Source of the DNA: an uncultured Pelagibacteraceae bacterium
Lineage (GTDB): Bacteria > Pseudomonadota > Alphaproteobacteria > Pelagibacterales > Pelagibacteraceae
DNA length: 64,000 nt
Direction: 5' to 3'
NCBI GenBank assembly: GCA_902635545.1
Contig: CACPOL010000004.1
Location: 1-64,000, forward strand
Shown here: positions 1 to 64,000 of the stretch, in pieces
How the letters are laid out: the number at the start of each line of letters is the position of its first letter
How positions within the stretch are numbered: position 1 is the first letter of the stretch
Position numbers and translations under genes: made by a program
The notes under the pieces: generated by a model
The model's input: only the letters and a program-made list of their open reading frames with translations
The model's database searches: none
What the model was told of the DNA's origin: nothing

Positions 1-1
1 T

Positions 2-1846
2 AATATTAACTCCTCTACAAAATTTAAACTATTTTTACCAAAAACCAGAAATAGTAATAATGAAATTTTTTCAACTTTATTATTAAAAGAATTAGGATTT
101 ATTGCACCAAGTACATTTAATATTGATGTTCAATTAAACGGCTTACAATATAATGTTTTATTTCAGGAAAAAGCTGTGAAAGAATTGTTAGAAAAAAACT
201 CAAGAGTAGAAGGTCCAATTTTTGAGGGAGATGAGGAAATATTGTGGAAAAATCGAAACAAATATTCGAATTTTAGAACTATGCAATTAGAAAAACTTTC
301 AGGCTCACGTTTAACTAATACAAAATGGGCAACAAAAAATATCAACACAACTCTAATAACTTTAGAGTCATTTATTAAGTTACAAAAAGCGTATTTTGAT
401 TATTCATTATCAGATACATTATTTCACATTAATCCTAATTTTAAAAAAGATAATATTTTTTTAGAATATGATTTAACACTCATGACTATGAATGGTTTTC
501 ATGGTCTTAGACCTCACAATAGAAAATATTATTACAATACACAAAGACGAATATTTGAACCAATATATTATGATGGTGGAACTCGTTTAGAAAAAAATAT
601 TTTGGAGAATAATTTAAAGAGATATTTTGATGGGAATGATGCTTATTTTTATTCAAAATCATTAGATTATAAAAAATTTGAAAATTTTATAAGAAAATAT
701 CAGATCAATTCAAAAATTTCATTAATAGATGCTGAGAGTGAAGTAAAAAACAATTTTAAAATTGTTAAAGAAAATTTTAAAAACATTAAAAATTTTTTTA
801 ATGAGTATGAGAAAAATCCACAGAAACAGATAATTAAAAAAAAAGATTGGTTTAAAGAAGTGGAAAAATTAGAGAAAAAGTATGATTTTAATCAAAGATA
901 TATATTCGTGGAAGATATAAACAAAAAAGACCAAAAAGTTAAAGTTTCTTGTAAGTCAAAAAAAAATTGTGGAAATAAAAAAATAAATTTTGATGAATTA
1001 ATTTATTTAATGGAAAGAAATATCTATGATAACAAAAGAGCTATTATTTTTGACAGTAATATAAATTTTTTAGAAAATGATCTAAAAATAACAAAAAATA
1101 TTTTTAATGGGAAAAATATTATATCATCTAAAGATGCAGAAATAAGTTTTAATAGAGAAAATAAATCCATTAGTTTGATTCAAAAATTTTCATATGATTG
1201 GTTTTTACTAAAAGATCAAGAAATTAAGAATATAGATATAAATTTTATTGGTACTAAAGATAAAAAAAAAAATACTTATAATTTCTCTGGAATTAGCAAA
1301 AATGGTCTTACTGGGTGTTTAACATTTTATAATGTAAAATTGTATAATGTAAATTTAACTTCAAAAAACAGTAAATGTGAAGATAGTATAAATTTAATTT
1401 TAAGTAATGGAAAATTAAATAATGTAATCGTAGAAAATTCTGATTCAGATGGTTTAGATTTTGATTTCTCAGAGTTTCAAATTGAAAAAATAAATGTAAA
1501 AAATTCCCTCAATGATTGCTTGGATTTTTCTTTTGGAAAATATTATATTAAAAAAGTTTATGCCTTGATGTGTGGTGATAAAGGAATTTCAGTTGGTGAA
1601 AAAAGTAATTTAAAGATTGATGAAACTTATGTAAAAGAATCTAATACTGGTGTTTCATCAAAAGATAGTTCAAAAGTTTTACTTGCTAATGTTGATATTG
1701 AAGATGTAGAAAATTGTTTAAGTGCAAATAACAAAAAACAAGAATTTGGTGGTGCTATGATTAAAACAAACAGTTTGGCCTGCAAAAATTATCAGAAAAA
1801 ACTTGATATTGGATTGGACTCATCAATTTTAGTATATAAAAATTAA
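2..1846 (+). CDS. CotH-kinase-like protein with C-terminal parallel beta-helix-like region (5' partial; frame open to window edge)
   Basis: Frame of ORF 176..1846 is open upstream to base 2 (NINSSTKFKLFLPKTRNSNNEIFSTLLLKELGFIAPSTF...), CotH-like motifs (IYYDGGTR), followed by repetitive beta-strand-like segments (NVKLYNVNLTSKNS...KLNNVIVENSDSDGLDFDFS). Confidence 0.65.
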   Translation, partial: NINSSTKFKLFLPKTRNSNNEIFSTLLLKELGFIAPSTFNIDVQLNGLQYNVLFQEKAVKELLEKNSRVEGPIFEGDEEILWKNRNKYSNFRTMQLEKLSGSRLTNTKWATKNINTTLITLESFIKLQKAYFDYSLSDTLFHINPNFKKDNIFLEYDLTLMTMNGFHGLRPHNRKYYYNTQRRIFEPIYYDGGTRLEKNILENNLKRYFDGNDAYFYSKSLDYKKFENFIRKYQINSKISLIDAESEVKNNFKIVKENFKNIKNFFNEYEKNPQKQIIKKKDWFKEVEKLEKKYDFNQRYIFVEDINKKDQKVKVSCKSKKNCGNKKINFDELIYLMERNIYDNKRAIIFDSNINFLENDLKITKNIFNGKNIISSKDAEISFNRENKSISLIQKFSYDWFLLKDQEIKNIDINFIGTKDKKKNTYNFSGISKNGLTGCLTFYNVKLYNVNLTSKNSKCEDSINLILSNGKLNNVIVENSDSDGLDFDFSEFQIEKINVKNSLNDCLDFSFGKYYIKKVYALMCGDKGISVGEKSNLKIDETYVKESNTGVSSKDSSKVLLANVDIEDVENCLSANNKKQEFGGAMIKTNSLACKNYQKKLDIGLDSSILVYKN

Positions 1847-1868
1847 TAAAAATTATTTAATAAATATA

Positions 1869-2456
1869 ATGTCATTTAGAAATGAAGAAAAGATATTAAC
1901 TACCCTTTATCAACAAGGCATTTTACTAAATGATTTTATAAAATTAGGAGCAACACTTCTTTATCCCACAAGAAATATATCAAGTGTATACTTTGATACA
2001 AAAAATCTTCAAATGTTTAATGATTCAGAAGAAAGCATTCTTCCTAGAAAAAAAATTAGAATTAGAAACTATGACGATAATTTAAATGAGTCAAACCTCG
2101 AGATAAAAATATCTTCACCTGAGGGAAAATTTAAACAATCGAAAAAAATTGACAAAAATTTGAGAAAAAAATATCTAGAAAACGGTTATCTAGATAGCAC
2201 TTATGGTTATTGTCAGCCAATAATTAAAGTTACTTATAATAGAACTTACTACAAATTAAATCAGTTAAGAATTACATTTGATAAAGATATCAATTATGAA
2301 AATTTTATATCTAAAAATAGTGTTAAAGAAAAAATGTCAGTAGTGGAATTAAAATCTCAATTTAGTGATGAATTAAGTAAAATTGATAAATTATTATCTT
2401 TATCTCGACAAAGATTTTCAAAATATTCTAGAGGCTGCATAGAATTAAATATGTAA
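1869..2456 (+). CDS. VTC domain (polyphosphate polymerase-type triphosphate tunnel) protein
   Basis: NISSVYFDTKNLQMFND...PRKKIRIRNY...LEIK pattern typical of VTC/CYTH-like tunnel proteins; next to CotH homolog. Confidence 0.7.
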   Translation: MSFRNEEKILTTLYQQGILLNDFIKLGATLLYPTRNISSVYFDTKNLQMFNDSEESILPRKKIRIRNYDDNLNESNLEIKISSPEGKFKQSKKIDKNLRKKYLENGYLDSTYGYCQPIIKVTYNRTYYKLNQLRITFDKDINYENFISKNSVKEKMSVVELKSQFSDELSKIDKLLSLSRQRFSKYSRGCIELNM

Positions 2457-3358
2457 TGAAAAAAATTTTTTTATTAATCGTTTTTTTTTTAATATTTTTA
2501 GTTTTATTTATCCCAAAGTGCAAAAATTGGCGATGTTCTAAAATCCAAACAGATTTTTATTCATACTATCAATCATTTTTATTAAAGATAAACAGAATTG
2601 AAAATTGTCAAATTGAAAATTTGAATAAAATACCTAATGACTCAGTTTTAATAGTTGGCCACCATTATGGAAAATCAAAAAATATTTTTACAAATAATGA
2701 CCAAAATATAGATAAAAGATTAATTAGATTGTTGAAAAAAAATAAAAATAAAATTAATTTTTTAATATTAAATGGAGATATATTTGAAAAACCTTCAAAT
2801 GATAAATGGTTAAATCTAATTAGTTTTTTTGAGGAACAAAATTTAATTTTTTATATAGCACCTGGTAATCACGATTTTATTGAGAAACTAAAGACAAATA
2901 ATGAGAAAATTTTTAAAGATTTAGTTAGTTTTCATTATCCATTAATTCTTGATACTAAAGAAAATATTTTTTACATAAGAGACACAACAAGCATGAGCTG
3001 GTCATTAAAAAAAAGAGAAGTTGAATTAATTAATAGCAAATTTGATAAAAAAAATATTTATATTGTTCAACACCACACTGGTCTTAATGAGTTAAGATTT
3101 TTAACTCATGATAAGGCAATATTGAAATCTGAATTGAATCAAAAAATCCTTAGCATTAAAAAAATTAAAAAACAAATAAATGAAAATAAAAAAATAAATT
3201 TTATTATCGGTGACTCAGGGATGTTTAAAAATCAAAAAAAACTTGAATGTAAAAAATTTAATAACTTTAGATATATAATAAACGGTTTAGGTGGCGATAA
3301 CGACGATAAAATTTTAATAATCTCTAATAATAAAATATTTTATTATAACCTTAATTAA
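2456..3358 (+). CDS. Membrane-anchored calcineurin-like metallophosphoesterase
   Basis: N-terminal TM; LNGDIFE, PGNHDF, VQHH motifs. Confidence 0.7.
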   Translation: MKKIFLLIVFFLIFLVLFIPKCKNWRCSKIQTDFYSYYQSFLLKINRIENCQIENLNKIPNDSVLIVGHHYGKSKNIFTNNDQNIDKRLIRLLKKNKNKINFLILNGDIFEKPSNDKWLNLISFFEEQNLIFYIAPGNHDFIEKLKTNNEKIFKDLVSFHYPLILDTKENIFYIRDTTSMSWSLKKREVELINSKFDKKNIYIVQHHTGLNELRFLTHDKAILKSELNQKILSIKKIKKQINENKKINFIIGDSGMFKNQKKLECKKFNNFRYIINGLGGDNDDKILIISNNKIFYYNLN

Positions 3359-3380
3359 AACTCGTTAATTTTCATTCTAA

Positions 3381-3494
3381 TTAACTAGCAGAGCTAATTA
3401 ATCTTAACAGAGATGCAACTATTCCAAATCCTGAAAGTTCAATTAATGCAACTATTGTTATAATGAATAATATTTTTTTCCATTTATCGCTCAT
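3381..3494 (-). CDS. 37-aa predicted small membrane protein (not in ORF track)
   Basis: Manual translation MSDKWKKILFIITIVALIELSGFGIVASLLRLISSAS*; start overlaps 3' end of HAD gene 3484..4122. Confidence 0.45.
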   Translation of the reverse strand: MSDKWKKILFIITIVALIELSGFGIVASLLRLISSAS

Positions 3495-4122
3495 ATCTAT
3501 ATCTGACTAATTTTTTTATGTTTTTAATATTTTTTATAGATTGATAGTTTTTATTAATTCCATATCCCCATTTTGCAAAAAGGAAATCGATTTTAGCATT
3601 TTTGGCTGTTAAAAAATCAAAATGTGTATCACCAATATAAATACAATCTTTTTTTTTGACCTTTAATTTTTTGATCACATTGTTAATCTGATCTGGATAT
3701 GGTTTACCTTTCAAATTTTTCTGAGGACATTGAATAAATTTAAATAATCTTTTATATTTTTTTAAAATAATTTTAGTTCTTTTTAAATCTTTCGATGTAA
3801 CAACACAAAGTTTAAAATTCATTTTTTTAAGGTTAATAAGTTCTTTATATGTACCCTTATAAAATTTTATCAAATTAATATTTTTTATAGACGTGTCATC
3901 GTAACATTTTTTTATTTTCTTATGATTTGATTTGATTAATAATTTTTTTAGGATCTCTTCAAATGGAAGACCTATTTTATCAAAATAGCTGTTAAATTTT
4001 ATTTTTTTCAAAAAAAATTTTTTTTGAACTGAAGTCCAAGCTATTTTCATATTTAGTCTGGAGTCTATGAGAACACCATCAATATCAAAAATAATTATTT
4101 TTTTTTGTATTTTGTAAGCCAT
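3484..4122 (-). CDS. HAD superfamily phosphatase (phosphoglycolate phosphatase-like)
   Basis: IIFDIDGVLIDS, VVTSK, KPYPD, YIGDTHFD HAD motifs. Confidence 0.8.
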   Translation of the reverse strand: MAYKIQKKIIIFDIDGVLIDSRLNMKIAWTSVQKKFFLKKIKFNSYFDKIGLPFEEILKKLLIKSNHKKIKKCYDDTSIKNINLIKFYKGTYKELINLKKMNFKLCVVTSKDLKRTKIILKKYKRLFKFIQCPQKNLKGKPYPDQINNVIKKLKVKKKDCIYIGDTHFDFLTAKNAKIDFLFAKWGYGINKNYQSIKNIKNIKKLVRYRYER

Positions 4123-4838
4123 CTATCTTTAATCATAAATTTTCTAGCTTTAAAAAAATCACCGGAAGTATCAACTGAAAAGCTTTTACCTTTTAACTCA
4201 AAAGTACCCACATTCAAGTTATTTTCTAAAGCTCTCATTAATTCAATTCCCTCAATTTTTTCTAAGGGACTTTCTTCGAACTTTTTAAATTGTTTAAGTG
4301 CTTTTGGTTTAAATGAAATGATTGAAAGATGTTTGTTAAAGAAATTATTCTTTTTTTTAAAAGGGAAGGGTACTTTTGCTCTAGAAAAATAAAGAATTTT
4401 TTTTTTACTTTTAACTATTTTAACTATATTTTTACTATCAATATTTTTAGCTTTTATAAATGGAACAACAACATCAAAACTGAAATTTCTTTTATGCCAT
4501 TCAATTACTTTGTCAATATGCCTTGGATCTATTAAAGGTTCATCACCTTGTATATCAATATATAAATCATATCTTTTTTTTATTTTAAAAGCTGCCTCAC
4601 TAATTCTGTCTGTTCCAGTTTTATTTTTTCCAGTTTTTAAAACTTTGCAACCATATTTCTTAGCAACATTAATAATCTTTTCACTATCAGTACAAATATA
4701 TAAATCATCTAACGATTTTGCTAGTTTTGATCTTTTGTAAGTATGCACTACTAATGGCAAACCCTTAATTTCTAAAAGAGCTTTATTAAATAATCTTTTA
4801 GAATTTATTCGTGATGGAATTAAACCAATTATTTTCAT
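4095..4838 (-). CDS. kdsB: 3-deoxy-manno-octulosonate cytidylyltransferase-like CMP-sugar synthetase
   Basis: IIGLIPSRINSKRLFNKALLEIKGLPLVVHTYKRS; IDIQGDEPLIDPRHID. Confidence 0.75.
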   Translation of the reverse strand: MKIIGLIPSRINSKRLFNKALLEIKGLPLVVHTYKRSKLAKSLDDLYICTDSEKIINVAKKYGCKVLKTGKNKTGTDRISEAAFKIKKRYDLYIDIQGDEPLIDPRHIDKVIEWHKRNFSFDVVVPFIKAKNIDSKNIVKIVKSKKKILYFSRAKVPFPFKKKNNFFNKHLSIISFKPKALKQFKKFEESPLEKIEGIELMRALENNLNVGTFELKGKSFSVDTSGDFFKARKFMIKDRWLTKYKKK

Positions 4839-4922
4839 AAATTAAGATATAAATTTTTTTATATTCTTTTAATATCGAGATCAACCTTTTTGATTAAAAA
4901 TCCAAAATTGAATTATTTTTCC

Positions 4923-6149
4923 TTATCTCTTAAAATATTTCAATGAACCAATCTTCATTTGTTTCATTATATATTTTATATTTTTTAATGTCGTTGCATG
5001 GGAAAAAAAGATTATACCATTTGAGGAATAGTAAATATTCTTTTTTAAAAGAAATTTTCTAAAAGTTTTAATTTTCTTAATGTATTTATTTTCAAAAAAA
5101 TCTCTTTGATCTCTATTTTGAATTTTTTTACCTGTATAAACAATTCTCACAATTGATGAATATCTATATATCTTTAAATTTAACTTATTTTTTTTAAAAA
5201 AAAGGTTCATTTCTCTCTGAAAAAAGGAGCTTTTATCGTTGATATTTTTAATAATACTTTTATTTTTTACAATGTATTTTAAGGTTTCGTTTCCTACATA
5301 GGAAGATAAGGAGTTACCAGAAAAAGTACCCCCAAAAAAAATAGCATTATTTTTTGATATTTTTTTTGCAACTTTTTTTGATAAACCAATAATTCCAATG
5401 GGAAGTCCTCCACCAATAATTTTACCTAATGTTGTTATATCGCTATAAATTTTAAGGTGATTTTGAACACTAAAATTATTAGATCGAATACCCGTAATCA
5501 TCTCATCAAATACTAATGGAATATTGTTATTTGAACAAAATTTTCTAAGATATTTTAAATATTTACTTACATTTTCAAGCGGTAAACATCCTTGAATTGG
5601 TTCTAAAAAAATTGAATTTATATTTTTTTTATTTTTATTTAAAATTTTTTTTGTCAATTTAAGATCATTATAAGGAATGTAAAGCAAGGTTTTTTTATCG
5701 TCGTCCTTAAGACCATTAGAAAGAAAGTTAGGTTTTAATTTTTTATTGGGATAAAAAAGGAATTGATCTACTGATCCATGCCAACTACCAGTGGCATTAA
5801 CAATAAATTTTTTTTTATTAAGAGACCTACAAATTCTTAATGATTTAGTAATTGCCTCAGATCCCGTGTTACAAAATATAATTTTGTCGAACCAGTGAAA
5901 TATTTTTTTTATATTTCTTGAAAAATTAAATGAATGTAAATTTGGATGGGCAAAAATTGATATATTTTGCCTTGAATAATCTGAAATAGATTTCTTAAAT
6001 ATTTTGTGATTATGGCCTAATAATAATGTACCTGCACAATTCGATGTATCAATAAAATATTTACTATTTGAGTAGATTTTATCACCTTTTCCTTTTTCAA
6101 AAAAATATTCTGATGTTTTATAACCTTCATTAAGTATATTATTTTTCAT
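4923..6149 (-). CDS. Class III aminotransferase (glutamate-1-semialdehyde aminomutase-like)
   Basis: FCNTGSEAITKSLRICR, LVFDEMITGIR, TTLGKIIGGGLPIG, GGTFSGN. Confidence 0.8.
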   Translation of the reverse strand: MKNNILNEGYKTSEYFFEKGKGDKIYSNSKYFIDTSNCAGTLLLGHNHKIFKKSISDYSRQNISIFAHPNLHSFNFSRNIKKIFHWFDKIIFCNTGSEAITKSLRICRSLNKKKFIVNATGSWHGSVDQFLFYPNKKLKPNFLSNGLKDDDKKTLLYIPYNDLKLTKKILNKNKKNINSIFLEPIQGCLPLENVSKYLKYLRKFCSNNNIPLVFDEMITGIRSNNFSVQNHLKIYSDITTLGKIIGGGLPIGIIGLSKKVAKKISKNNAIFFGGTFSGNSLSSYVGNETLKYIVKNKSIIKNINDKSSFFQREMNLFFKKNKLNLKIYRYSSIVRIVYTGKKIQNRDQRDFFENKYIKKIKTFRKFLLKKNIYYSSNGIIFFSHATTLKNIKYIMKQMKIGSLKYFKR

Positions 6150-6211
6150 TTGATTAATAATAGTTTTATTTGCATTATTATAATAATAATATCAATTTTA
6201 ATAACAAAAAA

Positions 6212-6257
6212 ATTTTACTTATTCATCTTGTTCAATTATATATATTAGCATAAATAC
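6212..6257 (+). repeat. 46-bp direct repeat, left copy (copy of sequence upstream of tRNA-Leu)
   Basis: attttacttattcatcttgttcaattatatatattagcataaatac; 43/46 identical to 13061..13106. Confidence 0.85.
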
Positions 6258-6258
6258 C

Positions 6259-6275
6259 CACAAAGAACTTAAAAT
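6259..6275 (+). pseudogene. Putative tRNA-Leu remnant (anticodon-arm segment)
   Basis: cacaaagaacttaaaat matches 16/17 of tRNA-Leu(UAA) 13147..13163, 1 bp after the promoter-like repeat. Confidence 0.45.
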
Positions 6276-6277
6276 AT

Positions 6278-7999
6278 CTATTTATTACTTAACCAAATTG
6301 TTTCAAAAGGTTTTAATATTAAAAGTTTATTCTTTATTTCAATTTTAGATCCAATTAGATTAGTCCAATTATGATAAATCTTATTTAGGCTTACTCCTTG
6401 AATTTTTGACGACAAATTTGTAATACAAATTACAGTTTGCTTTTTATTAATACTTATTCTTTTAAAAGAAAAAATTTTTGAGCCAAGGTTTATATTGTGT
6501 CTTGAGGCATTTGGATGAAATGCTTTTTGTTTTCTCCTGATACTAAGTAAATTCGAAATTTTCTCAAAAAATATGCTTTGTTTAGAATTTTTATCACTAA
6601 GTTTTTTTGAAATATTTTTATAATTCCATTTATATCTATTAACGTCTCTATTATTTCCAGTTATTATGTATTTAGCTTCATCGTTAGATTTGCCAAATAA
6701 AGAATTAAAGTATATTGCAGGTATTCCTTCAAGAGAGATCATAATTGAATGTGCAGAAACATATCGTTCTAAAAGAAATTTTCCTTTTGAATCATAATCA
6801 GTTTTTTTCAATGCATCAAAAACAGTTATATTTGCCTCATAGACTTTTTTTGCTTTATTTTTAACTTTTCTAAATGAAAATTTTGATCCATTTTTTTTTA
6901 GTCTTTTAAGAAATTTGTTTAATACTTTTTTATTAAATATTCCTTCAGTAGGCCTAATACCAATTCCATCATGAGATGATATAAAATTTAAATAACAATT
7001 TCCGTTTTTAGTAATTGGTAGTTTTTTACTCCATTGATTTAAATATGAACTATTCTCAAATAAAAAAGCATGAATTAACAATGGTGGTAGAGAAAAATTA
7101 TAAATCCAATTAGCTTCATCATTTTTACCAAAATAGGTTAGATTTTCTTTTTCAGGTAAATTTGTTTCTGTAACAATTATGGTTTCCACATTTAGATAAC
7201 TACAAATTGTTCTTAGAAGTTTAATTATTTCATGTGTTTGTTTTAAATTGATGCATTTTGTACCGCTTTCTTTCCAAAGATAAGCAATTGCATCTAATCT
7301 AAAAACAGTTACACCGTGATTTATAAGATTAATCATAATTTTTATAAATCTTAATAATACAGATGGATTTTTAAAATTTAGATCTAATTGATCTGCACTA
7401 AAAGTTCTCCAAAGGTATTCTTTTTTATTAAAAATATTAATCTTTTTTAATAATTTATGATCTCTTGGCCGTATTACTTTTGAAGTATCAAATTTAGAGT
7501 CGATTGTTAAAAAATAATTTTTCCCTGGTTTTTTGTTTTTTAAAAAGTTTCTAAACCATAAGCCTCTAGCTGATGAATGATTAATTACCATGTCAGCCAT
7601 AATATCATTTGATTTTGAAATTTTTTTTATATCAGACCAATTACCAAGTTTATTCTCAATTTTATAATGATCTTTTACAGAAAAACCACTGTCACTACTT
7701 GAGGGATAAAAAGGTAAAAAATGTATGGTATTAAAATAATTCTTTAATTTTTTTTGAAAAAAAATTTTAAATAATGAGATTGAACTTTTTTTATTTGAAT
7801 AAATACTATCTCCATAACAAATTATTAATGAAGTTTTTTCTGAAATATTCTTTTTTCTTATTGGATTTTTTTTATTAAAATTTTTAATGATTTGAATTAT
7901 CTCATCTTCAAATTCATCAATATCTTTTTTAGATAAAGATATTTTGTATATATTATCTAGTTTAGATCTTATCTTTTTATTATCTTTTAAAGTCAACAT
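6278..7999 (-). CDS. GH13 sucrose/glucosylglycerate phosphorylase-like alpha-glycoside phosphorylase
   Basis: CYGDSIYSN, HFLPFYPSSSDSGFSVKDHY, MADMVINHSSARGLWF, VFRLDAIAYLWKESGT, TETN, FISSHDGIGIRP. Confidence 0.8.
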   Translation of the reverse strand: MLTLKDNKKIRSKLDNIYKISLSKKDIDEFEDEIIQIIKNFNKKNPIRKKNISEKTSLIICYGDSIYSNKKSSISLFKIFFQKKLKNYFNTIHFLPFYPSSSDSGFSVKDHYKIENKLGNWSDIKKISKSNDIMADMVINHSSARGLWFRNFLKNKKPGKNYFLTIDSKFDTSKVIRPRDHKLLKKINIFNKKEYLWRTFSADQLDLNFKNPSVLLRFIKIMINLINHGVTVFRLDAIAYLWKESGTKCINLKQTHEIIKLLRTICSYLNVETIIVTETNLPEKENLTYFGKNDEANWIYNFSLPPLLIHAFLFENSSYLNQWSKKLPITKNGNCYLNFISSHDGIGIRPTEGIFNKKVLNKFLKRLKKNGSKFSFRKVKNKAKKVYEANITVFDALKKTDYDSKGKFLLERYVSAHSIMISLEGIPAIYFNSLFGKSNDEAKYIITGNNRDVNRYKWNYKNISKKLSDKNSKQSIFFEKISNLLSIRRKQKAFHPNASRHNINLGSKIFSFKRISINKKQTVICITNLSSKIQGVSLNKIYHNWTNLIGSKIEIKNKLLILKPFETIWLSNK

Positions 8000-8025
8000 T
8001 AATAATATTTTTTATTCAAAATGAA

Positions 8026-9078
8026 TTATCTAATTCTATTTTTATTTTTATCAAAAAATAATATCTTATCTTTTGAAAAAGATACTTTTAGTGAATTATT
8101 ATTAATATTCTCTGACGATTTAATTAAAATTTGATTTCCCAAAACTTTTGAATAAATGATTTTTTCAAATCCTAGATTTTCAACATGATCAATTTTAACG
8201 TCTATTTGAATTTCACGATCTTTTTTTATACTTATATCTTCAGGTCTAATACCAAGATAAATCTCATCGTTAAATTCAAAATTTTTAAAAGTTATTTTAT
8301 TATTGAATAAGTGCAAAGTGTTCGAACTAATAATGTGTTCTTTTGTAATCTTAATTATATTCATTTTTGGCGATCCAATAAATTCTGCAACAAAAATATT
8401 ATTAGGATCTGAATAAATCTCATTTGGTGTTCCATATTGTTCGATATTTCCCTTATTAAGAACTACAATTCTATCAGCTAATGTCATTGCTTCAACTTGA
8501 TCATGAGTTACATATATTATATTTGAATTCATTTTTTTATGTAGCTTATATATTTCGACTCTCATTTCAGATCTTAAAGCTGCATCAAGGTTTGATAATG
8601 GCTCATCAAATAAAAAAACCTTAGGACTCCTTGTGATTGCTCTACCAATTGCAACTCTTTGTCTTTGTCCACCTGAAAGCTGTTTAGGCTTCCTTTCAAG
8701 TAAATCCTCAATTTGAAGTGTAGCAGCAGCATTATTAACTTTTTGATTAATTTCACTTTTTGGAATTTTTTCCATTTTTAAGCCGAAAGCCATATTTTCA
8801 AAAACATTCATGTGTGGATACAAAGCATAGGATTGAAAAACCATTGCAATTTCACGTTTAGAAGGAATAAGGTTATTTATTAGTTTGTTATCTAAATAAA
8901 TTTCTCCTATATCAACTGACTCTAAACCTGAGATCATTCTTAAAAGTGTAGACTTTCCACAACCTGATGGACCAACTAAAACAATAAATTCTCCATCATT
9001 TATTTTTATATCAAATTTATTTATTACCTTGTTTGTTCCAAAACTTTTTTCTATATTTTTTAGTTCAATAGACGCCAT
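8026..9078 (-). CDS. Sugar ABC transporter ATP-binding protein (UgpC/MsmK/MalK type)
   Basis: [59 protein letters not shown]-terminal OB/TOBE region. Confidence 0.93.
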
Positions 9079-9243
9079 AAAAAATTTTCAACTAACAATT
9101 TAGTTTAATATTTTAGATATTATTTTAAACAAAAAATAACGTTAATGTAAAATTTGCATACCTGCCATAATTTTTTGTAGGGGTCTATTATCGCGACAAA
9201 TTTGGTAACTTTTATTGTAAATTAATAAATACAGGGGGTTATA

Positions 9244-10566
9244 ATGAAAAAAATATTAATATACATATTTGCTTTTTCATTTCTTGTTAACTCCAGTAAC
9301 GCCGGAATTACTTTCTGGACTACTGAAGTTCAACCAGAAAGAATGGAAAAACAAAAAACAATGGCCAAGGCTTTTGAAGCCAAAACTGGTATTAGCGTTG
9401 AAGTAATACCTATTGAAGAAAAAGATCTTGGAACGAGAGCTACTGCAGCAGCAGCAGCGGGAAATCTACCAGATGTGATTTATCATACATTGCAATATGT
9501 TTTACCTTGGGCTGAAGCAGGCATATTAGATGTAGATGCAAATAATGATGTTGTTAAATCATTAGGAAAAAAAACATTTGCACCAGGCGCATTAAATATG
9601 GCTAAGAAAGGTGGAAAAATTGCAGCTGTTCCAGTTGATGGCTGGACTCAAATGATTGTTTACAGAAAAGACCTATTTGAAGCAGCTGGTTTAGAGCCAC
9701 CAACTTCATATGCAAACATAGTTAAAGCAGTTAATGCATTATCAAGTAATGATATGTTTGGCTTTGTAGCTGCAACAAAAACAGATGAAAATTTTATGAG
9801 CCAAGTGCTTGAACATGTGCTTTTAGCTAATGGAGTTAATCTTGTTAAAAAAGGCGGAACTAAAAAACAAGGTAAAGCTTTAAAGAATTCTTTAGAATTT
9901 TATAAAGTTATTGCTAAAGCAAGTCCTCCAGGAGAATTATTCTGGAAACAATCAAGAGCATTATACTTTGCAGGAGAAACACCAATGATAATTTGGTCTC
10001 CATTTATTATGGATGAGTTAGCGGGTTTAAGAGACTCTGCTCCTCCAACAATAAATAGTGATCCAACATCATCAGAGTTAGCTTCTAAAACTGGTTTCAT
10101 TACTAATTTTAGTGGACCTAATAATAAAAAGGGTGCTGCTTGGGCTGATGTAAGATACTTTGGCATCACTGCGGATGCAGATACTGAAGAAGCTAAAAAA
10201 TTCATCGAGTATTCAATGAGTGAGGGTTACACAGCAACATTAGGAATTGCTCCGGAAGGAAAATTTCCAGTAAGAAGAGGAAACAAGAGTGATCCTAATG
10301 CTTACACAAAAGCTTGGAGTGAATTACCAGTTGGTGTTGATAGAAAAGCTCCTTTAACAGACCTTTATTCAGCAGATGTTATTGATAACATCGTTGCAGG
10401 TTTAGATACTGCAAACAGATGGGGTGTTAAAGAGGGTGAACTTTCTAGAGCATCAAAAATTATCAATTCTCAATTTTTAAATAGAATCACTAGAGAATAT
10501 ATTGATGATCAAATCTCAGTTGATGAGGCTGTTAAGAAAATTAATGCTGAACTGGCTAAGTTTTAA
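9244..10566 (+). CDS. Sugar ABC transporter substrate-binding protein
   Basis: Signal peptide; ITFWTTEVQPERMEKQKTMAKAFEAKTGISVEVIPIEE...; gene context. Confidence 0.88.
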   Translation: MKKILIYIFAFSFLVNSSNAGITFWTTEVQPERMEKQKTMAKAFEAKTGISVEVIPIEEKDLGTRATAAAAAGNLPDVIYHTLQYVLPWAEAGILDVDANNDVVKSLGKKTFAPGALNMAKKGGKIAAVPVDGWTQMIVYRKDLFEAAGLEPPTSYANIVKAVNALSSNDMFGFVAATKTDENFMSQVLEHVLLANGVNLVKKGGTKKQGKALKNSLEFYKVIAKASPPGELFWKQSRALYFAGETPMIIWSPFIMDELAGLRDSAPPTINSDPTSSELASKTGFITNFSGPNNKKGAAWADVRYFGITADADTEEAKKFIEYSMSEGYTATLGIAPEGKFPVRRGNKSDPNAYTKAWSELPVGVDRKAPLTDLYSADVIDNIVAGLDTANRWGVKEGELSRASKIINSQFLNRITREYIDDQISVDEAVKKINAELAKF

Positions 10567-10579
10567 ATAATAAATTTAT

Positions 10580-10613
10580 AAAAAGCGGATAATATTATAT
10601 TATTCGCTTTTTA
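10580..10613 (+). terminator. Stem-loop terminator/attenuator between SBP and permease genes
   Basis: AAAAAGCGGATAAT-ATTAT-ATTATTCGCTTTTT: 14-bp stem (one G-U) ending in a U-tract. Confidence 0.7.
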
Positions 10614-10615
10614 TT

Positions 10616-11875
10616 ATGAGTGTTTCATTATCAAAATTAGAAAAAAGAACTGCTTACACTTTAGTTTTACCTGCAATCCTATTAGTTTTTGCAATTGTAT
10701 TATTTCCTATATTTGCAAATGTGTGGATCAGTTTTAAAGACATTGAATTAAAAGATATAAGAATTCCAGAACCAAGAGCAAAAAAAATTGTTAAATCAAT
10801 TTCTGAAAATGAGTCAGAATTAAAAGTGATTTATAAATTACGAAATAGTTCATTAATACAGGAAATAACAAATGTTCAACTCCAAGATAAATTTCCAAAA
10901 AATATTTCACCTATTGATCTTGATCCAAGATGTAATTTTAAATCTAAAAAGATCATTTGTGATTTTGGAAACTGGGAGGCAAAGTATAGAGAAAACTTTG
11001 AAGTAATAATAAAAAATAATAATGATGAAAGAATTGATAAAAAAATTATAAAATCTCGAAAGCCAATATTAAGCGGGACAGCAAACAATCCATTACTGAC
11101 TACAAATTTTACATTAAAAAATTTTAAAAAAGTCTTTTATGAAAATAATTTTGTTGAATTGCTTTTAACAACATTTTACTTTACTTTTTTTGGCACTGTT
11201 GGTGCAATTATCTTTGGAATTTTAGCAGCACAATTAGTTAATCAAAATATTCAAGGTCGAACATATTTGAGAGGTATTTTACTTTTTCCCTATGTAGGTC
11301 CTGTAGTTGCTTTAGCTTACACTTGGACTTTATTGTTAGATCCAAATAGTGGAACTTTAAACGCATTATTGGTTAATTTTAATATTATAGAGAAGCCAAT
11401 AAATTTATTGGGCCAGAAGTACATAACAATGAGTATTTTGGGTTTTGAATTTAAATTAAGGTTAGCTTTAACTACAGTTATATTTTTTGAAATTTGGCGT
11501 TATTTTCCTCTAGCCTTTCTTTTTATTTTAGCAAGATTGCAAGCAATACCACAAAGTTTGTATGAAGCAGCTGATGTGGATGGAGCAAGTCCAATTCAAA
11601 AATTTATCCATATCACACTGCCTCAAATTACAGCCATCATTTCAATTTTATTTATGATTAGGTTTATTTGGAACTTTAACAAATTTGAAGATATTTTTTT
11701 GTTAACCGGTGGTGCATCAGGAACAAGAACTTTACCTATTAATGTTTATCAACAAGGGTTTGCGGTATCAGATATTGGGATGGGCTCTGCTGTTTCAATT
11801 GTTATTGTAATGTTGCTTCTTAGTTTCATGATTATTTATTTTAGATTAATTGGAAAAAAAGCAAATGAAGATTAA
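10616..11875 (+). CDS. Sugar ABC transporter permease (MalF/UgpA type) with large periplasmic insertion
   Basis: AADVDGASPIQKFIHITLPQI EAA motif; ~110-aa non-TM insert after TM1. Confidence 0.88.
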   Translation: MSVSLSKLEKRTAYTLVLPAILLVFAIVLFPIFANVWISFKDIELKDIRIPEPRAKKIVKSISENESELKVIYKLRNSSLIQEITNVQLQDKFPKNISPIDLDPRCNFKSKKIICDFGNWEAKYRENFEVIIKNNNDERIDKKIIKSRKPILSGTANNPLLTTNFTLKNFKKVFYENNFVELLLTTFYFTFFGTVGAIIFGILAAQLVNQNIQGRTYLRGILLFPYVGPVVALAYTWTLLLDPNSGTLNALLVNFNIIEKPINLLGQKYITMSILGFEFKLRLALTTVIFFEIWRYFPLAFLFILARLQAIPQSLYEAADVDGASPIQKFIHITLPQITAIISILFMIRFIWNFNKFEDIFLLTGGASGTRTLPINVYQQGFAVSDIGMGSAVSIVIVMLLLSFMIIYFRLIGKKANED

Positions 11876-13058
11876 ATCATTAATAATATTTTTAGTTATA
11901 TCGTCTTTTTTTCTGACCTGTATTTTATCAATTTGGAAGATCATGTCTACCTTACAGGGTTTAAGTTTTACTAATTTAAATATCATACCCATTTTCTTAA
12001 TTGGTATCCTATTATCTTTGGTATTTGTTATAATCGGCAATAGGATTAATCACTTAATAAAGATTTTTTCATTATCATTTTTATTTTCAATTTTATATTT
12101 TTACTTAAATGAGGCATCTCCTTATTGGTATATTTTTGGAGTTTTCTTAATCACTTTATTTTTTACAAACAAACTCAAGAAATATAGCATGCAATCTTTA
12201 AAGGAAGATTTTATATCTGAAAAAATTATTTTTGATTTCATTACTCTGTTTGGCATTGTTTTCTTTGCATTTGTAATTTTATTTCCTTTTTACATTATGC
12301 TGGTTACAAGTTTTAAAACTCAGATAGCTTTATTAGTTAACCCTTTAGATTTTAGCCTAGATTTTACAAAAAGCTTAACTGAGTTATTTAAGTCTTATTT
12401 TGTAATCTTTAAAACTTATAATTTTGGACGATACATCTTAATTAGTTCAGCCGTTTCTATTGGAACTGTTATTGTAACATTACTATTTGCAATCCCTGCA
12501 GCTTATGCTGTTGCTAGATTAAATTTCTTTGGCAAAAACTTTTTATCAACCTCGATCTTAATTATTTATATGTTTCCAGCTATAGTATTAGTGATCCCTT
12601 TATATACCTTGTTTAGTCAACTTGGATTAAGAAACTCAATCTTTGGCCTTTTGATTGTTTACACAGCCACAACCTTGCCGGTTGCTATCTATATGTTGCA
12701 AGGTTATTTTAGAAGTATTCCTAAAGAAATTGAGGATGCAGGTATTATGGATGGTCAGAATTGGTTTGGTATAATCTTAAAAATTATTATTCCTTTAAGT
12801 TTACCAGCTATTGCGTCCGTTGCTTTATATGTTTTTATGATAGCATGGAATGAATTTCTCTTTTCTTTGATGTTTTTAGATAGTCCTAAATCTTTTACTT
12901 TATCAAGAGCTATCCAATATTTAAGTGGAGATGCTGAAACTCCTCGTCAATATTTAATGGCAGGATCCGTCATAGTCACTTTACCAGTGCTTTTTATTTT
13001 CATATATTTTGAAAAATATCTTGTTAGCGGTTTAACTGCTGGCAGTGTAAAGGAATAA
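11865..13058 (+). CDS. Sugar ABC transporter permease (MalG/UgpE type) with N-terminal TM extension
   Basis: IEDAGIMDGQNWFGIILKIIIPLSLPAIA EAA motif; track start TTG 11850, ATG 11865 preferred. Confidence 0.85.
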   Translation: MKIKSLIIFLVISSFFLTCILSIWKIMSTLQGLSFTNLNIIPIFLIGILLSLVFVIIGNRINHLIKIFSLSFLFSILYFYLNEASPYWYIFGVFLITLFFTNKLKKYSMQSLKEDFISEKIIFDFITLFGIVFFAFVILFPFYIMLVTSFKTQIALLVNPLDFSLDFTKSLTELFKSYFVIFKTYNFGRYILISSAVSIGTVIVTLLFAIPAAYAVARLNFFGKNFLSTSILIIYMFPAIVLVIPLYTLFSQLGLRNSIFGLLIVYTATTLPVAIYMLQGYFRSIPKEIEDAGIMDGQNWFGIILKIIIPLSLPAIASVALYVFMIAWNEFLFSLMFLDSPKSFTLSRAIQYLSGDAETPRQYLMAGSVIVTLPVLFIFIYFEKYLVSGLTAGSVKE

Positions 13059-13060
13059 AT

Positions 13061-13106
13061 ATTTTACTTATTCCTCTTGTTCAATTATAAATATTAGCAT
13101 AAACAC
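13061..13106 (+). repeat. 46-bp direct repeat, right copy; probable tRNA-Leu promoter region
   Basis: attttacttattcctcttgttcaattataaatattagcataaacac, just upstream of tRNA-Leu; matches 6212..6257. Confidence 0.8.
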
Positions 13107-13123
13107 TAATGAAAATAACTCAT

Positions 13124-13209
13124 GCCCTCGTGGTGAAATTGGTAGACACAAAGGACTTAAAATCCTTGCCCTTTTGGGAGTGCCAGTTCGAGTCTGGCCG
13201 AGGGCACCA
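13124..13209 (+). tRNA. tRNA-Leu(UAA)
   Basis: Acceptor GCCCTCG/CGAGGGC, long variable arm, anticodon loop CTTAAAA, encoded CCA. Confidence 0.95.
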
Positions 13210-13214
13210 GATGT

Positions 13215-13985
13215 ATGTTTAAACCTTTGATTATTTCCGACAAAAATAAAAAATCATTAAAGATAAAATTGTTTCTATTAAAAAAAATTAAATCATTTGG
13301 CTTAACGAAACCAAATTTAACAATAGTTATAGGAGGTGATGGTTTTATGCTTCAAACTTTAAAAAAAAATAAAAATAAATCAAAACTTTTTTATGGAATT
13401 AATTCAGGAAATTATGGTTTTTTAATGAATAAATTTTCTTCAAAAGATACAATTAAAAATTTATCCAAAGCAAAAATGACAACAATTTATCCTTTGGAGA
13501 TGAGAGTAAAAAATAAACAAGGAATTACAAAGAAATATTTAGCTATTAATGAAGTTTCTATTTTAAGACAAAGTAGACAAGCCGCAACACTTTCAATAAA
13601 AAATGGTTCTAAGCAAATTATTAAAAAACTTATAGCTGATGGAGTGTTAGTTTCAACGCCGGCAGGAAGCACTGCTTACAATCTTTCAGTTCATGGACCA
13701 ATTTTAAGTTTAAATTCAAAAAAACTTTCTATTGCTCCAATAAGTGCTTTCCGGCCAAGAAGATGGAAGGGCAAAATTATTAGTGATAAATCTACGATTA
13801 TTATTAAAAATCTTAACCCAACTAAAAGACCAGTAAGCGCTGTTGCAGATAATCATGAGGTAAGAAATTCTAAATTAATAAGAATTAAAACTGATAGTAA
13901 AATTAAGTTTAATCTTTTGTATGATATTAATCGAAGTTTACAAAAAAAGATTAAAATTGAACAATCCAGGAAGGAAACTTCATAA
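13215..13985 (+). CDS. nadK: NAD kinase
   Basis: IVIGGDGFMLQTL, GINSGNYGFLMN, STPAGSTAYNLSVHGPIL. Confidence 0.9.
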   Translation: MFKPLIISDKNKKSLKIKLFLLKKIKSFGLTKPNLTIVIGGDGFMLQTLKKNKNKSKLFYGINSGNYGFLMNKFSSKDTIKNLSKAKMTTIYPLEMRVKNKQGITKKYLAINEVSILRQSRQAATLSIKNGSKQIIKKLIADGVLVSTPAGSTAYNLSVHGPILSLNSKKLSIAPISAFRPRRWKGKIISDKSTIIIKNLNPTKRPVSAVADNHEVRNSKLIRIKTDSKIKFNLLYDINRSLQKKIKIEQSRKETS

Positions 13986-14056
13986 AATTAGGTTTAAAAA
14001 TATAAGTATTTATCAATATTTACTATTAGAATATTTTTTATTTGACCATTCAAAAA

Positions 14057-14425
14057 ATGAACGCTATTGTTCAATTTATGAACTATAACAATAGAGATAA
14101 TGAGGAACATTTTGAAATTTTACGAAAAATCTCAAAAAAACCTAAATCATCCCAAAGACAACTTGCAAAAGAATTAGGCATAAGTTTAGGAAAATTAAAT
14201 TATTGTTTAAAAGAGTTAAGAGCAAAAGGATTAATTAAAATTGAAAATTTTAAAAAAAATCCTAATAAATTAAATTACTTATATGTTTTAACTCCACATG
14301 GAATTTCATCAAAAACTAAAATGACTATAAATTTTATGAAAAGAAAAATGAGAGAGTATGATGAGCTGAAATTAGAAATTTATAATCAACAAAAAAAGAA
14401 AAATAGTAGAAATAATATTAGATAG
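14057..14425 (+). CDS. MarR/winged-helix regulator of the EPS-associated type
   Basis: EEHFEILRKISKKPKSSQRQLAKELGISLGKLNYCLKELRAKGLIKIENFKKNPNKLNYLYVLTPHG; start codon uncertain. Confidence 0.75.
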   Translation: MNAIVQFMNYNNRDNEEHFEILRKISKKPKSSQRQLAKELGISLGKLNYCLKELRAKGLIKIENFKKNPNKLNYLYVLTPHGISSKTKMTINFMKRKMREYDELKLEIYNQQKKKNSRNNIR

Positions 14426-14427
14426 TT

Positions 14428-15333
14428 ATGAGTGATTTTGGTCATAATAAGCCCCCATTGGATCCTAAAGAAACAATACAAAATAATATTAACAGAAAGA
14501 TACCAATATTAGATAGAGAGCCTCAATATTTTAAAGGCGTTCCTATTCCAAGTTGGATTGAATTAAGTTTGATAGATGTTTGTAATAGATCTTGTAGTTT
14601 TTGTCCTAAGTCTGATGAAAGTATTGCGCCAAATACTTATCAAAAAATGCAGATGCTGCTCATTGATAAATTGGTTGACGATTTAAATAAAATAAATTTT
14701 CAAGGTGCTTTTTGTCTTTGTGGATATGGTGAACCCATGCTTCACAAAAAACACATTGAAATTTCTAATAAACTAGGTGCAGTTGGAGGGGTTGAGATTA
14801 TAACTAACGGGGATTTAATTAATAAAAAAACATTATTAGAAATTTACAATTCAAAAGTTACGAGACTTCTCATAAGTCTTTATGATGGTGAGGAACAAGT
14901 TACAAAATTTAAGAAATTGATTAGGGAATGTAATATACCAGAAGATTTTGTAATTTTAAGAGATAGATGGTACAGCGATAAAGTTGATTATGGAGTAAAA
15001 TTAACCAATAGAACAGGTACTGTAGAGGTTGGAAATCAACAAAATTATCAAGATTTTCAAAAAGAAAAATGTTTTTATACAGCTTATCAAACATTAATTG
15101 ATTGGAACGGGGATGTTTTTTTGTGCCCTCAAGATTGGCAAAGACGACAGTCGATGGGGAATATAATGCAGCAAGATTTTTTTGAAATATGGAATGGGCC
15201 AATTTTATCAAAATATAGAAGAAAGTTACTTAGTGGTGATAGAAATTTAAGTCCCTGTAATAAATGTAATGCAGATGGAAAGATTTACGGTATCAAACAT
15301 AATGATGCATGGAACAAGTCTATAAAGATTTAA
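14428..15333 (+). CDS. Radical SAM / SPASM-domain protein
   Basis: CNRSCSFCPKS CxxxCxxC motif; C-terminal SPASM-like LCPQDW...PCNKC. Confidence 0.85.
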   Translation: MSDFGHNKPPLDPKETIQNNINRKIPILDREPQYFKGVPIPSWIELSLIDVCNRSCSFCPKSDESIAPNTYQKMQMLLIDKLVDDLNKINFQGAFCLCGYGEPMLHKKHIEISNKLGAVGGVEIITNGDLINKKTLLEIYNSKVTRLLISLYDGEEQVTKFKKLIRECNIPEDFVILRDRWYSDKVDYGVKLTNRTGTVEVGNQQNYQDFQKEKCFYTAYQTLIDWNGDVFLCPQDWQRRQSMGNIMQQDFFEIWNGPILSKYRRKLLSGDRNLSPCNKCNADGKIYGIKHNDAWNKSIKI

Positions 15334-15350
15334 TTTTTAAAAATTAAATA

Positions 15351-17081
15351 ATGAAAAATTTTTTTGAAAAGTCAATTTATGCCATATCTCCTGTTTACTA
15401 TTTTAAGCTATACTTAATTTTATTTCTTACACTTATAAGTGTATTTATTGAATTGATTGGCATAGGTTTGATTATACCAATTTTGACAATATTTGTTGAC
15501 AATGATTATTTAAAATATACTAAAATTTTTTTTTCAGAGGAAAAACCAAAGGAAGAAATATTTAGAATAATTTTAGTTCTATTTGTTTTTGTTTATTTTT
15601 GTAAATTTTTAATTTTAAGATATTTAATTCACCAACAAAATGAACTTTCACATAAAATGTACACTGATCTTTCTAGAAAAATTTTTGAAAATTATTTATA
15701 TAAAGATTTTTTGTTTCACGTAAGGAATAATTCATCAAATTTAATAAGAAATATTCAAACAGAAGCTAATATTTTCTGTTTTCACGTTATTTTTCCCGGA
15801 ATAAAGCTCATATCTGAAGTCGTAATATTTCTTTCAATAACTAGCCTTTTGTTAATATTTAATTTTAAAGCATCTTTGGTGGTAATTTCTTTTTTTTCAA
15901 TAGTTGGTTATTTTTTGATAAAACGAACAAATTCAAAATTAAAACATTGGGGTGAAATTAGACAGTATCATTCTTCGCAAACCTTAAAACAATTACAACA
16001 AAGCTTTTTAAGCTTGAGAGAGGTAATTATAAATAACATACAACAAATTTTTTTAAATAAATATCACAGTCATAATTTAATGAATGCGTTTGCTGGAAGA
16101 AATAGAGATACAACAGTACAAATGCCTAGATTAATTCTTGAATTATTGGGTGTTACAACTTTTGTGGTTTTAATCTTTTTTTTATTAAGGTTAGGTCAAC
16201 CAATTTCAGAAATATTTGTAATTATTGGAGTGTTCTTTTTTGCTGCTGTAAGACTTTTTCCCTCAATAACAAAAATAATAAATTCTGTCCAATCTTTAAG
16301 GTATAATAACGCAGCTGTTGATTTGATATATAATGAGTTAATTGATTTTAAAGAAAATCAAATCTCGATCGTTAATAAAAAAAAATCTGATGATAAAAAT
16401 AAAATAGAATTTAAAGAAATTTTATTTAAGGATTTAGATTTTAGTTATGATCAAAATAAGAAAAAAATACTTGAAAAAATTAATTTGCAGATTGAAAAAA
16501 AAGATAAGATTGGCTTAATTGGAAAAACAGGAGTTGGTAAAACTACATTTATAAATTTAATTACTGGTTTATTAGAATGTGATAAAGGTGGGATTTTTAT
16601 CGATAAACAAAATTTAAATATAATAAAACCGGAATGGCAAAAAATAATTGGTTATGTTCCACAGTCTGTTTCGATTATTGATGAAAATATTTTATTTAAT
16701 GTAACTTTAGAACATGATGAGAAAAAAGTAGATTTTGAAAAATTAAATGAGGTTTTAAAAACTGTAGATTTGTACGATTATATATTTAGTTTACCAAAAA
16801 ATGTTTTTGAAATAGCTGGTGAAAGGGGAATGAAATTATCTGGCGGTCAATCACAAAGAATTGGAATAGCAAGAGCACTTTATAAGGATCCAAAAATTTT
16901 AATATTTGATGAAGCTACAAATTCACTTGATGAAACAACAGAAAATTTTATATTAAAAAAATTATTTGATTTAGAGGATAAAACTATAATTACAATCTCT
17001 CATAGAGACAATTCACTTAAATATTGTAACAAGATTTTCGAAATTAAAAATAATTCAATAAATGAGATAAAAATTAAATGA
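15351..17081 (+). CDS. ABC exporter (fused TM-ATPase), probable polysaccharide/lipid flippase
   Basis: N-terminal TM domain; GKTGVGKTTFINLITGLL, LSGGQSQRIGIARAL, LIFDEATNSLD. Confidence 0.88.
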   Translation: MKNFFEKSIYAISPVYYFKLYLILFLTLISVFIELIGIGLIIPILTIFVDNDYLKYTKIFFSEEKPKEEIFRIILVLFVFVYFCKFLILRYLIHQQNELSHKMYTDLSRKIFENYLYKDFLFHVRNNSSNLIRNIQTEANIFCFHVIFPGIKLISEVVIFLSITSLLLIFNFKASLVVISFFSIVGYFLIKRTNSKLKHWGEIRQYHSSQTLKQLQQSFLSLREVIINNIQQIFLNKYHSHNLMNAFAGRNRDTTVQMPRLILELLGVTTFVVLIFFLLRLGQPISEIFVIIGVFFFAAVRLFPSITKIINSVQSLRYNNAAVDLIYNELIDFKENQISIVNKKKSDDKNKIEFKEILFKDLDFSYDQNKKKILEKINLQIEKKDKIGLIGKTGVGKTTFINLITGLLECDKGGIFIDKQNLNIIKPEWQKIIGYVPQSVSIIDENILFNVTLEHDEKKVDFEKLNEVLKTVDLYDYIFSLPKNVFEIAGERGMKLSGGQSQRIGIARALYKDPKILIFDEATNSLDETTENFILKKLFDLEDKTIITISHRDNSLKYCNKIFEIKNNSINEIKIK

Positions 17082-17998
17082 TTAAAAAAATTAAGAAATT
17101 TTTTGCTTCAGTTTTAAAAAATATATTTTTTGAGGAAATTGATAAAAAATTATTATTAGAAGGAAAAAAAATATCATTGTTAAATAAAAAAATTAAAAAA
17201 ATAAAAAATCTTTCTGATGTTGAATTTAAGGTTTATTCTCAATGGGGAGAGGATGGTATAATTGATTGGATTACAAATAAATTTCCAAATTTACCTAAGT
17301 CTTTTTTAGAGATAGGCACAGAAAATTATTTAGAAGCAAATACTAGATTTTTATTGATTAATAAAAATTGGGATGGATATTTAGTAGAAGCAGACAAAGA
17401 GGCTGTTAAAAAAATCAAATCCCAAAAAATTTATTGGAAGTATAACTTAAAGGTTGTGAACGATTTTGTAACAAAAGATAATATAAATAATGTCATTAAG
17501 AAACTTGGCGTTCCTAAAAAACTTGGGTTATTAAGTGTTGATATAGACGGCATAGATTATTGGGTTCTAAAACAGCTATCTATTGTAGATCCAGCAATTA
17601 TAGTTTGTGAATATAATTCTTTATATGGTCTGAAAGAGTCAATTACAGTGCCTTACAAGAAAAACTTTACTAGGTCAAAAGAACATTACAGTAATCTTTA
17701 TTTTGGAGCTTCTATTCAAGCTTTTAAAAGTTTATTAAATCAAAAAAATTATATTTTGCTAGGAACAAATTCAGCAGGAAATAATGCTTTTTTTATTAAA
17801 AAAACTTTTTCAAACCAAGTAAAGAAAATTATTAATGAAAGAAAGATATTTAAATCAAAATTTAGAGAAAGTAGAAACAGAAAAGGTAATTTGACATATT
17901 TAGATAAAAAACAATCTTTAAAATTAATTGAGAATGAGTTTTTTATTGATTTGAAGAATAATAAAAAAAAAAAATTAATCAATATGAAGATAAATTAA
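17078..17998 (+). CDS. Putative SAM-dependent (FkbM-like) methyltransferase
   Basis: FLEIGTENYLEANTRFLLINKNWDGYLVEAD; cluster context. Confidence 0.5.
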   Translation: MIKKIKKFFASVLKNIFFEEIDKKLLLEGKKISLLNKKIKKIKNLSDVEFKVYSQWGEDGIIDWITNKFPNLPKSFLEIGTENYLEANTRFLLINKNWDGYLVEADKEAVKKIKSQKIYWKYNLKVVNDFVTKDNINNVIKKLGVPKKLGLLSVDIDGIDYWVLKQLSIVDPAIIVCEYNSLYGLKESITVPYKKNFTRSKEHYSNLYFGASIQAFKSLLNQKNYILLGTNSAGNNAFFIKKTFSNQVKKIINERKIFKSKFRESRNRKGNLTYLDKKQSLKLIENEFFIDLKNNKKKKLINMKIN

Positions 17999-18005
17999 AA
18001 TTGAT

Positions 18006-18425
18006 ATGAAAAATAAAATTTTAGAAATTAAACATAAGAAAAAATTGTATGCGTTAATAATAAAAAAAAAGAGAAGATTTATAAATAAAGGTGTAGATTT
18101 TGTAACCAAAGAAAGTGACCTAATACAATTAGGATTTTTAAACCATAAAAAAAACCATAAAATTAAATCTCATATTCATTTAAAAAAACCTAGAATAATA
18201 AATTATTGTACTGAAGTACTTTTAATAGAAAAAGGTAAAGTTAAAATTACTTTTTATGACTCAAAAAACCAAAATATTAAAAAAGATCAGATATTAAAAA
18301 AAGGTGATATAATAATTTTATTTCAAGGCGGGCATGGATTTAAGATTCTTGAGAAAACTCAAATCATTGAAATTAAACAAGGACCTTATGTTGAAAATAA
18401 AGATAAAAAGATTATAGAAAATTAA
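18006..18425 (+). CDS. Cupin-like protein
   Basis: HIHLK...EVLLIEKGKVKITFYD...KKGDIIILFQGGHGFKIL. Confidence 0.6.
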   Translation: MKNKILEIKHKKKLYALIIKKKRRFINKGVDFVTKESDLIQLGFLNHKKNHKIKSHIHLKKPRIINYCTEVLLIEKGKVKITFYDSKNQNIKKDQILKKGDIIILFQGGHGFKILEKTQIIEIKQGPYVENKDKKIIEN

Positions 18426-18426
18426 A

Positions 18427-19557
18427 TTGAAGAAATATAACAAATTTATACCGGTAAATACTCCTCTGATAAATAAAAAAGATGCTTTATCAGTATTTAA
18501 GTCTGTGCAGTCAGGGTGGATATCTTCAGAAGGACCAAATGTTAGAATATTTGAAAAAAAAATTTCAAAATTTTTAAATCGTAAATTTGGTTGTTCAGTT
18601 AGCAGTGGAACGGCAGCTTTAGAAATAGCAATCAAATCTTTAGGTTTAAAAAAAAATGATGAAGTAATCATGCCATCATTTACAATTATCTCTAATGCCA
18701 TTGCTATTGTCAAAAGCTCAGCAAAACCAATTTTAGTAGATGTTGATTTAAATACTTGGAACATAAAAATTGAGGATATTGAAAAAAAAATAAATAAAAA
18801 AACTAAATGTCTGATGTTGCCACATATTTATGGTCTTTCAAATGATATGGATAAAATCTTAAAAATAGTAAAAAAACACAAAATTTTTTTGATCGAAGAC
18901 GCAGCAGAGGTATTCGGGTTAAAGTATAAAAATAGATATTGTGGTAGTTTTGGAGATATTAGTATTTTAAGTTTTTACGCAAATAAGCATATTACAACTG
19001 GTGAAGGAGGAATGCTTTTAACAAATAATTTTAAATTATATCAAAAATTTAAAGATTTAAGAAATTTATGTTTTGGAAAAAAAAAGAATAGATTTAATCA
19101 TTACGATATTGGTTGGAACTATAGATACACAAACATACAAGCAACATTAGGTTTAAGTCAATTAAAGAGAGTAAACAGAATTATCAAAAAAAAATTTGAA
19201 ATAGGTAATTACTACTATAGACACTTAAAAAATATTAAAAATATTATCATTCAACCAAATAAACTTTCATATTGTAAAAATATTTATTGGGTTTTTGGAA
19301 TAGTAATAAAAAAAAATAGCAAAATAAGCATTGGGAAGGTATTAAAAAAACTTTCAGCGCAAAATATTGGAACGAGACCATTTTTCTGGCCTATGCATAA
19401 ACAAGATATATTCAAAAAAAAATTTAATTTTAAAAATTTAAAATTGCCTAATTCAGAATTTATTTCTAAAAATGGTTTTTATATACCATCAGGATTAGGT
19501 ATTAGTCTTAAAGAATTAAAATATGTCAAAGATACATTAATTAATATTTTGAAATAA
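18427..19557 (+). CDS. DegT/DnrJ/EryC1/StrS sugar aminotransferase (perosamine synthetase-like)
   Basis: VQSGWISSEGPNVRIFE, SSGTAALEIAIKSLG, LIEDAAEVFG, ITTGEGGMLLT; TTG start in track. Confidence 0.88.
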   Translation: MKKYNKFIPVNTPLINKKDALSVFKSVQSGWISSEGPNVRIFEKKISKFLNRKFGCSVSSGTAALEIAIKSLGLKKNDEVIMPSFTIISNAIAIVKSSAKPILVDVDLNTWNIKIEDIEKKINKKTKCLMLPHIYGLSNDMDKILKIVKKHKIFLIEDAAEVFGLKYKNRYCGSFGDISILSFYANKHITTGEGGMLLTNNFKLYQKFKDLRNLCFGKKKNRFNHYDIGWNYRYTNIQATLGLSQLKRVNRIIKKKFEIGNYYYRHLKNIKNIIIQPNKLSYCKNIYWVFGIVIKKNSKISIGKVLKKLSAQNIGTRPFFWPMHKQDIFKKKFNFKNLKLPNSEFISKNGFYIPSGLGISLKELKYVKDTLINILK

Positions 19558-19583
19558 ACAAAATTAAATTTGAGAGATAGATT

Positions 19584-20756
19584 GTGAATTTATATATAAT
19601 TAGAATTATTAATTTTTTAAAAACTTTAAAATCTTTATTTTTCTTAAATTTTTATTTTTTTTGCATCAAAATTATTAGAAAAAACTATAAGATTATATTT
19701 TTTTATTTTCCTATAAAATCTTATCAAGAAAATTTAATTGAACTAATAAAGGAGATTAGTTCAGAAAAAAATTTAAAGGTTTTTTTGGGATTTAATTTAG
19801 GTTCGTCTAAAGAAGTGAAACATTACAAAAATTCTTTTTTTATAAATTTGGGATATCTAAAATATTTGTACAATCTTAACATGTTCATAAGTAGTTATAT
19901 AGTTTATACTCTTCCCAAGACAAAAAATAAGATTTATATAAATCATGATATATATGATGCTCCTATGGTGAGTAAGGAAAATGAGAGCAATCTTGTTGAA
20001 TCACTAAAAAAATACGATTTTATTTTTATGTCATCTGACATAACTTTAAATATGTTAAGAGATAAATTTAATCAAATTGATCTAACTGAAACTCTTAAAA
20101 AACCAAAAATTATTAACGCTGGATATTTGAAATTAGATCACGTTCACAAAAAAATTGATGAAAATAAAAAATTAGAGGACTCTATTTTAATTGCACCTAC
20201 TAAATCATCAGTTTTTTTAGAACATGACATGAGTCAATATTTAGAGGAAGTTATTAATAAAATTTTAAATTATAAGGGATATAAAATAATCTATAGACCA
20301 CATCCAGGAGACCTCAAGGACAAAACTCAATTAGAAAAAATATTGAAAATTAATGAATTATTTGAATCAAATAAGAATTTTGTATTTGATACTAGTACAT
20401 CTTATTTAGAAAGTTATAAAAGAGCAAAATTTATGATCACTGATTTTTCTGGCACAGCATATACTTATGCATTCTGCAAACTAAATCCTGTCATTTTCTT
20501 TTCAAAAAATGAAAAAAAATTACTAAAAGGTAATTTATCAAAATTATATTATTTTAAAGATAGGTCTCAAGTAGGTATAATTGAAAATGATGTAAATAAT
20601 TTAAATAATTCGATAAATGTTTTAGAAGAAAATATTCATGATTTTAAGGCTAAAATTAAAGTTTTGCGAGGAAATAGAATTGAACATTTCAATAATTCCA
20701 TGCAAGAACATTTAAAAAATTTATTCAAAATTTTAAATAATGAAGAAAAAAATTAA
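19584..20756 (+). CDS. CDP-glycerol glycerophosphotransferase-like protein
   Basis: YRPHPGDL, ITDFSGTAYTYAF motifs; GTG start. Confidence 0.6.
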   Translation: MNLYIIRIINFLKTLKSLFFLNFYFFCIKIIRKNYKIIFFYFPIKSYQENLIELIKEISSEKNLKVFLGFNLGSSKEVKHYKNSFFINLGYLKYLYNLNMFISSYIVYTLPKTKNKIYINHDIYDAPMVSKENESNLVESLKKYDFIFMSSDITLNMLRDKFNQIDLTETLKKPKIINAGYLKLDHVHKKIDENKKLEDSILIAPTKSSVFLEHDMSQYLEEVINKILNYKGYKIIYRPHPGDLKDKTQLEKILKINELFESNKNFVFDTSTSYLESYKRAKFMITDFSGTAYTYAFCKLNPVIFFSKNEKKLLKGNLSKLYYFKDRSQVGIIENDVNNLNNSINVLEENIHDFKAKIKVLRGNRIEHFNNSMQEHLKNLFKILNNEEKN

Positions 20757-21963
20757 AATCGGGGTATTTTTAGAAGGTTCACCTAAAATGGGTGGTGGGT
20801 TTTTTCAATCTTTAAAATCTTTATTAATGCTCTTAAAAATTGATGAATATAAAGATAATATTGAGGTTATATTAACAGATATTACTGTTAAGCATTATTT
20901 CTCAAAAAATAAAACTAAAACTGTCTTATTTAAGAATAATAAATTTTTAAGATATTTTTCAGAACTTTTTGAGGTAAGTCTTTTTAAAGAACTTTTAGAT
21001 AAATTTAAATTCAAACACCCATTTACAAAATTTATATTAAAAAACAAATATGACTTAATTATCTTTTTAGGACCATCATCAATGTCTAAATATTGCTCTA
21101 ATATATCTTTTATTTTTAATATTTGGGACTTGGATCATAAAAAAAACAGTCAATTTCCCGAACACAATTTGAATTATGTATACGAAAAAAAAGAAAAATT
21201 ACTAAAAGAGGTAATCTTTAAAGCTTTTAAGATTGTAGTTCCACATGAGTCTAATAAAGAAGATTTAATTAATTTTTATAAGATTAAAAAAGAACAAATA
21301 ATAAATCAGAACTTTATACCGGTTTTACCAGATCTATTTATTGAGAATGATAAAAAAGAAAATGATTATAAAGAAATCTTTTATAAATTGAATTTACCAA
21401 TAAATAAAAAAATAGTTTTTTATCCAGCACAATTTTGGGCACATAAAAATCATAAATATATTATTGATGCAGCAGAAATAATGAAAAATAAATCTATAGA
21501 TGATTTTATATTTGTATTTTGTGGCACTGATAAAGGAAATTTGAATTATCTAAAAGATTTAATAAGAAAAAAAGATTTAAATGAATATTTTAAAATATTA
21601 GATTTTATAAGTGATGATGTATTAATTTCAATGTATTTGAATTGTGACTCTGTAATAATGCCAACTTATTGTGGCCCAACAAATTTGCCTATTTATGAGT
21701 CTTTTTATTTCAAAAAGATTATCTTCTATACAAAAGGATTAATTCCAAATGATGATATTAATAATCATTTAGTATTAATTGATATAAATTCCCCACAAGA
21801 TTTGACAGAAAAATTATCCATTTTATTTAACAAAAAACAAATTAATAATATTGTAGAAGAAAATTATGAATATTATAAAGAAATTTGTAATGAAGCCTTA
21901 TTTATTAAAAACTATAAAAAAATGTTAGAAGAATTCTCTTATCTATTTAATCGTTGGGGTTAA
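20740..21963 (+). CDS. Glycosyltransferase family 1-like
   Basis: FYPAQFWAHKNHKYIIDAA, MPTYCGPTNLPIYESF GT1-type motifs. Confidence 0.75.
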   Translation: MKKKIKIGVFLEGSPKMGGGFFQSLKSLLMLLKIDEYKDNIEVILTDITVKHYFSKNKTKTVLFKNNKFLRYFSELFEVSLFKELLDKFKFKHPFTKFILKNKYDLIIFLGPSSMSKYCSNISFIFNIWDLDHKKNSQFPEHNLNYVYEKKEKLLKEVIFKAFKIVVPHESNKEDLINFYKIKKEQIINQNFIPVLPDLFIENDKKENDYKEIFYKLNLPINKKIVFYPAQFWAHKNHKYIIDAAEIMKNKSIDDFIFVFCGTDKGNLNYLKDLIRKKDLNEYFKILDFISDDVLISMYLNCDSVIMPTYCGPTNLPIYESFYFKKIIFYTKGLIPNDDINNHLVLIDINSPQDLTEKLSILFNKKQINNIVEENYEYYKEICNEALFIKNYKKMLEEFSYLFNRWG

Positions 21964-21971
21964 CAAAAATC

Positions 21972-22862
21972 ATGAATTTATCACTATTACAAAATTTCAA
22001 AGATACTGATTTTCATATAAATCCTTTCCCTCATATTATAATTCATGATGCTTTACCCAATAATATTTACGAAAAATTGAAGAATTCTGCACCAATTAAT
22101 TTAATCCCAAACATTCAGGAGGATAACGTAAGGGGAAATATTCATCATGATCAAATGAAAGATAATTTTAAAAATAAAATGTTTTATGATTTTTTGAATT
22201 ATCATAATTCTGTGGAATATTATGAAGAATTTATTTCAATTTTTGAAGATCATTTAAAAAAGCTTTATCCTAATTTAATTGAGAGAACGAGATTGCTTAT
22301 TAAAAAGAAACAATTTTTAAAATTAACAAGTGAAAATTCAAAGAAAGAGAATTTTATGACTTTTAATTCTACTTACTCTTATAATACTCCTGTAAAATCA
22401 TCCTCTCATATTATTGGACCTCATTTAGATCATTACGATAAAATAAATTTTGGGCTATATTATTTAAGATTAGATGAGGATAAATCTGAAGGTGGAGACC
22501 TTGTAATTTATAAATGGAAGAATGGATATAATGATTTTAAAAAAAAAAATATTATCTATACTGAAAAATGGTCTAATATGATTTCACATACTGAACCAAT
22601 TAAAACGTTAAAGTATAAAAAAAATACATTCATTTTAGCATTAAACTCAATCAATTCTCTTCATGGTGTTACCCCAAGAAACCAAACAAATCATATTAGA
22701 CAATTTTGTTATTTTTCAACCTCATCAAATAAAGATTTAGGTTTTGCTACTCCAAATTTATTAGAAAAAATTTTTTTTAAAGATATTTCTATTAAAAGAA
22801 AAATTTGTATTATCTTAAATTCTTTAAGATTCTGGACTAATAAAATTTTTAAAAAACTTTAA
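21972..22862 (+). CDS. 2OG-Fe(II) oxygenase-like (prolyl-4-hydroxylase type)
   Basis: GPHLDHYDKINFGLYYLRLDEDKSEGGDLVIY (HxD) ... LHGVTPR; ATG 21972 preferred over TTG 21954. Confidence 0.65.
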   Translation: MNLSLLQNFKDTDFHINPFPHIIIHDALPNNIYEKLKNSAPINLIPNIQEDNVRGNIHHDQMKDNFKNKMFYDFLNYHNSVEYYEEFISIFEDHLKKLYPNLIERTRLLIKKKQFLKLTSENSKKENFMTFNSTYSYNTPVKSSSHIIGPHLDHYDKINFGLYYLRLDEDKSEGGDLVIYKWKNGYNDFKKKNIIYTEKWSNMISHTEPIKTLKYKKNTFILALNSINSLHGVTPRNQTNHIRQFCYFSTSSNKDLGFATPNLLEKIFFKDISIKRKICIILNSLRFWTNKIFKKL

Positions 22863-22905
22863 GGGATCGTGGTTTTGGGTTTTGTTATAGGATAGTATGG
22901 GAGAA
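22852..22905 (+). pseudogene. Decayed secretion-leader fragment (KKL*GIVVLGFVIG*)
   Basis: aaaaaactttaagggatcgtggttttgggttttgtta closely resembles leader coding DNA at 23361 and 24140. Confidence 0.55.
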
Positions 22906-22908
22906 CTT

Positions 22909-22935
22909 GGACCTATTGATTACAAATCAATTGCT
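22909..22935 (-). repeat. 27-bp tRNA-Thr fragment, putative old att remnant
   Basis: ggacctattgattacaaatcaattgct identical to 31648..31674 inside tRNA-Thr. Confidence 0.85.
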
Positions 22936-22986
22936 AAAGTTTAAATAAACATTTGTTTGCAACAATAATCCTAAAATATTTTTAAT

Positions 22987-23008
22987 CTGGTCACACTCTG
23001 GGCACAGT
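22987..23008 (+). repeat. Paired 11-bp direct repeats CTGGTCACACT CTGGGCACAGT (arm-type-like, left)
   Basis: Two adjacent 11-bp units, matched by units at 25135-25156. Confidence 0.7.
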
Positions 23009-23042
23009 GGTAGTGTTTTAATAATTAAATAAGGAGATTCAT

Positions 23043-23357
23043 ATGGCAATATTAGTAAAAGGCGAAATTACAATTACTAAAGGATTTAAAACATGGAAAG
23101 AGATGGTCTATGCACAGGATGGAAAATTAAAAGAGCATGGAATAAAATTTGTTTTTGCAGGCACACAAAAAGATGACCCGACAAAACTTCATACAGTAAT
23201 GCAATTTCCAAACATGGAAGCACTCCAAGCTTTTAAAGATGATAAGGAACTTGCTGAGAAAAGAAAAGAAGCAGGTGCTGTTTTAGAGAGTGCTGTAATG
23301 ATACCAATTTCAGATGAACATTTAACCAACTATCCAGATGCATATACAAATCATTAA
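23043..23357 (+). CDS. Small conserved protein, possible dimeric alpha/beta-barrel (DUF3764/ABM-like)
   Basis: TAAGGAG RBS; FKTWKEMVYAQDGKLKEHGIKFVFAGTQKDDPTKLHTVMQFPNMEALQAFKDDKELAEKRKEAG. Confidence 0.6.
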   Translation: MAILVKGEITITKGFKTWKEMVYAQDGKLKEHGIKFVFAGTQKDDPTKLHTVMQFPNMEALQAFKDDKELAEKRKEAGAVLESAVMIPISDEHLTNYPDAYTNH

Positions 23358-24140
23358 ATGAAAAAACTTTTAGGGATCGTGTTTCTGGGTTTGTTGTGGA
23401 TAAATACTGCGTACGCAGTAAGTTTGCCCAAGGATGTAGCTTCAGGTAGTAAATTTAAAAAAAGCCTTACAGGGAACTATTATAAAAAATATGGAATGCA
23501 AGTAGTTAATAAATCAGATGGTCATCCAGTACGTGCGGGTGAACAATCTATAAGGTTTGAATTAAGAGCTGGTGATTGCGGTAAAGATACAGATGGTAAA
23601 TGGAATGATTGTAAAACAAATCGTGAAAGACATGAGCTGAGTGCAAGGCTTAGAGTTAGCAAAGGAGATAGATGGTATGCTTGGTCAATTTATATGCCTG
23701 AAGATTTTGTAAATGTTGATCCTGTATCAGTTATACTTGGTCAGTTTCACCAAGAAAAAAAACACGTAATTTGGATGTTTAAAAATAAACGTGGTGGATA
23801 TTGGATCGAAAACTATGTTCCAGAATATACTGTAGGAAGCACTCAAATTTTTTCAAAAGAAGAGTTGTTAGGAAAATGGAATGATATATTGGTAAATGTT
23901 AATTGGACACATAAAGATGATGGTTATTTTAAATTATGGGCAAATAATAAATTAGTTCTTGATTTTAAAGGTGCAACAAAATCTAAAGGTGTGAAAACAT
24001 ATTTTAAATTTGGAATTTATAGATCTAAAGTGAGTATTTATAAGCAGATACATAAGAAAGATATACCCATACAAGTAGTATATTTTGATGAAGTAAGAGC
24101 TGGTAAAAAAAAAGAAGATGTAATTAAGAATTTAAAATGA
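23358..24140 (+). CDS. Secreted polysaccharide lyase-like protein (heparin lyase I-like beta-jelly roll)
   Basis: Signal peptide MKKLLGIVFLGLLWINTAYA; RFELRAGDCG...RERHEL, GQFHQ, GYFKLWANNKLVLDFKG, FGIYRS, VYFDEVRAG. Confidence 0.65.
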   Translation: MKKLLGIVFLGLLWINTAYAVSLPKDVASGSKFKKSLTGNYYKKYGMQVVNKSDGHPVRAGEQSIRFELRAGDCGKDTDGKWNDCKTNRERHELSARLRVSKGDRWYAWSIYMPEDFVNVDPVSVILGQFHQEKKHVIWMFKNKRGGYWIENYVPEYTVGSTQIFSKEELLGKWNDILVNVNWTHKDDGYFKLWANNKLVLDFKGATKSKGVKTYFKFGIYRSKVSIYKQIHKKDIPIQVVYFDEVRAGKKKEDVIKNLK

Positions 24141-25099
24141 AAAAACTTTTAGGGATCGTGGTTCTTGGTTTGTTAATTAATTTTCTAAACCTAAATGATA
24201 TTGAGGCAAATACTTTAACAATAAAAAACCAAGTGATTAAAACCAAAGGTGATGTTTTCTATAAGTGGCCACATAAGTGGCAATATAATTATGACATGTC
24301 TTTTTGGAAACCCTACATGATCCAAGAAGTATCTACAAATGTTAGATATGGTGATAGTGCTTTAAGGTTTGAACTAAGAAAAGATAGTTGTGGGTCTACA
24401 AAAAATGATGTTAAAAAAGGTACTTCGTGGGATTGTGGAAAAAATAAATCAGAAAGAACTGAATTAACTCCAGCAAACGAAACTGAACAAATCGGATTTA
24501 AAGGTAATGTATGGCAGACATTATCTTTTTATGTAGAAAAATTTCCACATGAAGAAGGACATAATTCTATTTGGCAGATTCACAATGATGGTGATTGGGC
24601 ACCAATGTTTAATTGGTCAATTGAAGAAGATGGTCTCTATACACAAAGAAGAACTGCTTGCAATGATCCTAAAATTTATAAAAAGAAAAATGCCAAAGGT
24701 AATGATGGATGTTCTGTAAAATGGAGAGAGAATGCAAATATAAAAGTGTTAGAAATATCTAAATTATTCGATCGATGGATCGATGTAGTAATGAACATTA
24801 ACTACACAACTAAAGATAGCGGCTTTTTAAAATTATGGCTTAATGGAGAGTTGGTATATCACTTTGAAGGATCAATTATTCCACCAGCAGGTAAAAAAAA
24901 TGGTGAATGGAGTAATTGGTCAACAATGCAATTTGGAATATACAGAACAGATTATCATGGTACTAGAGGCACTCAAATTAATTATTATGACGAAATTAGA
25001 TTTGCTAAAAAAAAATGCTCAAAACTAAAATTAGAGGAACTTGGCTACAGCTGTACTGAACTTGAAAATCAAAAAATTAATATTGATAGATACAATTGA
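24137..25099 (+). CDS. Secreted polysaccharide lyase-like protein, paralog of preceding gene
   Basis: Leader MKKLLGIVVLGLL; RFELRKDSCG...KSERTEL, IWQIHNDG, GFLKLWLNGELVYHFEG, FGIYRTD, NYYDEIRFAKK. Confidence 0.65.
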   Translation: MKKLLGIVVLGLLINFLNLNDIEANTLTIKNQVIKTKGDVFYKWPHKWQYNYDMSFWKPYMIQEVSTNVRYGDSALRFELRKDSCGSTKNDVKKGTSWDCGKNKSERTELTPANETEQIGFKGNVWQTLSFYVEKFPHEEGHNSIWQIHNDGDWAPMFNWSIEEDGLYTQRRTACNDPKIYKKKNAKGNDGCSVKWRENANIKVLEISKLFDRWIDVVMNINYTTKDSGFLKLWLNGELVYHFEGSIIPPAGKKNGEWSNWSTMQFGIYRTDYHGTRGTQINYYDEIRFAKKKCSKLKLEELGYSCTELENQKINIDRYN

Positions 25100-25134
25100 T
25101 TTTTAAAAAAAGACCACTTGATTGGTCTACAAAT

Positions 25135-25156
25135 CTGTCCACACTCTGACCACACT
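25135..25156 (+). repeat. Paired 11-bp direct repeats CTGTCCACACT CTGACCACACT (arm-type-like, right)
   Basis: Two adjacent 11-bp units matching 22987-23008. Confidence 0.7.
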
Positions 25157-25211
25157 TATTGTAGTAAGAATAGCTTTTGCATAAACTATTTTGGTAAAAA
25201 AGTAAGAGAAG

Positions 25212-25260
25212 TGGTGCCCCCGCACGGATTCGAACCGCGGACCTATTGATTACAAATCAA
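25212..25260 (-). repeat. 49-bp exact 3' partial copy of tRNA-Thr (att site)
   Basis: tggtgcccccgcacggattcgaaccgcggacctattgattacaaatcaa identical to 31621..31669 (CCA end, T arm, anticodon arm). Confidence 0.95.
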
Positions 25261-25335
25261 AAAGCTTCTTAAAATATCCTTTCATTAACGTTGATATTAT
25301 TAACTTCTAGATTCCTCGTCAAGCAACTTTAAATT

Positions 25336-25357
25336 ATTCACTTACAATTCACTTAAG
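25336..25357 (+). repeat. Paired 11-bp direct repeats ATTCACTTACA ATTCACTTAAG (left end of element 2)
   Basis: Matches right-end pair 31499-31520. Confidence 0.75.
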
Positions 25358-25361
25358 ATAA

Positions 25362-25922
25362 TTAACTATCAGAATGTTCTATAGTTTTGCAAAGTTTGTT
25401 TGCTTCTAGTACAGACGGTATAAGTTTATCTAATTTCCAATTGTTAGTTCTAATATCAAAATATTTAGCTGCTTTAAAATCTATTCCATCTATAATTTCT
25501 ATTTCATACTTTTGAAATTCTTCATAAAATTCATTTAAAAAATAAATATATTCTTTAATAGGAAATTTACCTAAACTAAATGACACTCGGTATCCCATTA
25601 AAAAAGGTGAAACACTTATTACTTTTGCTGTTAATTCTACACCATTCATTTTTATTGGAATGTGTTTATCTAATAATTGTTTGATATCACCTGGTTTTTC
25701 ATAAGTATAAAATGTGAAGTTATTATAAACCTGATTACAATTATCTTCTGTTGAAATAAAAAAATTTAAACTATCTCCATGAGTTACTTCACCAGATACT
25801 CTTGCGTAAGATAAATCTCTGAATCTATCTATTGTCCATTCTTCATCAGCTTGGGCTTGATAAGCAATAACTAATAGAAATAAGAATAAATGTAATGAAA
25901 TAAAGACAAGAAAACGTTTCAT
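25362..25922 (-). CDS. Secreted protein of unknown function
   Basis: Signal peptide MKRFLVFISLHLFLFLLVIAYQAQA; no family recognised. Confidence 0.6.
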   Translation of the reverse strand: MKRFLVFISLHLFLFLLVIAYQAQADEEWTIDRFRDLSYARVSGEVTHGDSLNFFISTEDNCNQVYNNFTFYTYEKPGDIKQLLDKHIPIKMNGVELTAKVISVSPFLMGYRVSFSLGKFPIKEYIYFLNEFYEEFQKYEIEIIDGIDFKAAKYFDIRTNNWKLDKLIPSVLEANKLCKTIEHSDS

Positions 25923-26018
25923 AATTCTACTTAAATCATACTTTGTTGGTTTAAATTCGACTGAATAATGTCGTTATTTTGAAAGATACAAAATAATTAA
26001 TCTGTGTTAAATTTTTTA

Positions 26019-26756
26019 ATGTCTTACACAAGGCCATGTACTAAATGTGGGCAAAGGATAAGCCTAAGACAAATGCCAGCTGGTCAGTGGGTTGCTTTTG
26101 ATGTTTCAACAGAAGAGGCACATATTTGTGGTATTCAAAATAAACCAGATGTTTCAGTAAAAATTAAAGGAAAGAAAAAAAAGAAATTTGAAGAGGATGA
26201 CTCAATAGATTTGGGTTATGACAACTCAGATTTACAGGTAGAAGAAGATGAGGATTTTGAGGAGGTATCAGAGGAAAATAAAACATACGACACCACATCT
26301 GGAATTCACAAGTGTATAGATAAATCAATTAAAGAAAAAAAAAGAATTCTAATTGATTATTATAGTGAACATAATGAGGAAAATACCCAAAGAGAAATAA
26401 GTCCTATAAAAAAGTTCAGATTTAAGGACAGAACTTATCTCCAAGCTTATTGCCACAAAAGAAAAGGTGAAAGAAATTTCTTAACAAGGAGAATAGAAAC
26501 CGCTTCACAAGTTGACAAGAAAAGAATCAAAATCAAATTTGGAAAACCTAAGACTAAATTTTTAGAAAAACAGAGTGAAAAAGAAGATGATGAAGTAGAT
26601 GTATATAAATCAACAAAAGTTAGTAGAGAAAATGTGGCTCGAGAAACAATACCGGAAATAGACACTTCTTCTCAAACACCAGGTTGGTTGTATATAGTTA
26701 TATTTATAATTGTAATGGGATTGGCAAGAGGTTTGTTAATTCCTTTAATGGATTAG
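26019..26756 (+). CDS. N-terminal zinc-binding motif + WYL-like domain + C-terminal TM protein
   Basis: RPCTKCGQRISLRQMPAGQWVAFDVSTEEAHICG; ILIDYYSEHNEENTQREISPIKKFRFKDRTYLQAYCHKRKGERNFLTRRIETA WYL-like; TM tail YIVIFIIVMGLARGLLIPL; GTG start in track. Confidence 0.6.
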   Translation: MSYTRPCTKCGQRISLRQMPAGQWVAFDVSTEEAHICGIQNKPDVSVKIKGKKKKKFEEDDSIDLGYDNSDLQVEEDEDFEEVSEENKTYDTTSGIHKCIDKSIKEKKRILIDYYSEHNEENTQREISPIKKFRFKDRTYLQAYCHKRKGERNFLTRRIETASQVDKKRIKIKFGKPKTKFLEKQSEKEDDEVDVYKSTKVSRENVARETIPEIDTSSQTPGWLYIVIFIIVMGLARGLLIPLMD

Positions 26757-29700
26757 ATGTCAGAAAAAGAAAAAAATCAAAGTCAAGACGTTTCAATAAT
26801 TGAAAATTTTGTAAGTGCTTTAAATATTGAATTTGAGGAGGCAAAAAAAAGTAATGTTGAAAAACAAATATCTTTGGAAAATGGTGAAAGGGGTGAGCAA
26901 TTAGGAAGTAAAGTTTTATATACCTTTTTTTTAGATCAAGATTTAAGAATTGGAAGAGCCAAAGATGATATGCCAGTTCAATTAATAATTGGTGATGAAA
27001 ATGTTGATGCAAATATAGTTTCGGTAACAGAAAAAAAAGTTACAATTTCATGTGATAAAGATTTTGGTCCTATACTACATCAGGCAACACTAAAAATTGA
27101 CAATTCTTATCTAATTGAAAAATTAAAAAAAGTTTATGAAGAATTTTTAGAAACAAAAGAAGGCAAGATCAATCTTAATACATTAAAAAAAACTTTGTTC
27201 TTACAAAAAGGAACTATTTCAGAAGATAAACCTAAAATTTCAAAAGATAGTTTGAACACAGAACAATTTCAGGCAGTCAAAACATCTTTGGGAAGTGATG
27301 TTGTTTATATTTGGGGACCTCCTGGTACAGGAAAAACTCATTGTATTTCAAAAGTTATTGAAGCTTTTTATTACGAGAAGAAAAAAGTTCTTCTTGTTTC
27401 TAATACCAATGCGGCTGTTGACATAGTTGTTAAAAACTTAGGAGACAGACTTTACAAAAAAGATAAAGATTTTGATGAAGGTAGTGTTCTTAGATATGGA
27501 GATATTGTAAACGAAACTTTATTAAAAAAATATGGAGATTACGTCAATGTTGATAGAGCAGCAGAAAGACTTAGTGTTAAACTTGTAGAACAAAGAAGAG
27601 AAATTGAAAAAAGGATAGACGCTCTAAATAAAGAGGCTGAGCCCCACAAAAAAGTTGTAGATGCGTTTAATTTAATTGATCAGTTAACTACTCAGAACTC
27701 AACAAATCTTCAAAGACAATCAGAAATGGAAGGTTTTTTAAATAAAGCTAACGAAATGATAGAGGATGCAAATTTATCAATTAAAAATTACAACAAATTA
27801 ATTAAAGAATATGAGACGAAAGGTTTTTTTGGAAAAATGTTTTCAGAGGATCCTCAGGCTCAAGAGTCAAAGATCAATAGTAAAAAAGGAGTAATTGAAA
27901 ATATTAATGAAAAAAAGAAATCATACCCTGCAGAGATCAAAAAGTTAAAAGTTAAGATTAATGATCTTGAAAAGAAAATTACACAAAATTCAAAATTAAT
28001 ATCGGGTAAAAATCTTCAAAAAGAGCAAAAATCACTTCAAGTTTTTTTAGATAAAATTGACAAACATTCTATTGAAGTCACAAAGATTAATAATCAAATC
28101 CAAGAAGTTAAATCAGAAGTTTTAAAAAATTGTAGAGTTCTAGCTTCTACAGCTACTAAAACATATTTAAAACCTGAAGATTTTATAGAATATGATGTTG
28201 TTGTTATTGATGAAGCTTCTATGTTAATGCTTCCTCAAGCAGCATACGCAGCAAGTTTATCTAAAGAAAAAGTTGTATTGGCTGGTGATTTCATGCAGTT
28301 GCCTCCTATAATTTCAACAAATGATGATCATTCTAATTATGAAATAGTTGAAAAATATCTGGGACACGCTTTTGACTTTATTAATGTTGAAAAACTAATT
28401 GCAAAAAAAACTAACAATATAATTACTCTTAAACGTCAATATAGAATGAATGATAAAATTTGTTCTTTAGTAAATAAATACTTTTATGATGGAAATTTAA
28501 TCACTGATGTAAGTGTTAAAACAAAAGAATATCCTAAATTTATTAATGATAACTTGATATTAATTGACTCATCAAGTCAGAACCCTTTTTGTGTGATGCC
28601 AGCTGAAGGTTCTAGATATAATATTGTGCATGCAGGAGCTATTAGAAATTTATGTGTTTATTTAAATGAACAAAAATTAGTTAAAGATGTAACTTCAGTA
28701 GGAGTTTGCACACCATATAAAGCTCAACAAATATTTATTAGTGACTTATTAAAAGAATTTACATTAAATGACATCGTTTCAGGTACAGTTCATAGGTTTC
28801 AGGGTGATCAAAAAGATATTGTAATATTTGATATTCCAGAAAGTGAGGGAGTGTACCCTTCAAATTTTGTTAAAGCATCTAATACTCAAGAACAGGGGTC
28901 TAAATTAATGAATGTGGCATTTAGTAGATCAAAAGACATTCTAATTGTATTTGCTAATATCAATTATCTCCAAGAAAGGTTGCCAGCAACATCAATTTTA
29001 AGAAATTTAATTGTAGATTTACAAAAACGTGGAAAAGTTATTGATATTAAAGAGATAATAAAATTAGGTCCTTTTCAATTATCCAATAGACCAAAATTAT
29101 CTCCTTCAGTAAAAATTAAATTAAAAGATGATGAGGCAGGTATATTTGATGAACATAGTTTTGAAAAAACATTTGAAAAAGATCTAAAAAAAGCAAAAAA
29201 ATCTATTGTTATCTTTTCAGCATTTTGCACAGAAAAAAGAACAGCGTTCTGGGGAGATATATTAAGACAAAAAAAAGAAGAGGGTTTAAAAATAAGAGTT
29301 GTAACCAGAGGACCAGTTAATCAAGGAGCAATGCTTAAAGAAACTGCAACACTAGCAATTAAAAGTTTAATTAAATTAAAGATAAATGTTGATTTAAGAA
29401 AAGATATTCATCAGAAAATGGTTTTCATAGATGATAATATTTTATGGTACGGATCTTTAAATGTTTTATCCTACGGTGGTAAATCTACCCAAGCTGAAAC
29501 AATAATGAAAATTAATAGTAAAGCAATGTCATCTAGAGCTGCAAAAAATCTTATTTATAAACACCAAAATTTTGAAGCAGAAAAAAATAAAAAGATAAAC
29601 ATGGTTGAAAAACTTGCAGAAAGAGAAAATAGAGATTGTGAAAAATGTGGGAAACTTACAGAGGTATATTTCTCTAGAAAAGGGGGAAGAAGACCATTCC

Positions 29701-29963
29701 TCATATGTATTAGCTGTAACAATATGCAAGACATGAAAAAAAGAGGCTCAAGAAACATCGGATATGAAAAAACAGATGGTAATGGTAAATCAAAAATGAC
29801 AGCCGCTATCAAAGAGGAGGTGCGTTATTGCCCTAAGTGTAAAGATAAAAAAGTAAAATTAGTTTTGAAAAATAGTAGATATGGTCCTTTCTATTCTTGT
29901 TCGAATTGGAAAAGAGATAAGAGTGGATGTAATCATACTGAGAAAGTAAACAAAAGGGCTTAA
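26757..29963 (+). CDS. SF1 helicase - PLD nuclease - zinc-ribbon fusion (Mokosh type II-like defence protein)
   Basis: GPPGTGKTH, VVIDEASMLMLPQAAYA, LAGDFMQLPPI, LKRQYRMN, GTVHRFQGDQKDIVIFD, NVAFSRSKDILIV; HQKMVFIDD PLD-type motif; CEKCGK...CISC and CPKCKDKKVKLVLKNSRYGPFYSCSNW topo-like zinc ribbons. Confidence 0.8.
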   Translation: MSEKEKNQSQDVSIIENFVSALNIEFEEAKKSNVEKQISLENGERGEQLGSKVLYTFFLDQDLRIGRAKDDMPVQLIIGDENVDANIVSVTEKKVTISCDKDFGPILHQATLKIDNSYLIEKLKKVYEEFLETKEGKINLNTLKKTLFLQKGTISEDKPKISKDSLNTEQFQAVKTSLGSDVVYIWGPPGTGKTHCISKVIEAFYYEKKKVLLVSNTNAAVDIVVKNLGDRLYKKDKDFDEGSVLRYGDIVNETLLKKYGDYVNVDRAAERLSVKLVEQRREIEKRIDALNKEAEPHKKVVDAFNLIDQLTTQNSTNLQRQSEMEGFLNKANEMIEDANLSIKNYNKLIKEYETKGFFGKMFSEDPQAQESKINSKKGVIENINEKKKSYPAEIKKLKVKINDLEKKITQNSKLISGKNLQKEQKSLQVFLDKIDKHSIEVTKINNQIQEVKSEVLKNCRVLASTATKTYLKPEDFIEYDVVVIDEASMLMLPQAAYAASLSKEKVVLAGDFMQLPPIISTNDDHSNYEIVEKYLGHAFDFINVEKLIAKKTNNIITLKRQYRMNDKICSLVNKYFYDGNLITDVSVKTKEYPKFINDNLILIDSSSQNPFCVMPAEGSRYNIVHAGAIRNLCVYLNEQKLVKDVTSVGVCTPYKAQQIFISDLLKEFTLNDIVSGTVHRFQGDQKDIVIFDIPESEGVYPSNFVKASNTQEQGSKLMNVAFSRSKDILIVFANINYLQERLPATSILRNLIVDLQKRGKVIDIKEIIKLGPFQLSNRPKLSPSVKIKLKDDEAGIFDEHSFEKTFEKDLKKAKKSIVIFSAFCTEKRTAFWGDILRQKKEEGLKIRVVTRGPVNQGAMLKETATLAIKSLIKLKINVDLRKDIHQKMVFIDDNILWYGSLNVLSYGGKSTQAETIMKINSKAMSSRAAKNLIYKHQNFEAEKNKKINMVEKLAERENRDCEKCGKLTEVYFSRKGGRRPFLICISCNNMQDMKKRGSRNIGYEKTDGNGKSKMTAAIKEEVRYCPKCKDKKVKLVLKNSRYGPFYSCSNWKRDKSGCNHTEKVNKRA

Positions 29964-29974
29964 AAAATTATTAT

Positions 29975-30514
29975 CTATAAAGAACTAAACAAGCCAAATA
30001 GAAAACCTGCCAGTATTAATGCACCAACAATTTTAAATATTACATTATCTGTATCTGAGAATACAGGGGGATCTTTTTTTATAGATCTATCCTCAGAACT
30101 TTTTTCAATTTCTTGACGTTCTTGATTAATAACAGGAGTTTTTACTCCTCCTACTTTTTCGAAATTAATTCCTTGTTTTTCTTTTATGTTTTCTAATTGC
30201 TCCTCTAAAACTTCAATTTCTTTATCAATTTCAGACTCATAATAAACTTCTTCAATTTTTGAATTTATTTCTTCAACTTTGTCAGGTGAAGGGTTTTGAG
30301 CTTCAATATCTGAATAACCTAAATCGACACCTTCTGAGATTTTATCTTTTATACTTTCTTTTGCTAATTTTTTTATGTTTGGATCAGCTTTAGTTTTTTT
30401 TCCACATTTGTGTGGATTTTGTGTTGAAGCATCAAATGCAACCCATTGACCAGCTCGCATTTCTCTCATGCTTATTCTTTGACCACATTTATTACAGGGT
30501 CTTATGTATGCCAT
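29975..30514 (-). CDS. N-terminal zinc-binding motif + coiled-coil + C-terminal TM protein, paralog of 26019..26756 N-terminus
   Basis: MAYIRPCNKCGQRISMREMRAGQWVAFDASTQNPHKCG; TM IVGALILAGFLFGLFSSL. Confidence 0.6.
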   Translation of the reverse strand: MAYIRPCNKCGQRISMREMRAGQWVAFDASTQNPHKCGKKTKADPNIKKLAKESIKDKISEGVDLGYSDIEAQNPSPDKVEEINSKIEEVYYESEIDKEIEVLEEQLENIKEKQGINFEKVGGVKTPVINQERQEIEKSSEDRSIKKDPPVFSDTDNVIFKIVGALILAGFLFGLFSSL

Positions 30515-30596
30515 AAATCTATTAGGGTTAATCTATCTAAATTTTTTAGTAAAGTCATTTCAATTAAGTTACATTATATATAGTAAAATATTTTAA

Positions 30597-31172
30597 ATGA
30601 GAGAACTTCAAAAAAAATATAATTTATATAAAAAGAAAAATCATGACAATCCTGGAATTGGTCGTCTCTATGAAAGACAAATAAGATATATTTATGAAAC
30701 AAAAGGCTGGAGAGTTGATCCTTTTGGGATTGAAAAAGGTAAAAATGATTTAGGCAGAGATCTTATATGCACAAAAGGTAAACAAATATTAATTGTTCAA
30801 GCAAAAAACTGGTCCTCAGATAAAAAAATATTTCCCAAACATTTAATGCAGCTAGCAGGTTCTCTTTTGTATTATATTAATCAACATCCAAATCATAAAA
30901 TTCCAAAAGGTGTATTTGTAACAACCACAAAATTTCACCAAACTACAAAAGATGTGGCTAAGAAATTAAACATTCAGCATAGATACATTAAGTTGGATAA
31001 AAATTATCCTATGATCAAATGTAATGTTAATAGAAGAGGGAAAAAGTTATTTTTTCTACCCTTTGATAAATTATACGATAAGGTCCATATTGATATAAAT
31101 AATCAAGAGTTTTATAGTGATGATATAAGTGATTGTTTAAAAAAAGGTTTTAGATATGTCGGAAAAAATTAA
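30597..31172 (+). CDS. Restriction-endonuclease-like (Mrr/PD-D/ExK-type) protein
   Basis: GIGRLYERQIRYIYETKGWRVDPFGIEKGKNDLGRDLICTKGKQILIVQAKNWSSDK: D...QAK catalytic-like spacing. Confidence 0.65.
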   Translation: MRELQKKYNLYKKKNHDNPGIGRLYERQIRYIYETKGWRVDPFGIEKGKNDLGRDLICTKGKQILIVQAKNWSSDKKIFPKHLMQLAGSLLYYINQHPNHKIPKGVFVTTTKFHQTTKDVAKKLNIQHRYIKLDKNYPMIKCNVNRRGKKLFFLPFDKLYDKVHIDINNQEFYSDDISDCLKKGFRYVGKN

Positions 31173-31494
31173 TTCATTGAATCTTTGTGTTTGTATGGCT
31201 TTAGCTGATCATGGTTTAGGAAAAGATGAGACAGCTGAAATATTAAAAATTGCAAAAGAAATTAAAGTTGATTTTAATGTACATAACGCAACTGATGAAA
31301 TTAATAAAAGATTTTCTGGTGATATTGACTTGGCTCAAGATTTTTATTTAGGAAATATTACAAAAGATGATTTTAAGTTTCAGGCAAAGGACTTTGTAAA
31401 AAGAGTTGCATTATCTGACGGGGAATTAAAAGATAAAGAAGTTAGATTTCTTGTACGTATGAAGCAAGCTTGGGGTTATCAATATTTTGATTAA
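31156..31494 (+). CDS. TerB-like helical domain protein
   Basis: MALADHGLGKDETAEILKIAKE...FVKRVALSDGELKDKEVRFLVRMKQAWG; overlaps upstream gene by 17 nt. Confidence 0.5.
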   Translation: MSEKINSLNLCVCMALADHGLGKDETAEILKIAKEIKVDFNVHNATDEINKRFSGDIDLAQDFYLGNITKDDFKFQAKDFVKRVALSDGELKDKEVRFLVRMKQAWGYQYFD

Positions 31495-31498
31495 CTGA

Positions 31499-31520
31499 AT
31501 TCACTTAATATTCACTTACC
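31499..31520 (+). repeat. Paired 11-bp direct repeats ATTCACTTAAT ATTCACTTACC (right end of element 2)
   Basis: Same unit as 25336-25357. Confidence 0.75.
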
Positions 31521-31620
31521 TTAATTCCACTTCCTTCCTTTCTATAGTGTTATTTAATGATTTTTATTTTAAAAAAAATAAAGTAATTTTTGAATTTGTT
31601 GGGAATAAATAAGATTTTGA

Positions 31621-31696
31621 TGGTGCCCCCGCACGGATTCGAACCGCGGACCTATTGATTACAAATCAATTGCTCTACCAACTGAGCTACAAGGGC
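31621..31696 (-). tRNA. tRNA-Thr(UGU)
   Basis: Reverse complement gcccttgtagctcagttggtagagcaattgatttgtaatcaataggtccgcggttcgaatccgtgcgggggcacca; anticodon TGT. Confidence 0.95.
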
Positions 31697-31725
31697 ATAA
31701 CTAATAACTATTAATAATTCGTTAA

Positions 31726-32472
31726 TTAATCAACTGTTTTTTTAATATAACTTAAATGATGAAAAACTATTGCAGCACTATTAGATATGTTAAGACTTTC
31801 AATATTTTTATTAATATCTATTCTTACAAAAAAATCAGCATATTTTGATGTATGTTTTTTCATTCCAAATCCTTCTGAGCCAAATAAAAGTATATTTCTT
31901 CCACTCCATTTTATTTCAGTAAAGTTTTTGTCACTTTTTTTGTCAAATCCATAAACCCAAAAGTTTTTTTCTCTTAAATTTTTTAATGTTGAATTTATAT
32001 TGGCAACCTCAAAAATTTTCATATGTTCCATACATCCGCTAGCTGCCTTGTACATTAATTTACTTTCATTTGGAAAATGTCTTTCTTTTAAAATTATCCC
32101 ATCAATATCAAATGAAGCTGCACTTCTAATTAATGATCCTATATTTCTAGGGTCTGTTACATTATCTAGACAGACTAAGTTTAAATTTTTTTTTTCTTTT
32201 ATAAATTCGTTAAGTGAAGGTTTGTTTAAGTGTTCTATTTCAGCAACATAGCCTTGATGTAATAAACCTTCTTTTGTAGTATATTTATCTAACTCTTTTT
32301 TTGTTTTAAAAAAAATCTTAACATCTTGTAAAATGTTTTTTTTTGGATTTTTTCTATGGATATTTTTTTTACTTTCCTCAGTTAGAAAAACTTTAAGTAC
32401 TTTTCTCTCAGGATTTCTTAGAGCCTCCGTGACTGCATGTTGTCCAACGATAAAAAAAGACGATTTATTCAT
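31726..32472 (-). CDS. rlmB: 23S rRNA (guanosine-2'-O-)-methyltransferase RlmB / TrmH family
   Basis: LVCLDNVTDPRNIGSLIRSAASFDIDGIIL, LLFGSEGFGMKK, LNISNSAAIVFHHL. Confidence 0.88.
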   Translation of the reverse strand: MNKSSFFIVGQHAVTEALRNPERKVLKVFLTEESKKNIHRKNPKKNILQDVKIFFKTKKELDKYTTKEGLLHQGYVAEIEHLNKPSLNEFIKEKKNLNLVCLDNVTDPRNIGSLIRSAASFDIDGIILKERHFPNESKLMYKAASGCMEHMKIFEVANINSTLKNLREKNFWVYGFDKKSDKNFTEIKWSGRNILLFGSEGFGMKKHTSKYADFFVRIDINKNIESLNISNSAAIVFHHLSYIKKTVD

Positions 32473-32524
32473 AATTTTTCACTGTTTTACACGTTTTTTT
32501 GATTATTTCTTATTAAATCTCGTG

Positions 32525-32552
32525 TTGCAATTGCACAAATAAAATATATAAA
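32525..32552 (+). promoter_or_regulatory. Putative sigma70 promoter for tRNA-Tyr/tRNA-Gly/tuf
   Basis: TTGCAA - 16 bp - TATAAA. Confidence 0.45.
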
Positions 32553-32601
32553 ACGCTTGTTATTTGAAGCTTTATTGAACAAAGGGGACACTTCCCCATA
32601 A

Positions 32602-32687
32602 GGAGGGGTTCCAGAGCGGTCAAATGGGGCGGGCTGTAAACCCGTTGACTTCGGTCTTCGAAAGTTCGAATCTTTCCCCCTCCACCA
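32602..32687 (+). tRNA. tRNA-Tyr(GUA)
   Basis: GGAGGGG/CCCCTCC acceptor, long variable arm, CTGTAAA loop, CCA. Confidence 0.95.
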
Positions 32688-32732
32688 TTCAATAGATTTT
32701 TGATGACACTGGAGTGTTACTCTTGGGGTTGT

Positions 32733-32806
32733 GCGGGTGTAGTTCAATGGTAGAACGCTAGCCTTCCAAGCTGGATGTAAGGGTTCGATTCCCTTTACCC
32801 GCTCCA
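32733..32806 (+). tRNA. tRNA-Gly(UCC)
   Basis: gcgggtgtagttcaatggtagaacgctagccttccaagctggatgtaagggttcgattccctttacccgctcca. Confidence 0.95.
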
Positions 32807-32849
32807 AGAAAAAATTATAAAAAAAACAATTAATTGAGGTTAAAAAGAA

Positions 32850-34040
32850 ATGTCGAAAGAAAAATTTGTAAGGAATAAACCGCATTGTAATATAGGTACA
32901 ATCGGACACGTTGACCACGGTAAAACTACTTTAACTGCGGCAATAACAAAAGTCTTGTCTGAAACTGGAGGCGCACAATTTACAGCTTATGACCAAATAG
33001 ATAAAGCTCCAGAGGAAAAGGAGAGAGGTATAACAATTTCAACAGCTCACGTTGAATATGAAACTGAGAAAAGACATTATGCTCACGTAGACTGCCCGGG
33101 TCACGCCGACTATGTAAAAAATATGATTACAGGTGCTGCTCAAATGGATGGAGCAATTTTAGTAGTCAACGCTGCTGATGGTCCAATGCCTCAAACTAGA
33201 GAACATATTTTATTAGCAAGACAAGTTGGGGTGCCTGCAATTTGTGTATATTTAAATAAGGTAGATCAAGTTGATGATAAGGAAATGATTGATTTAGTGG
33301 AAGAAGAAATTAGAGAATTATTGACTTCATATAAATTTCCAGGTGACAAAACTCCAATAGTAAAAGGATCTGCATTAGCAGCTGTTGAAGGTAAGGATGA
33401 GGAAATAGGAAAAAAATCAATATTAGAATTAATGAAAAATGTTGATGAATTTATCCCACAACCTGACAGACCTAAAGATAAAGATTTCTTAATGCCTGTT
33501 GAAGATGTATTTTCTATCTCAGGAAGAGGAACAGTAGTTACAGGAAGAGTAGAGTCTGGAGTAGTAAAAACTGGAGAGGAAATTGAAATTGTAGGAATAA
33601 GAGATACAAAAAAGTCAGTTTGTACTGGAGTAGAAATGTTTAGAAAGCTTTTAGACTCTGGTGAGGCAGGAGATAATATCGGAGTTCTTTTAAGAGGTGT
33701 GGAGAGAACAGACGTTGAAAGAGGACAAGTCCTTTGTAAACCTGGTTCTGTAACTCCTCATACTAAGTTTGAAGCTCAGGCTTATGTTTTGAAAAAAGAA
33801 GAAGGAGGAAGACATACTCCTTTTTTTACAAAATATAGACCTCAATTTTATTTTAGAACTACTGATGTTACAGGTGAAGTTGAATTGCCAGCAGGAACAG
33901 AAATGGTTATGCCAGGTGATGATGCGAAGTTTGTAGTAAAATTAATTACACCGATAGCGATGAGTGAAAAATTAAATTTTGCAATTCGTGAGGGTGGAAG
34001 AACAGTTGGAGCTGGAGTAGTAACTAAAATTATAGAGTAA
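32850..34040 (+). CDS. tuf: Elongation factor Tu
   Basis: [46 protein letters not shown]. Confidence 0.98.
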
Positions 34041-34049
34041 ACTCTATAT

Positions 34050-34125
34050 AGGAGTGTAGCTCAATTGGTAGAGCGCCGGTCTCCAAAACCGGAGGCTGAG
34101 GGTTCGAGTCCCTCCGCTCCTGCCA
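34050..34125 (+). tRNA. tRNA-Trp(CCA)
   Basis: aggagtgtagctcaattggtagagcgccggtctccaaaaccggaggctgagggttcgagtccctccgctcctgcca. Confidence 0.95.
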
Positions 34126-34140
34126 ATAAGTTGATAAATT

Positions 34141-34332
34141 ATGAAGAACCCAATTAAATTTATTCAAGAGGTAAAACAAGAGGCTTTTAAAGTTACTTGG
34201 CCGACATTAAAAGAGACAGTTCAAGGAGCTTTAATGGTATTCGCTATGGCTGTTGTTATGTCTTTGTTTTTTTTACTTCTTGATCAAATTTTAAAATTTT
34301 TCTTAGAACTATTATTAAAAGTGAGCATATAA
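34141..34332 (+). CDS. secE: Preprotein translocase subunit SecE
   Basis: FIQEVKQEAFKVTWPTLKET; upstream of nusG. Confidence 0.93.
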   Translation: MKNPIKFIQEVKQEAFKVTWPTLKETVQGALMVFAMAVVMSLFFLLLDQILKFFLELLLKVSI

Positions 34333-34862
34333 TGAAAAATTGGTACATAGTTCAATCACACTCTAGTTTTGAAAATAAAGTTGCTTCTCTTATTAAAGAA
34401 GAGGCTGAAAAGGCTAAAATAACTGATAAATTTGATGAGATAGTGGTCCCTACACATGATGTTACTGAAGTTAAAAGAGGAAAAAGAATTCAAAGAAAAA
34501 AGAAATATTTTCCTGGATATGTTCTAATTAAAAGTGAAATGGACAATAATATATATCATATGATTAAAAATATTAAAAAAGTGAGTGGGTTTTTAGGTTC
34601 AAAGGGTATTCCATCACCTGTTTCAGATAAAGAAATTGAAAAAATTTTAGGACAAATTAAAGATGGTGTAGCACAACCAAAATCTGGTATAGAATATAGT
34701 ATTGGTGAAAAGGTACAGGTAGTTGATGGTCCATTTGCATCATTTAGTGGTATGGTTGAAGATATTGATGAGGAAAAATCAAGATTAAAAGTTTCTGTTT
34801 CAATTTTTGGAAGACCAACACCAGTTGATTTAGAATATAATCAAGTTGAAAAGGTTAGTTAA
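34332..34862 (+). CDS. nusG: Transcription termination/antitermination protein NusG
   Basis: [42 protein letters not shown]. Confidence 0.96.
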
Positions 34863-35296
34863 TGGCTGAAAAGAAAAAAGAAATTGCAGGTTTTGTAAAA
34901 TTACAAATTAAAGGAGGACAAGCAAATCCAGCCCCTCCAGTTGGACCAGCTTTAGGCCAAAGAGGAATTAATATAATGGAATTTTGTAAAGCATTTAATG
35001 ATAAAACAAAAACGTTAGCAGGCAAACCAGTTCCAGTAAAAATAACAGTTTATAAAGATAAAAAATTTGATTTTGAAATAAAATCACCTCCAGCATCCTT
35101 TTTTATTAAAGAGGCTGCAAAATTAAAAGGAGGATCTAAAGAACCAGGTAGAAATATTGTTGCTTCAATTTCTTTAAAACAAGCAAAAGAAATAGCAGAA
35201 AAGAAAATGAAAGATCTAAATGCTCATGATATTGACGAAGCTGTAAAAATAATTTCAGGATCAGCAAGATCTATGGGAATAGAGGTGAAAGATTAA
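34862..35296 (+). CDS. rplK: 50S ribosomal protein L11
   Basis: [37 protein letters not shown]. Confidence 0.98.
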
Positions 35297-35298
35297 TT

Positions 35299-35985
35299 AT
35301 GTCCAAAAGATATAAAAAATTACCTGAAAATACAAAATCTTTACCTGCTGAGGTTGTTGAAAAATTATTACCTTTGATAAAAAAAAATTGTACAACTAAA
35401 TTTGATGAGTCAGTTGATTTAAATTTTCAAATTAATAACAAACAAAAAAAAGGTGAGGTTAATATTAGAACTGTTATTAATTTACCTGGTGGCACAGGAA
35501 AAAAAGTTAAAGTTGCAGTTGTATGTGAAGAGTCTAAATCTAAAGAAGCTAAAGATGCGGGTGCTGATATAACAGGTGCTGATGAATTTATAGAAAAAAT
35601 AAAATCTGGAGAATTAAATTTTGAGAAATTAATTTGTACTCCCTCAATGATGGTGAAATTATCAAAGTTAGGTAAAATTTTAGGCCCGAAAGGATTAATG
35701 CCAAATCCAAAGCTTGGATCTGTTACTGATGATTTAAAAAAAGCAGTTTCGGATGCTAAGTCAGGACAAGTAGAAATTAGAAATGATAAAGATGGAAATA
35801 TAGGGGTTAGTATTGGTAAAAAATCATTTAATGATGACCAGTTATTAAAAAATTTTAATGCTATAATTGAATCTCTTGAAAAAGAGAAAGGAAACAATTC
35901 TTTGAAAGGAGAGCTGATTAAAAACACTTTTATAACTTCGACCATGGGTGTTTCATATAAAGTTAAGCTTGGAAAAAGTATTTAA
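35299..35985 (+). CDS. rplA: 50S ribosomal protein L1
   Basis: LGKILGPKGLMPNPKLGSVTDDL. Confidence 0.97.
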   Translation: MSKRYKKLPENTKSLPAEVVEKLLPLIKKNCTTKFDESVDLNFQINNKQKKGEVNIRTVINLPGGTGKKVKVAVVCEESKSKEAKDAGADITGADEFIEKIKSGELNFEKLICTPSMMVKLSKLGKILGPKGLMPNPKLGSVTDDLKKAVSDAKSGQVEIRNDKDGNIGVSIGKKSFNDDQLLKNFNAIIESLEKEKGNNSLKGELIKNTFITSTMGVSYKVKLGKSI

Positions 35986-35987
35986 TT

Positions 35988-36503
35988 ATGATGAATAAAG
36001 AACAAAAGAAAAATTACATAGCTGAAATGTCAGATCAGTTTGAAAAAAGTAAAGCTGTTTTAGTTACACACTATCAAGGTTTAACTATGAATGAATTAGA
36101 CAGCTTGAGATCAAAAATGCGTGAACATGGAATAAAATTTAAAATAACAAAAAACAGAATTACAAAACTAGCTATTGAAAAAACAAAATGTAAAGATTTA
36201 TCAAATCTGTTTACAGGACCAACAGCAGTAGCATTTGGTGAAGATGCTATAATGTCAGCAAGAATTTTATCAAAATTTTCAAAAGATCATAAAAATCTTA
36301 AATTGCTTGGTGGAATTATGGGAGATGAGATTTTAGACCAAGCGGGAGTACAAAATGTAGCAAATTTACCTACTTTAGATGAAGCTAGAGCTAAAATTGT
36401 GGGTATTTTAAGTGCATCTGCATCTAAATTAGTAAGTATTTTACTTGCACGATCAGAAAAAATGAGTAGTTTGTCTCCAGAAAATTCTGAAAAATCAACC
36501 TAA
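35988..36503 (+). CDS. rplJ: 50S ribosomal protein L10
   Basis: Sequence and order rplA-rplJ-rplL. Confidence 0.95.
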
Positions 36504-36514
36504 AAAAGTTAATT

Positions 36515-36880
36515 ATGCCTGATCTAAATAAAATTATAGAAGACTTATCGAACTTGACAGTTGTTGAAGCTGCTGAGTTATCAAAACAATTAGAGGAAAA
36601 ATGGGGCGTAGCTCCTATGGCAGCAGCAGCACCAGCGGCCGGTGCCGGTGCAGCACCTGCTGAAGAAAAAGATGATTTTACAATTATGCTTGTTTCAGCT
36701 GGAGATAAAAAAATAAATGTAATTAAAGAAGTAAGAGCTGCTACCTCACTAGGATTAAAAGAAGCTAAAGATCTTGTAGAGGGAGCTCCTAAAGAAGTAA
36801 AAACTGGTGTTCCAAAAAAAGAAGCAGAAGAAATTAAAACAAAGTTAGAAGCTGCTGGAGCTAAAGTAGAACTTAAATAA
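36515..36880 (+). CDS. rplL: 50S ribosomal protein L7/L12
   Basis: [30 protein letters not shown]. Confidence 0.98.
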
Positions 36881-36900
36881 ATTTAAAAGGAAGAATTTAG

Positions 36901-36925
36901 TAACTGGTTAATTTTTAATCAGTTA
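36901..36925 (+). promoter_or_regulatory. Hairpin in rplL-rpoB intergenic leader
   Basis: TAACTGGTT-AATTTTT-AATCAGTTA, 9-bp stem with one G-U. Confidence 0.5.
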
Positions 36926-36935
36926 AGTAATATAG

Positions 36936-39900
36936 ATGCAATTATCTTTTACTGAAAAAAAAAATATTAGAAGAAGTTTTGGAAAACTTAAAGAAAGTTT
37001 GTCTATACCAAACTTAATAGAAGTTCAAAAAAATTCTTACAAAGAGTTGACGGAGTTTAAGTTAGACGCAGGTGATTTAGCAAAAGGTTTTGATAGAGTT
37101 TTTAAAAGTATTTTTCCAATTGAGGACTTAAATGATAAAGCAACTCTTGAGTATGTTTCTTATAGATTAGAAAAACCTAAGTTTGATACTGAAGAATGTA
37201 TCCAAAGAGGTTTAACTTATTCATCTGCTCTAAAATGCACTTTAAGACTTGTAGTGTATGAAATTAATCAAGAGACTAATACTAAAGATATTTTATCTGC
37301 TAAAGAACAAGAAGTTTACATGGGTGAAGTTCCAATGATGACAAATAGTGGAACATTTATTACTAACGGTGTTCAAAGAGTTGTTGTAAATCAAATGCAT
37401 AGAAGTCCCGGTGTTTTCTTTGATCATGATAAAGGAAAAACACATGCAAGTGGAAAATTATTATTTAATTGTAGAGTTATTCCTAATAGAGGCTCATGGC
37501 TTGATTTTGAATACGATGTAAAAGATTTTTTATATTTTAAAATTGATAGAAAAAAAAAGATATTCGCCTCTACTTTGTTGATGGCTTTAGGTTATACAAA
37601 ATCTGAAATTGCCGAAGAATTTTATGATAAAGAACAGTTTTTATTTGATATAAAAACAAATAAATGGAAGACAAAATTTAACCCAGAAAATTATAAAGCT
37701 AAAAATTTTTCTGAAGAAGTAATAGATGCAAAAACAGGAAAAGTCGTAATTAAACTGGGTGAAAAAATTAATTATCTTAATGCAAAAAAATTATCAAGTG
37801 AGGGTTTAAAGGATATTTTAGTTTCAAATGAGTCATTGTTTGGAAAATTTTTACATAAAGAGGTGAAAGTTAGTGATGATGATGGTGGTATCTTGCAAAT
37901 AGGTACTGAGTTAAATGAAACAATCTTAAAACAAATTGTCGATGCAAAAGTAACGACTTTACAAATTGCAGTTACTAATTCTATTAATAAAGGACCTTAT
38001 ATATTAACAACAATTTTGAATGATAAAAATAATAATAAGAATGAAGCTATAACAGAAATTTATAAAGTATTAAGACCTGGAGAGCCACCCACAATAGAAA
38101 TAGCCACTCAAATATTTAGTAATTTATTTTTTAGTTCAGATAGATATGATCTATCTGACGTGGGCAGAGTAAAAATGAATTCAAGATTAAACTTACAATG
38201 TTCCGACAAGATTACCATCTTAAGAAACGATGACATTATTTCAATAATCCACAAAATGTTAGATTTGAGAGATGGTAAAGATGAAGTTGATGATATCGAT
38301 CATTTAGGAAACAGAAGAGTAAGATCAGTTGGCGAGTTAGTAGAAAATCAAGCTAGAATAGGTGTTTATAGAATGGAGAGAGCAATTAAAGAAAAAATGA
38401 CAACTCTTGATATTGAGTCAGCAATGCCACAAGATCTAATAAATGCAAAACCATTAACTGTCTCGTTAAAAGATTTTTTTGCAAGTTCACAACTTTCTCA
38501 ATTTATGGACCAAACTAATCCTTTGTCAGAAATAACTCACAAAAGAAGAGTTTCAGCACTTGGCCCTGGTGGACTTACTAGAGAAAGAGCGGGTTTTGAA
38601 GTAAGAGATGTACACCCAACTCATTATGGAAGAATTTGTCCAATTGAAACTCCAGAAGGCCCAAACATTGGTTTAATAAATAGTTTATCAACTTATGCAA
38701 AAATAAATAAATATGGTTTTATTGAAAGTCCCTATAAAAGAGTGAAGAATGGTGTTGTAGAGGATAAAGTTGAATACTTGTCAGCTATGGAAGAAACAAA
38801 ATATACAATTGCTCAAGCAAATTCAAAAGTAGATAAAAATGGAAAAATTACAGAAGAATTAGTTTCTTGTAGACAAAATTTAAATTTTATTCTTTCAAAA
38901 CCAGAGAATATTGATTTTATAGATGTTTCACCAAAACAATTAGTTTCAGTAGCTGCATCTTTAATTCCTTTTTTAGAAAATGATGATGCTAACAGAGCTT
39001 TGATGGGATCTAATATGATGAGACAAGCTGTGCCACTTTTAAAACCAGAGTCACCATTAGTAGGAACTGGAATTGAAAGTGATGTTGCTTTAGATTCAGG
39101 AGTTACCATAGTAGCTAAACGTGAAGGTATAGTAGATAAAATTGATGGAAAAAGAATAGTAATTAAAGCTACTGAGGAAACTGATTTTACAAAATCTGGA
39201 GTAGATATTTATAATCTTCAAAAATTTAAAAGATCTAACCAGAATACATGTATTAATCAGAGACCTTTAGTAAGAGTAGGAGATAAAGTTAAAACTGGAG
39301 ATATAATTGCTGATGGACCGTCAACAAAGCTAGGTGAACTTGCCTTAGGAAAAAATGTGACAGTAGCGTTTATGCCTTGGCAAGGATATAATTTTGAAGA
39401 CTCTATTTTAATTTCTGAAAGATGCGTAACTGATGATGTATTTACTTCAGTTCATATAGTTGAATATGAAGTAATGGCAAGAGATACAAAATTGGGTGAA
39501 GAGGATATAACAAGAGATATCCCTAATGTGAATGAAGATGCTCTAAAAAATCTTGATGAATCAGGTATTGTTTATATAGGAGCTGAAGTGAAAGCAGGTG
39601 ATATTTTGGTAGGCAAAGTGACACCTAAAGGTGATTCTGCATCTGGACCTGAAGAAAAATTATTAAGATCAATATTTGGAGAAAAAGCGATTGATGTTAC
39701 TGATACTTCTTTGAGAATGTCGAGAGGTAGTAGTGGGGTAGTTGTTGATGTAAGAGTATTCAATAGACATGGTATAGAAAAAGACGAGAGATCAATTACA
39801 ATAGAAAGAGCTGAAATTGAAACTGTTCAGCAGGATAAAATTGTTGAGGAAGAAATTTTAGAGAGAAGTATAAAACAAAGAGCAAGCCAAATATTATCAG

Positions 39901-41024
39901 GTTCAGTTTTAAAAAAGAAAATTAAAGATTTAAATGAGGGAGCTAAGCTGGATTTTGATACAATTAATAAATTAAGCATAAATGAAATTTTCAAAATTTC
40001 TGTTGGTAATACCGATAATGAAGCCACTCTGGATCAATTAAAAAAACAATATAATCAAGCAAAGGAAGATATACTTGAGAGATTTGAGGATAAAGTTTTA
40101 AAGATAAGAAGTGGAGATGATTTACTACCAAGTGTAATGAAAATGGTCAAAGTTTTCGTTGCAATTAAAAGAAGATTAAGACCTGGTGATAAAATGTCAG
40201 GACGACATGGTAATAAAGGTGTTGTAAGTAAGATCGTCCCAGTTGAAGATATGCCATACAGAGAAGACGGAAGACCAGTTGATATTGTTTTAAATCCTTT
40301 AGGTGTTCCTAGTCGAATGAATGTTGGTCAAATACTTGAAACGCATTTGGGTTGGGCTTGTAAAGAGTTTGGTGAAGAAGTGAAAAAATTGATTAATGAA
40401 AATTCAAAAAAAATTGAAAAAACTGAAAAAATTTCAAATTTTTTAAAGTCAGTTTATGGTAAAGAGATATTTGAAAATAAAGTTGAAAAATTGTCAAAAT
40501 CAGAATTTACAGATTTGTGTGAGAATTTACAAAATGGTGTAGCAATTTCTACTCCAGTATTTGATGGAGCTAAAGAAAAAGATGTTACAGAAATGCTAAA
40601 ATTGGCAAAATTACCAGGCACTGGTCAAACATATTTATGGGATGGAAGAACAGGAGAAATGTTTGATAGACCTGTTACAGTTGGAATAATTTACATGTTA
40701 AAACTTCACCATCTTGTAGAGGATAAAATTCACGCAAGATCTACTGGTCCATATAGTTTAGTAACTCAACAACCACTTGGCGGAAAAGCTCAATTGGGTG
40801 GACAAAGATTTGGAGAAATGGAAGTTTGGGCATTAGAAGCTTATGGAGCTTCTTATACTCTTCAAGAAATTTTAACTGTTAAATCTGATGATGTTGCAGG
40901 AAGAGTTAAAGTTTATGAAACTATTGTAAAAGGGGAAGAAAATTTTGAGTCTGGAATACCTGAATCTTTCAATGTTTTGGTAAAAGAAATTAAATCATTA
41001 GCATTAAATGTAGAACTTAATTAA
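36936..41024 (+). CDS. rpoB: RNA polymerase beta subunit
   Basis: Full-length 1362 aa; [36 protein letters not shown]. Confidence 0.99.
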
Positions 41025-41025
41025 T

Positions 41026-44000
41026 ATGAAAAAAGAATTAACAGATTTATTCAAAAGTAGTGAAATTTCAGATGCTCAAAATTTTAATAGTATTAAAATT
41101 ACTTTAGCTAGTCCTGAAAAAATTAAATCGTGGACTTATGGTGAAATTAAAAAACCTGAAACGATTAATTATAGAACATTTAGACCAGAAAAAGATGGTT
41201 TGTTTTGTGCAAGAATATTTGGTCCAATAAAAGATTATGAGTGTTTATGTGGAAAATATAAACGAATGAAATTTAGAGGAATTATATGTGAAAAATGTGG
41301 AGTTGAGGTAACTAAATCTAATGTAAGAAGAGAAAGAATGGGGCACATAAACTTAGCAACCCCAGTTGCCCATATTTGGTTTTTAAAATCATTACCAAGT
41401 CGAATAGCTTTAGCTGTTGATATGAAGCTTAAAGATATTGAAAGAGTTTTGTATTTTGAAAATTTTATTGTAATTGAACCTGGCTTAACTGGTTTAAATA
41501 AAAATCAATTATTAAATGAAGAAGAATTAGCAAAATATCAAGATGAATTTGGTGAAGAAGCTTTTACAGCAGGAATTGGTGCTGAGGCAGTTCTTGAAAT
41601 GCTTAAATCAATCGATCTTGAATTAGAAAAGAAAAATTTAGTTAATCTGATTAAAGAAACAAAATCAAAAGTAAATGAAGAGAGAGCTATAAAGAGATTA
41701 AAATTAATTGAGTCATTTATTGAAACTGGTCAAAAACCAGAATGGATGATTTTAACTGTAATTCCAGTTATTCCGCCAGAATTGAGACCTTTGGTACCTT
41801 TAGATGGAGGTAGATTTGCTACATCAGATCTTAACGATTTATATAGAAGGGTAATAAATAGAAACAATCGTTTAAAAAGACTAATTGATTTAAAAGCACC
41901 TGATATCATAGTTAGAAATGAAAAGAGAATGTTACAAGAGTCTGTTGATGCTTTGTTTGATAATGGAAGAAGAGGCAGGGTTATTACCGGAACAGGTAAA
42001 AGACCACTTAAGTCTCTTGCTGAAATGTTGAAGGGAAAACAGGGAAGGTTTAGACAAAATCTTTTAGGTAAAAGAGTTGATTACTCAGGTAGATCAGTAA
42101 TTGTTGTTGGGCCTGATTTAAAACTTCATGAGTGTGGATTACCAAAAAAAATGGCATTAGAATTATTTAAACCTTTCTTGTACGCTAGATTAAATAAATT
42201 AGGTTTAGCCTCAACTATTAAACAAGCTAAAAAACTTGTTGAAAAAGAAACAAATGCTGTATGGGATGCCCTCGAATTAATTGTGAGAGAACATCCGGTA
42301 TTATTAAATAGGGCTCCAACTTTACATAGATTGGGTGTACAAGCTTTTGAACCTAAGTTAATCGAGGGAGATGCTATTGAACTTCATCCTTTGACTTGTG
42401 CAGCTTTTAATGCAGATTTTGATGGAGACCAAATGGCCGTTCATGTCCCTTTGAGTTTAGAGGCACAGCTTGAGGCTAGAATTTTAATGCTATCAACAAA
42501 TAATATTTTATCACCTTCAAATGGAAAACCCATAATTGTCCCAAGTCAAGATATGATTTTAGGTATTTATTACTTATCTCAAGCACCATTCCAAACCGAT
42601 AAACCCGAAGGCTACTTTGTAGATGCTGATCAAATTGAGCAAGCTTTATCCTCAGGACATATTAAAGTACATACAACCATAATTTCAAGATTTGAGACTG
42701 TTGATGATAAAGGAAATAAAAAGTTTGAAAAATATACCTCAACAGCAGGAAGATTTTTATTAGCAAACCTGCTACCAAAAAATACAAATATTAAATTTTC
42801 GTTAATAGATAGACTTTTGCCAAAAAAAGTTGTCTCTGAAATTATAGATATTGTTTTTAGATTTTGTGGGCAAAAAACAACTGTAATTTTTTGTGATAAA
42901 TTAAAAGATCTTGGATTTAAACATGCTTTTAAAGCAGGCATTTCATTTGGAAAAGATGATTTAGTTATACCTGAGAATAAAACCCAATTAATTGAGGATA
43001 CCAAGAAATTAATTGCAGATTATGAAAATCAATATTCTGAGGGTCTTATTACACGAGGTGAAAAATATAACAAAGTAGTGGATGCGTGGTCAAAATGTAC
43101 TGATAAAGTAGCAGGAGAAATGATGAAAGGAATTTCAGCCACAGACACTACACCAGATGGGATGAAGATAAATTCTGTATTTATGATGGCTGATAGTGGT
43201 GCAAGAGGATCGGCAGCTCAAATGAAGCAACTTGCAGGAATGAGAGGGTTAATTGCGAAACCATCAGGTGAGATTATTGAAACACCTATAATTTCAAATT
43301 TTAAGGAAGGGTTAACTGCTTTAGAATATTTTAATTCTACTCACGGCGCTAGAAAAGGTTTAGCAGATACTGCTCTTAAAACTGCTAGTTCTGGATATCT
43401 TACTAGAAGATTGTGTGATGTTGCTCAAGACTTAACTATAACAAAGAAAAAATGCGATAATCCAGGCTTTATTGAATTATCAGAAATTCTTGAAGGAGGA
43501 AATGTAGTAGTTAGTTTATCCGAAAGAGCTTTGGGTCGTGTTGCTGCAACAGATGTTAAAAATCCAATAACAGGAGATGTTGTAATTAAAAAATCAACAA
43601 TTATTGATGAAGCGGGTTGTGATGAAATAGATGCAGCAGGAGTTAAATTTCTAAATGTTTACTCAGTAATGACTTGTAGTTCAAAAGAAGGCGTATGTGC
43701 AACATGCTATGGAAGAGACTTATCCAGAGGAAAAATGGTTCATGTAGGTGAAGCTATTGGAATGATTTCAGCTCAGTCAATAGGAGAACCGGGAACGCAA
43801 TTGACTATGAGAACTTTTCACGTTGGTGGTACTGCATCGGTAAAACAAGATTCTCAAATTGTAACTAAAACGGGTGGAATTTTGAAAATAATTAATTCAA
43901 ATCTTTTAGAGGACTCTAAGAAAAATTTGATAGTGATGGGAAGAAATACTCAATTATCTCTTGAAGATGAAAATGGCGTTCAAGTAGCAATTTATAAGGT

Positions 44001-45192
44001 TGCTTACGGTTCAAAATTATTTTATCAAAGTGGAGATAAAGTAAAACCGAACACAAAAATTTGTGAGTGGGATCCATATACCACTCCTGTTATTGCTGAA
44101 AAAAGTGGTATAGCAGGTTTTGTTGATTTAATTGATGGCGTGTCAATTCAAGAAACAATAGATGATGCAACCGGCATATCCTCAAAATCAGTTATTGATT
44201 GGAGAGCGCAATCAAAAAATACAGATTTAAAACCAAGAATAACTTTAAGAGATGAAAAAGGAAATGTTATAAAAAAAGCCGATGATAACGAAGCTAGATA
44301 TTACTTAGTTCCAGACTCTATTCTTTCAATAAAAGATGGTCAAAAAATTTCAGCTGGAGATGTAATAGCAAGATTGCCTAAGGAAACAACTAAAACAAAA
44401 GATATTACTGGAGGTCTCCCAAGAGTAGCCGAATTATTCGAAGCAAGAAAAGCAAAAGACAGTGCCATTATTGCTGAAAATGATGGACAAGTAATTTTTG
44501 GAAAAGAAGTAAGAGGCAAACAAAGAGTTTCTATCGTCCCTGAAGATGGTGGAGAACCATCAAATTATTTAATACCTAAGGGCAAACACATTAATTTTAA
44601 TCAAGGAGAAAAGATTAAAAAAGGTGAATATTTATTAGATGGACAACCCTTACCACATGATATTTTAAGAATTTTAGGTATTAAAGATTTAACAGAATAT
44701 TTTGTTAATCAAGTTCAAGAAGTTTATAGACTGCAAGGCGTTGTGATAAATGATAAACATATTGAAACAATTTTAAGACAGATGCTTAAAAAAGTTGAAA
44801 TCCAAACACCAGGAGACACAAGTTATTTGCCAGGAGAAATAGTAGATAAAATCAAATTTGAAAATACTAATGAAAAATTAATTGCCAGTGGAAAACAACC
44901 AGCTATTGGGGAAAGAGTTTTGATGGGTATAACCAAAGCTTCCCTTCAAACTGAATCTTTTATTTCTGCTGCTTCCTTTCAGGAAACAACGAGAGTATTA
45001 ACTGACGCTGCTATTAAGGGTAAAATTGATCCTTTAAATGGTTTGAAAGAAAATGTTATTGTAGGTAGGTTAGTACCAGCTGGTACGGGTCATGTTAAGA
45101 ACAAATGGAACAAAAAAGCTCTTGAAGATGATAATAAATTCTTGGCAGAGCAAGAAAAAATCGAACCATCAGAATCCCAAGTAAATCAATAG
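41026..45192 (+). CDS. rpoC: RNA polymerase beta' subunit
   Basis: [16 protein letters not shown], 1388 aa. Confidence 0.99.
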
Positions 45193-45220
45193 AAATAACA
45201 TAATTTAATTGTAGTTTTAG

Positions 45221-45248
45221 TTTGACAAAAATCAATTTACTAGTATTT
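45221..45248 (+). promoter_or_regulatory. Putative promoter of the str operon
   Basis: TTGACA - 16 bp - TATTTT upstream of rpsL. Confidence 0.45.
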
Positions 45249-45271
45249 TGGCGATATTTTTGGTTGGAATG

Positions 45272-45323
45272 TAGTAACAAACTAGATTACTAAACGCTGC
45301 CACAAATAACCTGTCAGTTATTT
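45272..45323 (+). promoter_or_regulatory. Two consecutive hairpins in rpsL 5' leader
   Basis: TAGTAA/TTACTA (45272-45292) and AAATAAC-CTGTCA-GTTATTT (45304-45323). Confidence 0.4.
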
Positions 45324-45352
45324 CATCAAAAATATAAAACTTATAAAAATTT

Positions 45353-45724
45353 ATGCCGACTATTAACCAATTGTTGAGAAAAAAAAGAATTAGATCTATG
45401 GCAAGGAATAAGGTTCCTGCTTTGGAAAAGCAACCTTTAAAAAGAGGTGTATGTATTAAAGTTTATACAACTACACCAAAAAAACCTAATTCAGCTTTAA
45501 GAAAAGTAGCTAGAGTTAGACTTTCTAATGGTTTTGAAGTAACAGCTTATATACCGGGAGAGGGACATAACCTTCAAGAACACTCTGTGGTTTTGATTAG
45601 AGGTGGAAGAGTAAAAGACCTTCCAGGAGTTAGATATCATATACTGAGAGGAAACCTTGATACCCAAGGTGTAGCCAATAGAAAAAAAAGAAGATCTTTA
45701 TATGGAACTAAAAAAGGTAAATAG
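45353..45724 (+). CDS. rpsL: 30S ribosomal protein S12
   Basis: [20 protein letters not shown]. Confidence 0.98.
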
Positions 45725-45729
45725 ATAAA

Positions 45730-46200
45730 ATGTCTAGAAAAAAAACTCAACCAAAAAAATTTGTTACTCCCGATCCAAAATTTAATTCTGTAATTATTCC
45801 AAAACTTATTAATTCAATTATGTATGATGGTAAAAAAGTAATTGCAGAAAAAATTGTTTATGATGCTATTGAAAAAATAAAAACAAAAACTAAAGAAGAA
45901 CCAATAAATGTTTTTAATGAAGCGATAAATAATATTAAACCAACTGTTGAAGTACGATCAAGAAGAGTTGGTGGAGCAACTTACCAAGTTCCAGTTGAAG
46001 TAAAGAGTAAAAGAGCTCAAGCATTAGCTATAAGATGGCTAGTAGACTCAGCTCGAAAAAGAAAAGATAAAAATATGTCAGATAAAATATTTAATGAACT
46101 TTATGATGCTTATGAAAAAAAAGGATCAGCGGTTAAAAAAAGGGAAGATGTGCATAAAATGGCAGAATCAAATAAAGCTTTTGCGCATTTTAGGTGGTAA
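45730..46200 (+). CDS. rpsG: 30S ribosomal protein S7
   Basis: [16 protein letters not shown]. Confidence 0.98.
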
Positions 46201-46206
46201 AATAAT

Positions 46207-48285
46207 ATGGCTAGAACACACACATTAGATAAATATAGAAATATTGGTATAATGGCGCACATTGATGCTGGTAAAACTACTACAACAGAAAGAATTTTAT
46301 ATTATACAGGAAAAAGTCATAAAATTGGAGAAGTACATGATGGAGCAGCGACCATGGATTGGATGGAACAGGAGCAAGAGAGAGGTATCACAATTACCTC
46401 AGCTGCTACAACTTGTTTTTGGCAGGAACATAGAATTAATATAATTGATACTCCAGGTCATGTTGACTTTACAATTGAGGTGGAAAGATCTTTAAAAGTT
46501 CTAGATGGAGCCGTCGCTGTATTTGATGGTGTTGCAGGTGTAGAACCACAATCTGAAACTGTATGGAGACAAGCAGATAAATATAAAGTTCCAAGAATCT
46601 GTTTCGTAAATAAATTAGATAGAACTGGTGCAGATTTTTTTAGATGTGTAGAAATGATTAAAGAAAGGTTAGGAGCAAAACCCTTAGTTTTACAAGTTCC
46701 GATTGGAATTGAGTCATCTTTATCCGGAGTAGTAGATTTAGTTAAAATGAAAGCTCAAGTTTGGAAAAATGAAGCATTGGGTGCAGAATGGGAATATAAA
46801 GAAATTCCGGAAGATCTTAAGGAAATATCACAAAAATATAGAACAGAACTTGTTGAATTAGCAGTTGAGCAAGATGAGAAATTAATGGAAAGTTATCTTA
46901 ATGGTGATGAAATTAAAGAGGAAGATTTAATTAAATGTATCAGAAAGGGTTGCTTAAATTTTGATTTTGTGCCTGTTCTTACTGGTTCAGCATTTAAAAA
47001 CAAAGGCGTTCAACCTTTGCTTGATGCCGTTGTGAACTATCTTCCAAGTCCTGTAGATATAGGTTCAATTAAGGGGACTAAACTTGACTCAAAAGAAGAG
47101 ATGGAAATGAAATTTGATGACAATGTTCCTTTTTCAGCACTAGCTTTTAAAGTTGCCAATGATCCTTTCGTTGGTTCTTTAACATTCATAAGAATTTACT
47201 CTGGAACAATTAAAACTGGTACAGCGGTATTTAATTCATCAAAAGAAAAAGAGGAAAGAGTTGGAAGAATGTTGTTGATGCATGCTAATTCTAGAGAAGA
47301 TATTAAGGAAGCAAATGCTGGAGATATTGTAGCTTTAGCTGGATTAAAAAACACAATTACAGGTCATACTCTATGTGACGAGCAAAATGCTGTGTTGCTT
47401 GAACCAATGGAATTTCCTGATCCAGTAATAGAAATAGCCGTAGAGCCAAAAACAAAAGCTGACCAAGAGAAAATGGGTGAGGCTTTAGGTAGATTAGCAA
47501 AAGAAGACCCGTCATTTAGAGTTACATCTGATGAGGAGTCAGGACAAACTATTATAAAAGGAATGGGAGAATTACATTTAGACATAATTGTTGATAGAAT
47601 GAAAAGAGAATTTAAAGTTGAGGCCAACGTAGGTGCGCCTCAAGTTGCTTATAGAGAAACTGTTGAAAATTCATCTGAGTTTGAATATACACATAAAAAA
47701 CAAAGTGGTGGAGCAGGTCAATTTGCTAAAGTTAAATTATTAGTTGAACCACAAGAACCAGGCAAAGGAAGAGAAGTTGAAAGCAAAATTAAAGGTGGAG
47801 CTATTCCAAAGGAATTTATACCTGGAGTAGAAAAAGGTATAGAAACAATATCAGATGGAGGAATTTTAGCTGGCTTTCCTCTAATAGACTATAAGGTTAC
47901 CATCTTAGATGGTTTACATCATGACGTTGACTCAAGTGTTTTAGCTTTTGAATTAGCTAGTCGAGCATGTTTTAAAGAAGCTTGTACCAGAGGAACTTTA
48001 AAATTACTTGAACCCGTGATGAGAGTTGAGGTGGTTACTCCAGAAGATTATATGGGTGATGTAATTGGAGATTTAAATAGTCGAAGAGGTCAAATAAATA
48101 CTCAAGAACAAAGAGGTAACGCAACAGTAATAACTGCTATGGTCCCATTAGCTAACATGTTTGGCTATATAAATAGTCTTAGATCCATGTCACAAGGAAG
48201 AGCACAATATTCAATGTTTTTTGATCATTATTCAAAAGTACCCCAAAATGTTCAAGATGAAGTAACAAAAAAAATTGCAGGTTAA
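46207..48285 (+). CDS. fusA: Elongation factor G
   Basis: [25 protein letters not shown]. Confidence 0.99.
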
Positions 48286-48288
48286 ATT

Positions 48289-48597
48289 ATGGAAAAGCAA
48301 AATATAAGAATTAAACTGAGAGCATATGATAATAAAATACTTGATGCTTCAACCGAAGAGATTGTAAATACAGTTAAAAGAACTGGAGCAACAATTAAAG
48401 GGCCAATACCATTACCCACAAGAATAGAAAGATATACTGTACTTAGATCTCCACACATAGATAAAAAAAGTAGAGATCAATTTGAGTCTCGAACTCATAA
48501 AAGATTAATTGATATAATAGAACCAACTCCTCAAACGGTTGAAGCATTAATGAAATTAGATTTAGCCTCTGGAGTAGATGTGGAGATTAAGATTTAA
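48289..48597 (+). CDS. rpsJ: 30S ribosomal protein S10
   Basis: [14 protein letters not shown]; order. Confidence 0.98.
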
Positions 48598-48598
48598 A

Positions 48599-49309
48599 AT
48601 GACCGAAATAGCTTTAATTGGAAAAAAAATAGGTATGACTAGAGAATTTTATAAATCGGGACAGATTGTGCCTGTAACTGTACTTAAAATGGAAAAAGCT
48701 AGAGTCGTTGAAATTATAGATGAGTCTAAAAGAGGTTATAAAGCTGTGCAACTCGGGTATGGAAAAATTAAAAATTCCAAACTTACTAAAGCAATGAAAG
48801 GTTTTTACGCAAAAAAAAATACTGAAGCCAAGAAAAAATTAAAAGAATACAGAATTCAAGACAGTGAAAAATATAAAGTTGGAAATGAATTTGGTTTAGA
48901 AATATTTAAAGATGTAAAATTTGTAGACACCAGATCAAAAACAATTGGAAAAGGCTTTGCAGGTGTTATGAAAAGACATAACTTTGGAGGTTTAAGAGCC
49001 TCACATGGAGTTTCAGTCTCTCATAGATCTCATGGTTCAACAGGACAAAGACAAGATCCTGGCAAAGTTTTTAAAGGAAAAAAAATGGCAGGCCATATGG
49101 GTGATAAATTAAGAACCATGCAAAACATTGAAATTGTAAAAACTGATTTGGAAAATGAACTTTTATATTTAAAAGGATCGATACCTGGTTCAAAAAATAC
49201 AGAAGTTCTAGTAAAAAAATCAGTTAAGAATATAAAAAAACTAACTATACTTGAAAAAATAGCTGCTGCTGAACAAGCTAAAAAAACCCCTGAAAAGAAG
49301 AAAAAATAA
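48599..49309 (+). CDS. rplC: 50S ribosomal protein L3
   Basis: MTEIALIGKKIGMTREF; true start ATG 48599 rather than track 48578. Confidence 0.96.
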   Translation: MTEIALIGKKIGMTREFYKSGQIVPVTVLKMEKARVVEIIDESKRGYKAVQLGYGKIKNSKLTKAMKGFYAKKNTEAKKKLKEYRIQDSEKYKVGNEFGLEIFKDVKFVDTRSKTIGKGFAGVMKRHNFGGLRASHGVSVSHRSHGSTGQRQDPGKVFKGKKMAGHMGDKLRTMQNIEIVKTDLENELLYLKGSIPGSKNTEVLVKKSVKNIKKLTILEKIAAAEQAKKTPEKKKK

Positions 49310-49932
49310 TGAAAATAGAAAAAGTAAATTTAGATGGAAAAAAAGCTTCAATAGAAGTTTTAGATAAAATTTTTTCAGCAAAAATTAACAAAAAATTAGT
49401 TAGTAGCGTATTATATAAAACTATATCTAATTTTAAGGGTAGACACGGTAAAACAAAGCAACAAAATGAGATTACTGGTTCTACTTCAAAAATATACGCT
49501 CAAAAAGGAACAGGTGGTGCGAGACACGCTAGTCGTAAAGCTCCAATTTTTGTAGGTGGAGGAGTTGCCCATGGACCAAAAGGTCAATTAGCTTATAAAA
49601 AAAGAAAATTAAATAAAAGTGAGAAAAGATTAAGCATAGCTTCTTTAATAAGTGAAAAAAGCAAGCTTAAAAATTTAATAATCTTTAGTGATTTTAATAC
49701 TCAAATTAAAAAAACTAAAGAAATGAATAAAATTATTAAAAAATTTGAAATAACAAATTCTTTAATAATTTTAGACAAGCAATCCAGAGATAATATTGAA
49801 AAGTCTGTCCGAAATATTCCAAACATTAAAATAACAGATGTTAGTCATTTTAGTGCATTTGATATAGTAAAATATAAAAAAGTTGTATTTACAGAAACTT
49901 CTGTAAAAGAACTAGAAAAGAGATATTCTTAA
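49309..49932 (+). CDS. rplD: 50S ribosomal protein L4
   Basis: GTGGARHASRKAPIFVGGGVAHGPK. Confidence 0.97.
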   Translation: MKIEKVNLDGKKASIEVLDKIFSAKINKKLVSSVLYKTISNFKGRHGKTKQQNEITGSTSKIYAQKGTGGARHASRKAPIFVGGGVAHGPKGQLAYKKRKLNKSEKRLSIASLISEKSKLKNLIIFSDFNTQIKKTKEMNKIIKKFEITNSLIILDKQSRDNIEKSVRNIPNIKITDVSHFSAFDIVKYKKVVFTETSVKELEKRYS

Positions 49933-49933
49933 A

Positions 49934-50227
49934 ATGGAAAAAATACATTTATACGATAAAATTTTATCTCCAATAGTTACTGAAAAATCCACAAATTTGT
50001 CAGAACAAAATAAGATAGTTTTTAAAGTTCCATCTTCTGCTAATAAAAATAATGTAAAGAAAAATATTGAAAAAATTTTTAAAGTTAATGTTATCAAAGT
50101 TAATATTATTAATAAAAAAAATAGAACAAAAATTACAAGGGGAAGAAAAATTAAAGTTCGGGGTTATAAAAAAGCAATAATAACTCTTAAAAAAGGTCAA
50201 AATATAGACTTAACAACAGGAATTTAA
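49934..50227 (+). CDS. rplW: 50S ribosomal protein L23
   Basis: ILSPIVTEKSTNL; order. Confidence 0.95.
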   Translation: MEKIHLYDKILSPIVTEKSTNLSEQNKIVFKVPSSANKNNVKKNIEKIFKVNVIKVNIINKKNRTKITRGRKIKVRGYKKAIITLKKGQNIDLTTGI

Positions 50228-50231
50228 AAAT

Positions 50232-51065
50232 ATGACATTAAAAACATTTAAACCTTATACCAAGTCTACAAGAGGGACGATTTTAGTTGATAGAAAAGAA
50301 CTATGGAAAGGCAAACCTTTTAAAACTTTGGTTGAGCCTAAAAGATCAATGAAGGGAAGAAATAATAATGGTCATATAACTTCAATTAATCGAGCCGGTG
50401 GACATAAGAAAATGTATAGAAAAATAGACTTCTATAGAAAAAAATTTGACATGCCTGCAACAGTTGAAAGAATAGAGTATGACCCAAATAGATCGTGTTA
50501 TATAATGTTAGTTAAGTTTGAAGATGGTCAACACTTTTATTATCTAGCTCCTCAAAAAATTAAAGTTGGCGATAAGATCGAAAACGGTCCAAAAAAAGAG
50601 ATTAAAGTTGGAAATTGCATGCCGCTTCAAGATATTCCTGTTGGAATTGATATTCACAATGTTGAAATTCAACCAGGAGGAGGTGGAAAAATAGCTAGAT
50701 CAGCGGGGACTTCTGTTATTATAAGTGGTCTGGACGGAAATTACTCTCTTATTAAAATGGCATCTGGTGAATTAAGAAAAATAGATTCTAGGTCATTGGC
50801 AACTATTGGAGTTTTATCGAACCCAGATCAAAAAAATATTAAAATTGGTAAAGCAGGTAGGTCTAGATGGTTAGGAAGAAGACCCCATACAAGAGGAGTA
50901 GTTAAAAATCCTGTTGATCACCCACACGGTGGAGGTGAGGGAAAATCAGCTGGAGGAAGACATCCCGTATCACCAACAGGTCAGTCAGCTAAAGGTTTAA
51001 AAACAAGAGATAATAAAAGAACGGATAAATTTATAATAAGAAGAAGAAAGAAGAGAAAGGATTAA
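50232..51065 (+). CDS. rplB: 50S ribosomal protein L2
   Basis: [26 protein letters not shown]. Confidence 0.98.
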
Positions 51066-51067
51066 TT

Positions 51068-51373
51068 ATGTCTAGATCTGTTTGGAAAGGACCATTTGTA
51101 GAAGAGAGCTTAATAAAGAAAGTTGAAAAACACAAAACAGACCCAAAAAAAATTCCAATAAAAACATGGTCGAGAAAATCAACAATTATTCCTGAGTTTG
51201 TTGGAGTAAGTTTTTTAATTTATAATGGTAAAAAATTTATTCCAATTACTATTTCAGAGGATATGGTTGGACATAAATTAGGTGAGTTTGCACCAACAAG
51301 AACTTTTTTTGGTCATACACCGGCAGATAAAAAAGCTGCAGCTAAACCAGCAGAGGAAACAACTAAAAAATAA
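51068..51373 (+). CDS. rpsS: 30S ribosomal protein S19
   Basis: [28 protein letters not shown]. Confidence 0.97.
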
Positions 51374-51375
51374 TT

Positions 51376-51774
51376 ATGAGTAAAAAAAAGAAAATCACTG
51401 ATAACCAAATAAAAACTGTAAAATCTATTAATAATAATGTTAGATCCAGTGTAAGAAAATTAAATCCTATACTTAAAACAATTGTAGGAAAAAAAGTTGA
51501 TATTGCTATTAGAGATTTACAGTTTTCTGAAAAACGAATTACTAAAGATATCAGGAAGACTATTTCATCGGCAGTAGCAAATGCAGAAAATAATTTTCAA
51601 TATGATATTGATAATTTAGTTGTTAAGGAAGCTTATTGTGGAAAAAAAGTTATTATGAAAAGATTTAGAGCACGAGCAAAAGGAAGAGCTGCACCAATCT
51701 TAAAACCTTATTCAAGTGTAACAATAATTTTATCTGAAATTAAAAAAATGGAGAGTCATGGGACAAAAAGTTAA
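51376..51774 (+). CDS. rplV: 50S ribosomal protein L22
   Basis: [27 protein letters not shown]. Confidence 0.95.
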
Positions 51775-52435
51775 TCCGGTAGGTTTTAGATTAGGTGTCA
51801 ACAGAGGATGGGACTCTGTTTGGTACGCTAAGAAAAAAGATTTTGGAAATTATTTAATAGAGGATTTTAAAATAAGAGAATACATTAAGAAAAATGTTAT
51901 AAATTCTGGTGTTTCAAAAGTAATGATCGAGAGAACGTCTAATAAATGTTACGTGACCATTTATACTTCTAGACCAGGTTTTGTGATTGGAAAAAAAGGA
52001 AGTGATATTGATAAAATTAAAAATAATTTATCAAAATTTACATCCAATGAAGTTACATTAAATATAAAAGAGGTAAAAAAACCAGAGACTAATGCATACT
52101 TAGTTGCAGAGAATATTGCTCAACAATTAGTTAAAAGAATTTCATATAGAAGAGCAATGAAACGAGCAATGCAATCCTGTTTAAGACTAGGAGCGAAAGG
52201 AATTAAAGTCTCTATTAGTGGACGTTTAGGTGGAAACGAAATTGCAAGAACCGAATGGCTTAGAGATGGCAGTATTCCTTCTCATACTTTAAGAGCAGAT
52301 ATAGATTATGCAGAAGCAGAAGCTTTAACAACATATGGCATAATAGGAATTAAAGTTTGGATTTATAAAGGTGAAGTTTTTGCTAAAGAATTCAGTCAAG
52401 AAACAAACAAAGTAGTAGCGAAAGAGGTAAAATAA
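51758..52435 (+). CDS. rpsC: 30S ribosomal protein S3
   Basis: [23 protein letters not shown]. Confidence 0.98.
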
Positions 52436-52440
52436 TATTT

Positions 52441-52851
52441 ATGCTTCAACCAGTAAGAACAAAATACAGAAAAGCTCATAAAGGAAGAATTCATGGAATT
52501 GCTTCTCGTTGTAATTATATAAATTATGGCGCTTATGCTTTAAAAGCTATGGAACCCAATAGAATTATAGGAAAACAAATTGAAGCAGCCAGAGTAGCTT
52601 TAACACGTCATATGAAGCGTCAAGGTAGAGTTTGGACAAGAATATTTCCCAATGTTCCTGTTTCAAAAAAACCAGTTGAGGTAAGAATGGGTAAAGGAAA
52701 GGGTTCACCTGAATATTGGGCATGTAGAGTTAAACCTGGTAGAATTTTATTTGAGGTTGATGGAATATCGGAAAAAATTGCAAAAGAGGCACTTTATAAA
52801 GCATCTGCAAAATTACCAATTAAAACTAAATTTATTAAAAGATTTGTATAA
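52441..52851 (+). CDS. rplP: 50S ribosomal protein L16
   Basis: [19 protein letters not shown]. Confidence 0.98.
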
Positions 52852-52853
52852 AT

Positions 52854-53045
52854 ATGAAAAAAAAAGAAACAAAAAAATTAACAAGAGCTGAAATGATAAA
52901 AAATATTGATAAATTAAAAAAAGACCTATTTAATTTTAGATTTCAAAAGATGAATTCGCAAATAACAAATCCTGCGAAAATTGGAGAAACAAAAAAAAAT
53001 ATTGCAAGAATTAAAACTATGTTAAAGGAAAAAATAAATGCCTAA
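52854..53045 (+). CDS. rpmC: 50S ribosomal protein L29
   Basis: Order; FNFRFQKMNSQITNPAKIGETKKNIARIKT. Confidence 0.93.
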   Translation: MKKKETKKLTRAEMIKNIDKLKKDLFNFRFQKMNSQITNPAKIGETKKNIARIKTMLKEKINA

Positions 53046-53274
53046 AAAGATATTAAATGGAATTGTAGTAAGTGATAAACCGAATAAGACTATTACCGTG
53101 GTGGTTGAAAGAAAGTATTCGCACCCAGTTCTAAAAAAAGTAATTAAAGTAAGAAAAAAATATAATGTTCATGACGAAAAAAATAAATTTAAAAATGGAG
53201 ACAAAGTTTCAATTATTGAGAGCAAACCTTTTTCAAAGAATAAAAAATTTCAAGTTATTGAGGGATCAAAATAA
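53038..53274 (+). CDS. rpsQ: 30S ribosomal protein S17
   Basis: [26 protein letters not shown]. Confidence 0.96.
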
Positions 53275-53642
53275 TGATACAGGTACAAACAGAATTAATG
53301 GTAGCAGATAACACGGGGGCAAAAAAAATAGAGTGTATTAAGGTTCTCGGGGGCTCAAAAAGAAGATATGCAAGTATTGGTGATACAATTGTAATTGCTG
53401 TGAAAGAAGCGATACCAAAGGGTAAAGTTAAAAAAGGTTCAGTTCATAAAGCAGTTGTAGTTAGAGTAAAAAAAGGAATACACAGAGATGATGGCTCAAA
53501 GGTAAAATTTGACAATAATGCAGCTGTTCTGGTTGATGAAAAAGGTGAACCAGTTGGTACAAGAATTTTTGGTCCAGTTACAAGAGAATTAAGAAATAGA
53601 GGGCAAATGAAGATAATTTCATTAGCTCCGGAGGTTTTGTAG
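53274..53642 (+). CDS. rplN: 50S ribosomal protein L14
   Basis: [33 protein letters not shown]. Confidence 0.98.
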
Positions 53643-53643
53643 A

Positions 53644-53892
53644 ATGATTAAAAAAGGCAACAAGGTAAAAATTTTAAATGGTAAAGATAAAAAAAAAGAA
53701 GGAGAAGTCATTGAAGTTGATAGACCAAATAACAGAGCTAAAGTTAAAGGTATAAACATGGTTAAAAAACATGTTAAAACCACAAAAGAAAAAAAAGGTG
53801 GAATAATTCCTAAAGAAAATTTTATTCATATTTCAAATTTAGCTTTAATAAGTGAAAAAACAAAAGTTAAAAAAGTAGGAGCTAAAAAATAA
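53644..53892 (+). CDS. rplX: 50S ribosomal protein L24
   Basis: [21 protein letters not shown]. Confidence 0.95.
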
Positions 53893-54446
53893 TGACACCA
53901 AGATTAAAAGATCTTTATTATAAAGAAATTCAACCGTCATTAAAAGAAAAGTTGGGATTTAAAAATGCTTATATGGGGCCAAAAATTGAAAAAGTAATTA
54001 TTAATATGGGCTTAGGATTAGATGGCAATGATAGCAAGATATTAAAATCTTGTGAGGAGGATCTTTCGAAAATTGCGGGTCAAAAACCTGTGATTACAAA
54101 ATTTAAAAAGTCAATTGCAAATTTTAAAACAAGAAAAGGATCAAACGCAGGATTAAAAGTAACTTTAAGAAAAAATAAGATGTACGAATTTATTGATAGA
54201 TTGGTTAATATTGCTTTACCTAGAATTAAAGATTTCAGAGGTTTATCTTCAAGTGGTTTCGATAAGTTTGGCAACTACTCCTTTGGAGTAAAAGAACATA
54301 TAATTTTTCCAGAGGTAAGCTTTGATAGAGCAGACAAAGTAAGAGGTTTAGATATAATTATTGTTATTTCATCTTTGAATAAGGAGCATAGTTATGCTCT
54401 GTTAGAAAAAATGAATTTTCCATTTATAAAAAAAGGAGAAAATTAA
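53892..54446 (+). CDS. rplE: 50S ribosomal protein L5
   Basis: PRIKDFRGLSSSGFDKFGNYSFGVKEHIIFPE. Confidence 0.97.
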   Translation: MTPRLKDLYYKEIQPSLKEKLGFKNAYMGPKIEKVIINMGLGLDGNDSKILKSCEEDLSKIAGQKPVITKFKKSIANFKTRKGSNAGLKVTLRKNKMYEFIDRLVNIALPRIKDFRGLSSSGFDKFGNYSFGVKEHIIFPEVSFDRADKVRGLDIIIVISSLNKEHSYALLEKMNFPFIKKGEN

Positions 54447-54447
54447 T

Positions 54448-54753
54448 ATGGCTAAGGCTAGTTCAATAAATAAAAATAATAAACGTATTAAACTTTCAAA
54501 TAAATTTTATAAAAAAAGAATGTCATTAAAAAAGATAATAATGAATAAAAAATTATCCTTAGAAGAAAGATTTAAGGCACAGCAAAAATTATCCAAATTA
54601 CCTAGAAATTCCGCGAAAAATAGAGTTATGAATAGATGTCAAATAACTGGAAGACCTCATGGAGTTTATAGGAAATTAAAAATATCAAGAATAGCATTAA
54701 GACAACTTGGCTTACAGGGTAAAATTCCAGGTTTAGTTAAATCAAGTTGGTAG
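54448..54753 (+). CDS. rpsN: 30S ribosomal protein S14
   Basis: RNSAKNRVMNRCQITGRPHGVYRKLKISRIALRQLG. Confidence 0.97.
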   Translation: MAKASSINKNNKRIKLSNKFYKKRMSLKKIIMNKKLSLEERFKAQQKLSKLPRNSAKNRVMNRCQITGRPHGVYRKLKISRIALRQLGLQGKIPGLVKSSW

Positions 54754-54763
54754 AAAGGAAATT

Positions 54764-55159
54764 ATGAGTTTAAGTGATCCAATAGGAGATATGATAGCAA
54801 GAATTAAAAATGCTCAACTAAGAAGTCATAAAAAAGTTGATTTACCGTCATCAAATTTCAAAGCAAAAATTGCAGGTATTTTAAAAAATGAAGGTTTTAT
54901 AAATGATTTTAAAATAAATGAAGAAAACAATAAATCAATTTTATCCTTAGTTTTAAAGTATCATTCTGGGAATCCGGTGATAAATACATTTGAGAGAGTC
55001 TCAAAACCAGGAAGAAGAATTTTTTCAAGCGCTCAAAGTCTTCCAAAAATAAATAATGGATTAGGTATAGCTATTGTATCAACTCCTAAAGGCGTTATGA
55101 CAGATATTGATGCAAGAAAACAAAAGATCGGTGGAGAAATAATTTGTAAGGTATTTTAA
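54764..55159 (+). CDS. rpsH: 30S ribosomal protein S8
   Basis: DPIGDMIARIKNAQ; STPKGVMTD. Confidence 0.97.
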   Translation: MSLSDPIGDMIARIKNAQLRSHKKVDLPSSNFKAKIAGILKNEGFINDFKINEENNKSILSLVLKYHSGNPVINTFERVSKPGRRIFSSAQSLPKINNGLGIAIVSTPKGVMTDIDARKQKIGGEIICKVF

Positions 55160-55698
55160 TGTCTAAAATTGGTAAAATAAATATTGCAGTACCAGATAAA
55201 GTAAAAGTAGCTTTGACTGGGAATGTTCTGAATATAGAGGGTCCTCAAGGCAAAAAATCAATTAATATTGATCTTGATTTATTCAATTTAGATGTCAAAG
55301 AAGGTAAAGAAATTTCAATTAAGCCAAAAAAAATTAATCAAGATAGCAAAAGATTATGGGGTATGAATAGAAGTTTAATTAATAACGCCGTAATTGGATC
55401 TAGCAAGGGATATGAAAAAATATTAGAGTTAGTAGGTGTAGGTTATAGAGCTTCATTAAAAGGCAATTTATTAAACTTACAGCTCGGATATAGTCATGAT
55501 ATCAATTTTGAAATCCCAGAAGGTATTAAAATTGTTGTTGAAAAACAAACTACTTTGAAAATAACTGGTCATGATAAACAACAAGTTGGAACTGTTGCAT
55601 CTAAAATCAAAACTTTAAGAAAAATTGAACCTTACAAAGGAAAAGGTATTAGGGAACAAGGTCAATACATTCTTAAAAAAGAGGGAAAAAAGAAATAA
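55159..55698 (+). CDS. rplF: 50S ribosomal protein L6
   Basis: [25 protein letters not shown]. Confidence 0.97.
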
Positions 55699-56051
55699 TG
55701 AAATTACAAACTTCTCAAAGAAAAAAATTTAGAGTTTCAAACAAATTGAAAAAAGTCTCACCTGTTGGTAGGTTCAGATTAAGTATATTTAGATCTTCTA
55801 AAAATATTTCTGCACAAATAATAGATGATAAAAAAAATATCACACTTCTATCAGCCTCTTCAGTTGAAAAGGATCTTAAAACTTCAAAAACTAATAAATC
55901 TGAGGTATCGAAAATTGTTGCTGAAAGATTAGCCAAAAAAGCACAAGATAAAAAAATTACAAAAATTTATTTTGATAGAGGTATTTATAAATATCACGGA
56001 AGAATTAAAGTTTTTGCTGAAACATTACGTAAAAATGGAATGGAGTTTTAA
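55698..56051 (+). CDS. rplR: 50S ribosomal protein L18
   Basis: [27 protein letters not shown]. Confidence 0.96.
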
Positions 56052-56053
56052 TT

Positions 56054-56566
56054 ATGGATAATAAAGAAAAAAAAATAGATGATATTTTAGAAAAATTAGT
56101 CCACATCAATAGGATTACAAAAGTTGTTAAAGGAGGTCGAAGGTTTGGTTTTTCCGCATTAGTTGTCGTTGGTAATCAGGCAGGAAAAATTGGTATAGCG
56201 CATGCTAAAGCAAAACAAGTTCCAGATGCTATTAAAAAAGCAAATGAAATGGCAAGACGTAAATTAATACAAATACCCCTTAGAGAAGGCAGAACTATTC
56301 ATCATGATGTAAAAGCAAAAGATGGATCGGGAAAAATTGTTTTAAGAGCTGCCGCTAAAGGTACAGGAATTATTGCAGGAGGGCCTGTAAGGGCAGTTTG
56401 TGAAGTACTAGGTGTGAAAGATATTGTTGCAAAATCTATGGGAACATCGAACCCTCATAACGTAATTAGAGCTACAATGAAAGCTCTTACAAAACAAAAC
56501 TCACCAAAATATATATCAACAATCAGAAATAAGAAAATTTCTGAAATTGTTGGAAAAAGAGGATAA
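56054..56566 (+). CDS. rpsE: 30S ribosomal protein S5
   Basis: [25 protein letters not shown]. Confidence 0.98.
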
Positions 56567-57018
56567 TGACTACATTAAATTCTACAAAAAAATTTATTAG
56601 AAAAAAAATTAGAGTTGGAAGAGGTATTGGTTCTGGAAAAGGAAAAACTTCTGGCAGAGGTGTTAAAGGTCAAAAATCTAGATCTGGTGTAGCAATTAAA
56701 AGTTTTGAGGGTGGTCAAATGCCTTTATATAGAAGATTGCCAAAAAGAGGTTTTAACTCAATTAATAAAAATAATATTGCGATAATGAATTTAGAAAAAA
56801 TCCAATCTTTTATAGATAAAAATGTAATTAAAACAAGCGATCTGATTACTAGAGACCTTTTGATTAAACATAAATTAATTAATAAAAATTCTCAAAAATT
56901 AAAAATTCTAGGTTCGGGAAATATTAAGAGTAAGATAAATCTTGAAGCTGACTTAGTATCAAAATCTGCATTAGAAAAACTTGAGAAAGCCGGATCAAAT
57001 ATTCAATTAAAAAAATAA
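56566..57018 (+). CDS. rplO: 50S ribosomal protein L15
   Basis: [25 protein letters not shown]. Confidence 0.97.
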
Positions 57019-57028
57019 TTAATTTATT

Positions 57029-58309
57029 ATGAGCGCATCAACACAAACGAATGATCTCAGAAATAGGATAATATTTACTATACTTCTTTTAGCTGTTTAT
57101 AGATTTGGTACATTTGTTCCACTTCCAGGCATTGATCCAGAACAGTTAAAAGTATTAATGGAAGGCAATCAAAAGGGTTTACTTGGAATGTTCAACGTAT
57201 TTGCCGGTGGAGCTGTGAGTAGAATGGCAATTTTTGCATTAGGAATTATGCCTTATATTTCATCTTCAATTATTGTTCAACTTCTTACAGGAGTATCTGA
57301 TTACTTTAAAAATTTAAAAGCACAAGGTGAAACTGGAAGAGCAAAGATAACCCAGATTACGAGATATGGTACAGTTATATTAGCAACTGTTCAAGGATAT
57401 GGTCTCTCTGTTGGACTAGAGTCCTCAGCTGACTTAGTAATAAATCCAGGAGTTTTTTTTAAAATATCAACTGTAACTACAATTGTAGCTGGAACAATAT
57501 TCTTAATGTGGTTAGGAGAACAAATAACCCAAAGAGGTATAGGTAATGGAATATCATTAATAATTTTTTCAGGTATAGTTGCTGAAATACCTAGAGCTTT
57601 GGTTACTACATTTGAGCTAGGAAGAACAGGAGCCATTTCTACTGTTATGATATTAGCTATATTTGTTTTATTGATTGCAACTATTTTATTTATTGTATTC
57701 ATGGAAAGAGCTTTAAGAAAAATTCTTATTAATTATCCAAAAAGACAAATGGGAAATAAAATGTATGGAGGAGAGTCGTCTCATCTTCCTTTGAAAATAA
57801 ATCAAGCTGGTGTAATACCTGCGATATTTGCATCTGCCTTATTACTTTTGCCTGTCACATTTTCAAATTTTAATTTATCAGAAAGTGAAACTTTTTTAAA
57901 TATAAGCTCTTATTTTACTCAAGGACAACCATTATACATGTTATTATATGCTTCAGGAATTATATTTTTTACTTTTTTTTATACTTCAATAACTTTTAAT
58001 CCTAATGAAACTGCTGAAAATTTAAGAAAGTATGGTGGTTTCATTCCTGGTATTAGACCTGGTGAAAGTACAGCTTTATATATAGAGAATATTTTAACCA
58101 AACTTACTACCATTGGTGCGCTATATTTAACATTAGTGTGTTTAATGCCTGAATTTCTTATTGCAAATTATCCGATACCTTTTTATTTAGGTGGTACTTC
58201 AATTTTAATTGTAGTAGTTGTTGCAATAGATACTGTAACCCAAATTCAAACAAGATTAATGAGTTCACAGTACGAACAATTAATTAAAAAAACTAAATTT
58301 GGTAAGTAA
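57029..58309 (+). CDS. secY: Preprotein translocase subunit SecY
   Basis: RFGTFVPLPGIDP; multi-TM; order. Confidence 0.98.
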   Translation: MSASTQTNDLRNRIIFTILLLAVYRFGTFVPLPGIDPEQLKVLMEGNQKGLLGMFNVFAGGAVSRMAIFALGIMPYISSSIIVQLLTGVSDYFKNLKAQGETGRAKITQITRYGTVILATVQGYGLSVGLESSADLVINPGVFFKISTVTTIVAGTIFLMWLGEQITQRGIGNGISLIIFSGIVAEIPRALVTTFELGRTGAISTVMILAIFVLLIATILFIVFMERALRKILINYPKRQMGNKMYGGESSHLPLKINQAGVIPAIFASALLLLPVTFSNFNLSESETFLNISSYFTQGQPLYMLLYASGIIFFTFFYTSITFNPNETAENLRKYGGFIPGIRPGESTALYIENILTKLTTIGALYLTLVCLMPEFLIANYPIPFYLGGTSILIVVVVAIDTVTQIQTRLMSSQYEQLIKKTKFGK

Positions 58310-58314
58310 AAAAA

Positions 58315-58878
58315 GTGAACATTATTTTATTTGGTCCACCCGGAGCTGGAAAAGGTACTCAAGCCAAAATTTTAGTTGAAAAATTAAATAATTATCAAGT
58401 TTCAACTGGTGACATGCTTCGGGATGAAATTCAAAAAGACACTGAAATTGGAAAAAAAATTATAAATGATATGAATGACGGAAAATTTGTTAATGATGAA
58501 ATTGTTAATAAGTTAATAAAAAATATTATATTTGACACTAAAAAAAATAATAAGTTGATTTTTGATGGTTATCCAAGATCATTAACCCAAGCAAAAAATT
58601 TAAATTTATTATTAGATGAGTCAAATCAAAAAATAGATTTTATTTTTTTTCTTAATGTAAATAAAGATACAATAATTAAAAGAATTGAAAAAAGAAAAAT
58701 TGTTGAAAAAAGGTCAGATGATGATTTAAAGGTTATTCTAAATCGATACGACACCTATATGGAAACCACCAGACCAGTCCTGGATTTTTACTCTAGAAAT
58801 CCAAATTTTTATGAAATAGATGGAACTTTAGAAATTGATCAAATTACAAGTAAAATTGACCAATTATTGAAGGTTTAA
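58315..58878 (+). CDS. adk: Adenylate kinase (short form)
   Basis: ILFGPPGAGKGTQAKIL, VSTGDMLRDEI, FDGYPRS; GTG start. Confidence 0.97.
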   Translation: MNIILFGPPGAGKGTQAKILVEKLNNYQVSTGDMLRDEIQKDTEIGKKIINDMNDGKFVNDEIVNKLIKNIIFDTKKNNKLIFDGYPRSLTQAKNLNLLLDESNQKIDFIFFLNVNKDTIIKRIEKRKIVEKRSDDDLKVILNRYDTYMETTRPVLDFYSRNPNFYEIDGTLEIDQITSKIDQLLKV

Positions 58879-58882
58879 CCCG

Positions 58883-58910
58883 TTGACTTTAGAACAACTT
58901 CTTATATAAA
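58883..58910 (+). promoter_or_regulatory. Putative promoter upstream of rpsM-rpsK-rpoA-rplQ
   Basis: TTGACT - 16 bp - TATAAA. Confidence 0.6.
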
Positions 58911-58934
58911 AGGCTAAATTTATTCTCAAAAATT

Positions 58935-59318
58935 ATGGCTCGTATTGCAGGTGTAAATATTCCACAAAATAAACTTGTCCAAATTGGATTGACTTACATT
59001 TATGGTATTGGTGACAAGTTTTCAAAACAAATTTGTAAATCTTTAGAAATTCCTAAGAATAAGAGAGTTAATCAACTTTCAGATGAAGAGATTTTAAAAA
59101 TTAGAGAGTTTATAGATCAAAACTTTAAAGTAGAGGGAGATTTAAGAAGAGACTACTCATTAAGCATCAAAAGATTAATTGATCTTGCTTGTTATAGAGG
59201 AACAAGACATAGAAAAAAATTACCTGTACGAGGACAAAGAACGAGATGTAATGCAAGGACCAGAAAAGGTAAAGCAATAGCTATTGCAGGAAAAAAATTA
59301 ACACCACTAAAGAAATAA
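58935..59318 (+). CDS. rpsM: 30S ribosomal protein S13
   Basis: [38 protein letters not shown]. Confidence 0.98.
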
Positions 59319-59319
59319 T

Positions 59320-59769
59320 ATGGCTAAAGTTGATAAGGTTGAAAAAAAAGACCAAGTACAAGATAAATTAGATAAGAAAATTAAAAAAAGTTCTTATTCA
59401 AAAAAGAAAAAAGTAAAAAAAAATATACAAAATGGAATTGCTTACGTGCAATCTACATTCAATAATACAATTATTTCTATTGCCGATACAAATGGAAATG
59501 TAATTTCTTGGGCATCATCTGGTCAAAAAGGCTTTAAAGGATCAAGAAAGTCAACTCCATACGCTGCACAAATTGCAGCAGATGCAGCTGCTTCAAAAGC
59601 TTTGGAATATGGAATGAAAGTTTTATCTGTTGAAGTGAAAGGACCCGGATCAGGAAGAGAAACAGCATTAAGAGCGCTACAAGCTAGAGGTTTTAAAATT
59701 CTTTCAATTAAGGATACTACACCTATGCCTCATAATGGAACTAGACCACCAAAAAAAAGGAGAGTTTAA
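59320..59769 (+). CDS. rpsK: 30S ribosomal protein S11
   Basis: [43 protein letters not shown]. Confidence 0.98.
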
Positions 59770-60798
59770 ATGGAAAGTTTAAATGTAAATGCAAAAAATT
59801 GGAAATCATTAATCAAACCAGCTAAATTAGATGTAAAACTGAGTGATGACCTCTCTCATGCAACAATTGTTGCTGAACCTTTAGAAAAAGGTTATGGATT
59901 GACTTTAGGTAATTCTCTAAGAAGAATTTTACTTTCATCTATCAGAGGAGCGGCAGTAACCTCTGTTCAAATAGATGGTGTTTTACATGAATTTACTTCA
60001 ATTAAAGGAGTAAGAGAAGACGTGACTGATATAGTTCTAAATGTAAAATCACTTGCACTTAAATGTTCCTCTGAGGGAACAAAAAAATTAATTTTAGATG
60101 CTAAGGGTCCTGGTGAAATTAAAGCTTCTAATATTACCCCTGTCGCAGATGTTGAAATTTTAAATCCAGATTTAGTTATTTGTAATTTAGATGAAAAAAC
60201 AAATTTTCATATGGAAATGAATGTTAACACTGGCAAAGGTTATGTTCCCGCTGAAATGAATAAACCAGAGGAACCTCCTCTTGGATTAATTGCAATAGAC
60301 TCTTTGTATAGTCCAGTAAAAAAAGTTTCATTTTCAGTAAGCACAGCGAGGGAAGGTAAAGCATTAGATTATGATAAATTAACTATGGAAGTTGAGACCA
60401 ATGGATCTATATCTGCTGAAGATGCGGTTGCTTACTCTGCTAGAATTTTTCAAGATCAATTAAATATGTTTGTGAATTTTGATGAGCCAGTTGAAACACC
60501 TGTTAAGGAAGTATCATCAGAACCTGAATTTAATAAAAATTTATTAAGAAAAGTTGATGAGTTAGAATTATCAGTTAGGTCAATGAATTGCTTAAAAAAT
60601 GACAACATTATTTACATAGGAGACTTAGTTCAAAAATCTGAGGGTGAAATGTTACGAACACCTAATTTTGGAAGAAAATCATTAAATGAAATAAAAGAGG
60701 TATTAACTGGAATGTCCTTGTATTTGGGAATGGAAATTCCTAATTGGCCACCTGATAATATTGCTGAAATGTCTAAGAAATTAGAGGAGAGCATTTAA
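59770..60798 (+). CDS. rpoA: RNA polymerase alpha subunit
   Basis: [42 protein letters not shown]. Confidence 0.99.
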
Positions 60799-61235
60799 TG
60801 AGACATGGTCTTGCTCATAAAAAACTGAATAGAACTGCAGAGCATAGAAAAGCTTTATTAAAAAATATGCTTAATTCTCTAATTAAATATGAGCAGATAA
60901 CAACAACTTTACCGAAAGCAAAATTTTTAAAACCTCAGGCTGATAAAATCATTACACTTGGAAAAAAAGAGTCATTAAAAACAACTAAATTATTAATGAC
61001 AAAACTTCAGGATATAAAATCTGCAAATAAAGTTAAAAAAACGCTATCAAAACGTTACGTAAAAAGAAATGGTGGATATACTAGAATAGTAAAAGCTGGC
61101 TTTAGATATGGCGATAATGCACCTATGGCAATCATAGAATTTGTTGATAGAGATGTAGCCGCAAAAAGAGTTGATAAAAAGAAAAAAGAAACTATCAAAG
61201 ATCAAAAAGAAGAAAAAAAATTAGCTACAAAGTAA
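60798..61235 (+). CDS. rplQ: 50S ribosomal protein L17
   Basis: [25 protein letters not shown]. Confidence 0.98.
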   Translation: MRHGLAHKKLNRTAEHRKALLKNMLNSLIKYEQITTTLPKAKFLKPQADKIITLGKKESLKTTKLLMTKLQDIKSANKVKKTLSKRYVKRNGGYTRIVKAGFRYGDNAPMAIIEFVDRDVAAKRVDKKKKETIKDQKEEKKLATK

Positions 61236-61253
61236 TTTTTTAATATCTTTAAA

Positions 61254-62168
61254 ATGAAAAAATCATTCACTGTTGAGTCCACAAGTAATTTAATGAGGAT
61301 AGATAGATGGATAAGAAATAATCTAGGAAAAATACCACAAAGTTTAATTGAAAAAAATTTAAGAAATGGAAAAATCAAACTTAATTTAAAAAAAGTAAAA
61401 AGTTCTCACAAAGTAAAGACTAACGACAAAATAGATGTTCACCATCTTAAATTTGAAAATAAAATAATAGAAAAAAAATTTTTTTACAAACCATCTGATG
61501 AAATTATAAAATCAAATGAAAACTTAATTATAGATAATAACGAAAATTTTGTAGTTTTAAATAAAAGTTCTGGTATCTCGGTACAAGGTGGAACAAAATC
61601 TAATAAGAACTTAATAGATATTTTTTCTAAAAGTGAAATTTTTAAAAATACAAAACCATATTCTGTTCATAGACTTGATAAAGATACATCTGGTGTTTTT
61701 ATATTAGCAAAAAATCGACAAACAGCTCAACTTTTAACTTCATTATTTAGGCTTAGAAAAGTTCACAAAAGTTATCTAGCCATTTGTAATGGAGAAATAT
61801 TAAAAGATAAAGGTGAATGGAATGATAATTTGATTAGATACGAAAATAATAAAAAGATAACAGAAAAAGCTAAAACAATTTATAAAGTATTAGACAAAAA
61901 TTCCAATTCAACTTTATTAGAAATGAGACCTATAACAGGCAGAAAACATCAACTTAGAAAACAACTATTTAATATTGGTCACTCAATTTGTGGAGATAAA
62001 AAATATTTTTCAAGCGTTTTTTTTAAATCTAAAAATAAAAATTTAATGCTCCATTCATACAAAATAAGATTTATGATTAATGATAAAAGATATAATTATA
62101 CAGCTTTATTACCTGATTATTTCAAAAAATTTCTAAAAGTAAAACGTCTTAAATTTTCAAATTTTTGA
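61254..62168 (+). CDS. RluC/RluD-type rRNA pseudouridine synthase
   Basis: S4-like N-term; [48 protein letters not shown]. Confidence 0.9.
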
Positions 62169-62769
62169 TTAGGTTTTTTATAATTTTATTTCCTAAGTTT
62201 TTGTAATTTTGTTTATTTATATTATATAAATTTGTTACTCCTCTATCTTTTACACCACAAGGAATAATATTTTTGTATTTAGATAAATTATTATTTACAT
62301 TTATACTAAACCCATGATACACAATCCATTTACTTACTCTTAAACCTATTGCAGCAACTTTTTTTATCTGTTTTTTTTCTTGATACCAAATCCCAATATT
62401 TTTTCTATCACTAAATGTGTTGATTTTATATTCTTTAAGAGTTTCTATAATTGTATTTTCAATAAGATTAATAAATTTTCTGATGTCTTTTTTTCTTTTA
62501 TTTAAATCAATAACAAAATAACAAATAAGTTGACCAGGTCCGTGATATGTAATTTTTCCACCTCTATTAGTTTGAATTATTTTAATCTTTTTATTTATAA
62601 TTTCACTTTTTATGAAGTTTTTTCCAACTGTATAGATCTCATTGTGTTCTAATAACCAAATTAGCTCATTATCTCTTTTTTGAATTAATTTAGCCAATCT
62701 ATCTTCTAAATAATATATGGCTTTTTCATATTTTACTGGTTTTATTGACTTTTTAATTTCTATACTCAT
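62149..62769 (-). CDS. lipB: Octanoyltransferase LipB
   Basis: [45 protein letters not shown]. Confidence 0.92.
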
Positions 62770-62829
62770 TTAAGAATTGTAAATTTTAAATTATCCATTA
62801 ATAGTGCCATGTTGAAATATAGGTAATTT

Positions 62830-64000
62830 ATGTCTTTAGCAAAAAAAATAAAAGATAAAAAAGTCAACTTTGAATTCAATAAAGAATATATAAAAGTTGT
62901 AACCAATAAAATTGGACAAAATGATGCTTTATTTATTACTAATTCATTTAAAGAAATGCATCCTGCTGATGCTGCTGATATTATTGAACATCTAAGTCAA
63001 AATGATAGAGAAAGTTTAATAAAATTAAATAACTTTCAAATTGACCCTGAAGTTTTCGTAGAACTAAATGAGTCTATTCAAACTGAAATAATCAATTATC
63101 TATCTCCTAATTCAATTGTTAGTATACTTAAAAACTTAGAGTCGGATGATGCTGTAAAAATATTAGAAAATGTTGATGAAAAAGATAAAAATGTAATTTT
63201 AAGTTCATTACCTCCAAAAGATCGTTTTGCTCTACTTGAAAGTTTGAGCTATCCAGAAGACTCAGCGGCAAGAATTATGCAGAGACAATTTACTGCAATA
63301 CCAAGTAATTGGTCCGTTGGTCAGACAATTGATTATTTAAGAGAAAACAAAGATCTGCCAGAAGAATTTTTAGAAATTTTTATAGTTAATGAAGATTTTA
63401 AACCAATTGGAAATGTACCATCGTCTAAAGTTTTAACTACTTCTAGAGATACAAAAATGAATTCAATAATGTCAGAAACCCAATTACTTATTCCTGTTGA
63501 TATGGATAAAGAGGAAGTTGGTAATTTATTTGAAAATTATAATCTAAATTCTGCATGTGTAGTAGATAAAAATAATAAACTAGTAGGAATGATTACAAAT
63601 GATGACGTTTTAACTGTCCTTAAAGAAGAAGCTGAAGAAGATGCATTAAGATTAGCTGGAGTAGGCGATGAAGCTATCACAGATGGTGTAATTACAAAAA
63701 CTAAAAGAAGATTTAATTGGCTATTATTAAATTTATTTACAGCCTTTTTGGCGACCTGGTGTATTAGTTTGTTTGGAGCAACAATAAAACAAATGGTTGT
63801 TTTAGCTTTTTTAATGCCAATTGTTGCATCAATGGGCGGAAATGCAGGCATGCAAACTTTAGCTGTAACAGTAAGAACAATAGCAACTAATGATTTAACA
63901 AAAAATAATTTTAACTCGAATGTAATGAAAGAATTTGCGATTGGTGTATTAAATGGTTTTATTTTTGCTGGAATTAGTGCGTTTATAGTTCAGCTATGGT
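62830..64000 (+). CDS. mgtE: Magnesium transporter MgtE (3' partial)
   Basis: ATG 62830 and frame open to window end; CBS-like region with NKLVGMITNDDVLTVLKEEAEEDALRLAG, then MPIVASMGGNAGMQTLAVTVRTIA. Confidence 0.9.
   Translation, partial: MSLAKKIKDKKVNFEFNKEYIKVVTNKIGQNDALFITNSFKEMHPADAADIIEHLSQNDRESLIKLNNFQIDPEVFVELNESIQTEIINYLSPNSIVSILKNLESDDAVKILENVDEKDKNVILSSLPPKDRFALLESLSYPEDSAARIMQRQFTAIPSNWSVGQTIDYLRENKDLPEEFLEIFIVNEDFKPIGNVPSSKVLTTSRDTKMNSIMSETQLLIPVDMDKEEVGNLFENYNLNSACVVDKNNKLVGMITNDDVLTVLKEEAEEDALRLAGVGDEAITDGVITKTKRRFNWLLLNLFTAFLATWCISLFGATIKQMVVLAFLMPIVASMGGNAGMQTLAVTVRTIATNDLTKNNFNSNVMKEFAIGVLNGFIFAGISAFIVQLW

Follow-up and report, generated by a model that had tools for sequence, protein, structure and literature searches.

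The two ends of element 1, an insertion of about 2.3 kb in tRNA-Thr(TGT) of an uncultured Pelagibacteraceae bacterium, each carry a tandem pair of 11-bp units, and the two pairs have the same orientation (22987-23008 and 25135-25156). These pairs are probably arm-type sites of a lambda-like tyrosine integrase, situated in the two att arms of a cassette that has no integrase; binding of such a protein and mobilisation in trans are inferred. The element lies in the window, that is, the whole stretch of 64,000 nucleotides analysed here (Table 1). A sequence-only reading of this DNA had reported paired 11-bp repeats just inside both ends of element 1, and its coordinates, sequences and orientation proved exact. 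The consensus CTGNNCACACT is present without mismatch in three of the four units, and the fourth, CTGGGCACAGT, differs from it at one position. The left anticodon-arm core (22909-22930) ends 56 bp away from the left pair, and a distance of 55 bp separates the right pair from the copy of the tRNA-Thr 3' half.

Table 1. Features of element 1, element 2 and their tRNA-Thr site (positions in the window).
Feature	Position	Strand	Remark
Left attachment remnant of element 1, anticodon-arm part of tRNA-Thr, GGACCTATTGATTACAAATCAATTGCT	22909..22935	-	27-bp exact match to tRNA-Thr
Left arm site 1, CTGGTCACACT	22987..22997	+	Unit at offset 56 from core in 47/59 small tRNA-Thr elements
Left arm site 2, CTGGGCACAGT	22998..23008	+	Unit at offset 67 in 55/59 small tRNA-Thr elements
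Cargo gene, 104-aa DUF3764-like protein	23043..23357	+	Three other cassettes encode a member of this 104-aa family
Cargo gene, PF14099 polysaccharide lyase, 260 aa	23358..24140	+	E 3.1e-27
Cargo gene, PF14099 polysaccharide lyase, 320 aa	24137..25099	+	E 1.7e-22
Right arm site 1, CTGTCCACACT	25135..25145	+	
Right arm site 2, CTGACCACACT	25146..25156	+	
Tentative inverted third arm unit, CTTACTACAAT (minus-strand reading)	25158..25168	-	Inferred, weak in window
Exact 49-bp copy of tRNA-Thr 3' half, serving as right end of element 1 and as left att of element 2	25212..25260	-	
Element 2 left arm pair, ATTCACTTACA ATTCACTTAAG, type B layout	25336..25357	+	Score 58/66
Element 2 right arm pair, ATTCACTTAAT ATTCACTTACC	31499..31520	+	
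Intact tRNA-Thr(TGT), integration target	31621..31696	-	

Taken singly, 11-mers with one mismatch are not uncommon in the window, with 6 found against 3.7 expected. The non-random feature is the tandem pairing at both ends, not the single 11-mers. With up to two mismatches allowed, the 22-bp pair pattern occurs at these two places only in the 968-kb genome. The agreement among the four units, 53/66, exceeds both the maximum of 45 among 1,800 random window pairs and the best of 40 shuffles (39). At the place of the tentative third unit (25158..25168), other right ends whose arms lie at -77 have an inverted unit.

The anatomy of the site is that of lambda-type att sites in two respects. A core repeat is present at both element ends (the 22-bp core three times and the 49-bp tRNA half twice), and tandem arm sites stand at fixed spacing on both sides. 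With att sites at both ends and no integrase, element 1 also has the makeup of a cis-mobilizable element (CIME). Its DUF3764-like gene occupies the position where integrase-bearing relatives carry int. The assignment of element 1 to the phage satellites (PICI, PICMI, tycheposon) was rejected, as the element holds only the DUF3764-like gene and two lyases and no integrase, replication or packaging genes of its own. The adjacent element 2, in which no integrase was found either, has its own pair type, ATTCACTTANN, at both ends. This pair, unlike that of element 1 in sequence, had been overlooked by the sequence-only reading. The genes of element 2 are WYL, helicase-PLD, Mrr and TerB. An inverted repeat of 135 nt (26016-26150 and 30383-30517, 78% complementary) lies between the start of one element 2 gene and that of another, and the two genes have a common N-terminal cysteine-containing region. 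Near-identical DNA encoding the start of a signal peptide (MKKLLGIVV) is found in the window at 22852-22887, 23365 and 24141, and in 32 of the 59 small tRNA-Thr elements described below. The degenerate copy at 22852 may be a remnant of an older, eroded cassette.

The same layout was observed in many elements at tRNA-Thr. The tRNA-Thr half is present in 266 of the 369 genomes of the genus, often in two to five tandem copies, and 66 elements were delimited from fetched loci. Since these loci were picked for tandem copies or for the motif, they are not a random sample. The four-unit agreement was above the best of 40 shuffles in 56 of the 66 elements; one of the 56 (L221) has an AT-rich top match that is probably spurious. 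The 59 small elements (<3.3 kb) have a left pair that begins 56 bp from the core, and their right units are spaced in 11-bp register at about -97, -86 and -75. In the seven large elements (3.4-7.7 kb, including element 2) the left pair begins at 74-75. The arm sequence varies between small elements and agrees between the two ends within one element. The left-right agreement in the small elements was 32.3, against 26.9 +/- 0.46 after permutation, with a maximum of 28.6 in 5,000 permutations. The permutation spread is too narrow, because related elements are not independent. More weight attaches to the fact that each of at least six different arm types shows agreement between non-homologous ends. 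The cargo of the cassettes is largely unrelated (129 proteins in 82 clusters). Three elements (L037, L039 and L040) have left and right arm pairs of different sequence types and are possibly fusions of two cassettes.

The association with tRNA genes extends beyond tRNA-Thr. A scan of 398 Pelagibacterales genomes for the CTGNNCACANT pair, with at most one mismatch, gave 27 matches in 24 genomes, and the reversed-pattern control gave none in the same genomes. A tRNA gene or fragment is located 44-97 bp away from 23 of the 27 pairs, compared with 27 of 300 random positions (9%) in the same loci; six tRNA species (Thr, Ser, Val, Glu, Met and Leu) are represented near the 23 pairs. The spacing of 40-110 bp to tRNA fragments that the sequence-only reading had predicted was therefore borne out, and pairs scattered across unrelated intergenic regions, which would have refuted it, were not seen. 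This spacing supports its proposal that arm-type sites mark the element ends, while the binding itself remains an inference. The motif is not tied to one integrase family and represents one specificity among diverse, element-specific arm sites. One further match flanks an integrase-bearing element inserted at a glycine riboswitch that precedes the start of a gcvT-like gene (L035, 3524-7944), with a 49-bp riboswitch repeat at both ends. The 12 pair matches in viral contigs were mostly of higher GC and without the tRNA layout, and were treated as near chance. A scan of the order for the ATTCACTTA pair was discarded, as it was swamped by a recurrent ATTCACTTTTGATTCACTTA stretch; its reversed control was uninformative because the pattern reads identically backwards.

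Searches of the 59 small elements with an SAR11 integrase profile, the recombinase of the own genome and a P4-type integrase as queries gave no integrase-like ORF. For the most part, then, the arm sites lie on elements in which no integrase was found. We restrict the negative result to the small elements because the P4-type integrase of a large element (L203), which has an Arm-DNA-bind_3 domain, escaped the first screen and was later found by Pfam. The GACTACA arm of L203 recurs in L226, in which no integrase was found.

Integrases that share the layout and the tRNA target of the cassettes are, however, present elsewhere, and for some cassettes the arm sequences match as well. In about 20 of 27 integrase loci (a few counted by eye) a tandem pair precedes the int start codon by 29-47 bp. 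Two integrase types, each with a different arm layout, are found at tRNA-Thr, and three integrases (L199, L243 and L253; L243 and L254 are one record) adjoin the same 49-bp tRNA-Thr half. The L199 arm, CTGTCCGCACT, matches CTGTCCACACT of the window at 10 of 11 positions. L253 is a complete element of 6.9 kb, the right-end pair of which, TTGACAACAAT CTGACAACACT, is identical at 22 of 22 positions in L225, an integrase-less cassette of 1,495 bp. The L161 satellite encodes an integrase, a primase-like protein and a TerS-like protein and has TGACACA arms; an integrase-less cassette of 1.4 kb follows it in tandem and shares these arms. The TerS assignment in L161 is based on resemblance to the TerS of L199, which was itself identified by Pfam. 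All three of L199, L161 and L253 carry int together with primase- or helicase-like genes, and L199 carries a small terminase. At tRNA-Met, integrases (L250 and L251) are accompanied by TGATCACA and TGGGCACA arms, which belong to the arm type of element 1.

The predicted structure of the L253 integrase is of low overall confidence (mean pLDDT 58.8). Its N-terminus forms a beta-beta-beta-alpha domain (block pLDDT 69-85), and a Foldseek search with the model placed full-length lambda Int at the top, at TM-scores of about 0.4. The lambda-type arm-binding domain consists of three strands and a helix, according to the available part of PMC8138268. In a comparison of no more than four integrase sequences, residue 14 of the arm domain is E where the arms are of the CGCA type and W where they are of the CAACA type.

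A tRNA-Thr integrase with exactly the TGNNCACA arms was not found among the integrase loci examined, and its existence is inferred. No integrase of a matching family was found in the own genome, which is 82% complete. The left-end sequence of the cassettes was absent from 2.9 million viral contigs, and no relatives of the L035 and L199 integrases were found in the viral contigs except L199 itself. Most viral contigs with the tRNA-Thr core simply hold complete tRNA genes and were set aside. The 18 integrases together were too divergent for their alignment to serve in a scan of the collection. The window's genome does encode a 317-aa tyrosine recombinase (L003, 1129-2082), the only PF00589 protein found in it. 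In most of the Pelagibacter genomes checked, PF00589 is likewise represented by one protein, comparable in size and score.

The cassettes are probably mobilised in trans by phage-satellite integrases; this reading is drawn from sequence alone, and movement has not been observed. The missing tRNA-Thr integrase with these arms, the lack of matching families in the own genome, the absence of the left-end sequence from the viral contigs and the few elements with unlike ends weigh against it. The helper integrase would be supplied most likely by a phage-satellite element targeting the same tRNA. Its N-terminal arm-binding domain would contact the paired 11-mers and its core-binding domain the tRNA anticodon arm, so as to bridge arms and core. 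Strand exchange would then excise the cassette as a circle or insert it.

It is worth noting that the sites could be relics. The cassettes would then be satellites after deletion of int, without site-specific movement, and the diversity at tRNA-Thr would have arisen by homologous recombination between tRNA repeats and element ends. This main rival is unlikely in our judgement but has several observations on its side, namely the small cassettes without integrase, the lack of matching integrase families in the own genome, the left-end sequence common to the elements, the mosaic elements with unlike ends, and the absence of cassette ends from the viral contigs searched. The offsets, however, are fixed and the four sites agree in at least six sequence types, whereas unused sites should decay; the largely unrelated cargo also speaks against relics. 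It might also be supposed that the mover is the conserved Pelagibacter recombinase of 317-325 aa (L003 here) and not the satellite integrases, since it is the sole such protein found in the own genome and a similar one is the rule in the Pelagibacter genomes checked. We consider this improbable. The Pfam SAM-like core-binding domain of this protein lies at residues 18-84 and therefore leaves no room for an arm-binding domain, and several arm specificities are hard to explain by one protein.

The position of the left pair directly upstream of the first gene would fit operator sites of a transcription regulator. The right pair, however, comes after the last gene, the pairs keep a constant distance to the tRNA core, and the pattern is also found at both ends of the riboswitch-integrated element, so that operators are very improbable. 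Replication iterons or DnaA-box-like repeats deserve still less credence. One unit contains TCCACA, which we take to resemble the end of a DnaA box, but the bases preceding CACA vary freely between elements, pairs are present at both ends, and element 1 has no replication gene.

The arm-type sites of a trans-acting integrase can be compared with known systems. As in lambda attP and at the sites of lambda Int and Tn916-type integrases, tandem sites about 11 bp apart flank a core, and the L253 integrase is predicted to have, like lambda Int, N-terminal arm-binding, core-binding and catalytic domains. Unlike lambda, the SAR11 cassette has no integrase, and the arm sequence differs between elements at one tRNA. 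CIMEs are att-flanked, integrase-less elements found in tandem with integrase-bearing elements at one tRNA. The SAR11 cassettes resemble them in all of these points but are much smaller (0.7-3.2 kb) and occur many per lineage, and their helpers appear to be phage satellites, not conjugative elements.

Integron cassette arrays without integrase (CALINs) are known, as described in the accessible portion of PMC11389934. The SAR11 cassettes are similar in forming arrays and in holding one to four genes without integrase, with the cargo almost all in one orientation. They differ from CALINs and integrons in that the sites found consist of a tRNA core (tRNA halves) and paired 11-mers, and each cassette restores the tRNA 3' end. 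Small tRNA-repeat cassettes are also known from other streamlined marine bacteria, from the available excerpts on Actinomarinales (PMC7771536) and on fGI-2 of Methylophilaceae (PMC10872708). These islands likewise hold small cassettes at a single tRNA, with direct repeats of tRNA fragments; the excerpts, however, describe the tRNA repeats alone and mention no arm classes, arm pairs or matching integrases. The likely helpers (L199, L161 and L253) resemble tycheposons, VEIMEs and PICMIs, which are satellite-like with a tyrosine integrase. Known satellites encode their own integrase, as far as the available text of PMC10803314 indicates, whereas the SAR11 cassettes do not. Within the portions available, the open-licence literature was not found to describe paired arm sites for tRNA cassettes that lack an integrase.

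The gain and loss of accessory genes in streamlined SAR11 is poorly explained, because many islands have no recognisable mobility gene. The arm pairs provide a sequence handle by which cassettes can be delimited and the integrase able to move them predicted. The helper relationship thereby becomes testable. Whether SAR11 has an integron-like system is, in our view, evenly balanced. In such a system a tRNA gene would be the landing site, tiny integrase-less cassettes would carry an arm pair as an address, with several address types per tRNA, and matching satellite integrases would transfer the cassettes from cell to cell.

Copies of the 5' part of a tRNA (bases 1-38 or 1-39) were also observed, near tRNA-Leu(TAA) in L042, L044, L045, L046 and L048 and near tRNA-Val in L043 and L032. 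This suggests that the elements at these loci carry the 5' rather than the 3' half.
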